A stretch of 64,000 nucleotides of DNA from Petrotoga mobilis SJ95 (GTDB lineage: Bacteria > Thermotogota > Thermotogae > Petrotogales > Petrotogaceae): contig NC_010003.1 in the NCBI RefSeq assembly GCF_000018605.1, positions 968,501 through 1,032,500 of the forward strand. The letters are read 5' to 3'. Positions 1 through 64,000 of this stretch are shown one piece after another (the first letter of the stretch is position 1; each line of letters opens with the position of its first letter). The translations under genes were made by a program, and so were the position numbers. Below the pieces are notes generated by a model. It was not told the DNA's origin and ran no database searches. It saw only the letters and a program-made list of their open reading frames with translations.

Positions 1-2
1 TA

Positions 3-743
3 ATCTCTTATGGTTTTGAAGAAGAATTAAAAACCATAGCAACACAATTTCCCAATAAGATATTCGTTAATATTGACACCGTAGTTGAAGATGAACAGGG
101 TATAATATCAAACGTTGATTACGTTGAAGAAGAAGGGGCTTTCATGGCTGGAGTTGTAGCAGGTATCGTTACAACAATGACGGAATTGGAAGGGATAAAT
201 CCCCAAAAACTAATAGGAGCAGTAGGCGGAGATGACGATATAGTCATCAGATCCTTTGTGTATGGTTATGAACAAGGGGCACATTACATAGATCCGGAAA
301 TTGAAGTAAGAACGATATACGTGGGAAGTTGGGATGACCCTGCAAAAGGGAAACAAGCCGCTTTACAACTTTATTCTCAGGGTGTGGATGTAATATTTCA
401 AATCGCAAGTTTAACCGGTACTGGTGTATTACAAGCCGCCCAGGAAGTAGGGAAATATGCCATTGGCGTAGATTCGAATCAAAACGGTCTTGCCCCGGGT
501 CACGTGATCACCAGCGATCTTAAAGAAGTTGGAAAATCCATTGAACTAGTTTTTAAAGACATAGTAGAGGGGAGATATGAACCCGGTACGTTGTACAAAC
601 TCGGATTAAAAGCCGGAGCAGTAGGATTGGCTATCGATGAATACACATATCAGATTCTTCCTCAAGAAACTGTAGAAAAAATATTACAGATCCAGAAAGA
701 TGTTGCGGATGGTAAGATTGTGGTCAAAGAGTATAGAGAATAA
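3..743 (+). CDS. BMP-family nucleoside-binding lipoprotein/periplasmic protein, 5' partial
   Basis: The reading frame is open from the first bases of the window, so the start and any signal peptide lie outside; about 247 residues are visible. The segments AGVVAGIVT, GAVGGDDD and VDVIFQIASLTGTGVLQAA followed by YAIGVDSNQNG are typical of the BMP family (PnrA/TmpC/BmpA), extracytoplasmic binding proteins for purine nucleosides. The three downstream genes encode the matching ATPase and two permeases, spaced like an operon (20 bases to the ATPase start). Role: captures a nucleoside outside the inner membrane and delivers it to the transporter. The exact ligand cannot be read from the sequence. 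The ATG at 144 is an internal methionine, not the start. Confidence 0.9.
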   Translation: MSYGFEEELKTIATQFPNKIFVNIDTVVEDEQGIISNVDYVEEEGAFMAGVVAGIVTTMTELEGINPQKLIGAVGGDDDIVIRSFVYGYEQGAHYIDPEIEVRTIYVGSWDDPAKGKQAALQLYSQGVDVIFQIASLTGTGVLQAAQEVGKYAIGVDSNQNGLAPGHVITSDLKEVGKSIELVFKDIVEGRYEPGTLYKLGLKAGAVGLAIDEYTYQILPQETVEKILQIQKDVADGKIVVKEYRE

Positions 744-763
744 TCATCCATAGGTGGTTCTAA

Positions 764-2278
764 ATGTCTTATATACAAATAAGAAATATATATAAAGTAT
801 ACCCACCTGATGTTTTAGCCTTGGAAGGAGTGAATTTCTCCTTAGAAAAAGGAGAAATTCACTCTATTATAGGCGAAAACGGAGCCGGAAAAAGCACGTT
901 GATGAAGATCTTATACGGTATGGTGCCTCCATCCAGTGGGGAGATCTTTATCAATAGTCAAGAACAAAAAATAACTAACCCAAACGTAGCTATTAAACTT
1001 GGTATAGGTATGGTTCACCAAGAATTTATGCTCGTTCCTTCTTTTAAGGTATACGAGAACGTTGTTTTGGGTATGGAAAAGACAAAAAATTTCGGCTTCC
1101 TAGATAAAGAAAAAATATTAAATGAGTTAGAAGAGATTACCAAAAAGTTTAGTTTGGCTGTTGATTTACAAGCAACTACTTCCAACCTCTCTGTCGCAGC
1201 CCAACAAAAAGTGGAAATTCTAAAATTGCTGTACAGAAAGGTTGACACGTTGATTTTTGATGAACCAACAGCGGTATTAACACCTCAAGAAACTCAACAA
1301 CTATTCAAAGAGATCAGAAATATTAGAGATACCGGTAAAACCATTGTTTTTATCAGTCATAAATTGGAAGAAGTATTGGAAATCTCAGATATCATAACAG
1401 TTATGAGAAGGGGAAAAATTATCTCAACTTTAAAGAACGAAAACCTTTCAAAAGGCGAATTGGCTAAAATGATGGTAGGCAAAGAGGTTATGCTCACTGT
1501 AAAGAAGGTACCAAAAGAACCAGGTAAAGAGGTTTTTAAATGTGAAAATTTGACCGTTGCTTCGAATAAAACAAAGATAAACCTATTGTCAAACATCAAT
1601 ATTGTTATTAGATCAGGTGAGATAGTTGGTTTAGCAGGTGTTGAAGGCAACGGCCAATACGAGATCGTACAAACAATAATCGGTGAAATTTATCCGAATC
1701 ACGGAAAAATTTTTATAGAAGATCAAAATATCACAGAGCTCCCCATCAGAAAAAGAAGAAGACTAATTAGTTATATCCCTGCCGATAGAAAAAGATATGG
1801 ATTAGCTTTGAACGCTGTTTTAACAGAAAATCTTGCCATGACTCACCACTTAGGTGAAAAATTATCAAAATTCAAATATATCATGGATTGGAAAAAGGCT
1901 AAAAAATTTGCGAAAGATTTGATCAATCAATACAACATCCTTTCAAGAAGTATAAACGATGTTCCTAAAAGCCTCTCAGGAGGTAATCAGCAGAAATTAA
2001 TAGTTGCCCGTGAATTCAGCCTCGATGCACCGTTTTTGCTTTTGGACCAACCAAGCAGAGGATTAGATGTTGGTTCAATCGAATATGTTCATAACGTTAT
2101 CCTTGAAATGAGAGAAAAAGGGAAAGGGATTCTGATGATCTCTGCAGATCTGGATGAACTTTTATCTATGTGCGATAGGTTGTACGTGGTACGAAAAGGA
2201 GAAATAGTGGCTGAATTAGACCCCAAAATTCACTCAAAAGAAGAAGTGGGCGAATACATGTTGGGGGCTAAACTATGA
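764..2278 (+). CDS. Nucleoside ABC importer ATPase (tandem NBD, NupO/YufO-like)
   Basis: 504 residues carrying two nucleotide-binding domains, the layout of BMP-linked importers and of RbsA. The first domain has Walker A GENGAGKST (37-45), Walker B LIFDEPTAVL and the switch HKLEEVLEI. The second has a degenerate P-loop (GVEGNGQYE, lacking the Lys) but an intact signature LSGGNQQKLIVARE, so only one site is likely to hydrolyse ATP fully, as is usual in this family. RBS-like AGGTGG lies 8 bases before the ATG. Its stop overlaps the next start (ATGA at 2275), indicating translational coupling with the permease. It energises nucleoside import at the inner membrane. Confidence 0.93.
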   Translation: MSYIQIRNIYKVYPPDVLALEGVNFSLEKGEIHSIIGENGAGKSTLMKILYGMVPPSSGEIFINSQEQKITNPNVAIKLGIGMVHQEFMLVPSFKVYENVVLGMEKTKNFGFLDKEKILNELEEITKKFSLAVDLQATTSNLSVAAQQKVEILKLLYRKVDTLIFDEPTAVLTPQETQQLFKEIRNIRDTGKTIVFISHKLEEVLEISDIITVMRRGKIISTLKNENLSKGELAKMMVGKEVMLTVKKVPKEPGKEVFKCENLTVASNKTKINLLSNINIVIRSGEIVGLAGVEGNGQYEIVQTIIGEIYPNHGKIFIEDQNITELPIRKRRRLISYIPADRKRYGLALNAVLTENLAMTHHLGEKLSKFKYIMDWKKAKKFAKDLINQYNILSRSINDVPKSLSGGNQQKLIVAREFSLDAPFLLLDQPSRGLDVGSIEYVHNVILEMREKGKGILMISADLDELLSMCDRLYVVRKGEIVAELDPKIHSKEEVGEYMLGAKL

Positions 2279-3330
2279 AAAGTTTAAATAAAATATTAAC
2301 AGGAATCATTGGTATAGCCTTGTCTTTTCTTGCAGCTGCGGTTTTGATAAAACTCCAGGGAAATTCCCCTATCGAAGCTTATCGAGCATTATTTAATTAC
2401 GGATTAGCTTCATGGTTTTCTCTTTCTTCAACTTTAAACAACGCTACCCCATTGATATTAACGGGTATGGCTGCAGCAATAGCATTCAGTTCAAACGTGG
2501 TGAACCTTGGAGAACCAGGACAACTAATTGTTGGAGCTTTGACCGCTGCGCTTTTAGGATACTATCTACCCATACCAGGAATCTTGGGGATATTTGTTAT
2601 TTTGGTAATTTCTGGTATCGTTGGGGGCTTATATGGCGGCTTGGCTGGTGTACTAAAAAAGTATTATAAAATGGATGAATTTATAACCACTTTAATGCTG
2701 AATTTTATAGCTGATTACTTGACTTTGTACCTGGCGACCTACCCATTTTTGGATGAAAAATCCTACGTCCCCGCCACTCATATGATAAAAAGAGAATTTT
2801 TTCTTCCCACTATAAACGGAATAAATATCAGTTTTTTCATAGCGATTTTTATGGTCTTTGTTTCATTTTTTGTTGTGACTTATCTAAAAAAAGGTTACGA
2901 ATGGCGTATGATGGGACATAATTATGATTTTTCAAAGATAGGTGGATGTAAAAATGAAGAAAATTTAATCTGGGTTATGTTTTACACAGGGTTCCTTTCC
3001 GGCTTAGCAGGTGCTTTGTTGATATTAGGTGGGACTCAACATAGGTTTATTAAAGGGATAGGAGCAAACTATGGCTGGGATGGAGTAATGCTTGCCATAG
3101 TGGGAGGTAACGGAGTAGTTGAAACATCAGTTTTTGCCATATTCTTCGGGTTTCTTAAAGCAGGTGGAATAGGTATGGAATTCGAGGTATCAATACCTTC
3201 TGAATTCACAATGGTTCTTCAAGCTATAATCGTTTTATTGGTTGTTGCAACAAGGAGTACGATATCTTACTACAGTGATAAAATCAAGGCTTCTCTGAAA
3301 GCAAAAAGAGTGGTGAAATCCTCTGACTGA
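2275..3330 (+). CDS. Nucleoside ABC importer permease 1 (NupP/YufP-like)
   Basis: 351-residue polytopic membrane protein of the BPD_transp_2 family, with about eight to ten hydrophobic segments starting at residue 7. The stretch LGEPGQLIVGALTAALLGYY and the later LAIVGGNG are typical for sugar/nucleoside ABC permeases of the NupP and RbsC type. It overlaps the ATPase stop codon by four bases (ATGA). It pairs with the permease encoded just downstream to form the membrane channel. The C-terminal 25 residues are basic and probably cytoplasmic. Confidence 0.92.
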   Translation: MKSLNKILTGIIGIALSFLAAAVLIKLQGNSPIEAYRALFNYGLASWFSLSSTLNNATPLILTGMAAAIAFSSNVVNLGEPGQLIVGALTAALLGYYLPIPGILGIFVILVISGIVGGLYGGLAGVLKKYYKMDEFITTLMLNFIADYLTLYLATYPFLDEKSYVPATHMIKREFFLPTINGINISFFIAIFMVFVSFFVVTYLKKGYEWRMMGHNYDFSKIGGCKNEENLIWVMFYTGFLSGLAGALLILGGTQHRFIKGIGANYGWDGVMLAIVGGNGVVETSVFAIFFGFLKAGGIGMEFEVSIPSEFTMVLQAIIVLLVVATRSTISYYSDKIKASLKAKRVVKSSD

Positions 3331-4222
3331 TATAATTTCTTTATTAATTAGAGACAGTTTCAGTAGCGCAACTCCTATACTTCTTGCAGCGTTGGGGGGC
3401 ACTTTTACCTATTACGCTAACGTATTCAACATTGCTATGGAAGGTATGATGCTTATCGGGGCTTTCTTCGGAGTTTTGGGAAGCTATCTTTTTCAAAGTT
3501 GGGCAATGGGCATGTTGTTTGCAGTGATTTCCGGAGCTGTTGTTGCCCTGATTTTTTCGGCATTTGCATTGTCCCTTAAAACAGACGAATTCTTGACAGG
3601 AATCGGTATAAATATGCTCGCTTTGGGTGGAACTACGTATCTTTTAAGGAATATTTTCGACGTAAAAGGTGCTTTCATATCTCCAAAGATAGAATCTCTT
3701 CCAACATGGGACATACCCATTTTAAATCAAATTCCTATTCTTTCACAAATATTGAACAATCATCCTTTTATTGTTTACATAACAATACTTTTAGCCTTGT
3801 TGTTAGAAGTTATAATATTTCACACAAAATTCGGTCTCAGACTTAGGGCAACAGGGGAAGATCCAGAAACCACAAGATCTTTAGGCATTAGCCCTAATAA
3901 AATGAAGTTTACCTCTATACTACTTTCAGGTATACTTTCTTCCATGGCTGGAACATACTTATCCTTAGGCTACGTTACCCTTTTCAGCGAAAATATGTCA
4001 AACGGTAGAGGATGGATATCTTTGGCTATAATAATCTTGGTAAAAGGTCGTCCTTTAGGAATACTTTTAATGTCTTTACTGTTCGGATTTTTTGAAAGTG
4101 TGACTTTCACTCTTCAAAACTTCAATATCCCACCACAAATCACTTCCATGTTACCTTATGTAATTACTCTGGTGGTCTTATTCTTATACAGTTCCAACAA
4201 AAGGGAAGAAAAAAATGAGTAA
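3323..4222 (+). CDS. Nucleoside ABC importer permease 2 (NupQ/YufQ-like), probable CTG start
   Basis: Second permease of the importer, about 299 residues. A TTG at 3392 is in frame, but homology-like sequence continues upstream (SSATPILLAALGGTFTYYAN is the normal N-terminal region of NupQ-type permeases). The frame is open back to a TGA at 3314. No ATG, GTG or TTG lies in that stretch. CTG at 3323 has GGTGA six bases upstream and overlaps the stop of the preceding gene, so I propose it as the start. The motif NIAMEGMMLIGAFFG and the ATGEDPETTRSLGI loop support the family. It forms the channel with permease 1. Confidence 0.85.
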   Translation: MTDIISLLIRDSFSSATPILLAALGGTFTYYANVFNIAMEGMMLIGAFFGVLGSYLFQSWAMGMLFAVISGAVVALIFSAFALSLKTDEFLTGIGINMLALGGTTYLLRNIFDVKGAFISPKIESLPTWDIPILNQIPILSQILNNHPFIVYITILLALLLEVIIFHTKFGLRLRATGEDPETTRSLGISPNKMKFTSILLSGILSSMAGTYLSLGYVTLFSENMSNGRGWISLAIIILVKGRPLGILLMSLLFGFFESVTFTLQNFNIPPQITSMLPYVITLVVLFLYSSNKREEKNE

Positions 4223-4250
4223 AATTAAGAAAACAAAAGAAAAATTGAGT

Positions 4251-4300
4251 TAATTGACTATAATTCCGTCTAATCTCCTCTAATCCCCCATAATCAAGTT
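4251..4300 (+). repeat. Phased decamer array 1 (five units, TAAT every 10 bases)
   Basis: Five consecutive 10-base units begin at 4251, 4261, 4271, 4281 and 4291. Each starts with TAAT, followed by T (first two) or C (last three). The rest of the unit is pyrimidine-rich and variable. The period is exactly 10 with no slips. The array ends at the -35 region, 22 bases before the -10 box of the rbsR promoter. A second array of the same form lies at 41311-41360 with the same offset to another LacI-gene promoter. Function unknown; it sits where an UP element or activator sites would be. Confidence 0.8.
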
Positions 4301-4328
4301 TGCAATTTAAATTATTTAGGGATATACT
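4300..4328 (+). promoter_or_regulatory. Promoter of the ribose operon
   Basis: TTGCAA (4300-4305) and TATACT (4323-4328) are separated by 17 bases, a near-consensus sigma70-type promoter. The expected transcription start is near 4335, about 50 bases before the rbsR ATG. The decamer array abuts the -35 box and an operator-like palindrome follows the start point. Confidence 0.75.
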
Positions 4329-4343
4329 ATGAATAAGCAGTTC

Positions 4344-4357
4344 CGAAAACGTTTGCA
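4344..4357. promoter_or_regulatory. LacI-type operator before rbsR
   Basis: CGAAAACGTTTGCA contains the perfect palindrome AAACGTTT with a central CG, the usual form of LacI/RbsR/CcpA-family operators. It lies about 10-20 bases after the predicted transcription start, where a bound repressor would block elongation or initiation. Autoregulation by the adjacent RbsR is the simplest reading. Confidence 0.7.
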
Positions 4358-4383
4358 TAATAATTGTAACAAGGTGGTTTTTT

Positions 4384-5367
4384 ATGAATAAACAAATAAC
4401 CATTAAAGATATAGCAAAAGAAGCGGGGGTTTCCATATCAACTGTTTCAAGGGTAATAAACAGTTCCTTACCGGTAAAAAAAGAAACTAAAGAAAAAGTT
4501 TTAAAGGCAATTGAAAAGTTGAATTATTATCCCGATTCTCTCGCCAGGAGTTTAAGAGTTGGATACACCAAGACAATAGGTATTATCATTCCAAATATTG
4601 CCAACCCCTTTTTTGCAACTATAGTAAGAGGAGCAGAAGATTTTCTAAGATCAAAAGGCTTTTCTTTGATTATATGCAATTCGGATAACAACATTTCTGA
4701 AGAAAAAAAATTATTTAAAACATTAATCGAAAAGAAAGTCGATGGGATTTTGTACTCAGGTATAGGTGACCATGTTGAAAGTCTCATCAATAGAAATGTA
4801 AAAACCGTTTTCATAGACAGGATCATTAAAAACAATGAATTTTCTTACGTTTGTTCAAACAACTACAATGGAATGCATAAATTACTTGAATATCTATACA
4901 ATTCAAATCACAGAAAATTCATATTTATAAGCGGCAAGAGAGAAATATTCAGTGCAGCTGAAAGATTAAGAGCCTTCCAAGATTTTGCAAATGAATACAA
5001 GATAGATTACAAAATATTTGAGGGAGAGTACACTCATGAATCGGGGATTTCGGTGGCTAAAAAGATTAAAAGTCTTCCCGACGTTGTGGTATGTGCAAAT
5101 GACTTGTTGGCTTATGGAGTTATAGAACATTTTAAAACAAATGGTTTGAAAGTGCCAAAAGATGTAAGCGTCACTGGCTACGACGACATCGCGTTTAGTA
5201 AAATGTTCTCACCACCTTTAACCACTGTGAAACAACCTATGTATGAAATGGGAAAAACGGCCGGAGAAATGATCTTTACAATACTTTCAAAAAAAATCGA
5301 TCACATTCCTGTGAAACAGTTTGAGAACGAGATAATAATTCGAGAAAGTACGAGGGGGAGAAACTAA
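4384..5367 (+). CDS. rbsR: LacI-family ribose operon repressor
   Basis: 327 residues. The N-terminal helix-turn-helix TIKDIAKEAGVSISTVSRVI (from residue 6) and hinge NYYPDSLARSLR are classic LacI. The rest is a periplasmic-binding-like effector domain with SVTGYDDIAFSKMFSPPLTT near the C-terminus. RBS AAGGTGG lies 7 bases before the ATG. It is the first gene of an operon with rbsD, rbsA, rbsC, rbsB and rbsK, so ribose or a ribose derivative is the likely effector. The promoter and operator just upstream imply negative autoregulation of the whole operon. The symbol is assigned from context as well as family. Confidence 0.9.
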   Translation: MNKQITIKDIAKEAGVSISTVSRVINSSLPVKKETKEKVLKAIEKLNYYPDSLARSLRVGYTKTIGIIIPNIANPFFATIVRGAEDFLRSKGFSLIICNSDNNISEEKKLFKTLIEKKVDGILYSGIGDHVESLINRNVKTVFIDRIIKNNEFSYVCSNNYNGMHKLLEYLYNSNHRKFIFISGKREIFSAAERLRAFQDFANEYKIDYKIFEGEYTHESGISVAKKIKSLPDVVVCANDLLAYGVIEHFKTNGLKVPKDVSVTGYDDIAFSKMFSPPLTTVKQPMYEMGKTAGEMIFTILSKKIDHIPVKQFENEIIIRESTRGRN

Positions 5368-5368
5368 T

Positions 5369-5764
5369 TTGAAAAAGCAAGGCATATTTAATTCTCAGAT
5401 ATCATATTTTGTTGCATCGATGGGGCATAAAGATATGTTAAGTATAGTTGACATGGGTTATCCAATACCAAAAGATGCCACATTTGTTGACTTGGTTTTT
5501 GATAAAGGTATACCAAATTTTATCGATACCATAAAAATGGTTTTATACGAATTAGAAGTTGAGAAAGTTATTATCGCTGGTGAGATGGAAGTAAATAATC
5601 TTAAAAATTATCAAAAAGTGATCGATATATTTTCAAATATTGAGATAGAGAAAAAATCACATGAAGAGTTTAAAGATATAGCAAAAAATTCCAAATTTTT
5701 TATAAGAACTGGAGAATGTACCCCCTTTTCAAACATTATATTGGTTTCAGGGGTGATTTTTTAA
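5369..5764 (+). CDS. rbsD: D-ribose pyranase
   Basis: 131 residues, the normal RbsD length. It interconverts the pyranose and furanose forms of D-ribose so that ribokinase can use the sugar; RbsD enzymes act as ring-shaped cytoplasmic oligomers. The conserved SMGHKD places the catalytic His at residue 20, and the C-terminal FIRTGECTPFSNIIL is the family's active-site border. The TTG start at 5369 follows the rbsR stop by one base and has a GAGGGGGAG ribosome site upstream. Its stop TAA shares a base with the ATG of rbsA. The gene lies inside the ribose operon, which removes doubt about its identity. Confidence 0.93.
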   Translation: MKKQGIFNSQISYFVASMGHKDMLSIVDMGYPIPKDATFVDLVFDKGIPNFIDTIKMVLYELEVEKVIIAGEMEVNNLKNYQKVIDIFSNIEIEKKSHEEFKDIAKNSKFFIRTGECTPFSNIILVSGVIF

Positions 5765-7254
5765 TGTTATTAGAGATGGTAGATATTACCAAAACCTTTC
5801 CAGGGGTTTTAGCCCTTGACAAAGTCAGTTTCAATTTAAAAGAAAAAGAAATACACGCCTTACTTGGAGAAAATGGGGCTGGCAAAAGTACGTTAATCAA
5901 AATACTTGGGGGAATTTATCAGCCAGATAGCGGTGAGATAATTTTAAGTGAGGAAAGAGTAATCTTTCGTTCCCCAATAGAAGCCAAAAAAAGAGGAATA
6001 TCTATAATACATCAAGAATTAATGCTGGCTGAAAATTTATCGATTGCAGAAAATATATTTTTAGGAAAAGAGAAAGGTAATTTCTTGAATATCGATTTTA
6101 AATCTATGGCTATCGAAGCAAAAAAATATCTAAATATGCTTGATTTTGATATTGACCCAAAAATAAAGGTTTCTAATCTAAACGTATCAGAAAAACAGTT
6201 GGTAGAAATTGCTAAAGCTATAGCATCACAAGCCAAAATTATCGTTATGGACGAACCTACTGCTACAATTACCGAGCACGAGACACGTACTTTATTTAAG
6301 GTTATGCGGGATCTTAAAGAAAAGGGGATTTCTATTATTTTTATAACCCACAAACTCGAAGAAGTTTATCAAATTGCCGATAGAGTAACCGTTCTTAGAG
6401 ATGGTAAATTGGTTGGTTCTGGAAATTTAGAAGAACTAAACCAAGATGACCTGATAAAGATGATGGTAGGAAGAGAAATAAAAGACATGTTCCCCAAGTT
6501 TAATAAGGTAAGAGACAAAATTGCCCTAAAAGTTGAGGAATTTGAAATTCCTGGAAAGGTCTACCCACTTTCTTTTGAAGTTAGGGAAGGGGAAATATTT
6601 GGAATAACAGGATTGGTTGGTTGTGGAAAATCAGAACTGGCATTGGGACTTTTTGGGGCATACAAATCAACTTTCAAAAACCTTATTGTAGAAAACCAAA
6701 AGGTAGAAGAGCTCAAGTCTCCCTCTCAAGCTTTGAAAAGGGGTATAGTTTTGGTTCCTGAGGATAGAAAAACCCAAGGGCTAGTTCAGCTATTGACTGT
6801 TGTTGAGAACATAACCATTCCCAATGCTGAAGAATTCGCTCCTATTTTCAATATTGATTGGAAAAAAGCTATCGAAGAAACTAAAAATCAGGTCCAAAAA
6901 TATAATATAAAAGTATCGTCTAACAAACAAAAGGTGAAAAACTTATCTGGCGGAAACCAACAGAAGGTTGTATTAGCAAAATTCTTATTAAAACAACCAA
7001 AAATTGCCATCCTTGTAGAACCTACTCGGGGAATAGATGTTGGAGCTAAAATTGAAGTTTATAAGCTCATAAACGATTTAGCTAATAGAGGAATGGGAGT
7101 GATATTAGTGACTTCAGAGATTCCGGAAATTTTGGGGTTATGTGACAGAACTCTGATAATGCACAGAGGAAAGAAAACAGCTTTATTGGAAAAGGAAGAA
7201 ATGACACCAGAAAATATACTAAAAGCTGGAATGGGGTTGGTTGAAATTGTTTAA
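5764..7254 (+). CDS. rbsA: Ribose ABC importer ATPase
   Basis: 496 residues (RbsA is usually 494-501) with two ATP-binding domains. Walker A GENGAGKS is at 35-42. The second domain has GLVGCGKSEL, signature LSGGNQQKVVLAKF and VEPTRGIDVG. The chosen ATG at 5764 overlaps the rbsD stop (TAATG) and has GGGGTGA 7-10 bases upstream; a GTG at 5716 would add 16 unrelated residues and has no ribosome site. The protein drives ribose uptake together with RbsC and RbsB. The rbsC start lies inside its last codons, so the two are translationally coupled. Confidence 0.94.
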   Translation: MLLEMVDITKTFPGVLALDKVSFNLKEKEIHALLGENGAGKSTLIKILGGIYQPDSGEIILSEERVIFRSPIEAKKRGISIIHQELMLAENLSIAENIFLGKEKGNFLNIDFKSMAIEAKKYLNMLDFDIDPKIKVSNLNVSEKQLVEIAKAIASQAKIIVMDEPTATITEHETRTLFKVMRDLKEKGISIIFITHKLEEVYQIADRVTVLRDGKLVGSGNLEELNQDDLIKMMVGREIKDMFPKFNKVRDKIALKVEEFEIPGKVYPLSFEVREGEIFGITGLVGCGKSELALGLFGAYKSTFKNLIVENQKVEELKSPSQALKRGIVLVPEDRKTQGLVQLLTVVENITIPNAEEFAPIFNIDWKKAIEETKNQVQKYNIKVSSNKQKVKNLSGGNQQKVVLAKFLLKQPKIAILVEPTRGIDVGAKIEVYKLINDLANRGMGVILVTSEIPEILGLCDRTLIMHRGKKTALLEKEEMTPENILKAGMGLVEIV

Positions 7255-8170
7255 AACTCTCTTAGTTTTTATGAGAAAAAATCCTGCCCTTGTTGGTTTT
7301 ATCATTTTGTTTGTGGTACTTTCAATTTTTACAGACAGCTTTTTTAATCTCTATAATATTGTTAATGTTATTAGGCAAGTTTCAATAATGGCTATCCTCG
7401 GTTTCGGAATGACACTTGTAATAATTTCTGGAGGAATAGATCTATCTGTTGGTTCAACCTTTGCTTTTAGTGCTGTTGTTATGGCTTCCATAGTCAAAGA
7501 TGGAAGAGTCCTATTAGGAATAATTGTAGGCTTATTAATTGGCGCAGCGATAGGGGCATTTAATGGAATTGTCATATCGAAAGGCAAAATCCAACCTTTC
7601 ATTGTAACATTAGCTACAATGGCTATAGGAAGGAGCTTAACCTTAGCATACACTGAAGGAATCCCCATCTCACTTTTCCCAGATAGTTTTAGATTTTTGG
7701 GTAGAGGGGATATATTTGGTATACCAGTCCCCATTTTGATTATGTTAGGTATATTTTTTCTTTCCCTTTACATACTGAAAAAAACAAAATTGGGATTGTA
7801 TATATACGCAATTGGAGGAAATGAGGAAGCCACGAAACTCAGTGGAGTAAACGTAGATAGATATAAAACCGTTGTTTATATGTTGAGTGGACTTTTTAGT
7901 GCGATCAGCGCAATAATCTTGACAGCAAGATTGAACAGCGCTCAAGCCACTTTTGGGCAAGGGTATGAACTTGACGCAATAGCAACAGTCGTTTTGGGTG
8001 GAGCAAGTTTAGCTGGAGGAAAAGGTGGAGTGTTAGGAACGTTGTTTGGTGCCCTTCTTCTGGGAACAATTAACAACGGAATGAACTTGATGAATATTTC
8101 CCCATTTTATCAAGATTTAGTTAAAGGAGTCATAATACTGTTAGCTGTTCTTTCAGAAAAAGAGGAATAA
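7241..8170 (+). CDS. rbsC: Ribose ABC importer permease
   Basis: 309 residues, strongly hydrophobic with about nine membrane segments. GGIDLSVGSTFAFSAVVMAS and GGASLAGGKGGVLGTLFGAL are hallmark RbsC/XylH-family motifs. The TTG start at 7241 overlaps the end of rbsA by 14 bases, with GGGGTTGG just before it; TTG 7247 and ATG 7271 are alternatives. It forms the membrane channel (as a dimer in the family) for ribose. About 100 bases separate it from rbsB, and that gap holds a small inverted repeat and a G-rich element. Confidence 0.93.
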   Translation: MKLFKTLLVFMRKNPALVGFIILFVVLSIFTDSFFNLYNIVNVIRQVSIMAILGFGMTLVIISGGIDLSVGSTFAFSAVVMASIVKDGRVLLGIIVGLLIGAAIGAFNGIVISKGKIQPFIVTLATMAIGRSLTLAYTEGIPISLFPDSFRFLGRGDIFGIPVPILIMLGIFFLSLYILKKTKLGLYIYAIGGNEEATKLSGVNVDRYKTVVYMLSGLFSAISAIILTARLNSAQATFGQGYELDAIATVVLGGASLAGGKGGVLGTLFGALLLGTINNGMNLMNISPFYQDLVKGVIILLAVLSEKEE

Positions 8171-8210
8171 AAACATTTTTCGATAGGCGAAGGGATAATG
8201 CTTTCCCTTT

Positions 8211-8245
8211 CCTTTTGGGTGGGGAGCGGGGGAAGGGCGCTGAGA
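8211..8245 (+). repeat. G-rich intergenic element, copy 1 (before rbsB)
   Basis: In a very AT-rich background, 8217-8243 reads GGGTGGGGAGCGGGGG then AAGGGCGCTGA. Four G-runs of at least three with loops of 1-3 bases form a textbook G-quadruplex motif on the coding strand, so also in the mRNA leader of rbsB. A short inverted repeat (AAGGGA 8190-8195, TCCCTT 8204-8209) lies just upstream. Nearly the same 35-base sequence precedes the GH94 gene at 42615-42655, and partial copies lie at 27546, 28174 and 33127. Confidence 0.8.
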
Positions 8246-8272
8246 AAAACATATCAAAGGAGGTAGAGAAAG

Positions 8273-9142
8273 ATGAGAAAGGTATTAGTATTTGTATTGT
8301 TAGTGTTGTTTGTTTCAACGTTTAGTTTTGGAGTAAAGATAGGTTTATCGGTTTCAACATTGAACAACCCATTTTTTGTTGACTTAGCAAACGGTGCTGA
8401 AGATAAAGCAAATGAATTAGGGGTAGAACTGTTGGTAGTTGATGCCCGAGACGATCCAGCAAAACAACTAAACGACATAGAAGATCTGATATTACAGAGA
8501 GTCGACATGATTTTAGTAAATCCCACGGACAGCGACGCTATTGTATCAGCTATTGAAGAAGCAAACGATGCTAAAATCCCAGTAATAACTGTTGATAGAA
8601 GTGCCAATGGTGGAAAAGTTTTGCTCCATATAGCTTCAGACAACGTTGCTGGAGGAATGATGGCAGGTAGTTTTATTGCTGAACAATTAGGAGGAGAAGG
8701 AAAGGTTATAGAATTGGTCGGAGTTCCTGGAACTTCTTCTGCAAGAGAAAGAGGTCAAGGTTTCAACGAAGAAATATCGAAATATCCTGGTATTGAAGTA
8801 GTAGCCAGACAAACAGCAAACTACAACAGGGCTGAAGGGCTAACCGTTATGGAAAACCTACTTCAGGCCTATCCTGATGTAGACGCCGTTTTTGCTCATA
8901 ACGATGAAATGGCTTTAGGTGCATTGGAAGCAATAAAGGCTGCTGGGAAATTACAAGATATAATCGTTGTTGGGTTTGATGCCACTCCCGATGCATTAGC
9001 TTCTGTTGAAAGTGGTGAACTTAGTGCAACAATAGCTCAACAACCTTACACAATGGGGGAACTGGCAGTTGAAAAAGCTTATGAATATTTGACCACAGAG
9101 ACAATTTACTTCCCCGTTCCACTTCAATTGGTAACAAAATAA
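8273..9142 (+). CDS. rbsB: Ribose-binding protein
   Basis: 289 residues with a signal peptide (basic start, hydrophobic residues 5-18, cleavage probably after SFG), then the Peripla_BP_4 fold: GLSVSTLNNPFFVDLANGAE, LVNPTDSDAIVSAIEEA, VTVDRSANGG, FAHNDEMALGALEAI, IVVGFDATPDAL. It captures ribose outside the inner membrane. The ribosome site AAAGGAGGT precedes the ATG. The gene lies after a 100-base gap containing the G-rich element and before a strong hairpin. That layout would allow higher expression of the binding protein than of its operon partners, a known need of ABC importers. Confidence 0.94.
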   Translation: MRKVLVFVLLVLFVSTFSFGVKIGLSVSTLNNPFFVDLANGAEDKANELGVELLVVDARDDPAKQLNDIEDLILQRVDMILVNPTDSDAIVSAIEEANDAKIPVITVDRSANGGKVLLHIASDNVAGGMMAGSFIAEQLGGEGKVIELVGVPGTSSARERGQGFNEEISKYPGIEVVARQTANYNRAEGLTVMENLLQAYPDVDAVFAHNDEMALGALEAIKAAGKLQDIIVVGFDATPDALASVESGELSATIAQQPYTMGELAVEKAYEYLTTETIYFPVPLQLVTK

Positions 9143-9146
9143 CTTA

Positions 9147-9169
9147 AAAAGGGGCTTTATGCCCCTTTT
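9147..9169 (+). terminator. Hairpin after rbsB (intra-operon terminator or 3' stabiliser)
   Basis: AAAAGGGGC and GCCCCTTTT form a perfect 9-bp stem around a 5-base loop. The stem ends in T residues, but no long separate T-tract follows. rbsK begins 30 bases later with its own strong ribosome site, so this is more likely a partial terminator or mRNA stabiliser that raises rbsB message over rbsK. Confidence 0.75.
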
Positions 9170-9199
9170 ACTGAAACTATCCAAAGGAGAGATAACCTC

Positions 9200-10117
9200 A
9201 TGATCGCTGTAATTGGTAGCAGTAACATGGATATTGTATTCAACGTTGAACATTTTACACTTCCTGGAGAAACCCAAAAAGCCCTTTCCTTGGACTTTTA
9301 TTTTGGGGGCAAAGGGGCAAATCAAGCAGTTGCAGCCGCTAAGTTATCTGAAAAGCCTGTTTACTTTTGTAGCTGCCTAGGTGATGACGAATATGGGAAT
9401 CAAATTTCTCAAAACTTTAAAAAGTATAAAATAGAAGGTTATTACGTGCAAAAGAATGAAAAAACAGGTAGGGCTTATATAGAGGTTGATAAAAATGGCG
9501 AAAATAGAATAATTATCTTCTCGGGTGCCAACGATAATGTGGACAAAGAGAAAATAGATAAGTTTTTTGATCAATATGGTGATGAAATAGATATTTGTTT
9601 ATTGCAGAATGAAATTCCCATGCAAAGCGTTGAGTACGCTATTTCTAAGTTAAAAGAAAAAAGGATAACTATTATTTACGATCCTGCCCCTGTTGGAAAT
9701 ACAAAGATAGAAAGTTTAAACGGTATAGATTTTTTAACTCCCAATATTAAAGAGTTTATGTTCCTTTGTGAAAAAGAAAAGATAGATTTCGACGAAAACA
9801 ACCTCGACAAATCAATGCTTGAATTTAAAAGAATTAGCAAGGTAAAAAATTTGATTGTAAAGATGGGAGATAAAGGCGTTATATACATTGATGAAGATGA
9901 AAACTTAGCGAAAATTGAACCTCTAAAAATAAAAGCTGTTGATAGTACCGGTGCAGGAGACATCTTTAATGGAGCATTTGCCGTAGCTTTTTCAGAAACA
10001 AAAGATTTAAAGAAAAGCCTTAACTTTGCCAATACCGCCGCCGCAATTTCTGTTGAAAGAAAAGGAGCTCAGTCTTCAATCCCTAAAAAGGAAGAAGTAT
10101 TAAAACGCTTTTTATGA
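9200..10117 (+). CDS. rbsK: Ribokinase
   Basis: 305 residues, PfkB family. N-terminal GSSNMDIVFNVEHF, the sugar-binding GGKGANQAVAA and the C-terminal anion hole/catalytic segment DSTGAGDIFNGAFAVA (catalytic Asp in GAGD) are all present. It phosphorylates D-ribose to ribose 5-phosphate in the cytoplasm, completing the pathway from RbsB through RbsD. AAAGGAGAG lies before the ATG. It is the last gene of the ribose operon, beyond the rbsB hairpin, and its stop meets the convergent MFS gene with a 6-base overlap and no visible terminator between them. Confidence 0.93.
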   Translation: MIAVIGSSNMDIVFNVEHFTLPGETQKALSLDFYFGGKGANQAVAAAKLSEKPVYFCSCLGDDEYGNQISQNFKKYKIEGYYVQKNEKTGRAYIEVDKNGENRIIIFSGANDNVDKEKIDKFFDQYGDEIDICLLQNEIPMQSVEYAISKLKEKRITIIYDPAPVGNTKIESLNGIDFLTPNIKEFMFLCEKEKIDFDENNLDKSMLEFKRISKVKNLIVKMGDKGVIYIDEDENLAKIEPLKIKAVDSTGAGDIFNGAFAVAFSETKDLKKSLNFANTAAAISVERKGAQSSIPKKEEVLKRFL

Positions 10118-11314
10118 ATTATTACTGTACAATTGATGCAAAACACCGTTTTTCCTCAAAGGAACGAATAATTTAAACATGAAAATTAGTGCGAGCGTAT
10201 AAAACACTGAACTAATTAAGAACAAGTAAGTATAACCACTTGGTAATACACTTACGATTCCAAATATAAATGCAGCCAAAGACCTTGTCAAAAAATTGGC
10301 GGCGTTTCTAAGGCTATATATCGATGTGACTCTATTCTTTGGTAGAGCACTCAAAACAGAGGATGTTTCCACAGGGTTGGTCATATTTGTGAAAGTAAAT
10401 CTTAGTGCATAAATAACAACAAAAACAAAAGGATTTCGGATGAAACCTAAACATATAATCAACGGAATAACTATACCATTTAAAATGAATGTATATTTAA
10501 AAGGACCAAATCTTTTACCAAGTACTGGTGAAAGGGCAGAGCCAGCAGCCGCCCCAAATTGTGCAATTGACAGAGATATACCTATCAAGGAAGGAGACAT
10601 GTTGAAGAGGTCTTTGTATATAATATTCCCAAAATTGACAAACAATCCCGCTCCAAAAGATATTGCTGCCGTTCTTAAAAGATAGTACTTTAAAATGTAT
10701 TTTTCTTCTTTGTTGTATTGGGAAAAGTCTAAAACTTTTTGAAGGGTGACTCTTTTATCTCTAACGCTTTCGGGTAATTTTCTTAATAATATGGGTGATA
10801 TGGCATAACATATCCCTGTTATGTAAAGAGTCAACCCTAAACCCAGATATTCTCCCATAAAACCACCTACGAAATTCCCTAAAACACCGCTAGCCATAAA
10901 AATAGCAAAATTGTATCCAAAAGCAGCTCCTCGAGTTGAACTATCGGTAACATCCATCAGATAAGAATCCAAAAGTAATCTCCTAGAGGTCATGAATCCA
11001 CCATTTAAAAATCCAAGGATTAATAAAATATTTTTATAGGGAAACGTACTTCTGATCAATAATAGAATGCCAAAACTTATTGAAGATATAATTATCATTT
11101 TTTTCTTTCCGATTCTATCCCCCAGGATCCCTATTAAGATCCCTAGGATGGCAGCACCCAACATCTCAAAAGAGGTCATTCGACCAATGAACTGATTTGT
11201 ATAACCTAAATCTCTTAAAAATAAATTAAAAACAACCCTATAAATTGCCCAAAAAGAGCTACTTATGGACGAAAAAATAAGCAGATTAATAACCTTTTGC
11301 GTCAGTTTACTCAC
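10112..11314 (-). CDS. Major facilitator superfamily transporter
   Basis: 400 residues with about twelve hydrophobic segments in two halves. The loop between segments 2 and 3 reads GDRIGKKKMIIISS, the MFS signature (GxxxDRxGrR type). It is an inner-membrane secondary transporter; substrate and direction cannot be read. It is transcribed opposite to rbsK, overlapping its end by 6 bases. The GTG start at 11314 lies within a GAGGTG sequence, so the exact start is uncertain. A perfect 11-bp inverted repeat sits directly upstream on the promoter, suggesting control by a dedicated repressor not encoded nearby. Confidence 0.85.
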   Translation of the reverse strand: MSKLTQKVINLLIFSSISSSFWAIYRVVFNLFLRDLGYTNQFIGRMTSFEMLGAAILGILIGILGDRIGKKKMIIISSISFGILLLIRSTFPYKNILLILGFLNGGFMTSRRLLLDSYLMDVTDSSTRGAAFGYNFAIFMASGVLGNFVGGFMGEYLGLGLTLYITGICYAISPILLRKLPESVRDKRVTLQKVLDFSQYNKEEKYILKYYLLRTAAISFGAGLFVNFGNIIYKDLFNMSPSLIGISLSIAQFGAAAGSALSPVLGKRFGPFKYTFILNGIVIPLIICLGFIRNPFVFVVIYALRFTFTNMTNPVETSSVLSALPKNRVTSIYSLRNAANFLTRSLAAFIFGIVSVLPSGYTYLFLISSVFYTLALIFMFKLFVPLRKNGVLHQLYSNNS

Positions 11315-11318
11315 CTCA

Positions 11319-11345
11319 ATATAGTTAGCTTATCTAACTATATTG
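11319..11345. promoter_or_regulatory. Perfect 11-bp palindrome at the MFS promoter
   Basis: AATATAGTTAG (11319-11329) and CTAACTATATT (11335-11345) are exact inverse complements around CTTAT. The repeat overlaps the likely -10 box TACAAT on the minus strand (11343-11348) and ends 5 bases before the GTG start. It could be a repressor operator or an mRNA hairpin in a short leader. The size fits MarR- or TetR-type sites. Confidence 0.7.
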
Positions 11346-11391
11346 TACCACCATTTTTTAGAATCTTTTTGGAATTTACATTAAATTTCTT

Positions 11392-12996
11392 TTAAAAGCA
11401 AGATATGTTACTATCCGCTCTTGGTTCGGTGCCCCCTATCAGTACACCATCGTCCGTTCTATATATGAATTGTCCCCTTCCAAAATTAGAGGAATTTAAT
11501 GAAACCTCTATTTGATGACCTTTATCTACTAAAGACTCTAGAATATACGTCGGAAATTCTTTTTCTACCATAATTTCCTTTCCCTTTACCCATTGCCATC
11601 TTGGAGCATCTAAAGCTGCCTGAGGATTCAAATGAAAATCAATAAAATTATTAAGAAATTGTAGATGACCTTGTGGTTGCATGTACCCTCCCATAACTCC
11701 AAAAGGCCCTATCGCTTTGTTCTCTTTGGTTATAAATCCAGGTATAATGGTATGGTATGGCCTTTTTAGTGGTTTTAAACAGTTGTGATCTTCTTCATTC
11801 AAAGAAAAACTTGTTCCTCGGTTTTGAAGGCTTATACCAGTATTTGGAACTACTATTCCAGAACCAAATCCCATATAGTTACTTTGAATGAAAGAAACCA
11901 TATTTCCGTCTTTATCCGCGGTTGCAAAGTAAACCGTTCCTCCGGAATATGGATCTCCAGCCTCTGGTAATAGTGCATATTCACCTATAAGATTTCTTCG
12001 CTTTTTTGCATATTCTTCTGATAAAAGCGATTCTACTGATACTTTCATCTCTTCTATATCAGTAATATATTTCAATCCATCGCTAAAAGCTAACTTTAAG
12101 GCTTCTATTTGCTTGTGGTAACTTTCTGGATCTTCTTTACATCTCATTTCAAAGCCTTTTAGTATGTTCAAAGCCATCAAAACAATTATACCTTGTCCAT
12201 TTGGTGGTAATTCCCATACGTCAAATCCTCTGTAATTTACACTAAGTGGTTCTACCCATATAGGTTCAAAACTTTCTAAATCTTCTTGGCAAAAGTAGCC
12301 TCCCGTCTTTTTTGAAAATGTAACCATCCTTTGTGCCAACTCTCCAGAATAAAAACTTTTTGCCTTTGTCTCAGCAATTAATTTTAGAGTCTTTGCGTGA
12401 TAAGTTGATTCCCAAATTTCTCCAACATCAGGTGCCTTCCCATTCGGGGCAAATACTTCAAACCATGTTTTAAAAATTTCTCCCTTCAACTCTTTTTTAT
12501 ACCTTTTAAAAGCACTCTGCCATGATTTTGCTGTCACAGGCGAAACGGGGAAACCTTCACTTGCATATTTTATGGATGGTTCTAATAAATCTTCAAAAGG
12601 AAGGACACCAAATCTATCAGACAAAGTTGCCCAAGCAGCCGGAGCACCTGGAACAGTTACTGATTCCCAACCAAACTGAGGTATTTTTTCAAACCCTTTT
12701 TCTTTCATTAGTTCCAAGGTGAGATTTTTTGGAGCGTATCCGCTGGAATTCAATCCATATAGTTTACCGTCTTTGTAAAGTATAGCGAAGGCATCGCTAC
12801 CTATACCGTTGGAAGTAGGTTCCAAGACGGTCAAGCCTGCTGCCACTGCAACAGCCGCATCGAAGGCATTACCACCTTTTTTTAAAATATCTATACCTAT
12901 CTCAGAAGCTAATGGGTTTGTTGTTGTTACCATTCCGTTTTTCGCATAAATGGGGATCCTTCTTGATGGATAAGCAAATTTTAATGGATCAAACAT
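11392..12996 (-). CDS. ggt: Gamma-glutamyltransferase / glutathione-type hydrolase
   Basis: 534 residues, Ntn-hydrolase GGT family, in which the precursor cleaves itself before a Thr that becomes the catalytic N-terminus. Here SGGTVYFATADKDGNMVSF places that Thr at residue 354. Upstream GGNAFDAAVAVAAGL and the late GGYMQPQGHLQ are family motifs. No signal peptide is seen, so it is probably cytoplasmic, unlike the periplasmic E. coli enzyme. It hydrolyses or transfers gamma-glutamyl groups from peptides. It stands alone, divergent from the next gene, with its own extended -10 promoter. Substrate not determinable. Confidence 0.92.
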   Translation of the reverse strand: MFDPLKFAYPSRRIPIYAKNGMVTTTNPLASEIGIDILKKGGNAFDAAVAVAAGLTVLEPTSNGIGSDAFAILYKDGKLYGLNSSGYAPKNLTLELMKEKGFEKIPQFGWESVTVPGAPAAWATLSDRFGVLPFEDLLEPSIKYASEGFPVSPVTAKSWQSAFKRYKKELKGEIFKTWFEVFAPNGKAPDVGEIWESTYHAKTLKLIAETKAKSFYSGELAQRMVTFSKKTGGYFCQEDLESFEPIWVEPLSVNYRGFDVWELPPNGQGIIVLMALNILKGFEMRCKEDPESYHKQIEALKLAFSDGLKYITDIEEMKVSVESLLSEEYAKKRRNLIGEYALLPEAGDPYSGGTVYFATADKDGNMVSFIQSNYMGFGSGIVVPNTGISLQNRGTSFSLNEEDHNCLKPLKRPYHTIIPGFITKENKAIGPFGVMGGYMQPQGHLQFLNNFIDFHLNPQAALDAPRWQWVKGKEIMVEKEFPTYILESLVDKGHQIEVSLNSSNFGRGQFIYRTDDGVLIGGTEPRADSNISCF

Positions 12997-13041
12997 CTGA
13001 ACTACCCCTTTCTTTTAATCTAATTTTAAGGAACGTAGTCT

Positions 13042-13050
13042 ATTATACCA
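13042..13050 (-). promoter_or_regulatory. Extended -10 promoter of ggt
   Basis: On the minus strand, TGGTATAAT (TG-G-TATAAT) is a consensus extended -10 box about 46 bases before the ggt ATG. No good -35 box is visible. Confidence 0.65.
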
Positions 13051-13132
13051 TTGAAAGCAAACAAATTAAAGGGGCGTAGATACAGATTTTTTATGACGAT
13101 ATAACGGGTTAATTTCAGGAGGTGAAGTAATT

Positions 13133-13666
13133 ATGATAAAAGCTACGAAATTCACTAGCATTCTATTAATTTTTCTATTGTTTATATTTTCGTCTTTCGC
13201 AAGTAATACGTCTTACAATCGATTCACAGATTTGGATAATTTATCTTTAGTTTCTTCTATTCACGGTAATCTCAATTTAATGGAATTGATTGGCGAGTCA
13301 GAAATGGATCAAAATGAGAAATCAACGATTACTGTAGGGGTCTATCATTTAGCTTCTACTGATGATTACACAATGAAAATTAAAGAGTTAACTGATCTCA
13401 ACTATCACCAAGACTATAATTCAGCTTTTAATGCAATGGCAAGTACATCACACAACCGATCTAAAAGTCATTCTGACAAATTTATCAAATCAGATCCAAA
13501 CGTCAAAAACAAAAATTATAAAAACGATTACTCTTATAAAAACGATTTAACAAACAAGTTTGTTCAAAAAAACAGTAGGTTAGATTACATAGTTTCTCTT
13601 AATCTTTTAAAACAAAGTACACCGGATTTCATCGAAATTCAACAAAATGTATTTATTTTTTCTTAG
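13133..13666 (+). CDS. Secreted protein of unknown function
   Basis: 177 residues; not recognised. The first 23 residues (KFTSILLIFLLFIFSSFA) form a clear signal peptide or membrane anchor. The mature part is polar, Asn/Lys/Ser/Asp-rich with low complexity around residues 100-140 (YKNDYSYKNDL) and no cysteine. AGGAGGTGAAG lies before the ATG, so translation looks real. The C-terminus is hydrophobic (NVFIFS). It is likely periplasmic or envelope-associated and lies next to the beta-barrel gene. It is probably restricted to close relatives. Confidence 0.7.
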   Translation: MIKATKFTSILLIFLLFIFSSFASNTSYNRFTDLDNLSLVSSIHGNLNLMELIGESEMDQNEKSTITVGVYHLASTDDYTMKIKELTDLNYHQDYNSAFNAMASTSHNRSKSHSDKFIKSDPNVKNKNYKNDYSYKNDLTNKFVQKNSRLDYIVSLNLLKQSTPDFIEIQQNVFIFS

Positions 13667-13682
13667 AGATATAAAATAAATG

Positions 13683-13691
13683 TGATACAAT
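13683..13691 (+). promoter_or_regulatory. Extended -10 promoter before the beta-barrel gene
   Basis: TGATACAAT matches TGn-TACAAT. A start near 13698 would place a small hairpin and T-tract (13695-13719) right at the 5' end of the transcript, so either attenuation or a terminator of the upstream gene shares this region. Confidence 0.5.
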
Positions 13692-13694
13692 AAG

Positions 13695-13719
13695 CACTAA
13701 AGATTAGTGGGGTTTTTTT
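13695..13719 (+). terminator. Short hairpin with seven-T tract
   Basis: CACTAA and TTAGTG pair around AGA, followed by GGG and seven T residues (13713-13719). It looks like a weak rho-independent terminator for the secreted-protein gene ending at 13666, or a leader attenuator of the next gene. Confidence 0.55.
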
Positions 13720-13759
13720 ATCATAGTTTCTATAAAATCTCAGAGAGGAGGGAAAAAAG

Positions 13760-14344
13760 ATGAAAAAGGTTTTTGCAACGTTGTTGGTAGGTATGTTGGC
13801 TGTTTTTAGCTTCGCTGCATTTGAAGTCACAGGTGGTTATGTGAATGCATCGTTAGCGGCTAGTGACACAGATGTTGCAACATCTGTAATGATGCATGGT
13901 GTTAGTGTTGGCGCAAACTATCTGTACGATGAATTAGGTGTAGAAGGTGGAGCGTTGTTAGTCGGCGGTTCTTTTGATTATTATTTTCCAGCAGAGTTTC
14001 TTGATGAGACTCCTGATGCTACCGAGTTGTCTCAAATGAGTTTAGGTGTCAACGCTGGTTACAGACAAAGTTTAAACACTTTCTTCCCAGACTTACCATT
14101 TGGAATGTATGTACAAGGCTTGTTTAACTATTCATTGGGATTAGGAGATGCTAAGGTTGTAGCAAGCAGTTTAGGTTTCGGTGGTGGAGCTGGAGCAAAC
14201 TTCGTAGTTCAAAACCTCAATATGAATGTAGGTGCAGATGTCTTATTTGAAAAACCAACAGTAGCTGAGGATTATGACGAAGTTTATAAGAGTGAGTTCC
14301 AGTTGAGACCAAAATTCAAAATTTACGCAGGCGTACAATTCTAA
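13760..14344 (+). CDS. Small outer-membrane beta-barrel-like (toga) protein
   Basis: 194 residues with a signal peptide (KKVFATLLVGMLAVFSFA), then alternating polar/hydrophobic, Gly- and aromatic-rich strands with no charged cluster. It ends in KFKIYAGVQF, a terminal Phe typical of outer-membrane barrels recognised by the BAM machinery. About eight to ten short strands can be imagined in 175 mature residues, the size of a small OmpW/OmpX-like barrel. A strong ribosome site (AGAGGAGGG) and a strong terminator fit a highly expressed monocistronic gene. In Thermotogota this would be a toga component. No family is recognised with certainty. Confidence 0.7.
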   Translation: MKKVFATLLVGMLAVFSFAAFEVTGGYVNASLAASDTDVATSVMMHGVSVGANYLYDELGVEGGALLVGGSFDYYFPAEFLDETPDATELSQMSLGVNAGYRQSLNTFFPDLPFGMYVQGLFNYSLGLGDAKVVASSLGFGGGAGANFVVQNLNMNVGADVLFEKPTVAEDYDEVYKSEFQLRPKFKIYAGVQF

Positions 14345-14368
14345 TTTAAAAGTAAACAAAATAACTTA

Positions 14369-14393
14369 AAAACCTCCGCAACGGAGGTTTTTT
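14369..14393 (+). terminator. Rho-independent terminator after the beta-barrel gene
   Basis: AAAACCTCCG and CGGAGGTTTT form a 10-bp stem with loop CAA, running into six T residues. Canonical. Confidence 0.92.
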
Positions 14394-14699
14394 ATGTGTG
14401 CCCAGTATATGGAATAGTAAGATTATTTCACACTAGTGCACTTTTACAATCCTAGTATGTGTATTTATAAATTTTAATAAAAACGCCGTGAAATAAAATG
14501 CAAAAAATACAATAAAGTATTCCTTTCTCTATGATAATATATTATAATAATAATAAAATCTTTACTGAAAAGACATTTGATATATTGAACGTAAGCAATG
14601 TATCAGAATAAAACAATTTTTAATATTTGTTTAATATTTAATCGTTAAGATAATGCTATAATGGACCTTGAAAAACACAACTGGGGGTTTGACTCGAAA
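14394..14699. other. AT-rich gap before the polysaccharide locus
   Basis: No gene is seen. Contents: a 9-bp inverted repeat (TTATTTCAC 14423-14431 and GTGAAATAA 14488-14496) enclosing a smaller imperfect CACACTAG/CTAGTATGTG repeat, an A/T-only stretch around 14530-14555, and TATAAT at 14657-14662. The last overlaps the first possible ATG (14661) and so argues for translation starting at 14700. Confidence 0.6.
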
Positions 14700-15980
14700 A
14701 TGCAAAAAGCAGCGATCCACTTATTAGATATATCGCTCATATTCATTATGAACACCTTCCTATTGAACCTACCAATAACAATCTCATCAATCACATCTCT
14801 AATAATATACCTCGGGATATACTCCTTCAGAACATACGACACCGAAACGATGAAAAGTTACACAGAATCTCTAATAAAAACCACCGTTGGAACTCTTGTG
14901 AGTTTCATCGTTATACTAATTATCTACTTCTTTCTCGGTAAGTACTTCAACAGATACTTTTTCCTTTCTAACTTATTGTACACAATAACCCTCTTGCCAA
15001 TAATACACAAAATAGAATACAATATCTACAAAAAATATATGCCTGTAAAAAACTACCTCGTAATAGGCAGAAAAGAAGAAATAGGCAACATAATGGAAGA
15101 AATCTCAGAAAAATCGCTCAACAAAATAAAGTTCACACAATACATAAACCCAAATCCAGTAACACTCGATGAAATAATAAAACAAAACACACAAAAAACA
15201 TTAACCCAAACGCTACATGGCATAGTAATAACAGACCCAGAATTAGAAGAAAGGGTAAAACCACAGATACAAAACTACAAAGCAGAAGGTTTAGAGATTC
15301 AATACTTACCGAACATGGTAGAAAAATACCTAAAACGCATACCAATAGAAGTTGCTCAAAGTTTCAAAGAATATTACGAGATAGTGTTTCAAAACGTTCA
15401 ACCATCTCCATCACAAAAGATAATTGACAAGTTCTTTGGAACATTACTTTTAATACTATTCTCTCCATTTATGTTAATAATAAGCTTGGCTATACTGATT
15501 GAAGATGGCAAACCCATTATTTACAAACAAAAAAGAATGGGAAAAGACGAACAAATATTCATTATCAACAAATTTAGATCCTTGAAAGAGGCGGAAATAG
15601 ACCCAAATGACCCAAACAAAGATATAGAAAAACGTGTTTTAAAAAGTGGAAAAATAATAAGAAAGTTAAGACTTGACGAACTGCCTCAATTTTTGAATAT
15701 AATAAAAGGGAATATGTCTATTGTAGGTCCCAGGCCAGAAATGCTGGAGTTTCATAACATGATGTCAAACCGAATTCCTTTCTACAATTACAGACTCAAA
15801 CTAAACCCAGGAATAACCGGTTGGGCTCAGATACACTACAAGCATACATCAACCCTTGAAGAATACATAAAAAAAACAGAATATGATCTGTATTACATAA
15901 AAAATCAAAATATTCTTCTGGACATTAAAATAATGTTTAAAACTCTTGAAACAATAGTAGGAATGAGGGGGACAAGGTGA
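14700..15980 (+). CDS. Initiating polyprenyl-phosphate sugar-1-phosphate transferase
   Basis: About 426 residues. Four or five N-terminal membrane segments, a CoA-binding-like middle domain (YLVIGRKEE), a further membrane segment (LLILFSPFMLIISLAIL) and the C-terminal PF02397 catalytic domain with KQKRMGKDEQIFIINKFRS, LRKLRLDELPQFLNIIKGNM and SIVGPRPE. The family transfers a sugar phosphate from a nucleotide sugar to undecaprenyl phosphate and so begins polysaccharide repeat-unit assembly. I chose ATG 14700 because TATAAT overlaps ATG 14661; GGGGG lies 12 bases before 14700. The gene is rich in A and C at third positions, unlike the flippase gene further on. Confidence 0.88.
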   Translation: MQKAAIHLLDISLIFIMNTFLLNLPITISSITSLIIYLGIYSFRTYDTETMKSYTESLIKTTVGTLVSFIVILIIYFFLGKYFNRYFFLSNLLYTITLLPIIHKIEYNIYKKYMPVKNYLVIGRKEEIGNIMEEISEKSLNKIKFTQYINPNPVTLDEIIKQNTQKTLTQTLHGIVITDPELEERVKPQIQNYKAEGLEIQYLPNMVEKYLKRIPIEVAQSFKEYYEIVFQNVQPSPSQKIIDKFFGTLLLILFSPFMLIISLAILIEDGKPIIYKQKRMGKDEQIFIINKFRSLKEAEIDPNDPNKDIEKRVLKSGKIIRKLRLDELPQFLNIIKGNMSIVGPRPEMLEFHNMMSNRIPFYNYRLKLNPGITGWAQIHYKHTSTLEEYIKKTEYDLYYIKNQNILLDIKIMFKTLETIVGMRGTR

Positions 15981-17036
15981 TTGATCATTAAAGTATTTAT
16001 ATTTACTCTTCTAATCATGCCTATAGCTTTATCAGGGGTTAGCATTTTACATATCTTATTTAGGAAAAATGAACAAATTATTGTACATACAAAAGAAAAT
16101 GAATTAAAATTTGTGAGTGTTTTAGTACCTGCTTTTAATGAGGAAAGTAATATTGCTAACAAAATAAATAATATATTATCTTTAGATTATCCAAAAAATA
16201 AATTAGAAATAATTATAGGATCAGATGGTTCAACTGATAATACTGTTGCAATCTGCCAGAGATTCGCAAGTAAATTTGATAACGTAATCTATATTGAAGA
16301 AAAAAGAGGTGGAAAGGCGAATATAATCAATAAATTAGTAACTAGAGCTAAAGGAGAATATGTCCTTATTACAGATGCAGACACATTAATAATGAATAAA
16401 GATGCATTAAAAATTGCCCAGTCTTTAAATAAAGATTTTGTTAGCGCTAAACTATCTTACCCAAAAAATACTTATTGGAATCTAGATTATGCCATTAGGT
16501 CTTTTGAAAGCAAGTTTAATAGACTTTTAACTTCAAATGGTGCATTCATGTTTTTAAAAAAAGAATTTTTTGAACCACTTCCCAAATACATTATAGCTGA
16601 TGACCTTTTTATTCCTTTAACAGTACTTATAAAAAAAGGAAAATCTGTTCTTTCTGAGCAAATATATTGTTCTACAGAAGACGAAACGCTCACTTTTCCA
16701 AAATATTTTAACAAAAGAGCCCGTGTAATAAAAGGAGGTTTACAAACATCTTTTTTGTTGTTTAGAAAACTCTTAATAAATGATTTTTTGTCGACGATTT
16801 TTTTGTTATCTCATAAAATTTTAAGATGGTTTTTTTTGCTTCTCTTATTCCTTAATATATTCATTTTTTTTGGTCTGAAATATTTTTTGCTTTCAGTACT
16901 ATTTATTTTTTTGCTTCTGATAATCAAAAAAACAAGGTATTTCCTAATCGATATGATAATTCCATTTTTTTTAATTATAGATATAGCGAAATTAAAGAAC
17001 AGAGATCACTCTGGATGGAATACAGAAAGACATTAA
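15981..17036 (+). CDS. Membrane glycosyltransferase family 2
   Basis: 351 residues. One N-terminal membrane segment, then the GT-A fold with VLVPAFNEESNIANKINNIL, GSDGSTDNT, ITDADTL (DxD-type metal site) and ADDLFIPL, then KRARVIKGG and three or four C-terminal membrane segments, like BcsA/NodC/PgaC-type processive or polyprenyl-linked transferases. It adds a sugar during polymer assembly at the inner membrane. The TTG start follows the previous stop directly, with AAGGTGA upstream. Donor and acceptor unknown. Confidence 0.85.
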   Translation: MIIKVFIFTLLIMPIALSGVSILHILFRKNEQIIVHTKENELKFVSVLVPAFNEESNIANKINNILSLDYPKNKLEIIIGSDGSTDNTVAICQRFASKFDNVIYIEEKRGGKANIINKLVTRAKGEYVLITDADTLIMNKDALKIAQSLNKDFVSAKLSYPKNTYWNLDYAIRSFESKFNRLLTSNGAFMFLKKEFFEPLPKYIIADDLFIPLTVLIKKGKSVLSEQIYCSTEDETLTFPKYFNKRARVIKGGLQTSFLLFRKLLINDFLSTIFLLSHKILRWFFLLLLFLNIFIFFGLKYFLLSVLFIFLLLIIKKTRYFLIDMIIPFFLIIDIAKLKNRDHSGWNTERH

Positions 17037-17056
17037 ATATAGATAGGGGAGAAAAA

Positions 17057-18100
17057 ATGATTTTAGGTCTTTTATTTTCTTTACAACATCTTATATCTAT
17101 TCTCATTTATTATAATAAAAAATACAAATTTTTTTTCATAGTTTCTTCTATTATGGTCTTTATGATAATATATTTCCTAAAACCCGATACATACGACATA
17201 CCATCCTACGTTGCTGCAGTAGATTATCCTTACTTCGAACCTTTATTTTCTTTTTTAATAATACTATTAAGGTCATTTTTTAACAATCGAAACGTAATTC
17301 TTGTTATTCAGTTTTTGATAGGAATATTAACTTACCTAAGCATAAGACTATATATTAAAAGTTCGAAAAATAAGGTAAATAAATGCATATCATTGATTTT
17401 TGCTTTTTTTTCTACCGCCTTTACTTTAGGGGTTAATAATGGGCTAAGGCAATACATGGCGAGTTTAATCGTTTTTATTGCTATTTGGTTCTTTTTGAAT
17501 AATAAGATAATTTATTCTTTAATTATTTTCGCTTTTGCCCCTTTTATTCATTTGAGTTCTTCAATGTTTTATTTTCTTGTTATCTTTATAATTTACTTTG
17601 CAAAAAAAAGATATTTTTTTAAAGAAAAGCACCCTCTCTCTCTTTTAGGATTCAGCCTTAATATTAATTTAGTAAGGTTGTTATTTTTATCTATTAGTAT
17701 AGTTCTTATAATATTACTTCCGATTATAATTAGTTATACCTATTATGCTACTTATCTTAACTTTAATATTACCGAGGGTAGGATAGACTTCACAATAAAG
17801 TATTTACCTATATTATTGATATTTTTACTAAGTGAGTACTATTTCGGAAAGATAAAAAAAGAAGACTACATTTTTTCTCAATTAAGGATTGTTAGAGCAT
17901 TCTTTATAATTTTTATGTTTATGTTCATTTTTTTTAATACTTGGAATGAAATGGCTTCTAGAATTTTGAGTTTTTACTTTACTTTGGAAATGTTTATATT
18001 ATCTTTATCTTATGTAAAAGGCTATAGAAGAGGTGCTCTAATTATAAATTTAAGTTATGCTTTTGCTATAAATGCAATAAATGTTATTGGTAAAATATAA
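17057..18100 (+). CDS. EpsG/Wzy-like polysaccharide polymerase
   Basis: 347 residues, almost wholly membrane (about ten segments). The motif LGVNNGLRQYMASLIVFIA, with a conserved Arg-Gln, and the run of aromatic membrane segments match the EpsG family of O-unit/EPS polymerases. ATG 17057 is preceded by AGGGGAG; the longer frame from 17015 would overlap the previous gene and lacks a ribosome site. Its position among glycosyltransferases supports a role in polymerising repeat units on the outer face of the inner membrane. It is one of the most AT-rich genes of the window. Confidence 0.75.
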   Translation: MILGLLFSLQHLISILIYYNKKYKFFFIVSSIMVFMIIYFLKPDTYDIPSYVAAVDYPYFEPLFSFLIILLRSFFNNRNVILVIQFLIGILTYLSIRLYIKSSKNKVNKCISLIFAFFSTAFTLGVNNGLRQYMASLIVFIAIWFFLNNKIIYSLIIFAFAPFIHLSSSMFYFLVIFIIYFAKKRYFFKEKHPLSLLGFSLNINLVRLLFLSISIVLIILLPIIISYTYYATYLNFNITEGRIDFTIKYLPILLIFLLSEYYFGKIKKEDYIFSQLRIVRAFFIIFMFMFIFFNTWNEMASRILSFYFTLEMFILSLSYVKGYRRGALIINLSYAFAINAINVIGKI

Positions 18101-18125
18101 ATTAGATAAAGAAAGGAAGAAAAAT

Positions 18126-19403
18126 GTGGATCAAAAAAGACTTGTCTTAATTTCTGGCATAGTGGGCCCAATGAAGTCAAGCAATCAATCATTTATAAAT
18201 ACTGTGAAAGGATACTTAGACAATGGCTTTAAAGTATATCATTTTGCATTTTACAGTAAAAAAAATCAAAAATATGAATTATCTGCATTGTTAAAATATG
18301 AAAATTACAAATTTTTCGGTATACCAAATTTTCTGTCATATTTTGTGAATGGCCGAAAGAGAAAAAAGAATCATAAAAAGAATCATAATTTTTGGCAACT
18401 TCCAAATCCAAATGAAATAATAAAACCCCATTCAGAACTAACTAAAAGTCAATTTATTTTTAAATTACTTTATGATATTTTTGAAAGTTTAAGACAACTT
18501 ATAATTACCCCCTTTTTAAAACCTGATATTATTTATGCTTATGAAATATACGCTGTAATGCCAGGATGCTTGATATCTAAAATCTTAAATAAACCTTTTG
18601 TTAAAAGATTTCAGGGCACTTTTATTGATAAAGATAATATAGAATCAAAAACTACTCTATTCCATAAAAAGGCATACGAAAAAGATTGTACTTTGAACAT
18701 TATAACAAATGATGGAACAAAAGGAGATGTGGTGTTAAAAAAATTAGGTTTTAAAGATGATAAGATACTATTCTTATTAAGCGGTTTAGATGAAAGGATC
18801 ACCAAACCAGCTGAAAAGATTAAAATTCAAGAATTAAAAGGCAAATTAAAATTAGAAGATAAAGACTTAGTTCTCGGGATATTTAACAGATTTTACCCAT
18901 TCAAAAGAGTAGACAGAGCAGTTCAACTCATAAAGGAATTAAAAAAGGAGATAAACAATCCCCATCTTCTTATTGGAGGCATGAGTGGCCCTATGGAAAT
19001 ACCTATAAAAAAATTTGTAAAAGATAATAAACTCGAAAATTACGTTACATTCTTAGGCCAAGTTAAATATGACGACATGCTTACTTATTATAATATTTGT
19101 GATGTGATTTTAATATTAAATGATTATGCGAATACGGGGAATCAATTACTGGAAGCTGCTTATTTAGGTAAGCAAACTATAGCTACTGATGATGGAAGTA
19201 ATTCAAAAGTTTTGAAATTTGATAATATACACTATGTCAATCCACACAATTTCTTAGAAGAAGCTTTAAAAGATGCTTTAGAAATATATAAAAATAAAGA
19301 CAGAGTAAAAGAAAAAATAAATAAAGATATATTGACTTGGGAAGAAAGAATGAAAATAGAAATAAATAAAATAGATGAAATTATTGCAAAGTGGGACAAA
19401 TAA
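18126..19403 (+). CDS. Glycosyltransferase (GT-B fold, family 4-like)
   Basis: About 425 residues. The C-terminal half carries LGIFNRFYPFKRVDRAVQLI, LIGGMSGPMEIPIKKFV, VTFLGQVKYDDMLTYYNICD and NTGNQLLEAAYLG, a modified GT4 (PF00534) domain in which the usual E-x7-E is replaced by NTGNQLLEA. GTG 18126 is preceded by AAGGAAG; an upstream in-frame ATG at 18081 would lie inside the polymerase gene. It transfers a sugar from a nucleotide donor in the cytoplasm. Specificity unknown. Confidence 0.82.
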   Translation: MDQKRLVLISGIVGPMKSSNQSFINTVKGYLDNGFKVYHFAFYSKKNQKYELSALLKYENYKFFGIPNFLSYFVNGRKRKKNHKKNHNFWQLPNPNEIIKPHSELTKSQFIFKLLYDIFESLRQLIITPFLKPDIIYAYEIYAVMPGCLISKILNKPFVKRFQGTFIDKDNIESKTTLFHKKAYEKDCTLNIITNDGTKGDVVLKKLGFKDDKILFLLSGLDERITKPAEKIKIQELKGKLKLEDKDLVLGIFNRFYPFKRVDRAVQLIKELKKEINNPHLLIGGMSGPMEIPIKKFVKDNKLENYVTFLGQVKYDDMLTYYNICDVILILNDYANTGNQLLEAAYLGKQTIATDDGSNSKVLKFDNIHYVNPHNFLEEALKDALEIYKNKDRVKEKINKDILTWEERMKIEINKIDEIIAKWDK

Positions 19404-19427
19404 TTTCACAAAAACGAGGGAAATATC

Positions 19428-20489
19428 ATGAAACTAATCAGTTTGATAGGAGCTCGTCCGCAGATAATCAAAGAAGCGATTATAAATAAAGAATTTGAGA
19501 AAAAAGGAATAAAAGAAATCTTGGTTCATTCTGGCCAACATTACGACTTCAATATGTCAGATGTGTTCTTTCAAGTTTTAAACATAAGAAAAGCCGATTA
19601 CAATTTAGGAGTAGGTTCAGCAACGCATGCTCAAATGACGGCTAAAACCATGATAGAGTTTGAAAAGGTTGTATTAAAAGAACATCCTGATATTATATTA
19701 GTATATGGAGACACAAATACTACATTAGCTGGAGCAATAGTAGGAGCAAAATTAAAGATCCCTGTTGCACACGTGGAAGCTGGAATAAGGCAAGAACCAA
19801 AGGACATGCCTGAAGAAATAAATAGAGTATTAACAGATAGAATATCAAAATACCTATTTTGTCCTTCTGAAGTAGCTGTAAACAACTTAAAAAAGGAAAG
19901 TATCACTGAAGGAGTGCATTTCACAGGAGATATAATGTACGATCTTTTTTTAAAGATGAGACCATATTTCAAAGAAGATATTATAGACGAATTGAGTTTG
20001 GAAGAAAATAAATACATAGTGACTACAATTCATAGAGATTTCAATACAGATAGTAAAGAAAAACTAGAGAATATATTAAAAGAGTTAGATAAAATATCAA
20101 AAGAAATAAAGGTTGTCTTTCCCATACATCCAAGAACCAAAAAGAAAATAGATGAATTCAATCTTAACAAATACACAAAAGATATTCTACTGATAGAACC
20201 TCTTGATTACTTAAGTATGATGGGATTGGTACAAAAAAGCCTTCTTGTAATAACAGACAGTGGAGGGTTGCAAAAAGAAGCATACTTTGCAAGGAAAAGA
20301 GCGATAGTTGTTATGCCAGACACAGGCTGGAGAGAGTTAACACAAGCAGATTGGAATATACTAAGTGAACCTGATGAAATCAAAAATAAGATGGATTATA
20401 TAATGAACAACGAAATATCTTCAAATGTAGAAAACATATATGGAGACGGGAAACCAGGGGAAAAGATAGTAAAATTATTAAGCATTTGA
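19428..20489 (+). CDS. UDP-GlcNAc-type 2-epimerase (WbpI/WecB family)
   Basis: 353 residues, the length of non-hydrolysing UDP-sugar 2-epimerases. It opens with SLIGARPQIIKEA, then VHSGQHYDFNMSDVFF, VYGDTNTTLAGAI, HVEAGIRQEPKDMPEEINR, and ITDSGGLQKEAYFA. The N-terminal GQHYD.NMSDVFF and the GSATHAQMT segment look closer to WbpI (UDP-GlcNAc3NAcA 2-epimerase) than to WecB. That fits the WbpA/B/E-like genes at 50.8-54.5 kb. The promoter of the next gene starts within its stop region. Assignment to WbpI rather than WecB is inference. Confidence 0.85.
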   Translation: MKLISLIGARPQIIKEAIINKEFEKKGIKEILVHSGQHYDFNMSDVFFQVLNIRKADYNLGVGSATHAQMTAKTMIEFEKVVLKEHPDIILVYGDTNTTLAGAIVGAKLKIPVAHVEAGIRQEPKDMPEEINRVLTDRISKYLFCPSEVAVNNLKKESITEGVHFTGDIMYDLFLKMRPYFKEDIIDELSLEENKYIVTTIHRDFNTDSKEKLENILKELDKISKEIKVVFPIHPRTKKKIDEFNLNKYTKDILLIEPLDYLSMMGLVQKSLLVITDSGGLQKEAYFARKRAIVVMPDTGWRELTQADWNILSEPDEIKNKMDYIMNNEISSNVENIYGDGKPGEKIVKLLSI

Positions 20490-20514
20490 CAAATACCAAA
20501 ATAGTTACTATTAT
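20486..20514 (+). promoter_or_regulatory. Promoter of the winged-helix regulator gene
   Basis: TTGACA (20486-20491) and TATTAT (20509-20514) with a 17-base spacer, one of the best promoters in the window. The -35 box overlaps the stop codon of the epimerase gene. Confidence 0.75.
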
Positions 20515-20525
20515 CTTTATATATT

Positions 20526-20540
20526 GTTCAAAAATTGAAC
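20526..20540. promoter_or_regulatory. Palindrome after the regulator promoter
   Basis: GTTCAA and TTGAAC are exact inverse complements around AAA, starting about 5 bases after the predicted transcription start and ending just before the ribosome site. A likely autoregulatory operator for the winged-helix protein encoded next. Confidence 0.6.
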
Positions 20541-20556
20541 GAAGGTGTTGAATATT

Positions 20557-21060
20557 ATGCAAGATAATGAGATACTCATTCTAGAAGAATTAGAAAAGAA
20601 TTCTAACATAACTCAAAGAGGTCTTTCAGAAAAAACAGGGTTATCCTTGGGAATGGTAAATAGACTTTTAAAAAAGTTCATCAAAAAAGGGTTTGTCAAA
20701 TTAGAAAGATTGAACAACAAGAGTTTCAGGTACATATTAACGCCAGAAGGCTTCAAAGAAAAGAGTAAAAAGACAATAGAGTATATGAAAATATACTATA
20801 GAAGAACATTACTGATAAAACAAAACATAGAAAGAATAATACAAACATATGGAAGAAATAGAACTTACGTTCTATTTGGGAAAGATAAAGAAATGAAGGA
20901 AATAATAGAAGGGATATTGAAAGAGTTGAGAGTTAAATACATAACAGAAAACGAGCTTGAAAAAATAGAAAGTACAAACGTTGTACTATACTGGAATGTT
21001 GAAGATTGGGAAAAACTTGAAGGGTTAAAGTGTGAGTTTTTGATGGGGGAAAAGGTATAA
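20557..21060 (+). CDS. Winged-helix regulator of the polysaccharide locus
   Basis: 167 residues. Residues 1-70 form a MarR/Lrp-like winged helix (ITQRGLSEKTGLSLGMVNRLLKKFIKKGFV, then a wing and YILTPEGF). The C-terminal 70 residues (RTYVLFGKDKEMKEIIEGIL through NVVLYWNVEDW) look like a reduced nucleotide-binding-like fold and are not recognised. ATG 20557 is chosen with GAAGGTG nine bases upstream. A longer relative with a complete Rossmann segment starts at 50200, beside the other sugar cluster. Probable local transcription regulator of polysaccharide genes; the signal is unknown. Confidence 0.75.
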   Translation: MQDNEILILEELEKNSNITQRGLSEKTGLSLGMVNRLLKKFIKKGFVKLERLNNKSFRYILTPEGFKEKSKKTIEYMKIYYRRTLLIKQNIERIIQTYGRNRTYVLFGKDKEMKEIIEGILKELRVKYITENELEKIESTNVVLYWNVEDWEKLEGLKCEFLMGEKV

Positions 21061-21121
21061 GTGTAATTTTATTGCTTCTAAGGAAATATTAATTTGTTGA
21101 AGAAAGGAAATCAAACATAGG

Positions 21122-22177
21122 ATGAAAGAGACAGAAATTTTGCATATAATAAGTGGAACTTCAAATTACAACATCAACTTCATAAAATTTGTTTATAGCT
21201 ATTTTAATATTGACAAACAAAGATTAATTATATTGGGTAAAAATAACGGATTCTATGATTCAAAAATATTGTTTATTTCTAAAAAAAAAGAGGTTTTTAA
21301 ACTAATTAAAGAAATGCGTAAAGCAGAAAAGATTTTTGTTCATTCATTGTTTTCTCCTCATTTAGTGTTATTATTATTTTTACAACCATGGTTACTAAAA
21401 AAATCGTATTGGGTTCTATGGGGCGGAGATTTATACTATTACAAATTTAGGAATAAAAATCTAAAATCTAATTTTTATGAATTTATAAGAAAACGAGTGA
21501 TAAAAAATTTTGCGCATATAGTTGCTTTAGTTCCTGGAGACTATTATTTAGCTAAGAATTGGTACAAAACAAAAGCACAGTATCACTATGCTTTTTATCC
21601 TAATCCTATTGATTATGAATATTTGGATAAAATAAAAAATAGCAAAAAGGAAACAGATAGAATAGTTATTCAGGTTGGTAATTCCGCGGACCCAATGAAT
21701 AAACACATTGAAATACTCAACAAATTATCAAGATTTAAAGAAAAAAACATTGAAATAATAACGCCACTCTCTTATGGAGATCAGAAATGGGCGAAAACGG
21801 TTTCTGAAGCTGGCAAGAAATTATATGGAGAAAAATATCAGCCTTTGCTGGAATTTTTACCTTCAGAAGAATATTCAAAAATACTCAATTCTGTAGATAT
21901 AGCTATTTTTAATCATGATAGACAACAAGCCCTTGGGAATATATTAGCTCTCCTGTATTTAGGGAAGAAAGTTTTTATAAAAAGCGACATAACGCCATGG
22001 GACTTTTTCAAGGGAAAAGGCTTAATTGTGTTCGACACATATGGATTAGATAATTTAACTTTTGATGAGCTCATTTATATGGATAAAAATTTGAAGGAAA
22101 GAAACAGGGAAATCATAGCGAAAGAATTTTCAGAAGAAAAATGTGCTGAATTATGGAGAAATATATTTGAAAATTAA
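21122..22177 (+). CDS. WecF-like TDP-Fuc4NAc-type glycosyltransferase
   Basis: 351 residues. QVGNSADPMNKHIEILNKL, LSYGDQKWAKTVSEAG and VDIAIFNHDRQQALGNILAL, followed by LGKKVF, are strong matches to the 4-alpha-L-fucosyltransferase family (PF07429), whose known member WecF adds N-acetyl-4-aminofucose to lipid II in enterobacterial common antigen. The next genes make a dTDP-4-amino-4,6-dideoxyhexose, the expected donor. ATG 21122 is the first codon after a GAAAGGAAA site. Acts at the inner face of the inner membrane. Whether the sugar is Fuc4NAc or Qui4NAc is not settled. Confidence 0.85.
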   Translation: MKETEILHIISGTSNYNINFIKFVYSYFNIDKQRLIILGKNNGFYDSKILFISKKKEVFKLIKEMRKAEKIFVHSLFSPHLVLLLFLQPWLLKKSYWVLWGGDLYYYKFRNKNLKSNFYEFIRKRVIKNFAHIVALVPGDYYLAKNWYKTKAQYHYAFYPNPIDYEYLDKIKNSKKETDRIVIQVGNSADPMNKHIEILNKLSRFKEKNIEIITPLSYGDQKWAKTVSEAGKKLYGEKYQPLLEFLPSEEYSKILNSVDIAIFNHDRQQALGNILALLYLGKKVFIKSDITPWDFFKGKGLIVFDTYGLDNLTFDELIYMDKNLKERNREIIAKEFSEEKCAELWRNIFEN

Positions 22178-22192
22178 AGGAGAATATTTCAA

Positions 22193-22759
22193 ATGTCAAA
22201 TTCATTTTATTCTCAAGAAGAATTAAAAGAAATAGGGTTTAAGAAAGTAGGAAACAATGTTCTTATAAGTAAAAAAGCAAGCATATATAGTCCGGAAAAA
22301 ATAGAAATAGGAAACAATGTAAGAATAGATGACTTTTGTATATTGAGTGGAAATATCATGTTAGGCAATTACATTCATATTGCTGCCAGTTCATTGTTGT
22401 ATGGCAGTGAAAAAGGTATAATTATGGAAGATTTTACAACTTTATCTTCTAAAGTTTCTGTATATGCCATTTCTGATGATTATAGCGGTAACTCTTTAAC
22501 TAATCCAACGATTCCCGATAAATATAAGAAGCTTGATAAAGGGCCTGTGATTTTGAGAAAACATGTAATAATTGGGTCGGGAACAGTAATATTACCAAAT
22601 ATAATTATTGGAGAAGGAACAGCCGTGGGTGCCCTAAGTTTAGTGAAAAAAAACTTAGAAGAATGGTCAATATATGCAGGTAATCCGATAAAAAAAATAA
22701 AAGGCAGAAGTAAGAATTTAATAGAATTAGAAGAACAATTTTTAAATGAAAAAGAGTGA
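22193..22759 (+). CDS. Hexapeptide-repeat sugar N/O-acetyltransferase
   Basis: 188 residues of left-handed beta-helix: repeated [LIV]-G-x4 steps such as IEIGNNVRI, IMLGNYIHI, GSGTVILPNIIIGEG and a C-terminal IYAGNPIKKIKG typical of the family. It lies between the WecF-like transferase and the 4-aminotransferase, so acetylation of the 4-amino group of a dTDP-4-amino-4,6-dideoxyhexose (VioB/FdtC-like role) is the likely job. AAAGGAG precedes the ATG. Acetylation position is inferred from context only. Confidence 0.85.
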   Translation: MSNSFYSQEELKEIGFKKVGNNVLISKKASIYSPEKIEIGNNVRIDDFCILSGNIMLGNYIHIAASSLLYGSEKGIIMEDFTTLSSKVSVYAISDDYSGNSLTNPTIPDKYKKLDKGPVILRKHVIIGSGTVILPNIIIGEGTAVGALSLVKKNLEEWSIYAGNPIKKIKGRSKNLIELEEQFLNEKE

Positions 22760-22767
22760 TTAAATGA

Positions 22768-23865
22768 ATGAATAAAAAAATTTTGGTTACTAAATCATCT
22801 ATTCCTGATTTAGATGAATATGTTGAAGAACTCAAAGACCTATGGGAAACTCGTTGGTTAACTAACATGGGAGTTAAACATCAATTATTAGAAGAAAAAC
22901 TGAAGGAATATTTAGATACGGAAAACATTACACTTTTTGTTAATGGGCACTTAGCCCTGGAAAGCATAATCCAAGCAATGGATTTAAAAGGAGAAGTTAT
23001 AACTACTCCATTTACTTTTATTTCTACTACCCATGCAATAGTTAGAAGTGGTTTGACTCCAGTATTCTGTGATATTAGTTATGATGACTATACAATAGAT
23101 GTATCTAAAATAGAAGATTTAATAACAGAAAGAACATCAGCTATAATACCAGTTCATGTATATGGTAACATTTGTGATTATCAGGAAATAGATAGAATAG
23201 CAAAAAAGTACAATTTAATAGTTATTTACGATGCTGCTCATGCTTTTGGTGAAAGAATTGATGGAAGAAATGTATCAAATCTTGGAGACGCCTCAATATT
23301 TAGTTTTCATGCTACAAAAGTATTCAATACTATTGAAGGTGGAGCCGTTACATATAAAAAGAACGAATTAAAAGAAAAGCTAGATCAAATAAAAAATTTT
23401 GGAATTACGGGGCCAGAAAGCATTGAATCTGTGGGCGGAAATGCCAAAATGAATGAATTTCAAGCTGCCATGGGTATATGCAATTTAAGGCATGTAGATG
23501 ATGAAATAGAAAAGAGAAAAAAAGTAGTTGAAAGGTATAGAGAAAGACTTTCAGATATTAAGGGTATAAAACTTTATGAAGAAAAAGAAAATGTCAAAAG
23601 TAATTATGCATACTTTCCTGTTTTATTTGATGGTTATAAGGCAACTAGAGATGAAATATTTGAAGAGCTAAAGAAAAATAATATTTTTGCTAGAAAATAC
23701 TTTTATCCACTAACTAACGATGCACAGTGCTATAAAAATAAATTCAACGTAGAAGAAACACCTACTGCAAAATATGTCTCGGAAAGAATTTTAACCTTGC
23801 CTTTATATGCTGATTTAGAATTATCAGATGTAGATCGAATATGTGATATTATAAGAAATATTTGA
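22768..23865 (+). CDS. dTDP-4-keto-6-deoxyglucose 4-aminotransferase (VioA/DegT family)
   Basis: 365 residues, DegT/DnrJ/EryC1 PLP aminotransferase. The PLP lysine is K184 in FSFHATKVFNTIEGGA, and D155 in YDAAHAFGE binds the pyridine nitrogen. The N-terminus (TKSSIPDLDEYVEEL, ETRWLTNMG) matches VioA-like enzymes that aminate dTDP-4-keto-6-deoxyglucose at C4. Eight bases separate it from the acetyltransferase, and it precedes rmlA and rmlB, which make its substrate. Product dTDP-Qui4N or dTDP-Fuc4N; stereochemistry cannot be read. Confidence 0.88.
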   Translation: MNKKILVTKSSIPDLDEYVEELKDLWETRWLTNMGVKHQLLEEKLKEYLDTENITLFVNGHLALESIIQAMDLKGEVITTPFTFISTTHAIVRSGLTPVFCDISYDDYTIDVSKIEDLITERTSAIIPVHVYGNICDYQEIDRIAKKYNLIVIYDAAHAFGERIDGRNVSNLGDASIFSFHATKVFNTIEGGAVTYKKNELKEKLDQIKNFGITGPESIESVGGNAKMNEFQAAMGICNLRHVDDEIEKRKKVVERYRERLSDIKGIKLYEEKENVKSNYAYFPVLFDGYKATRDEIFEELKKNNIFARKYFYPLTNDAQCYKNKFNVEETPTAKYVSERILTLPLYADLELSDVDRICDIIRNI

Positions 23866-23878
23866 ATGAGGTGATATT

Positions 23879-24751
23879 GTGAAAGGCATAATCCTTGCAG
23901 GGGGAAATGGCACAAGACTTTACCCTATCACTAAAGGGCTAAGTAAACAACTTCTTCCGATATACGATAAACCAATGATCTACTATCCACTATCAACGAT
24001 AATGTTGGCAGGGATAAGAGAAATTTTAATAATTTCTAATCCAGCATATATTGATATGTACAAAAGACTATTAAACGATGGAAGTCATTTAGGGCTAAAG
24101 ATAGAATACAAAATTCAAGAAAAACCAAGAGGGCTAGCCGACGCTTTCATTGTTGGCGAAGATTTTGTTGGTGAAGATAGTGCTTGTTTAATCCTTGGAG
24201 ATAATGTTTTTTATGGGCAAGACTTTGTTCCAAAATTAAAAAAAGCCGCAAAGTTAGAAAAAGGTGCTATCATTTTTGGATATTATGTAAATAATCCAAC
24301 AGAATTTGGAGTTGTAGAATTTGATGAAAATAACAAAGCGGTTAGTTTAGAAGAAAAACCTTCGAATCCAAAGTCAAAGTACGCAGTACCTGGATTATAT
24401 TTTTATGATAACACTGTAGTAGAAAAAGCAAAAAATCTCCAACCTTCAGATAGAGGAGAGCTAGAAATAACCGATTTGAATAGAATATATTTAGAAGAAA
24501 ATGAATTGAATGTTGAAGTCTTAGGAAGAGGTATAGCATGGTTAGACACAGGTACTTACGATGGACTTGCAAATGCCGCTGACTTTGTTAGAACCATTCA
24601 AAAAAGAACTGGTTTATACATCGCTTGTTTGGAAGAAATAGCCTACAGGAACAAATGGATAACAAAAGAAGAATTGATTAAATTGGGTAAAGAATATGAA
24701 AAGACTGAATATGGTCAATACATTCTTAGATTTGCGAGTGATATAAATTGA
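23879..24751 (+). CDS. rmlA: Glucose-1-phosphate thymidylyltransferase
   Basis: 290 residues, standard RmlA length. [53 protein letters not shown] and LGDNVFYG are the nucleotidyltransferase signature. It makes dTDP-glucose from dTTP and glucose 1-phosphate. GTG start with GAGGTGA upstream. Its stop overlaps the TTG start of rmlB, so the two are coupled. Feeds RmlB and then the 4-aminotransferase. No rmlC or rmlD is present nearby, so the product is not rhamnose. Confidence 0.95.
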
Positions 24752-25794
24752 GTATCTTAGTAACAGGGGTAGCTGGATTCATAGGAAGTAACTTCGTATA
24801 CTACTACTTAAGAAAACACAAAGACAAAAAGATAATAGGTTTAGACAAACTAACCTATGCAGGGAATTTGGATAACCTATCCAAATTAAATGAAGAAGAA
24901 AAAAATAGGTTCACCTTCATAAAAGGTGACATAAACGATATAGAACTGTTGGAAAAGATATACAAAGAAAACGAAATAGAAGGGATAATAAACTTCGCTG
25001 CCGAAAGTCATGTTGACAGATCAATACACGATCCTCAGATATTTTTAAAAACAAACATACTGGGAACACAAACGTTGTTGCATGTATTCAAAAAATACTA
25101 CGATGAAAGAAAAAGACAGAAATTCTTACAAATATCAACCGATGAAGTGTATGGAGCGTTGGGACCAACGGGATACTTCACAGAAAAAACACCCCTTGAT
25201 CCACACAGTCCATACTCTGCAAGTAAAGCGAGTGCAGATTTGATAGTAAAGGCTTACCACGATACATATGGACTAAATACGAACATAACAAGATGCTCAA
25301 ACAACTATGGACCATACCAATTCCCAGAAAAGCTCATACCGCTGATGATAAACAACGCGTTAAACCACAAAGAGTTACCTGTGTATGGAGATGGCAAACA
25401 GATAAGGGACTGGTTGTACGTGGAAGATCATTGCAAAGCGATAGAGCTTGTATTTGAAAAAGGAAGAAGTGGAGAAGTATACAACATAGGTGGACACAAC
25501 GAGAAAGAAAACATAGAAATAGTAAAAATAATAATAGAATACTTACAAGAAAAAACAAAAGGCGAAAAGATAAACGAAGGTTTGATTAAACATGTGAAAG
25601 ACAGGTTAGGACATGACAGAAGATACGCGATAGACCCAACGAAGATAAAAGAAGAGTTAGGTTGGGAACCAGAGACAAAGTTTGAAGAAGGGATAAAAAG
25701 AACGATAGATTGGTACCTTGAAAACAAAGAATGGATGGAGAAGGTTATAACAGGGGAGTATTTGGAGTTTTATAGGAGGAATTATGGTAGTTAG
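24748..25794 (+). CDS. rmlB: dTDP-glucose 4,6-dehydratase
   Basis: 348 residues, SDR family. NAD-binding [14 protein letters not shown] at the N-terminus, [20 protein letters not shown] and the active-site YSASKAS are all RmlB features. It converts dTDP-glucose to dTDP-4-keto-6-deoxyglucose. It starts at TTG 24748, overlapping the rmlA stop (TTGAG). Downstream lie two gene relics. Third positions are rich in A and C, like the initiating transferase gene and unlike rmlA, which hints at a separate origin. Confidence 0.95.
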
Positions 25795-25803
25795 ATTGCG
25801 ATA

Positions 25804-25899
25804 ATGGATCTAAAAAAGAATTTACTAAAAGTTTTTACTGCAAATTTTATAGCTTTAGCTGTAAGTTTTGTGAATAGTTTCTTTCTTACCTCTTTATAG
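25804..25899 (+). pseudogene. Relic: N-terminus of a Wzx-type flippase
   Basis: An ATG-started frame of 31 codons ends in TAG at 25897. It encodes KNLLKVFTANFIALAVSFVN followed by SFFLTSL, the typical first membrane segment of oligosaccharide flippases (PF01943). The rest of such a gene is missing; the next sequence is the end of a different gene. Probably the stump left by a recombination or deletion that replaced the locus between rmlB and the present flippase. Confidence 0.6.
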
Positions 25900-26098
25900 A
25901 AAACTCTCTCTTAACAGATATAGTTTGAGTTTAACAATTAGTGGAAAGTACCAGTATTTTGTTAGCTATAACAACAGTCTCATTGATGAAAGTTATTTAA
26001 GAAAAAGGGCTTTGGGTTTTTCGTGGAAGAATATTGTAGAAAAGGACATAGAGGTTTATAACGAAGTCTTAAATAAATTTGGAGGAAGTAATGCCTAA
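25874..26098 (+). pseudogene. Relic: C-terminus of a glycosyltransferase
   Basis: Frame 2 is open from 25874 to the TAA at 26096. The last part reads RKRALGFSWKNIVEKDIEVY then NEVLNKFG, which looks like the C-terminal helix of a GT4-type glycosyltransferase (xxFSWxxIxxxxxxxY). There is no start codon with a ribosome site and no catalytic part. It overlaps the flippase stump in another frame, as expected at a deletion junction. Its stop overlaps the ATG of the intact flippase at 26091. Confidence 0.55.
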
Positions 26099-27542
26099 AG
26101 AGAGAGAATTTATCAAATCTTTTTTTCAATTTTCAATGGGTCAGTGGATAGCTGCTTTGATTTCTTTCATTACTACCCCTATTACCACTTGGCTTATAAT
26201 CCCAGAAGAGTTTGGTAAGGCGTCGATGTTTACTTTGGCTTTCAATTTACTTCTCAATGTTGCACTTCTTGGAGCGGATCAGAGCTTTGTTCGTATGTTT
26301 TATGAAAGGTCTGAGGATAAGAGAAGGGATTTACTTTGGGATTCTTTGCTGCCGAGTTTGAGTATAGGCGTTGTTGTTTTTGTTGTAATTGGCATCTTTT
26401 GGAAAGAGTTGTCTTTCATTCTTTTTGGAGATTATAATCATTTTCTTCCGATTTTTTTGTTGGGGGTTACTATATTAATTGGTATTTTAGAAAGATTTTC
26501 CACTTTGGCTGTTCGGATGAAAAAAAGAGGTATCGCTTTTTCTACGTTGAGGGTAGTGAACGGAGTAACAAATGCGGTTTTTACAATTTTATACGCCCTT
26601 TTTGTTTCAAGAAGTTTTTATGCTGTTATCATTGGTTTGTTTTTTTCTCATATAGTTACCGCTTTATTAGCGATCTTTTTTGAAAGAGAATTGTGGTTTG
26701 GTAAGTTCAAAGTTGATTTTAAATCTATAAAAGCGATTGTTAGATATGGACTTCCTTTTGTTCCTACTTTTTTAATTACTTGGCTTTTTCAATCGATAGA
26801 TAGGTTGGCGTTAAGAAATTATTCTGATTTCACGGAGATAGGTTTGTATTCTGCTGCTTTCAAAGTGGTTTCAGTTATGAATTTAATTCAAACGGGGTTT
26901 ACTATGTTTTGGACTCCCGTTTCTTACGAGAGTTATGAAAAAGAGCCAGAGAGTAAGGGGATTTTTGAGAAAACTTCTGTGATTATCGCCGCAGCGATGT
27001 TTGTGTTTGGATTGCTGATCGTTGTGTTTAAAGATGTGATATTTTTGCTTTTAGAAAGTTCTTATAGGCAGGCTGCTGGGATTAGCTCTTTTTTGATATT
27101 GATGCCTATTATGTACACTGTTTCTGAAACGACGGTTGTTGGTATCAATTTTAAGAAAAAAACATATTGGCATATGTTGATAGCAAGTGTGGCAGCAGGA
27201 GTTAACGTTTTTGGAAATTTGATGCTTGTTCCTGTATATGGTGCAAAAGGTGCAGCATTTTCTACTGGGGTGTCGTATATAGTTTTCTTTTGTATGAGGA
27301 CGTTTATATCTAAGAGATTGTTCCCTGTTAATTACCATTTGGGTAAATTTTTTATTAGTACCTTTGTTTTTGTAATCGTTGCTTTTATAAACACTTTTGT
27401 TCCTAATATGGTTTATCAGGTTGTATCTGCTGTTTTGGGTTTGATCGTTGTGATGTTCGTGTATAGAGATCAGGTCAAATATGTGTTCGATTTGGGAGTT
27501 GGTTTGATGAAGGAAGTGAAGGAGAGGGTAGTTAGTAGGTGA
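26091..27542 (+). CDS. Oligosaccharide flippase (Wzx/MOP family)
   Basis: 483 residues with about fourteen membrane segments, MOP superfamily (PF01943/PF13440). The N-terminus FIKSFFQFSMGQWIAALISF and the middle YGLPFVPTFLITWLFQSIDR with LRNYSDFTEIGLYSAAFK are typical. It moves lipid-linked repeat units across the inner membrane for polymerisation. ATG 26091 is preceded by GGAGGAAG; the earlier GTG/ATG frame from 26079 has no site. The gene is rich in T and G, in contrast to the A/C-rich genes earlier in the locus, suggesting independent acquisition. Confidence 0.88.
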   Translation: MPKEREFIKSFFQFSMGQWIAALISFITTPITTWLIIPEEFGKASMFTLAFNLLLNVALLGADQSFVRMFYERSEDKRRDLLWDSLLPSLSIGVVVFVVIGIFWKELSFILFGDYNHFLPIFLLGVTILIGILERFSTLAVRMKKRGIAFSTLRVVNGVTNAVFTILYALFVSRSFYAVIIGLFFSHIVTALLAIFFERELWFGKFKVDFKSIKAIVRYGLPFVPTFLITWLFQSIDRLALRNYSDFTEIGLYSAAFKVVSVMNLIQTGFTMFWTPVSYESYEKEPESKGIFEKTSVIIAAAMFVFGLLIVVFKDVIFLLLESSYRQAAGISSFLILMPIMYTVSETTVVGINFKKKTYWHMLIASVAAGVNVFGNLMLVPVYGAKGAAFSTGVSYIVFFCMRTFISKRLFPVNYHLGKFFISTFVFVIVAFINTFVPNMVYQVVSAVLGLIVVMFVYRDQVKYVFDLGVGLMKEVKERVVSR

Positions 27543-27545
27543 AAT

Positions 27546-27574
27546 TAGCGCCCTTCGCCCCGCTGCCCACGCTG
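27546..27574 (-). repeat. G-rich intergenic element, copy 3
   Basis: Read on the minus strand, this has TGGGCAGCGGGG then CGAAGGGCGCTAA, matching the core of the copies at 8217 and 42624 with one gap. It lies between the flippase and the convergent acetyltransferase gene, on the sense strand of the latter, just past its stop. It has three G-runs of three or more. Confidence 0.65.
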
Positions 27575-27577
27575 TTG

Positions 27578-28159
27578 TTATTTTATTTTTTTTCTCATTT
27601 CAATTGCGACTATTCTATATCCTGATTTTAAAAAGAGAGTCTCTAAAAACTTCAAAAATTTTGGTAAAGTAACAACTCTTTGTTTTTGAAAGCCTTTCAT
27701 CAGATTAATGTATGTCTCGGTGAATCCAAGATTTTTATACAAATTATACGCAACTTTGTTGTTTCCAAAGACATTCAATTCAAGAGATTTTACGTTTTCT
27801 TTCTTTAATGTTTCTTCTAATTCTTTTATAGCACTCTTTGCAAGTCCCTTTTTTTGATACTGTGGAAAAATCCTAATATCGTATATAAAAGCTTTTTTAG
27901 AACTATAATTAACAAAAACCCATATTCTTCCGACGTGTTCGTTATTACCAGTTATAACATTATAGCCACAGTTTTTCCCTTTTTTAATATCTTCGTTCCA
28001 GATGGTATCGATTTGATCCTCAGCTCTTGCCAAGGCTTCCTCGTAAGGAATCAACAAATTCTCAGCCAAAACTTTTGCATATTCTTCATACATTTTCTTT
28101 TTGTATATTTCAAACTCTTCTTTGCTCATCAATTCGAGCTTCGTTACCGACACCTCCAA
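27578..28159 (-). CDS. GNAT-family N-acetyltransferase
   Basis: 193 residues. The GNAT acetyl-CoA motif DIRIFPQYQKKGLAKSAIKE (Q/R-x-x-G-x-A/G) and the following LELNVFGNNKVAYNLYKNLG are clear at about residues 95-140. The N-terminal 60 residues are helical, and a C-terminal basic extension of about 40 residues is unassigned. A GGAGGTG site overlaps the TTG at 28159, so the true start may be GTG 28153 or another nearby codon. Substrate unknown. It is flanked by two G-rich intergenic elements in the same orientation, possibly a mobile cassette. Confidence 0.8.
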   Translation of the reverse strand: MEVSVTKLELMSKEEFEIYKKKMYEEYAKVLAENLLIPYEEALARAEDQIDTIWNEDIKKGKNCGYNVITGNNEHVGRIWVFVNYSSKKAFIYDIRIFPQYQKKGLAKSAIKELEETLKKENVKSLELNVFGNNKVAYNLYKNLGFTETYINLMKGFQKQRVVTLPKFLKFLETLFLKSGYRIVAIEMRKKIK

Positions 28160-28173
28160 AGGATTTTATCTTT

Positions 28174-28192
28174 TCCCGCCCACCGCCCCATT
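28174..28192 (-). repeat. G-rich intergenic element, partial copy 4
   Basis: On the minus strand the sequence TGGGGCGGTGGGCGGG lies about 15 bases upstream of the acetyltransferase start. It resembles the G-rich half of the element but lacks the GGGCGCT end. Its membership in the repeat family is uncertain. Confidence 0.4.
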
Positions 28193-28265
28193 AGGAATTA
28201 CTTAAAATTAGCTACTTCAGGAATTATCAAAAAAATTGATTAAGAATCATTCTAGAAGGTTTTAA

Positions 28266-28904
28266 TTAAGAATTTATCCCTAAAATTTCAAAGGCATTTT
28301 TGGTTATTTCGGAAAATTTTTTGAATAAACTTAAATCCACTTCTTCTCTATTCGAACTTCCATGATTATCAGTGGCTAAGAAATCCACCAAATAATTATC
28401 AAAATAATATTTACCTTCTTGAGTTTTTAATCCTTCAAAATTGACTTGGAAAAGCACACCCATTTCTCTCATTCTTTGAATGATGTCTTTGTTTTCATAT
28501 AACCATTTGTATCGTTCCACATGTACGAGAATAACTTCATAACCATCCAATTGTAAATTAAATATCGAATCTAGGGCGTAAATAGGCATAGGTTTTGTTG
28601 GAAATTCTATCCAGACAAATGAATTAAAAGGAATAAAATCTTTGTGGTCTGGAGTTAGATATAATTCTGAGGCAAGATAAGTCCTTAAACCAATTTCATT
28701 TTCTATTTTATCTTTTATCTTTTTATAAACTTCTTTGATGTTGGTTATATCTGTTTTAACCGAGGGATGATTAACGTGAGGTGTAAAAATAACATCGGTA
28801 ATGTCGTTTTCTCTGTACCTTTTCAGTTCATTTAATGTTTCTTCAATAGTTTTTACCCCGTCATCAACTCCAGGTAATAGATGACAATGAATATCGATAT
28901 ACAT
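28266..28904 (-). CDS. PHP-type protein tyrosine phosphatase (CpsB/YwqE-like)
   Basis: 212 residues. It opens with MYIDIHCHLLPGVDDGVKTI, the HxH metal site of the PHP fold, with TPHVNHP and LVHVERYKWL and a late ATDNHG supplying further metal ligands. CpsB/Wzb-type members remove phosphate from the tyrosine-rich tail of the polysaccharide autokinase. Here the kinase gene ends 25 bases upstream in the same operon. It is slightly shorter than the B. subtilis YwqE family (about 250). Confidence 0.9.
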   Translation of the reverse strand: MYIDIHCHLLPGVDDGVKTIEETLNELKRYRENDITDVIFTPHVNHPSVKTDITNIKEVYKKIKDKIENEIGLRTYLASELYLTPDHKDFIPFNSFVWIEFPTKPMPIYALDSIFNLQLDGYEVILVHVERYKWLYENKDIIQRMREMGVLFQVNFEGLKTQEGKYYFDNYLVDFLATDNHGSSNREEVDLSLFKKFSEITKNAFEILGINS

Positions 28905-28928
28905 TTTATTTTACCCCCTTTATGGCCC

Positions 28929-31091
28929 CTATGTTCTGGTTTTTCTTCTTCTCCTCTTTGTCTTACTTTTATCCCCATCATCAGAGTAATAATAGTAATA
29001 GTAGTAATAATAATTAGAAGATTTTTCGTTTACATCATTTATAACCGTTCCAATGAGTTTTACCCCCGATGTTGTTATGTTTTCAATTGCAGCTTTTAAA
29101 GTCGGTTTCAAAGTTTGCCCATAACGAGTCACTAATACCAACCCATCTGAATACCTGGATGCAATCATGGCATCAGGAGCAACCATTATTGGTGGAAGAT
29201 CAATAATTATCTTATCGTAATACTCCTTGAGTTTATCGAGTAATTCTTTAAATTCATTTGAAGTTAATACAGTTGTGGGATTTGGAGGTAAAGTTCCAAC
29301 AGGCAAAACAAAAAAGTTATCAAGAGTCTCAAAAGGTTTCTTTACAGATTGTTCTATAGAAGCACCTCTCAATAAATAGTTAACAAGCCCCTCGTTCTTA
29401 CTTTTTAAATTCAAAATCTTTTCAACTCTTGGTCTTCTCATATCGGCATCTATCAACAAGGTCTTTTTAGCACTTTGGGCGTATGAAATAGCAACATTTG
29501 CTGCGGTTATTGTTTTACCCTCAGCGGGTCCACCACTTGAAAAGGTAATAACATTAGGTTCTTTGGCGTTAGAAAAGTTAATATTGGTAGCCAACATCTT
29601 GTAAGCTTCAGAGATTGGGGAGACCGGATCTCTTAAAATTATTAATTCATCATTTGTTTCGTTGTCTACATGTAAATGAGGTATTCTGCCAAGAACGGGA
29701 TAACCCTTAACAATCATCTTCAATTCATTTTCATCTTTAACCTTTTTATCCAGATACTCGATGAGAAAAACTACAAGTATACCTAAAAAAATTCCTAAAA
29801 CCCCTCCTATTGCTGCAGTCAGAGTTTTATTTGGTTTAACAGGATTTGGAGAAACAAAGGCAGGGTCTATTATATTTGCTGTACCAATTACACCGGCTTC
29901 AGCAATCTTAGCCTCCTCTAATTTTTCTAAAAGAAGAACATAAAGGTTTTCTTTTACTCTTACCTCTCTTTCGTAATTCATGAGTCTTTGCTCCAATGCA
30001 GGTAATTGGTTCAATTGGGATTGATATGTGTTTCTTAACGTTGTTAAAGATTGTATTGTGCCTTGAAGAACTTGTTGCCTAGCTTGTTCTTCAATTAATT
30101 GTGAGTACAAGCTACTATACTGCGGATTAGCAGTTTTTACTTGGGAAGTTACAATAGTACTTATCTCATTTTTTAGCATCTCTTGGGCTTGGCTCAGTTC
30201 TTCCCTTAATCTCAGAACTTCAGGATCGCTGGGAGATTTAGTACCTTCCAAGCCTGCTAGCTGAACCTGGATATTAACTATCTGATTTCTTAAATTACTT
30301 ACGACTGGGTTTATCGATATTGTTTCAGATGAAATGATCTCTTGATCCATACTTTTTAAGGTGTCATTTAACGTTTTCAGCCTTATCTTTGTTTCTTCCA
30401 TTTGGATCTGATAAGTGTTTATCTGTTGATCGTAGGAAACCAGAAATTGTAATATAGATTTTGCCTCTTCGTCCAACAAAAAAATATTATTTTCCTCTTT
30501 AAAATTTCTGAGATCGTCTTGAGCAGCGTTCAAATCGCTTTCAGCTAATGGAATTTGCTCTTCTATAAACATTCTTCTTGCAGTGTACTCGTTTTGAGAC
30601 AAACTTTTTAACAAATCGTTATACACAATCGCTAAATTATCGGCGATGCTTCTTGCTAGCTCCTTGTCTTCACTTTGAACCGATATCCTTACGACATTTG
30701 TATCGCTAACAGGTGATACTGTGATCATTTCTTCAAGGGTACGAACAACGCTGTTTCTTGTGACCTCTTCTGGGTTTTCAGATTTTGCTTGAAAATATTC
30801 CATTAAGTTTAAATTGTCAATTACTTTTTCAAGGTTTCTTCTACTTTTTATCAATTCAATTTCTGTCGATATCTTAGATGAGGTTGACCCTATCTGCGTA
30901 CCAAAAATATCTGCAACGGAACTCTGTTGAGAGGGGTCAATTTTCAAGGTTGTATTTGCTTCATAAATTGGAGTAGCATTGAAAAGGTAGATTAAAGTAA
31001 TTACTACCGTTACAACTACGGTTAAAAAAAACCACCAGAATCTTTTTCTGAATATCTTTAAAATGTCCTCGAATGTCAACTCATTTTCCAT
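28929..31091 (-). CDS. Polysaccharide co-polymerase with tyrosine autokinase (Wzc/BY-kinase)
   Basis: 720 residues. Wzz domain with first membrane segment at about 18-38, a long periplasmic coiled-coil region (about 170-390) and second membrane segment at about 428-446. Then the BY-kinase domain: Walker A SGGPAEGKT (519-527), Walker A' LLIDADMRRP, Walker B IIIDLPP. The tail carries nine Tyr in a row (694-702) followed by acidic and then Lys/Arg-rich residues. ATG 31091 with GGGAGG upstream is chosen because its N-terminus aligns with that of the adjacent co-polymerase (ELTFEDILKIF against ELTFSDILRIF). Controls polymer length and export through tail phosphorylation. Confidence 0.92.
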   Translation of the reverse strand: MENELTFEDILKIFRKRFWWFFLTVVVTVVITLIYLFNATPIYEANTTLKIDPSQQSSVADIFGTQIGSTSSKISTEIELIKSRRNLEKVIDNLNLMEYFQAKSENPEEVTRNSVVRTLEEMITVSPVSDTNVVRISVQSEDKELARSIADNLAIVYNDLLKSLSQNEYTARRMFIEEQIPLAESDLNAAQDDLRNFKEENNIFLLDEEAKSILQFLVSYDQQINTYQIQMEETKIRLKTLNDTLKSMDQEIISSETISINPVVSNLRNQIVNIQVQLAGLEGTKSPSDPEVLRLREELSQAQEMLKNEISTIVTSQVKTANPQYSSLYSQLIEEQARQQVLQGTIQSLTTLRNTYQSQLNQLPALEQRLMNYEREVRVKENLYVLLLEKLEEAKIAEAGVIGTANIIDPAFVSPNPVKPNKTLTAAIGGVLGIFLGILVVFLIEYLDKKVKDENELKMIVKGYPVLGRIPHLHVDNETNDELIILRDPVSPISEAYKMLATNINFSNAKEPNVITFSSGGPAEGKTITAANVAISYAQSAKKTLLIDADMRRPRVEKILNLKSKNEGLVNYLLRGASIEQSVKKPFETLDNFFVLPVGTLPPNPTTVLTSNEFKELLDKLKEYYDKIIIDLPPIMVAPDAMIASRYSDGLVLVTRYGQTLKPTLKAAIENITTSGVKLIGTVINDVNEKSSNYYYYYYYYYSDDGDKSKTKRRRRKTRT

Positions 31092-31095
31092 CTTC

Positions 31096-31121
31096 AAACC
31101 TCCCTGCGGGCCTTTAGGTTT
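31096..31121 (-). promoter_or_regulatory. Hairpin covering the kinase ribosome-binding site
   Basis: On the mRNA strand, AAACCT pairs with AGGTTT, and inside it CCC pairs with GGG around GCA, with a 5-base bulge. The GGGAGG ribosome site of the kinase gene is entirely inside the stem. This could limit or switch kinase translation. Confidence 0.45.
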
Positions 31122-31190
31122 TTTCATAATTGAGTAATAAATCCTTGTATAAAATCATTATACCAAATTTGATGAATTTTATTTAATCTC

Positions 31191-33068
31191 TTAATATTTT
31201 TTCACATAAACAACGGTGGGATCCTTTTCTTTTTCTAAAATCTCCATTATATCTTCCAAATTGGTTGTTTTTTCTTCTATAAATATAATAATTTTTTCTA
31301 AATCATCTCTGTATAGTATATAATCACTGTTGTTGAAATTGTCAAACATAATAAAAGCCTCATTAGTGTTTTTAAACTTTTCAAATTTTTCAAACTTTTC
31401 TTTGTAATCTTCGTTTTCTATCGAAGTGAAATACTCCGTTTTATAAGGTTTTATGGTATTTAAGATGTTGTAAATTCTTTGGGAAAGGTTCTGGGCAACT
31501 GAGAAATTTCCCAAAAACAACAACCCAAACTTTTTAAAATCTTTTTTATAAACATAATTGACTATTTTTTCTGCATCGTTTGAGTCATCTAAAATGATGT
31601 CAGGAACTCCAAATAAACTTTCAAATTCGTATAGATCTTTCACCGTTTTGTCGTTTACTTCTCTTACGAAAACACTCAAAATCCCCAAGGCTATAGCTAC
31701 CCCTACTCCAATAACTAAAATGAGGGTAGTATTTGGTGCTACAGGATTTTCTGGTATGTAAGCGGAGGTTATTACTGTAAATTTGTTATCGTACAGTGAT
31801 GCTTTCATCCTTTCTTGCTCTAGAACCGTTAGTAAAGTGTTGTACCTTGTTTGAAGTATAGCTTGATCTTTTCTCAAAAGGAAGTATTCGTACATAATAG
31901 GGGATCTTTTCGCAATTTCATCATCTATAAGTTGGAGCATATTTTCGTACACTTGTTTTGTTACATCGAAAAGTTGTAGTTGTGTAATTATCCCCGTATA
32001 CTCATTAAAAGTTGCCATATCGATCGATGCAAGAAAGTTTAGATCGTTGGAAAAAATCGCTTCAAGGTTATTTTCCAATTCATTTTCTAAAACGGATATT
32101 TCGGCTTCCAAAGCACCGATTCTTGGAGAACTAGGAGAATTTAATTTTAAAGTTTCTAATTCTATTCTATCGCTTACTAATTTGGATTTTATATCCTTAA
32201 CAGGTGTGTCTTTTTCTGTGTTTGTTAGTATAAACTCTTTAGTTTCTGGACTCATTTTGAAAATATTATCTTCAATAGCCTGCTTTCTGATTTCTAATTG
32301 GTTTTTGTCTGCTTCTAATTTGAGTATATTCATATAGGTTTCTGAGTAGTAATTAATTAAGGGATCCACACCTTGAGTGCTCTCTGATGAAGGATCTAAA
32401 GTAGTCCCCTGTAGTTTATTTTTGGTTTGGAAATCCAAAACCTCTTTATTAATCTGATCATATTGATGAGAAACATCTTCAAATAAAGTTTCGACTTGAT
32501 TCAAATAAGATTGAGAATCCTCAAAATAAAGGTTTTTCGCATAATCGGTGTAGTAAGAATACACAAGTGAGACAACCGAAGCAGCAATAGTTGGATCAGA
32601 ACTTTGGTAGCTTATTTCTATCATATTAGTTTCTTCCACATTTTGTATATTTATATCTTCTTTTAGTGAATCAATGAGATATCTTTCTGTTATTTCTGTG
32701 CCTCTTAATCGGGCAATTAACCCTTTGTTCTCATTTGCTTTTTCTACAAGATTGAGCTCTTTTACAACGTTTGCCAACACCCAATCGGCTTTCATCCTTT
32801 CAATTTCAGTGGTTAAACCAGAGTCAGAAGGTTGGCTGATTCCTAACAAGTTTGCGGCAGAAGACATAGACCCTAAAGAGACCGTTGGTTGGGAAGAACT
32901 TGATTTGTACTCTATAACTTGTTTCGCTTCATACTTGGGAGTTGCGATGAAAAATAGATAAATCCCTGTTAAAAAGATGGTTAAAAAGAAAATAATTAAA
33001 AAGGTCCATTTCCTTCTTTTAAAAATTCTGAGTATGTCTGAAAAGGTTAGTTCCTTTTCTTCTTCCAT
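31191..33068 (-). CDS. Chain-length determinant (Wzz) with degenerate kinase-like tail
   Basis: 625 residues. First membrane segment at about 22-43, Wzz domain, long periplasmic helical region, second membrane segment at about 445-467, then about 157 cytoplasmic residues. The tail has the spacing and strand-like pieces of a BY-kinase domain (FGLLFLGNFSVAQNLSQRIY where a P-loop would lie, and later KIIIFIEEKTTNLEDIMEIL), but no Gly-Lys-Thr, Walker A' or tyrosine cluster. It is probably a pseudokinase. First gene of the minus-strand set co-polymerase, kinase, phosphatase. It may form mixed oligomers with the true kinase. Confidence 0.85.
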   Translation of the reverse strand: MEEEKELTFSDILRIFKRRKWTFLIIFFLTIFLTGIYLFFIATPKYEAKQVIEYKSSSSQPTVSLGSMSSAANLLGISQPSDSGLTTEIERMKADWVLANVVKELNLVEKANENKGLIARLRGTEITERYLIDSLKEDINIQNVEETNMIEISYQSSDPTIAASVVSLVYSYYTDYAKNLYFEDSQSYLNQVETLFEDVSHQYDQINKEVLDFQTKNKLQGTTLDPSSESTQGVDPLINYYSETYMNILKLEADKNQLEIRKQAIEDNIFKMSPETKEFILTNTEKDTPVKDIKSKLVSDRIELETLKLNSPSSPRIGALEAEISVLENELENNLEAIFSNDLNFLASIDMATFNEYTGIITQLQLFDVTKQVYENMLQLIDDEIAKRSPIMYEYFLLRKDQAILQTRYNTLLTVLEQERMKASLYDNKFTVITSAYIPENPVAPNTTLILVIGVGVAIALGILSVFVREVNDKTVKDLYEFESLFGVPDIILDDSNDAEKIVNYVYKKDFKKFGLLFLGNFSVAQNLSQRIYNILNTIKPYKTEYFTSIENEDYKEKFEKFEKFKNTNEAFIMFDNFNNSDYILYRDDLEKIIIFIEEKTTNLEDIMEILEKEKDPTVVYVKKY

Positions 33069-33126
33069 TTCTATCCTCCAATTTTTAGTTATTTTTTACT
33101 GTGTCTAGAAATTCTAAAAGTTGCTA

Positions 33127-33137
33127 TTAGCGCCCCC
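33127..33137 (-). repeat. G-rich intergenic element, end fragment (copy 5)
   Basis: On the minus strand this reads ACGGGGGCGCTAA, matching the conserved GGGCGCTRA end of the other copies. It lies about 60 bases upstream of the chain-length gene on the sense strand. Confidence 0.4.
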
Positions 33138-33182
33138 GTATTTTATTCTATGCAAAATATTCTACCATATGGCTGAGTTATT

Positions 33183-36100
33183 TCAAAGGTATTTTTTTAT
33201 GTTAATATTAAAATCTTTTTTGTACTGTATCAACTCGCATAAACTTCTGAATTGGCAAGAAGAGCAGTCGTAATATTTTTCCCCTGTTTTTGCGTTGTTG
33301 TATTTATCATACATTTCTTCTAAAAACCTTCTTATTTCTCTTTCTTTTACTGCTATAGGAGTGAAATCAGATTTGTTGATGTTTTGAAAAACTTTCTCTA
33401 ACCATGTGTAGAATTCTTTAATATCAAAAGATACGTATTTTGCTTTAGACTTGTGCTCTTTATATATAATCTGGCCTTTCTGTATTTTTATAAAATTATC
33501 ATTTTTATGCTCTTTTTTCTTTGATACTACTTGAAATTTTAGATATACATCAGAATTTGTTAATTTGTTTTTCCATTCTTCGCTATTTAATAAGGTTAGG
33601 TAATAAATTAGCAATTGTTCACTTTGGAAATTTTTTGATCTTTTGTAATCCATAATTGAGTACGTTCCTGGCAATAGTTGTTCGTCGAATTCATCAAGAA
33701 GGTATGCGTAGTTACCGTTTAAAAGATCTACCCTGTCTATTCTCGATGTTAAGTCTACATCATGAAAATTTCCGATATTTATCTTTGAATTTACCTCCAA
33801 CTCTGTAGCTATAACTTGAGAATATGTCAGATCTATACCTTTTTTGAAATGGATATAATTTCGATGTATGTCTTCTATGGTTTCTAAAATATCTTCTGTT
33901 ATTATTTCACTTTCCACATCTTTTATAGCTTGATAGGTTTGTAAAAAATCGTCTGTATACTCCTCCCAAATATCTTCAATGATTTTTTTTATTTCTTCTT
34001 TCAATTCTTCTTTGTTGAGAATTTTTTGGGACATAACTTCATAATTTTTGTATTTGGAAAATATCTCTTTCATCACCCTGTGCTTTATAAGTCCATCGAA
34101 AAACTTCCCAAAATCTTTATCTCCATTTAATCGACCTTCTATACCTAGGTAATACTTAAACGGGCAATCCACATAAGTAGTAATTTTTGTATGGCTTAAC
34201 CGTCCAAGATCGGTATTTTTATACAATTGCCAACTTGGATTAGTTATCTCTTTTTTTAATCTCTCAATATCAGTGCAGTGTTTACTTTGTAAATATTCTT
34301 TCTTCCCGTTCAATATGTAATAAATAGTAGCTTCTGATTCAGAGAATATATTTTCCGGATCTTTTGGTAGGATCTCTTTTTTAGAGAGAAACTCACTGGA
34401 ATATTTAACGTTTTTAAAGTTGTTCCTAAACTCTTTTTCGTATGGAGAGGGTAGTATTGGTTCTCCACTTAGTTTAGCGTTTGGATATGTAAATATAATA
34501 TTATCAGCGAAAATCATGGAGATAAACAAGTTTCTTCTACTAATCTTTTCTGAATGTCTGGCGATTGAGGTCCCTTCGTTACTCATAGAAGTGATGAAAG
34601 GATTGACCTTTATTGAAGGATAGTTTTCTTCGGTGAAACCAACAAAATATTTGTATTTTTTCTTTACAAATCTTGAGTCTTCAAGGCTCATTATTTCTAC
34701 CGTATTATCGTACCTTTCAGATTCTCTATATGTTTCAATCTGAATTAGAGAAGAAAGTATTTTGTAGAATTTTTCAATTCCTAAATTTTTATCTGACTTT
34801 AGAATTTTTTCCAAATTTTCTTCGACGTTGAATACTAAAGTTTCGAAGGCTTTTAATGCATTTAATTGACTCTCAACGGGGAGTACATCCTCGTATGTTT
34901 TCAGTATGTTGAAATGAGATAGGTAAGTATTTATCCATTCTTTCACCAACTCTCTGTAATCAGAAACACTGAAGTACCTTTTTCGATCTTTGCTTTTTTG
35001 GATATCTTCTAAAAGAGAAAATATGTTTCCAAGACATTTTTTTAATTCCCTTAAGTCTTTGAGTTCTTCACTTATTCTTTCTATTTCTTCTGTACCTTTA
35101 AGTTGAGAACTTCTTTTATCTATTTCTTTCTCAACGGTATTCATCCATTTTTCTTTTCGGTTTTTGAGTGAGGATTTTTGTATGTCGTAGAATAAGTTTA
35201 AATGCTTTAGATAATTTTCTATCTGCTCCATTGTCAGCTCAGTTACTCCTCCGTAACCACTTTCAATCATCGCCAAAATATCTTCAACTTCGCAACCTCT
35301 GACCAGTGTTTTAATCGGTTGAAGAAGAATCAAAACTATTTGGCTTTCGTTTAGCGGAACATCGTTTTTGAACCTGTAAGGTACCTTGGCATCTTCCAAA
35401 TAATCCGCCAATAATTTTGCAGTAGAATTATTGGGAACAACGACCCCCAAATCATCGGGTGAAAGATTTTCACTTATCAATCTTCTTTTTATTTCTTTTG
35501 TAAGTGTTTCTATTTCAGAAACATCGTTGTTCATGGGAAAGATTTCAATATTAGTATTTTCAAAAATCCGTTTTAAGCCTTTCCTTTTCGATTGGAACTC
35601 AAACCCTTCATTTTTTAAAAAGTTGTGTATGTTAGTTATTGAATCAAAACTTCTGTCTTCTATGTTGACCCAAGTAATAAAATGAACCTCTTCAAATAGA
35701 TCAAATAAAGCTTTAAGTGTTTTGTTAACGGCTGGAGAAATATCAAAAAAACCCGAAATAACGACCCTTTTTCCTATATATTTTTTCCCCTCTTCTTTCA
35801 ATCTAGTTGGTAAAATCTCATAAAACCATTTGTACACACTGACGGGATCGTAATTTCTTTGATATTTAATAGACATATCGAACTTCGTTTCTAAAATATC
35901 TTCGAGTTTTTTTTCTAATTTTGTGTAAAGCATGTACAAATTAGAATTGTTATCTATAGAATCATCAAGCAACTTGTATTCTTCAGAGGATTCAACGATT
36001 TTTTCATCTTCAACCCTTGAAATTTCCCATTTTTTCTCGAAAATATCTAATATGTACTCTACTGATTTTTGAGATTTGGATATAACGTTTAGATATTCAG

Positions 36101-36428
36101 AAAATTCTTCGTCTTTTTTCTCTGCTTCTATTAAATCCATTATCTCATTTTCGATGTATACCTTCAAAAAATCCCTGTTCAGTATTACAGATTGTGGTTG
36201 GTATGTTTTTAGCGTCTCAGTTACATATTGGTTTATAACCCTGAAGGCATCACGATTTATAGTTTTTTTTGTTTGTGATGCAATATATTCTGCCACTTGC
36301 TTCACATAAAAACCAGAAGGCCCTAGAAACAAAAAGTTCAGAGGGTCTTCGTTGTAAAAAGGAAGTATAAGATCTCCAACGTTTTTAAAATGTTCAGGAT
36401 TTAAGTCAAATAAATAGACCTTTTTCAT
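33183..36428 (-). CDS. AddB-like PD-(D/E)XK nuclease with Fe-S cluster, no functional P-loop
   Basis: 1081 residues, AddB/RexB-like. The C-terminal nuclease shows SRIDRVD, a DEFDEQ.. strand and YSIMDYKRSK followed by QLLIYYLTLL, the Asp/Lys active site and QhxxY motif of RecB-type nucleases. Four Cys (C755 in YVDCPFKY; C1055, C1058, C1064 in DCSSCQFRSLC) match the AddB iron-sulfur clasp. The N-terminal P-loop position reads LGPSGFYVKQ and lacks Gly-Lys-Ser/Thr. No addA lies in the window. Likely a double-strand-break end-processing subunit whose partner is elsewhere. AddB is normally 1100-1200 residues. Confidence 0.8.
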   Translation of the reverse strand: MKKVYLFDLNPEHFKNVGDLILPFYNEDPLNFLFLGPSGFYVKQVAEYIASQTKKTINRDAFRVINQYVTETLKTYQPQSVILNRDFLKVYIENEIMDLIEAEKKDEEFSEYLNVISKSQKSVEYILDIFEKKWEISRVEDEKIVESSEEYKLLDDSIDNNSNLYMLYTKLEKKLEDILETKFDMSIKYQRNYDPVSVYKWFYEILPTRLKEEGKKYIGKRVVISGFFDISPAVNKTLKALFDLFEEVHFITWVNIEDRSFDSITNIHNFLKNEGFEFQSKRKGLKRIFENTNIEIFPMNNDVSEIETLTKEIKRRLISENLSPDDLGVVVPNNSTAKLLADYLEDAKVPYRFKNDVPLNESQIVLILLQPIKTLVRGCEVEDILAMIESGYGGVTELTMEQIENYLKHLNLFYDIQKSSLKNRKEKWMNTVEKEIDKRSSQLKGTEEIERISEELKDLRELKKCLGNIFSLLEDIQKSKDRKRYFSVSDYRELVKEWINTYLSHFNILKTYEDVLPVESQLNALKAFETLVFNVEENLEKILKSDKNLGIEKFYKILSSLIQIETYRESERYDNTVEIMSLEDSRFVKKKYKYFVGFTEENYPSIKVNPFITSMSNEGTSIARHSEKISRRNLFISMIFADNIIFTYPNAKLSGEPILPSPYEKEFRNNFKNVKYSSEFLSKKEILPKDPENIFSESEATIYYILNGKKEYLQSKHCTDIERLKKEITNPSWQLYKNTDLGRLSHTKITTYVDCPFKYYLGIEGRLNGDKDFGKFFDGLIKHRVMKEIFSKYKNYEVMSQKILNKEELKEEIKKIIEDIWEEYTDDFLQTYQAIKDVESEIITEDILETIEDIHRNYIHFKKGIDLTYSQVIATELEVNSKINIGNFHDVDLTSRIDRVDLLNGNYAYLLDEFDEQLLPGTYSIMDYKRSKNFQSEQLLIYYLTLLNSEEWKNKLTNSDVYLKFQVVSKKKEHKNDNFIKIQKGQIIYKEHKSKAKYVSFDIKEFYTWLEKVFQNINKSDFTPIAVKEREIRRFLEEMYDKYNNAKTGEKYYDCSSCQFRSLCELIQYKKDFNINIKKYL

Positions 36429-36433
36429 TTTTT

Positions 36434-36883
36434 CTACCAGCTTTCTATTTCGTTTCTCACTTCATCGAAGTTGTATTCAAATCTGTAAGTCCTATTTTCC
36501 CTTTCGTTCCCAAAGAAATCCTTCTCTATATAGTCATAGTTGCCAAGGTTATATTTGTATTCTATTTCAGTATTTGGAGGCATTTTTATAGTTAATTGGT
36601 ACGTTCCGTCATCCACTTTATCAAACCTATAATTTTCATCTCCCACCAACCAATTGTTGAAGTTTCCCATCATATAAATTGAAGCATCTTCTGGTGTATC
36701 TTCTGGAACGGAAGTGATTATAAAAGTGACTTCGAACAAATTTTCATCTTCTTCTGAAAACGAAGGTATTTCTGGGGCTGTTGTAGGAGATGGCTGAGCT
36801 GTTGTCGAGGCTTTTTGTGAAGAAAAACCAAAAAGCAAAAGAATTATTGCAAAGGGAAGTAAGATTTCTAAAAATCCTTTCAA
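36434..36883 (-). CDS. Membrane-anchored protein with CBM20/48-like domain
   Basis: 149 residues. A hydrophobic N-terminus (LLPFAIILLLFGF) acts as anchor or signal peptide without lipobox Cys. A Thr/Pro/Ala/Ser linker (about 26-45) follows. Residues 50-140 form an AMPK/CBM-like beta-sandwich with IYMMGNFNNW (the typical G-x-FNxW), GTYQLTIKMP and IEYKYNLG. Such domains bind alpha-glucans such as starch or glycogen. Six bases separate it from the AddB-like gene, so they may be cotranscribed, though the functions look unrelated. No catalytic domain. Confidence 0.75.
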   Translation of the reverse strand: MKGFLEILLPFAIILLLFGFSSQKASTTAQPSPTTAPEIPSFSEEDENLFEVTFIITSVPEDTPEDASIYMMGNFNNWLVGDENYRFDKVDDGTYQLTIKMPPNTEIEYKYNLGNYDYIEKDFFGNERENRTYRFEYNFDEVRNEIESW

Positions 36884-37019
36884 CTCTTTTTCACCTCTTT
36901 AATGGTGTAACTCTGTTTTCAGTTTATTATATCATATTTATTATCTTAATTCACATAAAGATTTTTAAGGTAATTGTTATTTAAATTCTTAAACAAATAT
37001 CATTTGTTCACGAAACTTA

Positions 37020-37028
37020 TGGTATAAT
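37020..37028 (+). promoter_or_regulatory. Extended -10 promoter of the DEAD-box gene
   Basis: TGGTATAAT is a consensus extended -10 box 46 bases before the ATG. TTGTTC lies upstream but at too short a distance (13 bases) to be a normal -35. Confidence 0.65.
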
Positions 37029-37073
37029 CTAAAAGGTTATTTTGGCCCAAAAAAATAAAAAAGGAGTAAAAAC

Positions 37074-38666
37074 ATGACAAAATTTCAACAAATGGGCCTT
37101 TCTGATAACATACTCAGCGCGATTGATAGAAAAGGGTACGAAGCACCAACTCCTATCCAAGAAAAGGTTATCCCCCTTCTTTTATCTGGTAAGAATAATG
37201 TAATCGGTCAGGCTCAAACTGGTACAGGAAAAACTGCAGCATTTGGTATACCTCTAATTGAAAGATTAGACGAAAAAGCAAACGACGTTCAAGCTTTAGT
37301 ATTAACACCCACGAGAGAGTTAGCTTTGCAGGTTTGTAACGAAATCGACTCATTGAAAGGAAACAAAAGATTGAATCTTCTTCCCGTGTATGGAGGGGTC
37401 TCAATTGGAAATCAAATTAGAGCCCTTAAGAGAAGAGTTGATTTAGTAGTAGGTACACCTGGAAGAATAATAGACCATTTGAACAGAGGTACTTTAGATA
37501 TTACTAAAATCAAGTATTTAGTCATTGATGAAGCCGATGAAATGTTAGATATGGGTTTTATAGAAGATGTGGAGATGATTCTCTCAAAAACTAATAAAGA
37601 AAAGCAGATTTTGATGTTTTCGGCTACGATGCCTCAAAGGATTGTTACCCTCGCTAGAAAGCATATGGGGAATTTTGAAACGGTAACAACCGTTCAAGAA
37701 AACAAAGAGGACATAACTGTAAAGAAGGCAAAACAAATTTATTACATGATTTCTGAGTCTAATAAAATAGAACTTTTGAGTAGGCTTATAGATATAGACA
37801 CTAATTTTTACGGTCTTGTATTTACTAAAACAAAAGTCCAATCAGAAGAAATTGCAAATGAATTAATCAAAAAAGGTTACGAAGCAGAAGCTTTAAATGG
37901 AGATGTCTCTCAAAATCAAAGAGAAAGAATAATGGATAGATTTAAGAGCAAACGAATAAAAATTTTAATATCCACAGATGTTGCAGCCAGAGGTATAGAT
38001 ATAGACAATCTTAAATACGTGATCAATTATTCTCTTCCACAAAATCCAGAAAATTACATACACCGTATAGGAAGAACTGCGAGGGCTGGGAATGAGGGTA
38101 CAGCTATTACTTTTGTCACACCAACAGAGTACAGAAGATTTATGTTCATCAAGCATTCTTCAAAAGCCATAATAGAAGAAGCTAAAATACCACAAGCTAA
38201 AGATATTGTTAACGCAAAAGTTGAAAAAATAAAAGATGAGATCAAATCTAATCTTGCCAAAGATATAGATCCCATTTATGAAATCTTGGCGGAAACAATC
38301 TTAGAAGAAACTGATCAAGAGCCTAGCCAAATAATTGCTTCTATTTTAAAGTATTTTTATGGCGGAATCTTGAAAGAAGAAAATTATAACAAAATAAAGG
38401 AAGTTAAAAATTCTTCAAAAAGCAAGGACCAACGATTGTTTGTTGCATTAGGTAGTTCAAGCAAAATGACACCGAAAAAGCTTGCTGAATTTATCGAAAG
38501 GGAAACTGGTGTAACCATTAAAAAAATAAAAGATATACAAGTAATGGAAAAATTTTCTTTTGTAACGGTTCCTTCTGAACAAGCTGAAGCAATAATAGAG
38601 ATATTTAAGCAAAAATCAAATAGAAAAAGACCACTTGTAGTACAAGCTAAGTCCAAAAGAAATTAG
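37074..38666 (+). CDS. DEAD-box RNA helicase (DeaD/CshA type) with DbpA-like RNA-binding domain
   Basis: 530 residues. Helicase core with Q motif, AQTGTGKT, PTRELA, TPGRI, DEAD (in VIDEADEMLDMGF), SAT, DVAARGIDI and HRIGRTAR in order. After about residue 440, RLFVALGSSSKMTPKKLAEF with the following strands is a DbpA-type RNA-binding domain (PF03880). Such enzymes remodel rRNA precursors or mRNA, often in cold adaptation. AAAGGAG lies before the ATG. Monocistronic, converging on the malic enzyme gene with 32 bases between and no clear terminator. Confidence 0.93.
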   Translation: MTKFQQMGLSDNILSAIDRKGYEAPTPIQEKVIPLLLSGKNNVIGQAQTGTGKTAAFGIPLIERLDEKANDVQALVLTPTRELALQVCNEIDSLKGNKRLNLLPVYGGVSIGNQIRALKRRVDLVVGTPGRIIDHLNRGTLDITKIKYLVIDEADEMLDMGFIEDVEMILSKTNKEKQILMFSATMPQRIVTLARKHMGNFETVTTVQENKEDITVKKAKQIYYMISESNKIELLSRLIDIDTNFYGLVFTKTKVQSEEIANELIKKGYEAEALNGDVSQNQRERIMDRFKSKRIKILISTDVAARGIDIDNLKYVINYSLPQNPENYIHRIGRTARAGNEGTAITFVTPTEYRRFMFIKHSSKAIIEEAKIPQAKDIVNAKVEKIKDEIKSNLAKDIDPIYEILAETILEETDQEPSQIIASILKYFYGGILKEENYNKIKEVKNSSKSKDQRLFVALGSSSKMTPKKLAEFIERETGVTIKKIKDIQVMEKFSFVTVPSEQAEAIIEIFKQKSNRKRPLVVQAKSKRN

Positions 38667-38698
38667 AAAGTGAAGTCATAAACGGATTATAGAAACAT

Positions 38699-39847
38699 TT
38701 AGTTCGAACTAGAAGCATTTTTAACCGCTTCGTATACGTTTAAATGTAATCTTTTATCATAAGCTTCGGGTAAAATTCTGTTAGGTGTAGGAATACATGA
38801 ATTTGAAATTGCAAGTATTGCAGAATGGAGCATTTTTTTAGTTATTTTTGATTTTTCCTCTATCGCTCCTTTCATTATTCCTGGAAAGGCTATGAGATTG
38901 TTGAGTTGGTTAGGATAATCTGATCTGCCAGTTGCCACTATACTTGCCCCGAAGCTTTTTGCTAATATTGGATCTATTTCCGGTAAAGGGTTGGCAAGTG
39001 CAAATATTATAGGATTTTTATTCATCTTTTTTACCATCTCTTCGTTCAAAATATTCCCCCTGGATACTCCTATGAACACATCTGCACCAAAAAGAGCATC
39101 TGAGAGATCCCCACTTATATTCTCTGGATTCGTTATCTTTGCTAATTCTTGATGATATTCATGTAAACAACTTTCTGGAACATTTTTATTCAAGACCCCA
39201 TTTTTGTCAACTAAAACAAGATTTATGACCCCAAAATCCATTAAAAACTTGGCTATATTGTATCCCGCTGCCCCTATACCATTAATAACAACTTTAATAT
39301 TTTTTGCTTCTTTCCCCGTTAATTTCAATGCATTCAACAATCCGGCAGTCACTACGACAGCAGTCCCCTGCTGATCATCATGAAAAACCGGAATATTCAT
39401 TGTTTTATTCAATTCTTCTAATATTTGAAAACATCTGGGAGCAGAGATGTCTTCTAAGTTTATACCTCCAAAAGAAGGTTCCAAGTTTTTCACAATTGAA
39501 ACAATTTCTTCTGGATCCTGTGTATTAAGGCAAATTGGGAAGGCATCAAGTTGACCAAAAAGATTAAAAAGCAAGGCTTTACCTTCCATAACAGGAAGCG
39601 CACCATATGGGCCTATATTACCAAGCCCTAATACGGCACTCCCGTCTGAAATGATACCAACGGTGTTCCAACGTCTTGTGTATAAAAATGTGTTTTCTGG
39701 ATCTTTAGAGCATTCTTCTGCAACATCTGCTACACCTGGAGTGTATAGTAGGGATAACGATTCTTCGTTCAAATTGTCAACATTTGAAATTGTCTTGATT
39801 TTTCCTCTGAGTATTTTGTGTAATTCTTTTGCGTCCAAGGTTAACAC
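38699..39847 (-). CDS. Malic enzyme (short, NAD(P)-dependent, decarboxylating)
   Basis: 382 residues, the short bacterial form. SLLYTPGVADVAEECSKDP, VGIISDGSAVLGLGNIGP, MEGKALLFNLFG, FGGINLEDISAPRCF, FHDDQQGTA and the NAD(P) fold INGIGAAGYNIA are all present. Catalyses malate to pyruvate and CO2. Eleven bases after the fumarase beta-subunit gene in the same direction, so fumarate to malate to pyruvate forms one operon. Cofactor preference cannot be read with confidence. Confidence 0.93.
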   Translation of the reverse strand: MLTLDAKELHKILRGKIKTISNVDNLNEESLSLLYTPGVADVAEECSKDPENTFLYTRRWNTVGIISDGSAVLGLGNIGPYGALPVMEGKALLFNLFGQLDAFPICLNTQDPEEIVSIVKNLEPSFGGINLEDISAPRCFQILEELNKTMNIPVFHDDQQGTAVVVTAGLLNALKLTGKEAKNIKVVINGIGAAGYNIAKFLMDFGVINLVLVDKNGVLNKNVPESCLHEYHQELAKITNPENISGDLSDALFGADVFIGVSRGNILNEEMVKKMNKNPIIFALANPLPEIDPILAKSFGASIVATGRSDYPNQLNNLIAFPGIMKGAIEEKSKITKKMLHSAILAISNSCIPTPNRILPEAYDKRLHLNVYEAVKNASSSN

Positions 39848-39857
39848 CCCTTAAAAG

Positions 39858-40355
39858 TTAGAATATCTGATTGCCGCTTGTATCTATTGCCACCATTAAA
39901 GGAAAATCTTTTACGTTTATGTTGTAAATTGCTTCTGGCCCTAATTCCGCGAAGGCTAGAACCCTTATATCCTTCACACACTTAGAAAGATAAGCAGCTG
40001 CACCACTTGGAGTTATAAAATAAACTCGCTTGTATTTTATACATAGCTTTACTGCTAAATCATTTCTTTTCCCCTTTCCAACAGTTGCTAACACGCCTAA
40101 TTTAAAGATCATTTCAAGATATTTATCCATTCTTTCACTCGTTGTCGGACCTATAGCACCTATCTTAGAGTTTTTTGGAGGATTTGCAGGACCTGCATAA
40201 AATACAATTTTTTCATTTAAATCTACAGGAAGCTGCGAATTTTTTGAAAGTAATTCTAAAAGTCTTTGATGGGCAGCATCCCTCATAACTATCAATTCAC
40301 CTGTATATTGTAAGAGTTCCCCGATTTTTAATTTTTCAATTTCATTTACTTTCAA
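39858..40355 (-). CDS. Class I fumarate hydratase, beta (C-terminal) subunit
   Basis: 165 residues. GELLQYTGELIVMRDAAHQR, VFYAGPANPPKNSKIGAIGP then TTSERMDKYLEMIFKLG are the conserved beta-domain motifs of iron-sulfur fumarases and L-tartrate dehydratases. It overlaps the alpha-subunit gene by 14 bases. Together the two subunits hydrate fumarate reversibly to malate; tartrate dehydratase is the alternative, but the adjoining malic enzyme favours fumarase. Confidence 0.9.
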   Translation of the reverse strand: MKVNEIEKLKIGELLQYTGELIVMRDAAHQRLLELLSKNSQLPVDLNEKIVFYAGPANPPKNSKIGAIGPTTSERMDKYLEMIFKLGVLATVGKGKRNDLAVKLCIKYKRVYFITPSGAAAYLSKCVKDIRVLAFAELGPEAIYNINVKDFPLMVAIDTSGNQIF

Positions 40356-41163
40356 ATTTTACCACACCTTTTCTACAAAGGTAACAATCTAAGGAAACCC
40401 CAACTGGAAGTGTAGCAATATGAGTGGGAGCATACTCTATATGTACAGAAAAAACTGAAACTCCTTCCTTTAGTCCTTGAAAACCTATATTTAAAGTATT
40501 TAAATCTTTTAAAAGCTCTTCTTCAAAGTCTGCATAAGTAGGATTTTGATTTCTTTCTTTGAAACTTTTTGTCAATGCCAATTTGGATAAAATCATCGCC
40601 TTATCGGAAGTTCCACCTATTCCTATTCCAACATGTAAAGGTGGACAGCCTTTTGCACCGTTTTCTTTCACATGCCCAATTATTACATCTTTTAACTCCT
40701 GAGCTCTGATTGACGGCTTTAACATGAACAAGGCTGAGAGATTTTCACTTCCCCCACCTTTCACCAAAAATTTGATCTCTAAACTCTTCCCAGAAATTTG
40801 GAATATGTGTACCACAGGGGGAGTGTTGTTCTTAGTGTTTTTTCTTTCAAAAAGGGGATCATTCACAACTGAAAATCGAAATGGATTTTCTGCATATACC
40901 TTTTCAACTACCTCATTCAAAGTGGTAAATATTGGTTCTTCAAGTACAACTTCGTTCCCTAAAAAAACAAAGAATTCAACAATACCTGTATCCTGACAGA
41001 GAGGTAATTTTTCAGCTTCTGCAATTTTGTAATTTTCTTTTAGCGCTTGCGAAAATGGACCACTGTATCCGTCTATGTAAGCTTTTACCTCAGGATTTAT
41101 CGTTTCATTAGCCTGTACTATATGGTTTGACAACTTTTCGAATATTTCACGCTTATATATCAT
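40342..41163 (-). CDS. Class I fumarate hydratase, alpha (Fe-S) subunit
   Basis: 273 residues from ATG 41163, the usual size. Cysteines likely to hold the 4Fe-4S cluster are C56 (KLPLCQDTG), C173 (GAKGCPPLHVGIGIGG) and C260 or C263 (DCYLCRKG). VKGGGSENLS is also family-typical. AAAGGAGAT lies before ATG 41163. The frame is open 36 codons further upstream, but that part covers a likely TGCTAAAAT promoter box and has no ribosome site, so it is treated as leader. First gene of the fumarase/malic enzyme operon. Confidence 0.9.
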   Translation of the reverse strand: MIYKREIFEKLSNHIVQANETINPEVKAYIDGYSGPFSQALKENYKIAEAEKLPLCQDTGIVEFFVFLGNEVVLEEPIFTTLNEVVEKVYAENPFRFSVVNDPLFERKNTKNNTPPVVHIFQISGKSLEIKFLVKGGGSENLSALFMLKPSIRAQELKDVIIGHVKENGAKGCPPLHVGIGIGGTSDKAMILSKLALTKSFKERNQNPTYADFEEELLKDLNTLNIGFQGLKEGVSVFSVHIEYAPTHIATLPVGVSLDCYLCRKGVVKFESK

Positions 41164-41310
41164 GCCAATCTCCTTTTTACAATGGATTACTGTCTTAAGC
41201 AATTCTAATTGTTTAATTTCTAAAGCTTCTATTTTATCGACTATTTTTCCATCTTGTTGAAATTTTAGCATAAAAAATGAAAAATTAAGAATTTTTAAGT
41301 TTTTAAGTCC

Positions 41311-41360
41311 TAATCGTCTACAATCGACTTTAATCGTCTATAATCTCATTTAATCGGATT
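41311..41360 (+). repeat. Phased decamer array 2 (five units, YAATC every 10 bases)
   Basis: Units begin at 41311, 41321, 41331, 41341 and 41351. Four start TAATC and one CAATC; units 1 and 3 are identical (TAATCGTCTA). The period is exactly 10. The last unit ends 22 bases before the -10 box (41383) of the second LacI gene, the same distance as in array 1. It also lies between this gene and the divergent fumarase operon, so it could serve both. Confidence 0.8.
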
Positions 41361-41382
41361 TTTATTTTAAGAATATAAGAGT

Positions 41383-41388
41383 TATAAT
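41383..41388 (+). promoter_or_regulatory. -10 box of the second LacI gene
   Basis: TATAAT. The -35 position 17 bases upstream (41360-41365) reads TTTTAT, a poor match, so the decamer array immediately before it may supply activation. Confidence 0.6.
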
Positions 41389-41395
41389 ATGAATA

Positions 41396-41409
41396 GTTAA
41401 GCGGTTAAG
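41396..41409. promoter_or_regulatory. LacI-type operator before the GH94-locus regulator
   Basis: GTTAAGCGGTTAAG is a 14-base near-palindrome with central CG (TTAA arms). A variant, CTTAACCGATTAAG, occurs after the regulator gene at 42483-42496. The site falls about at the transcription start, consistent with autorepression. Confidence 0.7.
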
Positions 41410-41441
41410 TACTCTTATAATCAAATATTGGAGGAAAAACA

Positions 41442-42467
41442 ATGCCACCAAAGAGAAACAAAAATTCTCGAATAACTATTGAAGATATAGCACAGATCGC
41501 ACAAGTCTCTAAAGCTACTGTTTCTTATGTGATCAACGATAAACCTGGTGTAAGTGAACCAGTTAGAAATAAAATAAAAAATATAATTGAGGAAACTAAT
41601 TATTTCCCTAATTCTGCAGCAAGAGGTTTAGCAGGTGAAAAAACAAATTTTGTTGGTTTAGTTATCCCTGATATTTCTGATATGTTTTATGCAAATATTA
41701 TTAGAGGAGTAGAAAAAACTTTAAATAAAAAAGAATATCTTCTCAATCTATTTACCACACACGCAAGACCAGAAAGAGAGCAACAAGTAGTTCGACTGTT
41801 GAATAAAAGTATGGTTGACGGATTAATTATAATGGCTTATTTTATTACTGATAATTTCATACAATCTTTGAAAGAAAGAGAGATCCCTTTTGTCTTCATC
41901 GATTACCCACCAAAAGATGAAGATATTTATTCCGTAATGGTTGACAACGAAAATGGTGCTTTTGAGGCGACAGAATATTTGATAAAACTTGGGCATAAAA
42001 AAATAGCGTTTTTAGAAGGTCCAGAAGTTGCGTGGGATTCAAAGGCACGATTCAAAGGTTATTTAAAGGCATTAGAAACTCATGGGATCAAATTCAACCC
42101 AGAATTGGTTGAAAATGGTAATTTTACAAAAGAGGAGGGATATACCGCTACAAAAAGGTTGTTAGAAAAAGGAGAAAAATTCACAGCTGTCTTTTCTTCG
42201 AACGATCAAATGGCTATAGGGGCAATAAGGGCTTTAAAAGAAAGTGGGTACAAAATTCCAACAGATGTCTCTATTGTGGGTTTTGATAACATCGAGGCAA
42301 GTTCTATAATAGAACCCCCTCTAACAACTGTTTCACAGCCTATATATGAAATGGGTAAAAAGGCTGTAGATATAATAACAGCTTTGATAAATGGAGAAAC
42401 AATAGAAGAAAAAAGATATATGTTAAAAACAAAATTAATTGAAAGACATTCTTGTACAAAAATATAA
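41442..42467 (+). CDS. LacI-family repressor of the GH94/ABC locus
   Basis: 341 residues. HTH ITIEDIAQIAQVSKATVSYV, hinge NYFPNSAARGLAGEKT, then the sugar-binding core with VGFDNIEASSIIEPPLTTVS near the end. ATTGGAGGA precedes the ATG. Operator-like 14-mers lie in its own promoter and between it and the GH94 gene, so it probably represses itself and the phosphorylase/importer genes, relieved by the imported beta-glucoside or its product. It is a paralogue of the rbsR product at 4384 and shares the decamer-array promoter layout. Confidence 0.9.
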   Translation: MPPKRNKNSRITIEDIAQIAQVSKATVSYVINDKPGVSEPVRNKIKNIIEETNYFPNSAARGLAGEKTNFVGLVIPDISDMFYANIIRGVEKTLNKKEYLLNLFTTHARPEREQQVVRLLNKSMVDGLIIMAYFITDNFIQSLKEREIPFVFIDYPPKDEDIYSVMVDNENGAFEATEYLIKLGHKKIAFLEGPEVAWDSKARFKGYLKALETHGIKFNPELVENGNFTKEEGYTATKRLLEKGEKFTAVFSSNDQMAIGAIRALKESGYKIPTDVSIVGFDNIEASSIIEPPLTTVSQPIYEMGKKAVDIITALINGETIEEKRYMLKTKLIERHSCTKI

Positions 42468-42482
42468 ATTTTTTAGAGATAA

Positions 42483-42496
42483 CTTAACCGATTAAG
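42483..42496. promoter_or_regulatory. LacI-type operator before the GH94 gene
   Basis: CTTAACCGATTAAG is a 14-base palindrome with one mismatch and central CG, matching the site at 41396-41409. A possible -10 box TATAGA follows at 42501. Links the phosphorylase operon to the adjacent LacI regulator. Confidence 0.7.
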
Positions 42497-42614
42497 TAAT
42501 TATAGATAGAGCTTTCAAGAGACACTTGAGAAATAATATGAGAGGTTACTAATAGGTAAATTCCCAATTCCTTTTCTTTGTTAGTAGAAACAGAAGAAAT
42601 ACGTGAAGTTTTAT

Positions 42615-42655
42615 TTTCCTTATGGGTGGGGAGCGGGGCAAAGGGGCGCTGAAAT
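42615..42655 (+). repeat. G-rich intergenic element, copy 2 (before the GH94 gene)
   Basis: GGGTGGGGAGCGGGGC (42624-42639) then AAAGGGGCGCTGA. Four runs of three or four G with loops of 1, 3 and 4 bases form a canonical G-quadruplex motif on the coding strand, about 55 bases before the ATG and so in the mRNA leader. Near-identical to the copy before rbsB, including the flanking TCCTT and GAAA. Confidence 0.8.
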
Positions 42656-42705
42656 CAGTTTTAATAGACTTTATAACAGTAATTTTAAAAATCAGGAGGG
42701 AATAT

Positions 42706-45066
42706 ATGTTCGAGACAAAATACGGGTATTTCACAGATGATGGAAAAGAATTCGTTATAACTACACCTAAAACTCCTAAACCTTGGATAAACGTTATTTC
42801 TAATGGAGATTATGGAATGATTATATCTCAAAGTGGTTCTGGTTATAGTTGGAGAACACATGCAAGTTTAAATAGAATTACACGGTGGGAACAAGATCTC
42901 ATAAAGGATGAATGGGGCAAATATATATACATAAAAGATGAGACAAGAGGAGATTTTTGGTCTCCAAGTTGGAAGCCCACTTGTAAAGAACCACAAGAGT
43001 ATGAAGCAAGACATGGCCAAGGTTATTCAATATTTGAAACAAAATACTTCGATATAAAAACAAATTTAACTATGTTTGTATCTAAGGATGATCCAGTTGA
43101 AATATGGAAGTTAACTATAAAAAATACTTCTGAAAAAGAACGAAAATTGTCTGTTTACACCTACTTAGAATGGAATTTAGGGGCTGCTCCCGACTGGCAC
43201 AGAGAGTTTCACAAAACTTTTATAGAAACAGATTTTTTAAATGATTTAAACTGTATAACAGCTGAAAAAAGAATGTGGGAGATTCCAAATGAAAAAGGTC
43301 AACATTGGAACAGGAACTGGGAATATACCGCTTTTCATTCAGTTAACGAGAAAGTGAACGAATTTGAAGGGTCAAAGGAAAAATTTTTAGGACAGTATGG
43401 AAGTATTTCTAATCCAAATGCTCTTATTACAGGAGAAATTTCAAACACTTATGGAAAGTGGGAAGATTCCATTGCCAGCTTAAAAAATGAAATAATTTTA
43501 AAACCAGGAGAAGAAAAAACGTTGATTTATCTACTTGGGGCTGTTTCCAAAAAAAATACAAACGAAAGCGTGAGTTCACTTGTTAAAAAATATCAGACGG
43601 TAGAAAAGGTAGACGAAGAATTCGAAAAAGTAAAAGATATGTGGAGAGAAATGCTTTCAAAGTTTATTGTTGAAACCCCCGATAAAGCCTTGAATTTTAT
43701 GCTGAATAACTGGTTAAAGTACCAAGCTATTTCAGGGAGGTTATGGGGAAGGTCTGCTTATTATCAAACTGGTGGAGCGTACGGCTTTAGAGATCAACTT
43801 CAAGATAGTCAGATATTTTTGTATGTGGATCCTGAACAAACCAAAAATCAAATAAAACTTCACGCAGCTCACCAATTCAAAGATGGAAGTGTTTACCATT
43901 GGTGGCATCCGATTTCTGAACTCGGTTACAAGAATAATATATCGGATAACAGATTATGGTTGCCTTTTGTTGTCTTAAGGTTTTTAAAAGAAACTAATGA
44001 TTTAGAATTTTTGAGAGAAAATATAAAGTTCCTGGATGGTGGGGAATCTTCTTTATACGACCATTGTATTAGAGCAATTCACTACAATTTAAATCATATG
44101 AGCCAAAGAGGACTTCCTTTAATAGGTGATGGAGACTGGAATGATGGTATGAACGCTGTTGGCACCCAGGGTAAAGGGGAAAGTGTTTGGCTTGGACATT
44201 TCTTGTACGGTATTTTAAAAGATTTCTCTGTTGTCTGTAAGAAAATGGGAGATTTAGCAAATACGCAAAGGTTTATGGACGAAGCTGAAAAGCTTAAAGA
44301 AAACATCAACAAATACGCCTGGGATGGAGAATGGTACGTAAGGGCATTCAAAGACAACGGGGAACCAATTGGAAGCAAACAAAATAGTGAAGGTAAGATA
44401 TTTTTAAATGCACAAACTTGGGCAATAATCAACGGTACTGCAACACAAACACGAAGTGAATCAGCTTATCAATCAGCAAAAAAGTACCTGTTTAAAGATT
44501 ATGGTCCACTTCTTTTTCAACCGGCATTTGCAAAACCTGATCCAGAAATTGGATATCTAAGCAGATACGCCGCGGGAGTTAGAGAAAATGGTGGGTTATA
44601 CACTCACGCAGGTACTTGGGCGATATTAGCAGCTGCAAAGATGAAAGATCCTGATACATATAAAATCTACAAAAGTTTCATGCCCATTTATAGGGGTTTG
44701 GAACCTGATAAATACTTAGCTGAACCATATGTTACTCCAGGTAACGTTGATGGACCAGATTCTCCCTATTTTGGAAGAGGAGGGTGGACTTGGTATACAG
44801 GATCGGCAGCTTGGTATTTCATAGTAGCAGTTGAGGGAATTTTTGGACTAAAAGCCGAATGGGAAGGATTAAAAATAGAACCCTTGTTCCCAGAAGATTG
44901 GAAAGAAGTAAAAGTAAAGAGAATGTACAGGGGAAAACAATTGAACATAACTTACAAAAAAAGTGATGAGAAAAAAATCATAGTTAACGGTGTGAAAATC
45001 GATGGAAACATTATTAAGCCAGAATTATTTGAAGAAAGTTTTTTGGAAGTTGAGGTACTTTTTTAG
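42706..45066 (+). CDS. GH94 beta-glucoside phosphorylase
   Basis: 786 residues. N-terminal beta-sandwich with ISNGDYGMIISQSGSGYSW, (alpha/alpha)6 catalytic domain with GGAYGFRDQLQDS, DGSVYHWWHP and IGDGDWNDGMN (Asp at about 477-480 contains the general acid), ending in GRGGWTWYTGSAAWYF. GH94 enzymes split beta-glucosyl disaccharides with phosphate to a sugar 1-phosphate, saving ATP. ATG 42706 with AGGAGGG upstream replaces a longer frame that would include the G-rich element. Length fits cellobionic acid, chitobiose or cellobiose phosphorylases; the acceptor is not resolved, and the DWNDGMN form makes plain cellobiose less certain. Confidence 0.9.
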   Translation: MFETKYGYFTDDGKEFVITTPKTPKPWINVISNGDYGMIISQSGSGYSWRTHASLNRITRWEQDLIKDEWGKYIYIKDETRGDFWSPSWKPTCKEPQEYEARHGQGYSIFETKYFDIKTNLTMFVSKDDPVEIWKLTIKNTSEKERKLSVYTYLEWNLGAAPDWHREFHKTFIETDFLNDLNCITAEKRMWEIPNEKGQHWNRNWEYTAFHSVNEKVNEFEGSKEKFLGQYGSISNPNALITGEISNTYGKWEDSIASLKNEIILKPGEEKTLIYLLGAVSKKNTNESVSSLVKKYQTVEKVDEEFEKVKDMWREMLSKFIVETPDKALNFMLNNWLKYQAISGRLWGRSAYYQTGGAYGFRDQLQDSQIFLYVDPEQTKNQIKLHAAHQFKDGSVYHWWHPISELGYKNNISDNRLWLPFVVLRFLKETNDLEFLRENIKFLDGGESSLYDHCIRAIHYNLNHMSQRGLPLIGDGDWNDGMNAVGTQGKGESVWLGHFLYGILKDFSVVCKKMGDLANTQRFMDEAEKLKENINKYAWDGEWYVRAFKDNGEPIGSKQNSEGKIFLNAQTWAIINGTATQTRSESAYQSAKKYLFKDYGPLLFQPAFAKPDPEIGYLSRYAAGVRENGGLYTHAGTWAILAAAKMKDPDTYKIYKSFMPIYRGLEPDKYLAEPYVTPGNVDGPDSPYFGRGGWTWYTGSAAWYFIVAVEGIFGLKAEWEGLKIEPLFPEDWKEVKVKRMYRGKQLNITYKKSDEKKIIVNGVKIDGNIIKPELFEESFLEVEVLF

Positions 45067-45186
45067 AAAAATATCAAAATTTAGAAATTTAAGAAATAAA
45101 GGGATTATGGGTTGGGAAGGAATAAAGATAAACAAGTTTTAGAGTTTTAAAAAAACAGTAAAATTACTAGTAGGAGGTGTGGAAAG

Positions 45187-46386
45187 ATGAGAAAGACTTT
45201 GGTTGTTTTGAGTGTTGTGATGATGTTGGTTTCCTTGAATTTTGGTGCAACAAAGATAACAGTGTGGGGTATGGGTCAGGGAAAAAGTTTGGAGCAATTG
45301 TCAAAACTTTTTATGGAAGAATACCCCGAATATGAGGTAGATTTCCAAGCCATACCTTGGTCAAATGCCTACGAAAAAATTTTAACATCAATCGCTGGCA
45401 GACAAGTCCCGGATGTTGCACAGATGGGAACAACTTGGATGGCTCCGTTTGGAAGCATGGGGGCATTTGAAGATTTAGCTCCATATATTGAAAGTTCAGA
45501 AGTTGTAAAACCAGAGAATTTTTTCGAGGGAGCATGGGAAACAGGAATAGTTGATGGAAAGCAGTTTGGTATTCCTTGGCATGTGGATGTTAGAGCTATG
45601 TTCTATAGAACAGATTTATTAGCACAAGTAGGTTACGATCATGCTCCTCAAACCTGGGATGAGTTGTACGATGCGGTAAAAAAACTACATGAAAACGGCA
45701 GTAGATATGGCATAGCGCTTTACCAACCTCAGGATAATTACCAAACTTTTTTCCCCTTTGTTTGGCAAAATGGAGGAGATATATTAGACAGCCAAGGAAA
45801 TGTGACAGTGGATCAACATGAATTCGTTGAGGCTCTTGAGTATTATACGAGATTTTTCACAGAAGGGTTGACCCCTATTTCGGGAAGCGGTAACATATTC
45901 CAAGATTTTGCTTCAGGAGATACCCCAATTTATTTTTCAGGTCCATGGATGATTAATATGACTAGAGATCAAACACCCCAAATAGATGGTAAGTGGGATG
46001 TTGCGTTAATGCCTGAGAAAAAAAGTAGAACATCCTTTATGGGAGGTAGTGATTTAGTAATTTTCAGGGATTCCAAAAACAAAGAAGGTGCTTGGAAGTT
46101 CATAGAGTTTGCATCGAGACCTGAAAACCAACTGTTGGCCTATCAAATTACAAATGAACTACCTGCAGCCAGACAAGCATGGGAAGATCCTTTATTACAA
46201 GCAGATCCCATGATAGCAACGTTCGGTGAACAGTTGAATGATGCTAAAGCTCCTGTAAACGTTCCCGAATTTCATGAGATTGCAGCTGCAATTGATAGGA
46301 TGGTTCAAGAAGTGATTTATGGCAGAAAAACACCGGAACAAGCAGCTCAGGATTTGAAAAAAGAAATTGAAAAGATACTGAAATAA
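45187..46386 (+). CDS. Sugar ABC importer binding protein (family 1)
   Basis: 399 residues. Signal peptide of about 19 residues ending SLNFGA, then the MalE-type fold: KITVWGMGQGKSLEQLSKLF, SNAYEKILTSIAGRQVPDVAQ, FYRTDLLAQVGYDHAPQTWDE, SGPWMINMTR. TAGGAGGTG precedes the ATG. Encoded between the GH94 phosphorylase and two MalF/MalG-type permeases, so it likely captures the phosphorylase's substrate oligosaccharide. Followed by a strong hairpin that separates it from the permease genes. Confidence 0.92.
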   Translation: MRKTLVVLSVVMMLVSLNFGATKITVWGMGQGKSLEQLSKLFMEEYPEYEVDFQAIPWSNAYEKILTSIAGRQVPDVAQMGTTWMAPFGSMGAFEDLAPYIESSEVVKPENFFEGAWETGIVDGKQFGIPWHVDVRAMFYRTDLLAQVGYDHAPQTWDELYDAVKKLHENGSRYGIALYQPQDNYQTFFPFVWQNGGDILDSQGNVTVDQHEFVEALEYYTRFFTEGLTPISGSGNIFQDFASGDTPIYFSGPWMINMTRDQTPQIDGKWDVALMPEKKSRTSFMGGSDLVIFRDSKNKEGAWKFIEFASRPENQLLAYQITNELPAARQAWEDPLLQADPMIATFGEQLNDAKAPVNVPEFHEIAAAIDRMVQEVIYGRKTPEQAAQDLKKEIEKILK

Positions 46387-46396
46387 TTTGTTTCAT

Positions 46397-46424
46397 GCCC
46401 CTCTTTTTATGCAAAAAGAGGGGC
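46397..46424 (+). terminator. 12-bp hairpin after the sugar-binding protein gene
   Basis: GCCCCTCTTTTT pairs perfectly with AAAAAGAGGGGC around ATGC. The following T-run is short (TTTGATC), and permease genes continue 40 bases later. As after rbsB, this is probably a partial terminator or 3' stabiliser that raises binding-protein mRNA over permease mRNA. Confidence 0.8.
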
Positions 46425-46462
46425 TTTGATCAAAACTTTTTGATTATCGAGGAGAGATAAAA

Positions 46463-47338
46463 TTGAAGACCCCAATAAGAGCAATTATCGGTTTCATAGG
46501 ACCTTCAATAATATTATTGTTGATCTTCATGTTAATACCTATAGTAGTTTCTTTGGTGATAAGCTTCACTGATTTCGACGTTTATGCTATATATAATTGG
46601 GGAAATGCTAGTTTTATAGGCTTTGAAAATTATGTAAACTTAATGCATGACCCTCTTTTTTGGAGGGCATTACTAAATACGCTGTATGCATTAGTTGTTG
46701 CAATGCCAATAACGATAGTTTTGTCTTTAAGTTTTGCTGCCCTTATAAACAGGGAAGCTACGTATTTTAAGAATTTTTTTAAAGTGAGTTTTTATCTACC
46801 TTCCATAACAAATACTGTCGCAATTGCTATCGTATGGGCTTGGATGCTCAATCCTGATTACGGATTATTAAATTGGTTTCTAGGTTTGTTTGGAATACAA
46901 GGTCCTAATTGGTTGGGTGATCCCCTTTGGGCAATGCCGTCGGTAATAATGCTTGTAGTTTGGAAAGCAGTTGGTTACAACATTATTCTCTTCACGGCGG
47001 GTTTACAAAATATACCAGACTATCTATACGAAGCCGCCGAATTGGATGGTGCTTCAAGATTCCAACAATTTTTGCATGTGACAATACCATCGTTGAGGCC
47101 AACAATATTTTTCGTTACAGTTATGACTGTAATAGGTTATTTGCAATTATTTGAGGAACCATATATGCTAACTTCAGGCGGACCTTTGAATGCTACTTTA
47201 TCTATAGTTCTCTATCTATATAGGCAGGGCTTTGAGTTCTTCAAATTAGGGTATTCCTCTTCGATTGCCTTCGTGCTATTTTTAATAATATTTGCCTTAA
47301 CCTATATACAAATGAGGGCAAGAAGATCAGAAGTATAA
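46463..47338 (+). CDS. Sugar ABC importer permease (MalF type)
   Basis: 291 residues, six membrane segments. The EAA loop reads YEAAELDGASRFQQFLHVTIP, where the permease meets the ATPase. TTG start with GAGGAGA six to ten bases upstream. Partner of the next permease. No ATPase gene is in this cluster, so a shared MsmK/MalK-type ATPase encoded elsewhere is expected, as is common for such importers. Confidence 0.92.
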   Translation: MKTPIRAIIGFIGPSIILLLIFMLIPIVVSLVISFTDFDVYAIYNWGNASFIGFENYVNLMHDPLFWRALLNTLYALVVAMPITIVLSLSFAALINREATYFKNFFKVSFYLPSITNTVAIAIVWAWMLNPDYGLLNWFLGLFGIQGPNWLGDPLWAMPSVIMLVVWKAVGYNIILFTAGLQNIPDYLYEAAELDGASRFQQFLHVTIPSLRPTIFFVTVMTVIGYLQLFEEPYMLTSGGPLNATLSIVLYLYRQGFEFFKLGYSSSIAFVLFLIIFALTYIQMRARRSEV

Positions 47339-47364
47339 AAGAGTATTGGTGAGGAGTGATAATA

Positions 47365-48198
47365 ATGAGATCGAGAAAAGTTTCTCCCATAGAGCAAGTC
47401 GCCGTGCATGGAATATTGATTATTTGGCTATTAATTTCAGTTATACCTTTTGTATGGATGGTTTCGACTTCTTTTAAAGGCCCTGGAGAAATTTATATAT
47501 TTCCTCCAAGATGGATCCCCAGAAATCCTACTTTTGATAATTATATAGATTTATTTCAAGAAATGAATTTTGGAAGGCCATTTTTGAACTCCGTTATTGT
47601 GTCTCTTTCTACAACATTTTTATCGGTTTTAGTAGCTACTATGGCAGGTTATGGCTTTGCTAAATTCCATTTTAAAAATAAAAATTTACTGTTTTTGTTC
47701 ATCTTGGGAACGATAATGGTACCGGGTCATATAACTATGATTCCAGTATTTTTATTGTTGTCACAGTTGAATCTGTTGAACACCTATTTGGGGTTAATAT
47801 TACCAGCTATAGCAAACGCCTTCAACATATTTTTCATGAGACAATACATTATGGGCATACCTGATGAACTAATAGAAGCGGCTAAAATGGATGGGGCACA
47901 TGAAGGATGGATCTTTTTTAGAGTAATTTTACCTTTAGCTAGGCCAGCCATGGCAGCAATAACTATTTTCACTTTTACGGGTGCTTGGAACAGTTTTTTA
48001 TGGCCATTAATTCTAGCGACTGATGAAAGCATGTACACACTTCCAGTTGCTGTATCTGTATTACAAGGACAGTATGGTGAAAACATAGCAATGCAAATGG
48101 CCGGTTCAGTTATTGTAATTTTACCTCTTATCATCGTATTTTTATTCACTCAGCGATATTTCATAAAAGGAATTACATTTACCGGTATGAAAGGCTAA
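47365..48198 (+). CDS. Sugar ABC importer permease (MalG type)
   Basis: 277 residues, six membrane segments. EAA loop IEAAKMDGAHEGWIFFRVIL, followed by PLARPAMAAITIFTFTGAWN. ATG 47365 is chosen over GTG 47356 because GAGGAG lies eight bases upstream of it. Forms the channel with the MalF-type partner. Last recognisable gene of the GH94 operon. Confidence 0.92.
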   Translation: MRSRKVSPIEQVAVHGILIIWLLISVIPFVWMVSTSFKGPGEIYIFPPRWIPRNPTFDNYIDLFQEMNFGRPFLNSVIVSLSTTFLSVLVATMAGYGFAKFHFKNKNLLFLFILGTIMVPGHITMIPVFLLLSQLNLLNTYLGLILPAIANAFNIFFMRQYIMGIPDELIEAAKMDGAHEGWIFFRVILPLARPAMAAITIFTFTGAWNSFLWPLILATDESMYTLPVAVSVLQGQYGENIAMQMAGSVIVILPLIIVFLFTQRYFIKGITFTGMKG

Positions 48199-48411
48199 AG
48201 TGAAATGACCAGATTTATAATATTATTCAAATCTTGTTAATAAATTACCTGTATAATAAAAGGGACTAAATTTATCCAAATAACATTTTTGAAATAACTA
48301 AAATTATTTTTAACGAATTGTAGAATAAGTTCATAGGAGAAGAAAGAAACCTAAAATATTGAACAAATATTCCAATAAAAGAAGCAGAATTTGATTTTAA
48401 GGAGAGATATT
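48199..48411. other. Intergenic region between importer and esterase genes
   Basis: 213 bases with no gene. TATAAT occurs at 48252-48257, with TTGTTA only 12 bases upstream, so a promoter for the esterase gene is possible but not well formed. No terminator hairpin is seen. Confidence 0.5.
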
Positions 48412-49209
48412 ATGGCTTTACTAGAGGTAAACTTTATGTCGAGGTCATTAATGAGGAAAGTACCAATTATGGTGGTCCTACCAATGGATAAAGCGAATCT
48501 TTCAGGTAAGTCTGAAATCACAGACAATGACAATAATACTTTCAAAACACTATATCTTCTTCATGGAATATTCGGTAATTATTCTGACTGGGTATCAGAA
48601 ACAAGAATTCAAAGATTGGCTGAGGGAAGGAATCTGGCTGTTGTAATGCCTTCTGGTGAGAATTCGTTTTATCTGGACCAACCAGAATCTGGAAATTTTT
48701 ATGGTGAATTTATAGGAAGAGAACTTGTTAATATCACCAGAAAAATGTTTCCTTTGTCAAGAAAAAAAGAGGATACTTTTATTGCAGGACTTTCTATGGG
48801 AGGTTACGGTGCCATTAGAAATGGCCTAAAATACCATGAAACTTTTGGCTGTGTTGCTGGACTTTCCAGTGCTTTGAATTTTGAGCAAATGCTTGATGAA
48901 TCATATCAAGTGATTGCTTGTAAGAAGAGCGCCTTCGGAGATCCTAAGGAAGCTATTTTGTCAGATAAGAATCCAAAGGTTCTTGTGAAGAATATCAAAG
49001 AAAATCCATTGGGCCAGTTCCCTAAAATGTATATGGCTTGTGGCACCGAAGATAATTTAATAAACTCTAACCGTGATTTCAGGGATTTTCTTATTGAAAA
49101 CAATGTGGATTTAACTTATGAAGAAGGGCCAGGTGCACATACGTGGGAATTTTGGGATACTTACATCGAAAAAGTGCTTGACTGGCTTCCATTGAAAAAA
49201 CCTTCGTAA
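48412..49209 (+). CDS. Esterase of the EstA/FghA (esterase D) family
   Basis: 265 residues, alpha/beta hydrolase. Nucleophile elbow GLSMGGYGAIRNGLK, oxyanion region LLHGIFGNYSDW, likely acid Asp in CGTEDNLI and His in GPGAHTWEFWD complete the triad. Similar to tributyrin or acetyl-xylan-type esterases (PF00756), cytoplasmic as no signal peptide is seen. ATG 48412 has AAGGAGAG upstream. It may deacetylate imported oligosaccharides, given the neighbouring sugar genes, but this is only context. Confidence 0.85.
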   Translation: MALLEVNFMSRSLMRKVPIMVVLPMDKANLSGKSEITDNDNNTFKTLYLLHGIFGNYSDWVSETRIQRLAEGRNLAVVMPSGENSFYLDQPESGNFYGEFIGRELVNITRKMFPLSRKKEDTFIAGLSMGGYGAIRNGLKYHETFGCVAGLSSALNFEQMLDESYQVIACKKSAFGDPKEAILSDKNPKVLVKNIKENPLGQFPKMYMACGTEDNLINSNRDFRDFLIENNVDLTYEEGPGAHTWEFWDTYIEKVLDWLPLKKPS

Positions 49210-49399
49210 AGGAATATAAAAATAAAAAAAGCTATAAAAAAAATTATTAACAATTGAAATCTAAGATCCACTGGTTATATGAAAAATTGGATCCTCCCAT
49301 TAAAAAAGATAAGTGGACAGGACGAATAAGCAAAGTTCGTTTATGCTTGTATTGTAACAACAGATATCATAGAAGACATTTTATAAAGGAGGCCATTAG

Positions 49400-50014
49400 A
49401 TGGCAAAAGTCAACGTTATATTCTATAGTATGTATGGTCATATTTATCAAATGGCTAAAGCCGAAGCAGAAGGCGCAAAAGAAGTAGAAGGAACAGATGT
49501 TAAGATCTACCGAGTCCCTGAAACCGTTCCTGAAGATATTCTAATCCAATCCGGTGCTAAAAAGGCACAAGAACAATTTTCCCATATTCCAATAGCAAAT
49601 TTGGATTCACTTGTTGAAGCTGATGCAATAATTTTTGGAACTCCCACTAGATTTGGCATGATGGCGGCACAAATGAGGCAATTTCTTGATACAACAGGTC
49701 CACTTTGGGCAAGGGGAAGCTTAGTTGGAAAAATAGGTAGTGTTTTCACTTCTACCAGTACTCAACATGGAGGTCAAGAATCTACCATTTTAAATTTTCA
49801 TACAACGTTATTGCATCATGGGATGATTATTGTGGGAATTCCTTTCAATGAGCCAGGTCTGAGCGATGTGTCGAATATTCATGGAGGTACACCATATGGT
49901 GCCTCGGCAATTATTATCCAAGGCGAGGAAAATAGACCTAATGAAATAGACCTCAACATTGCAAAAAGTCAAGGAAGAAGAGTAGCTGAAATAGCAAAAA
50001 AGCTTTTTGGGTGA
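49400..50014 (+). CDS. wrbA: WrbA-type NAD(P)H:quinone oxidoreductase
   Basis: 204 residues, flavodoxin-like. NVIFYSMYGHIYQMAKAEAE is the FMN phosphate loop, FGTPTRFGMMAAQMRQFLD and SVFTSTSTQHGGQE bind the FMN ring, and the length equals WrbA (198-205). It reduces quinones by two electrons. AAAGGAGG lies before the ATG. It stands alone, followed by a good terminator. Confidence 0.93.
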   Translation: MAKVNVIFYSMYGHIYQMAKAEAEGAKEVEGTDVKIYRVPETVPEDILIQSGAKKAQEQFSHIPIANLDSLVEADAIIFGTPTRFGMMAAQMRQFLDTTGPLWARGSLVGKIGSVFTSTSTQHGGQESTILNFHTTLLHHGMIIVGIPFNEPGLSDVSNIHGGTPYGASAIIIQGEENRPNEIDLNIAKSQGRRVAEIAKKLFG

Positions 50015-50066
50015 TACTTCAGAGTATAAACTGTAAAATTAAAATATCGACTTTTAAAAACTTTTG

Positions 50067-50099
50067 AAGGCGCACGATCTGTGCGTCTTTATTTTTTTT
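50067..50099 (+). terminator. Terminator after wrbA
   Basis: AAGGCGCAC and GTGCGTCTT form a 9-bp stem (one G-T pair) with loop GATCT, followed by T-rich sequence ending in eight T residues. Confidence 0.88.
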
Positions 50100-50115
50100 G
50101 AATTTAAAACTTCAA

Positions 50116-50144
50116 TTGACTTTTAAAAAAATACCTGATATAAT
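50116..50144 (+). promoter_or_regulatory. Promoter of the second winged-helix regulator
   Basis: TTGACT (50116-50121), 17-base spacer, TATAAT (50139-50144), with TGA directly before the -10 box (extended -10). The strongest promoter seen in the window. Confidence 0.85.
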
Positions 50145-50155
50145 TAATTATGATT

Positions 50156-50170
50156 ATTCACTTAGTGTAT
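50156..50170. promoter_or_regulatory. Palindrome after the second regulator promoter
   Basis: ATTCACTTAGTGTAT is a 15-base near-palindrome with a perfect CACT-T-AGTG core, about 5-20 bases after the predicted start. Its position matches the palindrome at 20526-20540 before the related regulator, though the sequence differs. Confidence 0.5.
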
Positions 50171-50199
50171 GAATGAAATGATTAGAGGTGATTTTCTTA

Positions 50200-50847
50200 A
50201 TGCTCAATATACAAAATTACACATTTTTTAATCCTTCTCCGAATTTTAGAGAAATGGTGATCTTAAAGTTAATTTCTCAAGAAAATGATATTTCTCAAGA
50301 TACAATGGCAAAAAAAGTAGGGGTCGTTCCATCTATGATAAACAAGTACTTAAAAGATTTTGAAGAGAATGGAAATATCATAAAAAGCGGTGAAAACAAA
50401 CGCAATATGAGTTATGAGCTCACAGAGGCAGGAAAAAAGAGGTTGCAATTTTTAACCCTCAGTTTCGTTGACGAGGTTTCTGAGTTATATACAGAAACCA
50501 AAGACTCATTCAAAAAAGTTTTTCAAACTCTTAAAAAAGATAATTTAAAGGATATTCTTTTGTATGGTGCGGGGGTTGTTGGAGGAATTGTATTGAAGGT
50601 TTTGAAGGATGAAAATATTAATATAATTGGATTTTTGGATGATTCCCCTTTAAAACAAGGTGATAAACTTCAAGGAATAGATATTTACCCTCCGGAAAAA
50701 GCCAAAGAGCTAACCTACGATGCACTCATAATAGCTTCTTTTAGGAAGTCAGAAAAAATTTTGGAAAAGGCAACTGAAAAAAATTTGGAAAAATTATATG
50801 TTTTTAAGATAGATGAGGAAGGCAATATTTCTTTGGAGGGGAGATGA
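50200..50847 (+). CDS. Winged-helix regulator fused to a Rossmann-like domain
   Basis: 215 residues. Residues 15-80 are a winged helix (ISQDTMAKKVGVVPSMINKY, wing, YELTEAGKKRL). After a helical linker (about 85-110), residues 113-195 form a nucleotide-binding-like fold: ILLYGAGVVGGIVLKVL, NIIGFLDDSP, IDIYPPEKA, DALIIASF. This resembles the N-terminal domain of CapD/PglD-type sugar enzymes. ATG 50200 has GAGGTGA eight bases upstream. It is the first gene of the WbpE/A/B-like operon. Hypothesis: it senses a nucleotide-sugar intermediate. A shorter relative is at 20557. Confidence 0.8.
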   Translation: MLNIQNYTFFNPSPNFREMVILKLISQENDISQDTMAKKVGVVPSMINKYLKDFEENGNIIKSGENKRNMSYELTEAGKKRLQFLTLSFVDEVSELYTETKDSFKKVFQTLKKDNLKDILLYGAGVVGGIVLKVLKDENINIIGFLDDSPLKQGDKLQGIDIYPPEKAKELTYDALIIASFRKSEKILEKATEKNLEKLYVFKIDEEGNISLEGR

Positions 50848-50848
50848 G

Positions 50849-52015
50849 ATGGAAGACAAGATGAAGGTTCCTCTTTTTGATTTAACACGACAATACGAAA
50901 AATTGAGAAAAAATGTTCTAAAAAAGTTGGATGCTGTTTTCACTTCTGGAAATGTGGTTATGGGAAGTAATGTAAAAGCCTTAGAAGAGGAAATTGCAAA
51001 GTATATAAACGTAAAGTACGCTATTGGTGTTGCCAATGGCTCTGATGCCTTAAGGATATCCGTTCAAGCTATAGGTATAAAAGAAGGAGATTACGTTATC
51101 ACCACACCATATACTTTTTTTGCAACCGCAAGTGCAATTTTACTGAATGGTGCCACGCCTATATTTGTGGATGTAGAAGATAAATATTACAACCTTGATT
51201 TGGATAAAGTCGAAGATTTGCTTGAGAATCATCCAAAAAAAGAAAAAATTAAAGCAATCATTCCCGTACACCTTTTTGGAAAAACCGTTGATTTAGAGAG
51301 ATTGGAAAGAATAAGAGAGAATTACAACATAAAAATTATAGAAGACGCCGCTCAGTCTATTGGATCTGTATGGCACTTTAAGAATGGTGAAAGAAAATTT
51401 AGTGGCAGCATCGGAGATTTGGGCATATTTTCCTTCTTCCCAACAAAAAATCTAGGTGGTTATGGTGATGGTGGAATGGTTGTTACAAACAATGCGGATT
51501 TGGCAGATAGGATCAGAAAATTAAGAGTTCATGGTGCTGCAAAAAAATATTATCACGATGAAGTTGGTTACAATTCAAGATTAGACGAAGTTCAAGCTGC
51601 AATATTGAGAATAAAACTAAACAATTTAGATGAATACATTGATAAAAGAATAAAAAAGGCAAAAAATTATGAAGAATTATTTGAATTACATAACCTCAAC
51701 GAAGATTTAAGTTATCCTGCTTATTTTAACGACAGAACCCATGTCTATCACCAATACGTAGTCACTTTGAATAACCCCAAAGATAGGGATAAATTGAAAA
51801 AATTCTTAGAAAATAAAGGGGTTGGAACATCGATATACTATCCTCTTGGTTTGCACCTTCAAAAGTGCTTTGAGAACCTGGGTTATAAAGAAGGGGACTT
51901 CCCTGTAGCTGAAAATGCATCTAAATCGACGTTAGCCTTGCCAATGTTTCCAGAGCTCACCAAAAAGGAGCTGGAATACGTAGTTAAAAGTATTAAAGAG
52001 TTTTTTTCAAAATAG
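50849..52015 (+). CDS. Nucleotide-sugar 3-aminotransferase (WbpE/WlbC-like, DegT family)
   Basis: 388 residues. PLP lysine K200 in FSFFPTKNLGGYGDGGM, D166 in IEDAAQSIG; N-terminal PLFDLTRQYEKLR and VANGSDALRI are typical of WbpE/WlbC/FdtB. ATG 50849 lies one base after the regulator's stop with GGAGGGGAG upstream. Next to WbpA- and WbpB-like genes, it likely aminates UDP-2-acetamido-3-keto-glucuronate at C3. The specific substrate is inferred from neighbours. Confidence 0.88.
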   Translation: MEDKMKVPLFDLTRQYEKLRKNVLKKLDAVFTSGNVVMGSNVKALEEEIAKYINVKYAIGVANGSDALRISVQAIGIKEGDYVITTPYTFFATASAILLNGATPIFVDVEDKYYNLDLDKVEDLLENHPKKEKIKAIIPVHLFGKTVDLERLERIRENYNIKIIEDAAQSIGSVWHFKNGERKFSGSIGDLGIFSFFPTKNLGGYGDGGMVVTNNADLADRIRKLRVHGAAKKYYHDEVGYNSRLDEVQAAILRIKLNNLDEYIDKRIKKAKNYEELFELHNLNEDLSYPAYFNDRTHVYHQYVVTLNNPKDRDKLKKFLENKGVGTSIYYPLGLHLQKCFENLGYKEGDFPVAENASKSTLALPMFPELTKKELEYVVKSIKEFFSK

Positions 52016-52065
52016 TTTTAGAGTTTCTAAAGATAGCGATATTTTAGAAAGAGGAGGACTAAAAA

Positions 52066-53373
52066 ATGGCATTATTGGATAAAATAAAAGATAAAACTGC
52101 AAAGATAGGGGTAATAGGTTTGGGTTATGTTGGTTTACCTCTTGCGGTGGAAAAGGCGAAGGCAGGGTACAACGTTTTAGGGTTCGATATTCAAAAAGAA
52201 AAAGTAGAAAAGGTCAACAAAGGGATAAATTATATCGGAGATGTTGTAAATTCAGAGTTAGAAAAGCTGGTTGACGATGGTTATCTAAGCGCTACAGGCG
52301 ATTATGATAGAATAAAGGAGTGCGATTGTGTAACAATATGTGTTCCAACTCCTTTGGATAAATACAAACAACCTGATTTAAGTTTTGTTGTTGATTCAAC
52401 CAAAGAGGTAGCCAAAAGGCTTCATCCAGAAATGTTGATTGTTTTAGAAAGCACTACTTATCCGGGAACTACCGAAGAAGTAATTCTGCCGTTATTACAA
52501 GAGTATGGGTTCAAGGTTGGAAAAGATTTTTATTTAGCTTTTAGCCCAGAAAGGGTGGATCCGGGAAATTTGATTTACAAGACGAAAAATACTCCAAAAG
52601 TAGTCGGTGGAGTTACCGAAAAATGCACTTTACATGCAAAAACCCTCTATGAAAACGTATTAAACGCAGAAGTTTTCACCGTTTCATCCCCTAAGGAAGC
52701 AGAAATGTCAAAAATTTTGGAAAATACCTTTAGAATAGTCAATATTGGTCTCATAAATGAAATGGCTATCTTAGCAAAGAAAATGGGAATAAATATCTGG
52801 CAGGTCATAGATGCAGCTGCTACAAAGCCTTTTGGATTCATGCCCTTTTATCCAGGACCAGGTGTGGGCGGGCATTGTATTCCAATAGATCCTTTTTATT
52901 TAACGTATAAAGCTAGAGAGTTTGACTATCACACAAGGATAATAGAATTGGCTGGGGAAATAAACGATTATATGCCTGAGTATGTAATTGAAAGACTAAT
53001 GGACATTTTAAACGAAAATAAAAAGTGTTTGAACGGTTCCAAAATATTGATGTTAGGGGTGACTTATAAAAACGATATAGACGATTTAAGAGAGTCTCCT
53101 GCTTTGAAAGTTTTGGAGCTTTTGGAAAGAAAGGGTGCAGAAGTTAGGATTCATGACCCTTATATAAAAAGTTTTTCTCACAAAGGAATAGCGTATAAAA
53201 CGGTAGACTTAACAAAAGAATTGTTAGAGGGATCAGATGCTGTCTTAATTACTACGGGGCACAAAAAGGTGGATTACAATTTCGTTTTGGAAAATGCCAA
53301 TATAGTTTTTGATACAAAAAATGTCACAAAAGGACTTAGAGAGAAGTATCCAGAAAAAGTTTCTTTATTATGA
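52066..53373 (+). CDS. UDP-GlcNAc/UDP-sugar 6-dehydrogenase (WbpA/WecC-like)
   Basis: 435 residues. N-terminal NAD fold IGVIGLGYVGLPLAVEKAKA, VPTPLDKYKQPDLSFV, catalytic region with ESTTYPGTTEEV, FSPERVDPGN, and the Cys nucleophile in PGPGVGGHCIPIDPFYL; C-terminal UDP-binding domain with ILMLGVTYKNDIDDLRESPA. Oxidises the 6-hydroxyl of a UDP-sugar to a uronate using NAD twice. AGAGGAGGA precedes the ATG. With the flanking aminotransferase and 3-dehydrogenase, UDP-GlcNAc is the likely substrate. Confidence 0.9.
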   Translation: MALLDKIKDKTAKIGVIGLGYVGLPLAVEKAKAGYNVLGFDIQKEKVEKVNKGINYIGDVVNSELEKLVDDGYLSATGDYDRIKECDCVTICVPTPLDKYKQPDLSFVVDSTKEVAKRLHPEMLIVLESTTYPGTTEEVILPLLQEYGFKVGKDFYLAFSPERVDPGNLIYKTKNTPKVVGGVTEKCTLHAKTLYENVLNAEVFTVSSPKEAEMSKILENTFRIVNIGLINEMAILAKKMGINIWQVIDAAATKPFGFMPFYPGPGVGGHCIPIDPFYLTYKAREFDYHTRIIELAGEINDYMPEYVIERLMDILNENKKCLNGSKILMLGVTYKNDIDDLRESPALKVLELLERKGAEVRIHDPYIKSFSHKGIAYKTVDLTKELLEGSDAVLITTGHKKVDYNFVLENANIVFDTKNVTKGLREKYPEKVSLL

Positions 53374-53398
53374 AAAGTTTAAAAGTAGGTGATATTCT

Positions 53399-54472
53399 TT
53401 GCTTAAATTGGCTGTAATAGGTTGTGGAAGAATTGCTCAAACAAAACACTCAGAAGCAATTATAAAAAATTCTGATATCATTGAAAATGTGGCTGTTTGC
53501 GATCTAAAAGAAGAGAGAGCAGAACAATTTGCCAGTAAGGTTGAAAATTCTGGGTTAAAGAAACCAGAGATATACACGGACTATAGAAAATTGTTGAAAA
53601 GATCGGATATAGACGCCGTGGCAATCGCTACCGAAAGTGGGAAACATTATGAACTCACCATGGCAGCTCTGCAAAACAACAAACATGTGTTAGTGGAAAA
53701 ACCAATGGCCCTATCGACAAAACATATGAATGAGATGATAGAGCTTGCAAAAAGAAAAAATTTAAAGTTAGGGGTTTGCTTTCAAAATCGGTTCAATCCA
53801 CCTATACAAGAATTAAGAAAAAAAATTACAACAAATTCCTTTGGAAGAATTCTTCACGGTCAAGCTTCCATTAGGTGGAATAGAAACGAAGAATATTATA
53901 AACAAGCAAAATGGAGAGGCACTTGGGAATACGACGGTGGTACGTTGATGAACCAATGTACTCACAATATAGACTTGTTATTGTGGAATATGGGCTCTGA
54001 AATAAATGAAATATACGGTGTTATTCAGAACTTCACCCATCCTTATATAGAAGCCGAGGATTTTGGAGGGGCAATAATAAAATTTAAAAACGGTTCCGTA
54101 GGAATTATAGAAGGGTCAGCAAATATATATCCAAAAAACTTGGAAGAAACTCTATCGATATTTGGAGAAAAAGGCACAGTGGTTATCGGCGGCTTAGCGG
54201 TGAATAAGATAAAATATTGGAGATTTGAAGGAGAAGATGGGCATCCATTTCAAAATCTCCCCGATCCTGATACCGTTTATGGTAGTGGGCACATTCCACT
54301 GTACAGAGATTTTTATCACTCGATAGAAGAGGATCGAGAACCTTTTATTAATGGCGAAGAAGGGAAAAAGGCTGTAGAAGCTGTTTTGGGAATTTACAAG
54401 TCTGCCCTTTTGGACAGACCTGTGAAATTTCCAATCGATTTTTCAACTATGGAATTGAAGAGGGATATATAG
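53399..54472 (+). CDS. UDP-GlcNAcA 3-dehydrogenase (WbpB/WlbA-like, Gfo/Idh/MocA family)
   Basis: 357 residues. N-terminal KLAVIGCGRIAQTKHSEAI NAD fold, VEKPMALS with the family's catalytic Lys, RWNRNEEYYKQAKWRGTW, GGTLMNQCTHNIDLLLWNMG with the His-Asp pair. Similar to WlbA/WbpB, which oxidise the C3 hydroxyl of UDP-GlcNAcA before transamination by WlbC/WbpE. TTG start with AGGTGA six bases upstream. Last gene of this operon; an inverted repeat follows. No acetyltransferase (WbpD) is adjacent. Confidence 0.88.
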   Translation: MLKLAVIGCGRIAQTKHSEAIIKNSDIIENVAVCDLKEERAEQFASKVENSGLKKPEIYTDYRKLLKRSDIDAVAIATESGKHYELTMAALQNNKHVLVEKPMALSTKHMNEMIELAKRKNLKLGVCFQNRFNPPIQELRKKITTNSFGRILHGQASIRWNRNEEYYKQAKWRGTWEYDGGTLMNQCTHNIDLLLWNMGSEINEIYGVIQNFTHPYIEAEDFGGAIIKFKNGSVGIIEGSANIYPKNLEETLSIFGEKGTVVIGGLAVNKIKYWRFEGEDGHPFQNLPDPDTVYGSGHIPLYRDFYHSIEEDREPFINGEEGKKAVEAVLGIYKSALLDRPVKFPIDFSTMELKRDI

Positions 54473-54478
54473 TCAGTC

Positions 54479-54503
54479 TAGATCTTGTTATAATCAAGAT
54501 CTA
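54479..54503. terminator. Inverted repeat between convergent genes
   Basis: TAGATCTTG and CAAGATCTA are exact inverse complements around TTATAAT. A run of seven T follows on the plus strand at 54512, eight bases past the stem, so the hairpin is not a perfect rho-independent terminator but is well placed to end transcription from both sides. Confidence 0.6.
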
Positions 54504-54517
54504 CTCCCCTCTTTTTT

Positions 54518-55585
54518 TCACATATTGATTTCTATCCCTAAACCAGGTTTGTCCGAAAGAATTATTGTATCTCCTTCTACTTCAAATCCTCCTTTTACTC
54601 CTTCGTATTCTTCATAATACATGAAAGAATCTAAATCAGCGTCTCTTATATTTCTCTTGGCTGCAACTAAGCTTGCTCCAGCAGTAAGGGCCACCTTTGT
54701 TTCTACCATACATCCAACCATACAATTAATTCCAGCAGATTCTGCAATTGTGTTAATCTTTTCTGCTTCGTAAAGCCCTCCACTTTTCATCAGTTTTATG
54801 TTGATCATATCGGCACTATCTTTTTTTATTGCCTGCATCGCATCGTGAGCGTTATGAACTGATTCATCTAAAATTATCTTCATATCAGCCTTTTTTCTCA
54901 AAAGTGCAGATCCATCAAAATCCCAGTCGGCTAATGGTTGTTCAAAGGCTTCAATGTTGTAACTTTCCATCATCTTAATTGCAGTTAATGTATCGTGTAT
55001 ATTCCATCCTTGGTTGGCATCTATTTTCAATCTTACTTTATCTCCCACCCTATTTCTTATTAGCCTGATAGCTTCAACGTCGTTTTTAAGATCAACGCCA
55101 GTTTTGATTTTTAATATATTAAATCCTTTATCTACGCTCTCTTTGGCTTCATTTGCCATTTCTTGTGGCGCACCAATCCCTATCGTGATATCTGTCTGTA
55201 CTTTGCTTTCAAATCCACCAAGAAGCTTATAAAGGGGTTCTTGCATTACTTTCCCTTTTATATCGTAGAGAGAGATATCAACCGCTGCTTTTGCTGCTGT
55301 ATTTCCTGCGATTGCTTTGTTTAATATATAATGAATTCTTTCTATTGCGAGTGGATCCTGCCCTATTAATATTTCTTTGAAAGTCGGAAGAATTGCTGTT
55401 ACACTATCGATGCTTTCCCCCGTTACTGAACGAGAGGGAGTAGCTTCTCCAAAGCCGAAGTATCCCTCATCAGTAGTTATTTTTACAAGCACCGATTCAC
55501 AATACTCCGTTGATCCTCGGGAGATAACAAAAGGTTTTTTGAGTTTAATTTTGATTTTTTCAAATTTTAAATCTGTTATTTTCAT
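54518..55585 (-). CDS. L-Ala-D/L-Glu-type dipeptide epimerase (enolase superfamily)
   Basis: 355 residues. Enolase-superfamily catalysts are visible: Lys-x-Lys in NILKIKTGVD, metal ligands Asp in RLKIDANQGW, Glu in EAFEQPLADW and Asp in IILDESVH, and the second-side Lys in INIKLMKSGG. The late DADLDSF motif is typical of dipeptide epimerases (YcjG/YkfB; T. maritima has a characterised member). Epimerises a residue of dipeptides such as L-Ala-D-Glu from murein. 22 bases from the isoaspartyl dipeptidase gene, same strand. Confidence 0.88.
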   Translation of the reverse strand: MKITDLKFEKIKIKLKKPFVISRGSTEYCESVLVKITTDEGYFGFGEATPSRSVTGESIDSVTAILPTFKEILIGQDPLAIERIHYILNKAIAGNTAAKAAVDISLYDIKGKVMQEPLYKLLGGFESKVQTDITIGIGAPQEMANEAKESVDKGFNILKIKTGVDLKNDVEAIRLIRNRVGDKVRLKIDANQGWNIHDTLTAIKMMESYNIEAFEQPLADWDFDGSALLRKKADMKIILDESVHNAHDAMQAIKKDSADMINIKLMKSGGLYEAEKINTIAESAGINCMVGCMVETKVALTAGASLVAAKRNIRDADLDSFMYYEEYEGVKGGFEVEGDTIILSDKPGLGIEINM

Positions 55586-55607
55586 TCTCTGCCCTCCACA
55601 AGATTTT

Positions 55608-56738
55608 TTAAATAGTGCGACCCTTTGCCATAACTTTTTTTATTTCCAGAGTACTTTTATCTAAGAACACTATATCTGCATCAAAGTTTTCTTTTATTTG
55701 GCCTTTGTTTTCCAATTTAAGAAAATTTGCAGGATTGATAGTGATTACCTTCAAAGCTTCTTCCAAAGGGATATCTTCTTGTATTACACAATCCTTTACT
55801 TCTTCAAAGAGTGTGCCTACATCTGCTACTGTTAGACCTATATAATTTCCTTTTTCATCGAATTGTGGTAAGCTCCCCTGTCCATCAGATGAGAAAGATA
55901 TATTGTCAATATTTACCCCATCTTCAAGTAAAAGATTCAAGGCTTTAGATGGTTTTGATGGATCCTCTTTGTCTTTCTTTTTTGACGAACTAGTTGTGAA
56001 ATCTACCCTTCCACCCTGTTCTATGAAATTTTTACATGTTTGAAGAGCTTTTTCTCCCTTGTTCATGTGAGTTGGAAGGAACTGTGTAATAGGTAATTCT
56101 GAATTTTCAACAACATCTAGTAATATCTGAATGAATTTTTCTCCTCTGCCAACGTGAATATTTACAATGCCCGCCTTTTTTGATAAAATTCCACCCACTC
56201 GAGCTTCTGAAGTCAATCTTATCAGCTCTTCTAAGGTTGGCTGGGAACCTCTATGGTCTGAAATAGCAACCTCTCCAACACCTATTATTTCTTCAATGAA
56301 AACCAAATCGTCTATAATTCTGCCGGTAAAAGTTTTTACTGGTAGATGATAAGAACCCGTATACGTATAGCAGCTTATCCCTTCTTGTTTTAATGCTTTT
56401 GCTTTTGCAATTAAGTTTTGCATACTTCGAGTTGCGTTGTCGGTTCCCAAAACACCTACTAATGTAGTAATTCCAGAACTTATTATCTTGGAAAGGGATA
56501 TTTCGGGAGTTCTTGTGCTGTATCCCCCTTCTCCACCTCCCCCTGTTATATGAACGTGTGAATCTATAAAACCTGGAACTACTATATAATCCTCAGCATC
56601 GATAATCTCAACTTTAAGATTAGAATTTAATTCTATCGAATCGACTAGTTCTAAGATTTTTTCTCCACCAATTAATATATCTTTTTCCCCTAAAGCTTTA
56701 GGCGAGTAAACTGTTGCATTCTTTATGAGGGTAAGCAA
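55608..56738 (-). CDS. iadA: Isoaspartyl dipeptidase (beta-aspartyl peptidase)
   Basis: 376 residues, amidohydrolase superfamily. GFIDSHVHITGGGGEGGYST carries the HxH zinc site and the Gly-rich loop of IadA; YTYTGSYHLP, ISDHRGSQPT, NIHVGRGE and QFLPTHMNK supply further metal and substrate residues; FSSDGQGSLP has the catalytic Asp. It cleaves beta-Asp-X dipeptides. First gene of a two-gene operon with the dipeptide epimerase, pointing to scavenging of unusual dipeptides from damaged protein or murein. Confidence 0.92.
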   Translation of the reverse strand: MLTLIKNATVYSPKALGEKDILIGGEKILELVDSIELNSNLKVEIIDAEDYIVVPGFIDSHVHITGGGGEGGYSTRTPEISLSKIISSGITTLVGVLGTDNATRSMQNLIAKAKALKQEGISCYTYTGSYHLPVKTFTGRIIDDLVFIEEIIGVGEVAISDHRGSQPTLEELIRLTSEARVGGILSKKAGIVNIHVGRGEKFIQILLDVVENSELPITQFLPTHMNKGEKALQTCKNFIEQGGRVDFTTSSSKKKDKEDPSKPSKALNLLLEDGVNIDNISFSSDGQGSLPQFDEKGNYIGLTVADVGTLFEEVKDCVIQEDIPLEEALKVITINPANFLKLENKGQIKENFDADIVFLDKSTLEIKKVMAKGRTI

Positions 56739-56839
56739 AATGCTCTTCTCCTTTTTTATGATTATAAGTTTTATTTAAATCATGCCACAGAGAATATTAA
56801 AAAGTCAAGTTAACTCATTCTACCAATAATTTTTAAATA

Positions 56840-56881
56840 AAAAACAAAAAGCTCAAAAATCCGAAAAAGATTTTGAGCTTT
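56840..56881 (-). terminator. Terminator of tRNA-Pro
   Basis: On the minus strand AAAGCTCAAAA pairs with TTTTGAGCTTT over 11 bp, then TTGTTTTTTATTT. It follows the tRNA 3' end by about 20 bases. Canonical. Confidence 0.9.
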
Positions 56882-56902
56882 CATAGAAAAAGAATTTGAT
56901 AA

Positions 56903-56978
56903 TGGTCGGGACGACTGGACTTGAACCAGCGACCTTTGGTTCCCGAAACCAACGCGCTACCAACTGCGCTACGCCCCG
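56903..56978 (-). tRNA. tRNA-Pro (anticodon CGG)
   Basis: 76 bases on the minus strand. Acceptor stem CGGGGCG/CGTCCCG (one G-T pair), D-arm GCGC AGTTGGTA GCGC, anticodon stem TTGGT/ACCAA with loop TTCGGGA giving anticodon CGG, T-arm GCTGG TTCAAGT CCAGT (one G-T pair), discriminator A and an encoded CCA. Stands alone with its own promoter and terminator. Reads the rare CCG codon. Confidence 0.95.
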
Positions 56979-57000
56979 AATTCTTATTATTCTATAATTG

Positions 57001-57029
57001 ATTTTATCATATTTTTTAATCGAAGTGAA
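57001..57029 (-). promoter_or_regulatory. Promoter of tRNA-Pro
   Basis: On the minus strand TTCACT (57029-57024), 17-base spacer, TAAAAT (57006-57001), about 22 bases upstream of the tRNA 5' end. Confidence 0.55.
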
Positions 57030-57149
57030 TAGTAACCAAAAAATTGAGGAATAATCAATTTGTTTAATAGCATCGGTGAAGTTACTACAAACCGCATATC
57101 CGTATATAACTTAACTGTTGCGTTATAATAGTTCATTTTATTGTTAATT

Positions 57150-57166
57150 TTAGGCACAGCTAACTC
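57150..57166. promoter_or_regulatory. DtxR/IdeR-like iron box before the feo operon
   Basis: TTAGGCACAGCTAACTC agrees with the DtxR-type consensus TWAGGTTAGSCTAACCTWA at 11 of the first 17 positions, keeping both TTAGG and GCTAAC arms. It lies directly upstream of the feo -10 box, so an iron-bound repressor could block transcription. Sequence match is partial. Confidence 0.45.
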
Positions 57167-57176
57167 TTTTAAAAAG

Positions 57177-57185
57177 TGTTATAAT
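57177..57185 (+). promoter_or_regulatory. Extended -10 promoter of the feo operon
   Basis: TGTTATAAT (TG-T-TATAAT), 33 bases before the TTG start of feoA. Another TATAAT is at 57124-57129. No clear -35 for either. Confidence 0.6.
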
Positions 57186-57218
57186 TGAATTGAAATATTC
57201 GAAAGAGGTGATTATAAT

Positions 57219-57677
57219 TTGCTAATTCCTTTACACGATTTGTTTATTGGGCAAAAGGGTAAGATAGTGAGTTTAAACAATGAAGAAGAAAGTACGAAAA
57301 ATCGTCTTCTTGCAATGGGAATCACGCCAGGTAAATCTATAGAATTAGCTCATGTTTCTCCTTTTGGAGATCCTTTGGTATTTAAAATTGGAGAAAAAAA
57401 AGTAGTTTTAAGAAAAAGCGAAGCTTCTAAGATCCTTGTCGATGTTCCTTACAAAGTATTCAACCTTTTGGAAAGTGAAACTGGAAAATATGAAATTATC
57501 GATCTTAAAGGGGGAAACAACTTCATAGAGGAAATGAAAAGCATGGGGTTGTATAAGGGGGTTAATATTAATTTAGTTAATAAGCTTGGAAATAGGATAA
57601 TTGTTGAGGTTGATGGAAGCAAATACGAATTGGGTAGAGGAAGAGCTGCCAAGATATTCTGTAAAAAGGTGGATTAG
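57219..57677 (+). CDS. feoA: Tandem FeoA-domain protein
   Basis: 152 residues, twice the usual 75-80. Residues 1-75 (GQKGKIVSLNNEE, NRLLAMGITPGKSIEL, KVVLRKSEASKILV) form one FeoA SH3-like domain, and 76-152 (GKYEIIDLKGGNN, EEMKSMGLYKGVNINLV, YELGRGRAAKIFCKK) a second, more divergent one. FeoA assists FeoB in ferrous iron uptake. TTG start with GAGGTGA seven bases upstream. First gene of feoA-feoC-feoB. Confidence 0.9.
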   Translation: MLIPLHDLFIGQKGKIVSLNNEEESTKNRLLAMGITPGKSIELAHVSPFGDPLVFKIGEKKVVLRKSEASKILVDVPYKVFNLLESETGKYEIIDLKGGNNFIEEMKSMGLYKGVNINLVNKLGNRIIVEVDGSKYELGRGRAAKIFCKKVD

Positions 57678-57680
57678 AAA

Positions 57681-57914
57681 ATGGATATATCGGCTTTAGA
57701 AAAATACATGAAAAAGAATAAAGAAGTTGACATTTTGGAATTAAAAGAGAAATTTCACTTAAATCAAAGTGAATTAAACATTTTGATTCCTTTCTTAAGG
57801 TCCATGAATGTTGGAATGGAAAAAATAGATAAAATAGAACCCGTATGTAAAAGTTGCCCATTGACAGATAAATGTGGAAAAGGCCTATTAAACAACTGTT
57901 ATTATACTAAATAA
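57681..57914 (+). CDS. FeoC-like small Cys-rich protein
   Basis: 77 residues. An N-terminal winged-helix-like part (VDILELKEKFHLNQSELNIL) and a C-terminal cluster CKSCPLTDKCGKGLLNNC with four Cys, the layout of FeoC, which can bind an iron-sulfur cluster and modulates FeoB. Three bases separate it from feoA and 36 from feoB. Assigned as FeoC from size, Cys pattern and position. Confidence 0.75.
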   Translation: MDISALEKYMKKNKEVDILELKEKFHLNQSELNILIPFLRSMNVGMEKIDKIEPVCKSCPLTDKCGKGLLNNCYYTK

Positions 57915-57950
57915 CTTTTCAAAACAAATTTAATAATGGGAGGAGCTTAA

Positions 57951-59960
57951 ATGAGCAAGGATATCCTCAAAGATAACGTTGAAACAGTTAACAAGGAAGC
58001 AGAGATTTCAATCATTGGAAATCCTAACGTTGGTAAGACTTCTCTATTCAACCTTTTGACGGGCACTAAACAATATGTTGCTAATTGGCCAGGGGTTACA
58101 GTAGAGAAGAAAGTTGGAAATTTTAAGTATAAAGGAAAAACCTTTAAATTAGTCGATCTTCCAGGTGTTTACACTCTTTCAGCTAAAAGTGAAGACGAGA
58201 GAGTTGCTAAGGATTATTTAATAAGTAATAGTTCGGAGATAGTAATTGTTGTAGCAGATGCCTTGAACTTGGAAAGTTCGATGTTTTTATTGTTTCAACT
58301 TATAGAAATTGGCGTGAAGACTATTTTGGTTATAAACGCTGTAGATGAAGCTCGGGAAAAAGGGAGAATCATCGATCCATCCCCAATTTCCAAAACTTTA
58401 AACATCCCTGTCATATTGACTTCCGCCAAGACAGGGGAAGGTAAGGAAGAACTTTTAGAAGAAGCATACAATCTTTCTAAAGAAAAAAATCTTACAGAAA
58501 AGAAAATAATGTATCCGGAAGAAATAGAGAATTTTATCGAGTTTTTTCAAGACAAAGTTTCAAAGTATCCTAAGATAAGTTCAAAATATCAAAATTATAT
58601 AGATAGTAGTTGGTTACCAATCTACTTTTTAGAGTTTGGAAATGAAGATTTGGAGCTTTCCAAAGATTTTTTGGCTGAATTAAAAGAAAATTTTGATATA
58701 GAAGAACTTAAAAACAAATATTTAAATTGGAAGTTTAATTTCATTTCTTATCTGGTTAGTTCTTCCATAATAAAAGAAGGCATAGACTGGTCTCTGAGAG
58801 ATATTTTAGACCACGTTTTTACTCATAAGGTTTTGGGAATATTGATATATGTCTTTGCTTTGTTTGCAGTGTTTTCTCTAACATTCAGCCTCGCTCAACC
58901 ATTATCGGATTTGCTGGATTCGGCTTTTACTTTTTTAGGTAACTCTATCAGCGGACTTGTAACTGTTCCTTGGTTGGAGTCACTACTAGTTGATGGTGTT
59001 ATAGCTGGGGTTGGTGGGGTTTTGATTTTTATTCCACAGATTTTTATCTTATTTTTCTTCTTAGGATTCTTGGAAGAATCAGGATATTTGCCAAGAGCAG
59101 CCTTTTTAGTTGACAGAATTGCGAGAAATTTTGGATTAAGTGGTAGATCTTTTATGTCTATTATTTTAGGTTTCGGCTGTAATGTTCCAGCCATTATCTC
59201 TACTAAATCAATTGCTAATAAAAAAGAAAGATTAGCTTTAATTATTAGCCTTCCCTTTGCATCGTGTAGTGCAAGGTTACCGGTTTACATACTTTTAATA
59301 AGCGCGTTCTTTTCAACGCACGCAGCAACTATAATGTTGCTAGTCTATTTATCGAGTATATCTTTAGTTTTACTATCCTCAAAATTTTTACAAAGATTCA
59401 TTACCCAATCAGAAGATATCCCATTTATCATAGAACTACCAAGGTTTAGGATGCCTACTTTCAAAAATTTATCAATTTATACATGGAACAGAGGAAAGCA
59501 CTTTTTGCAAAAAGCCGGAGGCATAATTTTAATAGCCACCATAGTAATTTGGTTTTTGTCTTTCTTCCCTAATTTTGGAACAGATATAAACAGTAGTTTT
59601 GCCGCTTCTATTGGGAGAGTGTTTGAACCTTTAACTAATCACTTGGGGTGGGATTGGAGAATAAACACCGGCTTGATTTTTGGTGTCGCTGCCAAAGAAA
59701 TAGTCGTGTCTTCTTATGCCACAATTTTTAATGTTGGAGAAGGCTCTTTAACCTATGCCTTACAAAATGCATTAACCCCGGCATCTGCTTTAGCGCTAAT
59801 ATTCTTCGTTTTGGCTTATATTCCTTGTTTTGCAACGTTGGCCACGATTAAGGCGGAGACAAATGGCTGGAAATGGGTTATCTTTAGTTTTATTTACACC
59901 ACCGTTGTTGCTTATATTATAGCTAATGTGGTGTTTTTTGTAGGAGGTATTTTCCTATGA
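57951..59960 (+). CDS. feoB: Ferrous iron transporter
   Basis: 669 residues. N-terminal G-protein domain with G1 GNPNVGKTS, TVEKKVG (switch), G3 DLPG, G4 NAVDE; then a helical GDI-like region, and the membrane part with FLEESGYLPRAAFLVDRI, LGFGCNVPAI, SCSARLPVYIL and a second gate motif AKEIVVSSYA. Imports Fe2+ across the inner membrane. GGGAGGAG precedes the ATG. Its stop overlaps the next ATG (ATGA). Confidence 0.94.
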   Translation: MSKDILKDNVETVNKEAEISIIGNPNVGKTSLFNLLTGTKQYVANWPGVTVEKKVGNFKYKGKTFKLVDLPGVYTLSAKSEDERVAKDYLISNSSEIVIVVADALNLESSMFLLFQLIEIGVKTILVINAVDEAREKGRIIDPSPISKTLNIPVILTSAKTGEGKEELLEEAYNLSKEKNLTEKKIMYPEEIENFIEFFQDKVSKYPKISSKYQNYIDSSWLPIYFLEFGNEDLELSKDFLAELKENFDIEELKNKYLNWKFNFISYLVSSSIIKEGIDWSLRDILDHVFTHKVLGILIYVFALFAVFSLTFSLAQPLSDLLDSAFTFLGNSISGLVTVPWLESLLVDGVIAGVGGVLIFIPQIFILFFFLGFLEESGYLPRAAFLVDRIARNFGLSGRSFMSIILGFGCNVPAIISTKSIANKKERLALIISLPFASCSARLPVYILLISAFFSTHAATIMLLVYLSSISLVLLSSKFLQRFITQSEDIPFIIELPRFRMPTFKNLSIYTWNRGKHFLQKAGGIILIATIVIWFLSFFPNFGTDINSSFAASIGRVFEPLTNHLGWDWRINTGLIFGVAAKEIVVSSYATIFNVGEGSLTYALQNALTPASALALIFFVLAYIPCFATLATIKAETNGWKWVIFSFIYTTVVAYIIANVVFFVGGIFL

Positions 59961-60328
59961 AGCATAAAAACTTCACACTTTCTTTGATAGCAATATTATC
60001 AATCATTTTTATGTTGCTAAATATACAAAAAAGCTTTTTCTATGTCTTTTCTTTTTTTGTTATATTCTTAGTTTCGATCTACGGTTTTTTTAATGACAAT
60101 AGAATATGGTATCATAAATCTGCCCATATAATAGTTTCTTCTTTTATCGGTCTATTTCTTTTAGCTTATGAAATCTTGGATATTTTGTCCAATATGTTAG
60201 TAGGTGAATTTTCAGAAATAAATTTAAATATTTATGTTATAATCTTTGGTGTATTAAGTATATTGATATTCTTTTTAGAATTGAGATACCTTAGAAGAAA
60301 GAGAAATGAAGCCTTGAATAAGGAGTGA
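59957..60328 (+). CDS. Small membrane protein of unknown function after feoB
   Basis: 123 residues with four predicted membrane segments (about 7-20, 28-44, 57-75, 90-108) and a basic tail (RYLRRKRNE). Not recognised. ATGA overlap with feoB indicates coupled translation, so it may act with the iron transporter. No Cys, and only a few His. Confidence 0.7.
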   Translation: MKHKNFTLSLIAILSIIFMLLNIQKSFFYVFSFFVIFLVSIYGFFNDNRIWYHKSAHIIVSSFIGLFLLAYEILDILSNMLVGEFSEINLNIYVIIFGVLSILIFFLELRYLRRKRNEALNKE

Positions 60329-60334
60329 TTATAA

Positions 60335-60775
60335 ATGTTAAAAGATGTATTAAATAAAGATTTGAAAAAATATATGAAAGAGAAAAATACCCTTGCTTTA
60401 AATGCGGTTAGATCAATAATATCAGAGATTAAAAATAAAGAGGTTGAAAAAGCAGCTGAGTTAACAGAGGAAGAAATAGTCCAATTGATAAGAAAACAGA
60501 TAAAAATGAGAGAAGATTCCATTGAACAGTTTGAAAGAGCAGATAGAAACGATCTCGCTGAAAAAGAAAGAAAAGAAGCTGAGATCTTACAAGGTTATCT
60601 TCCTGAACAGCTCTCTGACGAAGAGTTAAGAAAAATAATAGAAGAAACTATAACCGAAGTCAATGCAACATCAAAAAAAGATTTTGGCAAAGTTATGAAA
60701 TTAGTAATTCAAAAGGTTCAAGGAAGGGCCGATGGAAAGAAAATAAGTGAAATACTGTCGACACTTTTAAATTAA
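60335..60775 (+). CDS. GatB/YqeY-domain protein
   Basis: 146 residues, the normal YqeY length. LNKDLKKYMKEKNTLALNAV, EIVQLIRKQIKMREDSIEQF, ILQGYLPEQLSDEEL and DFGKVMKLVIQKVQGRADGK then KISEIL are the family pattern. It shares the tail domain of GatB, suggesting tRNA-related binding; the role of the stand-alone form is not settled. AAGGAGTG precedes the ATG; six bases after the membrane protein gene, in the same operon. Confidence 0.93.
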   Translation: MLKDVLNKDLKKYMKEKNTLALNAVRSIISEIKNKEVEKAAELTEEEIVQLIRKQIKMREDSIEQFERADRNDLAEKERKEAEILQGYLPEQLSDEELRKIIEETITEVNATSKKDFGKVMKLVIQKVQGRADGKKISEILSTLLN

Positions 60776-60790
60776 CATATAACTAATATG

Positions 60791-60799
60791 TGATATAAT
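60791..60799 (+). promoter_or_regulatory. Extended -10 promoter before the RnfB-like gene
   Basis: TGATATAAT (TG-A-TATAAT), about 38 bases before the proposed GTG start. The -35 region is not conserved. Confidence 0.6.
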
Positions 60800-60836
60800 A
60801 ATATTAGAAAGAATTTCTTTGGAGGTGTTTTTTGCA

Positions 60837-61193
60837 GTGCTCACAATAGTTTATTCGGTGTTATTATTAGGGATTTTAGGGTTTGCTTCCGGTACTTTTT
60901 TAGCATTTGCTGCAAAAAAATTTGAAGTAAAGGAAGATCCAAGAGAAGCTATTGTTAAAGCCGTATTGCCAGGTAATGACTGTGGATCTTGTGGTTATCC
61001 TGGATGTGCAGCCTTCGCAAAGGCGTTTGTCAAAGGTGAGGTTGGAAAAGACGGTTGTGTTCCTGGCAAATCTCAAGGTGTCCCAGAACTTTTGGAGAAA
61101 ATATCTAAGATGTCTGTTGACGAATTGAACAAAATATATGAAGAAAGCGGGGAAGACGATTCTAAAATTTTAAAAGTACTAAAACAGAATTAA
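60837..61193 (+). CDS. Short RnfB-like protein: one membrane helix plus 4Fe-4S domain
   Basis: 118 residues. One N-terminal membrane segment (VYSVLLLGILGFASGTFLAF) followed by DCGSCGYPGCAAFAKAFVKG then GCVPG, the C-x2-C-x4-C-x(n)-C 4Fe-4S motif of RnfB. Full RnfB proteins have 170-330 residues with extra ferredoxin clusters; here these are missing, and no other rnf genes are adjacent. GTG 60837 has GGAGGTG nine bases upstream; TTG 60819 would overlap that site. Probably a membrane-tethered electron carrier. Confidence 0.8.
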   Translation: MLTIVYSVLLLGILGFASGTFLAFAAKKFEVKEDPREAIVKAVLPGNDCGSCGYPGCAAFAKAFVKGEVGKDGCVPGKSQGVPELLEKISKMSVDELNKIYEESGEDDSKILKVLKQN

Positions 61194-61208
61194 AAAGGGG
61201 GGATCAAA

Positions 61209-61448
61209 TTGATCGATCCTATATCCTCTCAACAATACAAGCCACTTTATCTAAGTAGTTTTGATTATGGAAGTGATCAACTTCCTCACACGAGTAGTCA
61301 AAACATTAACCAGAGTCCTACAATGTCCAAGGAAGAGATGGAAAAACTTTTATCTCTTGTAATTTACAAACAAACTGGAATTTCGATGAAATTAGTTAGA
61401 ACCGTTGGTGAGTTGTATCAGGGTCAAAATTTAGACGTTTTAACGTAA
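61209..61448 (+). CDS. Small conserved-looking protein of unknown function
   Basis: 79 residues. Ser/Gln/Asn-rich first half, then SKEEMEKLLSLVIYKQTGISMKLVRTVGEL, a likely amphipathic helix pair faintly recalling small motility-associated (YjfB-like) proteins; the match is weak. TTG 61209 follows a GGGGGGAT site. It lies 15 bases after the RnfB-like gene and before a terminator, so the two are probably cotranscribed. Confidence 0.6.
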   Translation: MIDPISSQQYKPLYLSSFDYGSDQLPHTSSQNINQSPTMSKEEMEKLLSLVIYKQTGISMKLVRTVGELYQGQNLDVLT

Positions 61449-61461
61449 GTAAAATTTTCAT

Positions 61462-61490
61462 AATTGCGGGCCAAGATTGCCCGCAATTTT
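61462..61490 (+). terminator. Terminator after the RnfB-like operon
   Basis: AATTGCGGGC and GCCCGCAATT form a 10-bp stem with a 7-base loop, followed by TT and AAATAAA. A clear strong hairpin; the T-tract is short. Confidence 0.8.
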
Positions 61491-61509
61491 AAATAAAGGA
61501 GGATTTTCC

Positions 61510-62574
61510 TTGTATCCAAAGGTTTACGCTTACTTGGAAAGGATCCAAGAAAATGCAAAATATTTAAAATCATTGTGTGCTGATTCGGGTGTTGAAATGG
61601 TAGGTGTCACTAAAGTAGTTTGTGGTGAACCTACAATTGCTCGTGCACTTAAAGAATGTGGAATTAATATACTGGGTGATTCAAGGATTCAAAACATAAA
61701 GAAAATGAGGAATTCTGGTATAAAAGGACCTTTTATGTTACTTCGCATACCCATGTTTTCTGAACTTGATGATGTAGCAAATTATGTTGATTATACGTTA
61801 ATAAGTGACTTAGAGATAACTAAGAAATTAGGGACTGTTTCTTCTAAATTCAATAAGAGATCTAAAATCATCTACATGGTTGACGTTGGAGATCTAAGAG
61901 AAGGAGTTTGGTTTGAAAAAGCTGTTTCTGAGATTTCAAAAGCCCTTGATATAGAAGGAATAGAGATTGTTGGAATAGGAACAAACTTAGGGTGTTTTGG
62001 TGGAGTAATCCCTGATGAAAGTAATATGGGAAGACTTGTTAAAATAAAAGAAGAAATCCAAAGAGAAACTGGAAGAACTCTAGATATAATTTCCGGTGGA
62101 AATACCGCTGCCTTACCCCTAATTGAAGCAGGAAGTTTGCCAAAGGGTATAAACCAATTTAGATTGGGGGAATCAATCATCTGCGGAACGGACGCAACCA
62201 ACAACCGCAACGTTCCAGGTGCAAGGCAGGATACGATAATCTTTGAAGCAGAAATTGTGGAATTAAAAGTAAAACCTTCCGTCCCATATGGCAACATCGG
62301 TTATGATTCGTTTGGTCGTAAACCAACATTTGAAGACAAAGGTAATAGAATAAAAGGCATTTTAGCGGTGGGGGAACAAGATGTTGATCCTACTAGCATG
62401 CATCCCTTGGACGACGATATTGAAATACTCCATGCAAGTAGTGATCATACGATCGTAGACTTAACTGAATCTAAAGTGAGGTATAAAGTAGGGGATAAGA
62501 TAAGATTTAGGCTAGGTTACTCCTCTGTTTTGAGGGCTTTTACAAGTCCTTATGTTGAAAAGGTGATCCTGTAA
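61510..62574 (+). CDS. Alanine-racemase-fold amino acid racemase (ornithine/lysine racemase type)
   Basis: 354 residues, PF01168 fold, same length as clostridial ornithine racemase (Orr). PLP lysine K35 in VGVTKVVCGEPTIARAL; INILGDSRIQNIKKM, GIGTNLGCFGGVIP, ISGGNTAALPLIE and the late FRLGESIICG fit Orr. TTG 61510 has AAAGGAGGA seven bases upstream; the longer frame from 61477 runs into the terminator. Substrate may be ornithine or lysine; Thermotoga murein contains D-Lys, so a murein role is possible. Coupled to the next gene by TAATG. Confidence 0.82.
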   Translation: MYPKVYAYLERIQENAKYLKSLCADSGVEMVGVTKVVCGEPTIARALKECGINILGDSRIQNIKKMRNSGIKGPFMLLRIPMFSELDDVANYVDYTLISDLEITKKLGTVSSKFNKRSKIIYMVDVGDLREGVWFEKAVSEISKALDIEGIEIVGIGTNLGCFGGVIPDESNMGRLVKIKEEIQRETGRTLDIISGGNTAALPLIEAGSLPKGINQFRLGESIICGTDATNNRNVPGARQDTIIFEAEIVELKVKPSVPYGNIGYDSFGRKPTFEDKGNRIKGILAVGEQDVDPTSMHPLDDDIEILHASSDHTIVDLTESKVRYKVGDKIRFRLGYSSVLRAFTSPYVEKVIL

Positions 62575-62783
62575 TGTTTGCTTTTGTAAACACTCTTTTT
62601 GTAATATCAATGATCCTTTTTATAATTTCAACGGTATTTTTATGGAGATCTGCTAAAATGATAAGAAACGGTAGTAAAAGTTCTGATGAAGACGTAAAAA
62701 AAATGGACAAAAATGGACTGTTAGGCCTTTTAATAAGTATTGGAATTTTTGCCTTATCTTATTTTTTGAGCTTATTAGTTTGA
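62574..62783 (+). CDS. Small two-helix membrane protein of unknown function
   Basis: 69 residues: a membrane helix (about 4-24), a charged loop (NGSKSSDEDVKKMDKNG) and a second helix (about 49-68). Starts on the last base of the racemase stop codon (TAATG), so translation is coupled; no other clue. Fifteen bases before the dnaB start. Confidence 0.65.
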   Translation: MFAFVNTLFVISMILFIISTVFLWRSAKMIRNGSKSSDEDVKKMDKNGLLGLLISIGIFALSYFLSLLV

Positions 62784-62798
62784 TCGAGGTGTATGCAA

Positions 62799-64000
62799 AT
62801 GGAACTTACTTCTTTTACCCCTCCTAATAGTAAAGAAGCTGAAGAGTCGGTCATAGGTAGCATCTTTTTAGACCCTTCCATACTTCCTGACGTAATCGAA
62901 GAGGTAAGATGGGAAGACTTCTACTACGAAAATAATAAAACAATATTTAAAGTTATGGAAGAACTTTTCGACAAAGGGGAACCTGTTGATACCGTATCCG
63001 TTATTGAAAAATTAAGAGAATCTAACCTTTTACAGAAAATCGGTGGAGAAGATACAATAATTTATTTAGCTCAGGTTGTTCCAACAACGGCTAATGTGAT
63101 GTATTATACCCAAATTGTCAAAGAGAAAGCCCTTTTAAGAGCTTTAATAAACGCATCTTCCGAGATAGTTGATGCCGTAAGAAATATTGGAGATGCCCAA
63201 GAAGTTTTAGAGTATGCCGAAAAGAGAATATTTTCTATAGCCGAAGCCCGTGCCACCAGAACGTATGATCTTTTATCCAACGTAATGCATGATGTTTTTG
63301 AACAGATAGAAGAATTGAAAAATAGGGCTCAAAAAGGTGAGGGAAATCTTGTTACTGGGGTTTCTACTGGATTCAAACCTTTGGACAGGATGACTTCAGG
63401 ATTTCATAGATCTGAGTTAATTATCATCGCCGCTAGACCATCAATGGGTAAAACCTCTTTTGCCGCAAATATTGCAACCAACATGGCTTTACAGGCAAAT
63501 ATTGCCGTGGCAATCTTTAGTTTGGAAATGTCGAAAGAACAGTTAGCTAACAGGATTTTATGTTCTGAAGCAAAAGTAGACTTACACAAGGTTAGAACTG
63601 GACAAATCTCTGACGAAGAGTGGGAAAAATTAGTTCAAAAAGCAGGAGAATTATCAAAGTCAAGGCTTATTTTTGACGACGAACCAGATTTATCCCCTAG
63701 ACTCCTGAGGGCTAAAGCACGGAGAATGAAAAGAGAATACGGCATTGAAGTAATCTTTATCGATTACTTACAATTGATGACTTCTAGATCTAAAGGTTAT
63801 GAGAGCAGACAACAAGAAATAACAGAGATATCAAGATCCTTGAAATTGCTCGCTAGAGAGTTAAATATCACTGTCGTTGCTTTATCTCAACTTTCTCGTG
63901 CAGTTGAGCAAAGAGAAGATAAAAGGCCTCGATTAAGTGATCTCAGAGAATCAGGAGCAATTGAGCAGGATGCCGACCTCGTTATGTTTTTGTACAGAGA
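62799..64000 (+). CDS. dnaB: Replicative DNA helicase, 3' partial
   Basis: About 400 residues visible, cut by the window end. N-terminal DnaB domain (PNSKEAEESVIGSIFLDPSI), linker, then the RecA-like core: GFHRSELIIIAARPSMGKTS (Walker A), AIFSLEMSKEQLANRIL, VIFIDYLQLM (Walker B), VALSQLSRAVEQR, DKRPRLSDLRESGAIEQDAD. Unwinds DNA at the replication fork as a hexamer. ATG 62799 has GAGGTG eight bases upstream; ATG 62793 is in frame but too close. No intein is seen in the P-loop or Walker B region. Confidence 0.96.
   Translation, partial: MELTSFTPPNSKEAEESVIGSIFLDPSILPDVIEEVRWEDFYYENNKTIFKVMEELFDKGEPVDTVSVIEKLRESNLLQKIGGEDTIIYLAQVVPTTANVMYYTQIVKEKALLRALINASSEIVDAVRNIGDAQEVLEYAEKRIFSIAEARATRTYDLLSNVMHDVFEQIEELKNRAQKGEGNLVTGVSTGFKPLDRMTSGFHRSELIIIAARPSMGKTSFAANIATNMALQANIAVAIFSLEMSKEQLANRILCSEAKVDLHKVRTGQISDEEWEKLVQKAGELSKSRLIFDDEPDLSPRLLRAKARRMKREYGIEVIFIDYLQLMTSRSKGYESRQQEITEISRSLKLLARELNITVVALSQLSRAVEQREDKRPRLSDLRESGAIEQDADLVMFLYR

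Follow-up and report, generated by a model that had tools for sequence, protein, structure and literature searches.

Tandem Operators and Upstream Promoter Elements

Tandem repeat operators as such are known, and by analogy of architecture the closest to the element described here is the set of six OmpR sub-elements of ompF and ompC. At these E. coli and Yersinia promoters, three 20-bp OmpR elements (F1-F2-F3 and C1-C2-C3), each made of two tandem 10-bp sub-elements, offer six such sub-elements to several OmpR molecules (PMC3050692). ArcA, a global metabolic regulator, also reads direct repeats that follow each other in tandem at each helical turn (2-5 per site, at 11-bp spacing), mostly as a repressor whose sites overlap the core promoter (PMC3798270). 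RNA polymerase itself can use upstream DNA through the UP element, whose proximal (-45 to -37) and distal (-58 to -45) subsites are AT-rich and compensate for a weak -35 box (PMC2613000). In sigma-70 promoters of Campylobacter and Helicobacter, a helically periodic upstream signal replaces the -35 box, a diffuse A/T pattern found in ~89% of promoters (PMC3656092, citing Petersen 2003). For Petrotoga mobilis, a survey of spaced motifs gives TTGAC-N18-TATAAT as the sole motif (PMC5217627), and a comparative study of the Thermotogales describes only local sugar regulons, with no global regulatory factor for sugars (PMC3750489).

Here, we analyze a window of 64,000 nucleotides (positions 968501-1032500) from the 2,169,548-bp genome of P. 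mobilis SJ95 (G000), in which arrays of short direct repeats precede two LacI-family genes. The element to which these arrays belong differs from each of the systems above. It has six units and a GA cap in a fixed place, whereas OmpR sites have another sequence and comprise two or three 20-bp elements depending on the promoter. Its spacing is a strict 10 bp instead of the 11 bp of ArcA sites. Two of its units lie where the UP element does (-40 to -58), but with its cap and six specific units it extends to about -116, where the UP element has two AT-rich subsites. Unlike the Campylobacter and Helicobacter signal, the element consists of specific, directional TAWWY units and occurs at a minority of promoters. 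Among tandem operators it stands apart by its fixed eight-turn plan and its cap; a description of the motif in Petrotoga was not found in the literature searched.

Two LacI Promoters With the Same Geometry

The sequence-only reading had described, before the second LacI gene of the window (LacI-2), five decamer units at the same distance from a -10 box as in an array at a paralogous LacI promoter, and both arrays have exactly this layout. At LacI-2, the units TAATC, CAATC, TAATC, TAATC and TAATC start at 41311, 41321, 41331, 41341 and 41351 (41311-41355, forward strand), which places them at -84, -74, -64, -54 and -44. From the end of the last TAATC (41355), 27 bases lead to the -10 box TATAAT (41383-41388, forward strand), or 22 if counted from the end of the 10-bp unit, and the 27-base distance is common to other array promoters. 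The description of this promoter as having almost no -35 box was also accurate, as TTTTAT (41360-41365, at a 17-bp spacer) agrees with TTGACA at 2 of 6 positions.

The five units are only the visible part of the LacI-2 element, which is stretched by degenerate units and a cap to about -116. In register with other promoters, a degenerate first unit, TTTTA, lies at -94 (41301-41305, forward strand), and when 18 array promoters are aligned by their -10 boxes, a cap appears at 41275-41290 of the same strand, with an A-tract at 41280-41284 and GA at 41289-41290 (-106/-105). Petrotoga orthologues of this promoter and that of the sister genus (genome G011) carry a comparable cap. Among five Petrotoga genomes and G011, mean pairwise identity at the LacI-2 promoter is 0.87 in unit columns vs 0.48 in spacer columns (P=5e-6). 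Downstream of the -10 box lies a palindrome, TTAAGCGGTTAA (41397-41408), which we take to be a LacI-type operator palindrome; with a core conserved in seven orthologues, it is probably the auto-operator of LacI-2, apart from the array. The LacI-2 gene itself (41442-42467, forward strand; PF00356, 1.2e-16) follows 3' of the module.

The array at the first LacI gene (array 1) consists of TAATT, TAATT, TAATC, TAATC and TAATC at period 10 (4251-4295, forward strand; unit starts 4251-4291; -84 to -40), with the same 27 or 22 bases before the -10 box TATACT (4323-4328, forward strand). The -10-box alignment places its cap at 4220-4230 on the forward strand with GA at 4229-4230 (-106/-105), and the whole is a match to the module pattern given below with 1 mismatch (G000:C1:972729). 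Below the -10 box, GAAAACGTTTGC (4345-4356) resembles the LacI operator type and is probably a LacI operator; the first LacI-family gene occupies 4384-5367 (forward strand; PF00356, 5.5e-21).

The LacI-2 array had also been said to face a divergent fumarase operon. We found no evidence that it acts on that operon, every module being oriented toward a -10 box on its own strand. For the divergent fumarase subunit, the probable start codon is the ATG at 41163 (MIYKREIF..., with AAAGGAG upstream), instead of 41271 as the longest open reading frame would have it.

A Directional Module With Fixed Helical Phase

The period-10 arrays of LacI-2 and array 1 are far beyond chance. The genome contains 9 runs of three strict YAATC units with a 10-bp period, compared with 0 for the reversed pattern. 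Pair distances were counted in a 464-kb sample made up of the window and 20 further stretches, with 42 kb of noncoding DNA (genome-wide counts combine pattern searches with this sample). Noncoding TAATY pairs at lags of 10, 20 and 30 numbered 28, 19 and 12 against a mean of 4.1 at other lags, which amounts to 59 pairs observed at the three lags vs 12.3 expected (P about 1e-21). The period belongs to TAATY: TAATR (TAATA/TAATG) gave 10 pairs vs 6 expected, and no signal was seen for AAAA, at lags 9 and 11 or in coding DNA, so that curvature alone was rejected as an explanation. In the sister genus (G011) the same lags gave 46, 12 and 16 pairs vs 4.7 (P about 1e-29); the signal was weak in G007 and was not detected by this pair-lag test in the Mesotoga-type genome G026 or the Thermotoga-type genome G094. 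A position-weight-matrix scan with a reversed-sequence control proved a poor test, because TAAT is unchanged on reversal.

The arrays are also in phase with their promoters. In the sample, 10 of the 21 TATAAT-like hexamers that lie 20-69 nt downstream of arrays of at least two units fall at 27, 37, 47, 57 or 67 nt (about 1e-5, binomial with p=0.1), and where the distance is 37 or 47 nt, the gap is often filled by degenerate units. Alignment on the -10 box of 18 distinct promoters, selected for TAATY units and a phased -10 box only, brought out the whole element; the effective number is slightly below 18, because L001 and L033 look orthologous. Conserved columns run from an A-tract around -114 to -111, through A at -107, G at -106, A at -105 and an A/T-rich stretch to -101, to units at -94, -84, -74, -64, -54 and -44, followed by T at -36 to -34 and G at -14. 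Degenerate units such as TAAAC, TATTC and TAAAT widen the unit consensus to TAWWY, and between -114 and -40 the AT fraction rises and falls every 10 bp. The most informative column is the G at -106 (16 of 18 promoters, 89%; 1.41 bits), and the GA cap is an independent feature because it was not among the selection criteria. A first cap model (AAGATTTTT, 1 mismatch) had been too unspecific and showed no phase; the -10-box alignment solved the cap.

A rescan with the array and -10 columns alone, the cap columns being left out, gave 9 noncoding matches in our own sample and 6 each in G011 and G007, and none in Markov shuffles at the same threshold. G stood at -106 in 8 of the 9 (P=5e-6), in all 6 of the G011 matches (P=6e-6) and in 3 of the 6 from G007. 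Most of the own matches and one G011 match belong to the training set; another G011 match is the LacI-2 orthologue, and four are new. The arrays are not simple tandem repeats, as the spacers vary within an array and have diverged between species; at groES, inspection shows the five units kept in Petrotoga and G011 while the spacers have changed. The arrays are therefore almost certainly the promoter-proximal part of one directional, fixed-length cis module of roughly 80 bases, or eight turns. Its helical phase is fixed and its distance usually fixed upstream of a sigma-70-type -10 box, and the -35 box is often weak.

Distribution Across the Thermotogota

The pattern GAWWW-N7-(TAWWY-N5)x5-TAWWY-N27-TANNNT, with up to 3 mismatches, has 26 matches at about 21 distinct places in the P. 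mobilis genome. Four other Petrotogaceae contain 31 (G003), 27 (G011), 16 (G007) and 7 (G009) matches, the Thermotoga-type G094 contains 4 and the Mesotoga-type G026 none. The reversed pattern has 0 matches in every genome searched, and a Markov model predicts about 0 matches even when 5 mismatches are allowed. Of the four G094 modules, three lie directly before genes, the first for a sugar-binding protein, the second for a ROK regulator and the third for an oligopeptide-binding protein, and each of the three has a GA cap after an A-rich stretch; in the third, the -10 box is shifted by a few bases. Other families also have isolated arrays that are followed at 27 or 37 nt by a -10 box (L026, L294 and L296, the last at groES). 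The module thus occurs across the phylum, but it is abundant in Petrotoga and the nearest genera alone.

A horizontally spread or universal motif was considered and rejected, as most of the GTDB-wide matches listed for four TAATC units are simple tandem repeats whose spacers are identical or nearly so. None of the simple tandem repeats checked among them has a -10 box at 27 nt.

Genes Downstream of the Module

In Petrotoga and related bacteria, the module stands at a constant position before dozens of genes for nutrient uptake or for regulators. Array promoters were found before groES-groEL, genes for sugar and peptide ABC binding proteins (including an oligopeptide-binding protein), gcvT, a GH42 beta-galactosidase gene, hutH (histidine/aromatic ammonia-lyase), genes for a zinc dehydrogenase and an alpha/beta hydrolase, three LacI genes and a candidate small RNA, among others. 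Across genera, the targets that recur are sugar and peptide binding proteins, LacI/ROK regulators and groES. Both rRNA operons (L423 and L424) lack a TAATY array; their promoters are of the form TTGACA-N18-TAATAT, with AT-rich DNA upstream. The sampled tRNA promoters have no arrays either. The absence of the module from these strong promoters fits a regulon and not a general strength element.

The proposal that the arrays form a shared regulatory device of paralogous LacI promoters holds for the device, which is promoter-linked with a fixed unit period and a fixed offset from the -10 box, but not for its restriction to LacI genes. An operator or autoregulatory site specific to LacI proteins would account for the module at three LacI promoters here and at LacI promoters in sister genera. 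Yet only about 3 of the 21 distinct modules precede LacI genes, most of the genome's 12 LacI-like matches lack a module, and most modules stand before other genes, groES and solute-binding protein genes included. LacI genes without the array, together with unrelated loci that carry it, are what the sequence-only reading had named as a refutation. The units are, moreover, direct repeats and not palindromes, and each LacI gene of the window has a separate palindrome below its -10 box. A LacI-specific site is accordingly the least probable of the readings considered here; the operators of the LacI proteins are probably ordinary palindromes that lie below the -10 box. At groES, a CIRCE-like repeat is likewise retained below the -10 box.

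The candidate small RNA (G000:C1, about 191940-192060, minus strand; L440, with an orthologue, L459, in G003) is a strongly conserved segment of ~100 nt without an open reading frame. It ends in a GC-rich hairpin and a T run (GGGCCTTATTAAGGCCCTTTTTTT) and has no Rfam match at gathering level. Elsewhere, two near-identical array promoters lie 2.4 kb apart (G000:C1:1712878 and 1715289), which suggests a recent duplication; the former, the one of the two that was checked, stands before an aspartate/glutamate racemase-like gene.

Candidate Readers of the Module

RNA polymerase itself is the main rival to the activator favored below, although we consider it distinctly less probable. The units would then be a lineage-specific UP element, read by two alpha-CTDs together with upstream DNA wrapping and replacing the -35 box. 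The last two units (-44 and -54) do fall in the proximal and distal UP subsites, and the target genes are mixed. Periodic A/T patterns in place of a -35 box have a precedent in Campylobacter (PMC3656092), and T. maritima promoters have raised upstream AT content, mostly with an extended -10 (PMC3636130). The eight alpha-CTD residues checked (equivalents of E. coli 265, 268, 269, 294, 296, 298, 299 and 302) are all conserved, and the Petrotogaceae alpha-CTD, one per genome, has Lys at the equivalents of 264 and 267 and an acidic linker longer than that of E. coli. These changes (V264K and A267K equivalents in the RpoA comparison, L328-L339) occur in all Petrotogaceae checked, other residues being present in E. 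coli and the other aligned Thermotogota; yet module counts vary widely by genus. Six units with a cap at -106 are, furthermore, more than two alpha-CTDs can fill. An A/T-rich UP element would be less specific than strict TAWWY and GA, and the strongest promoters (rRNA and tRNA) do without the module.

If the module were instead intrinsically bent or bendable DNA, in which AT steps and GC-richer steps alternate at 10-bp intervals, wrapping round a nucleoid protein or an Lrp-like octamer, this would fit the 10-bp oscillation of AT content from -114 to -40, the A-tracts at the far end and the fixed eight-turn length. Lrp in E. coli regulates genes of the gcvT, tdh and oligopeptide-binding protein kind, and such Lrp-type targets (gcvT, a tdh-like gene and an oligopeptide binding protein) are among the module genes. 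Bending, however, would take TAATR or A-tracts equally, whereas TAATY alone is periodic; direct repeats are ill-suited to two-fold symmetric Lrp dimers, and GA at -106 is left unexplained. We therefore regard this explanation as unlikely. A direct-repeat reader with a 10-bp period is known in MraZ, and a site for MraZ or a related AbrB-fold ring protein would share that period with the module. MraZ itself is excluded by its absence from the order, with no match in 26 of 26 Petrotogales genomes where 7 of 14 control genomes match, and a ring protein of this kind is highly improbable.

A Proposed Head-to-Tail Activator

The reading that we favor, at a probability of roughly one half, is that the module is the site of one global activator that oligomerizes head to tail. 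Such a candidate protein would bind with one protomer per 10-bp unit, in a row that the GA/A-tract cap would start or bound and that would end next to the -35 position, where it could contact RNA polymerase through sigma region 4 or the alpha-CTD. By this contact, we propose, it would compensate for the poor -35 box. Many promoters would be served by this one factor, those of ABC solute-binding proteins, catabolic enzymes, LacI/ROK sugar regulators and groESL, and each local repressor would add its own operator below.

By analogy, this activator would most likely be a winged-helix response regulator of the OmpR/PhoB type or a protein that acts similarly. As at OmpR/PhoB-type sites, the units are tandem direct repeats about one turn apart that adjoin the -35 region, and four OmpR-type regulators exceed the family cut-off in the P. 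mobilis genome. Against it count the fixed set of six positions, which is less common in this class, the strict 10-bp spacing, compared with the 11 bp of ArcA repeats, and the coincidence of the most proximal units with UP-element positions. At family level, OmpR-type regulators occur in 8 of the 8 genomes searched, including G026, which has no whole-module match; presence of the family therefore neither tracks the module nor points to one regulator. What we observe is the sequence of the module, its period, direction, fixed position, conservation and spread, and its target genes; activation, a single reader protein and its OmpR-like identity are what we infer.

Tentatively, and with less confidence than in the activator itself, we suggest that the Thermotogota possess an overlooked global nutrient/catabolic regulon, in which a candidate activator on the eight-turn module (A-tract, GA cap and six TAWWY units) replaces the role of the -35 box. 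If true, such a regulon would overturn the published conclusion that no global factor takes part in the sugar regulation of Thermotoga. The stereotyped module before sugar and peptide uptake genes, sugar regulators and groESL, in Petrotoga and in a Thermotoga-type genome, makes the question of a global factor directly testable. It also offers a well-delimited natural case in which to test how promoter recognition works when the -35 box is almost absent. Two modules, at 900394-900503 and 2132192-2132301 (G000:C1), lie within about 2 kb of two of the four OmpR-type regulator genes (898436 and 2133492), possibly by coincidence.
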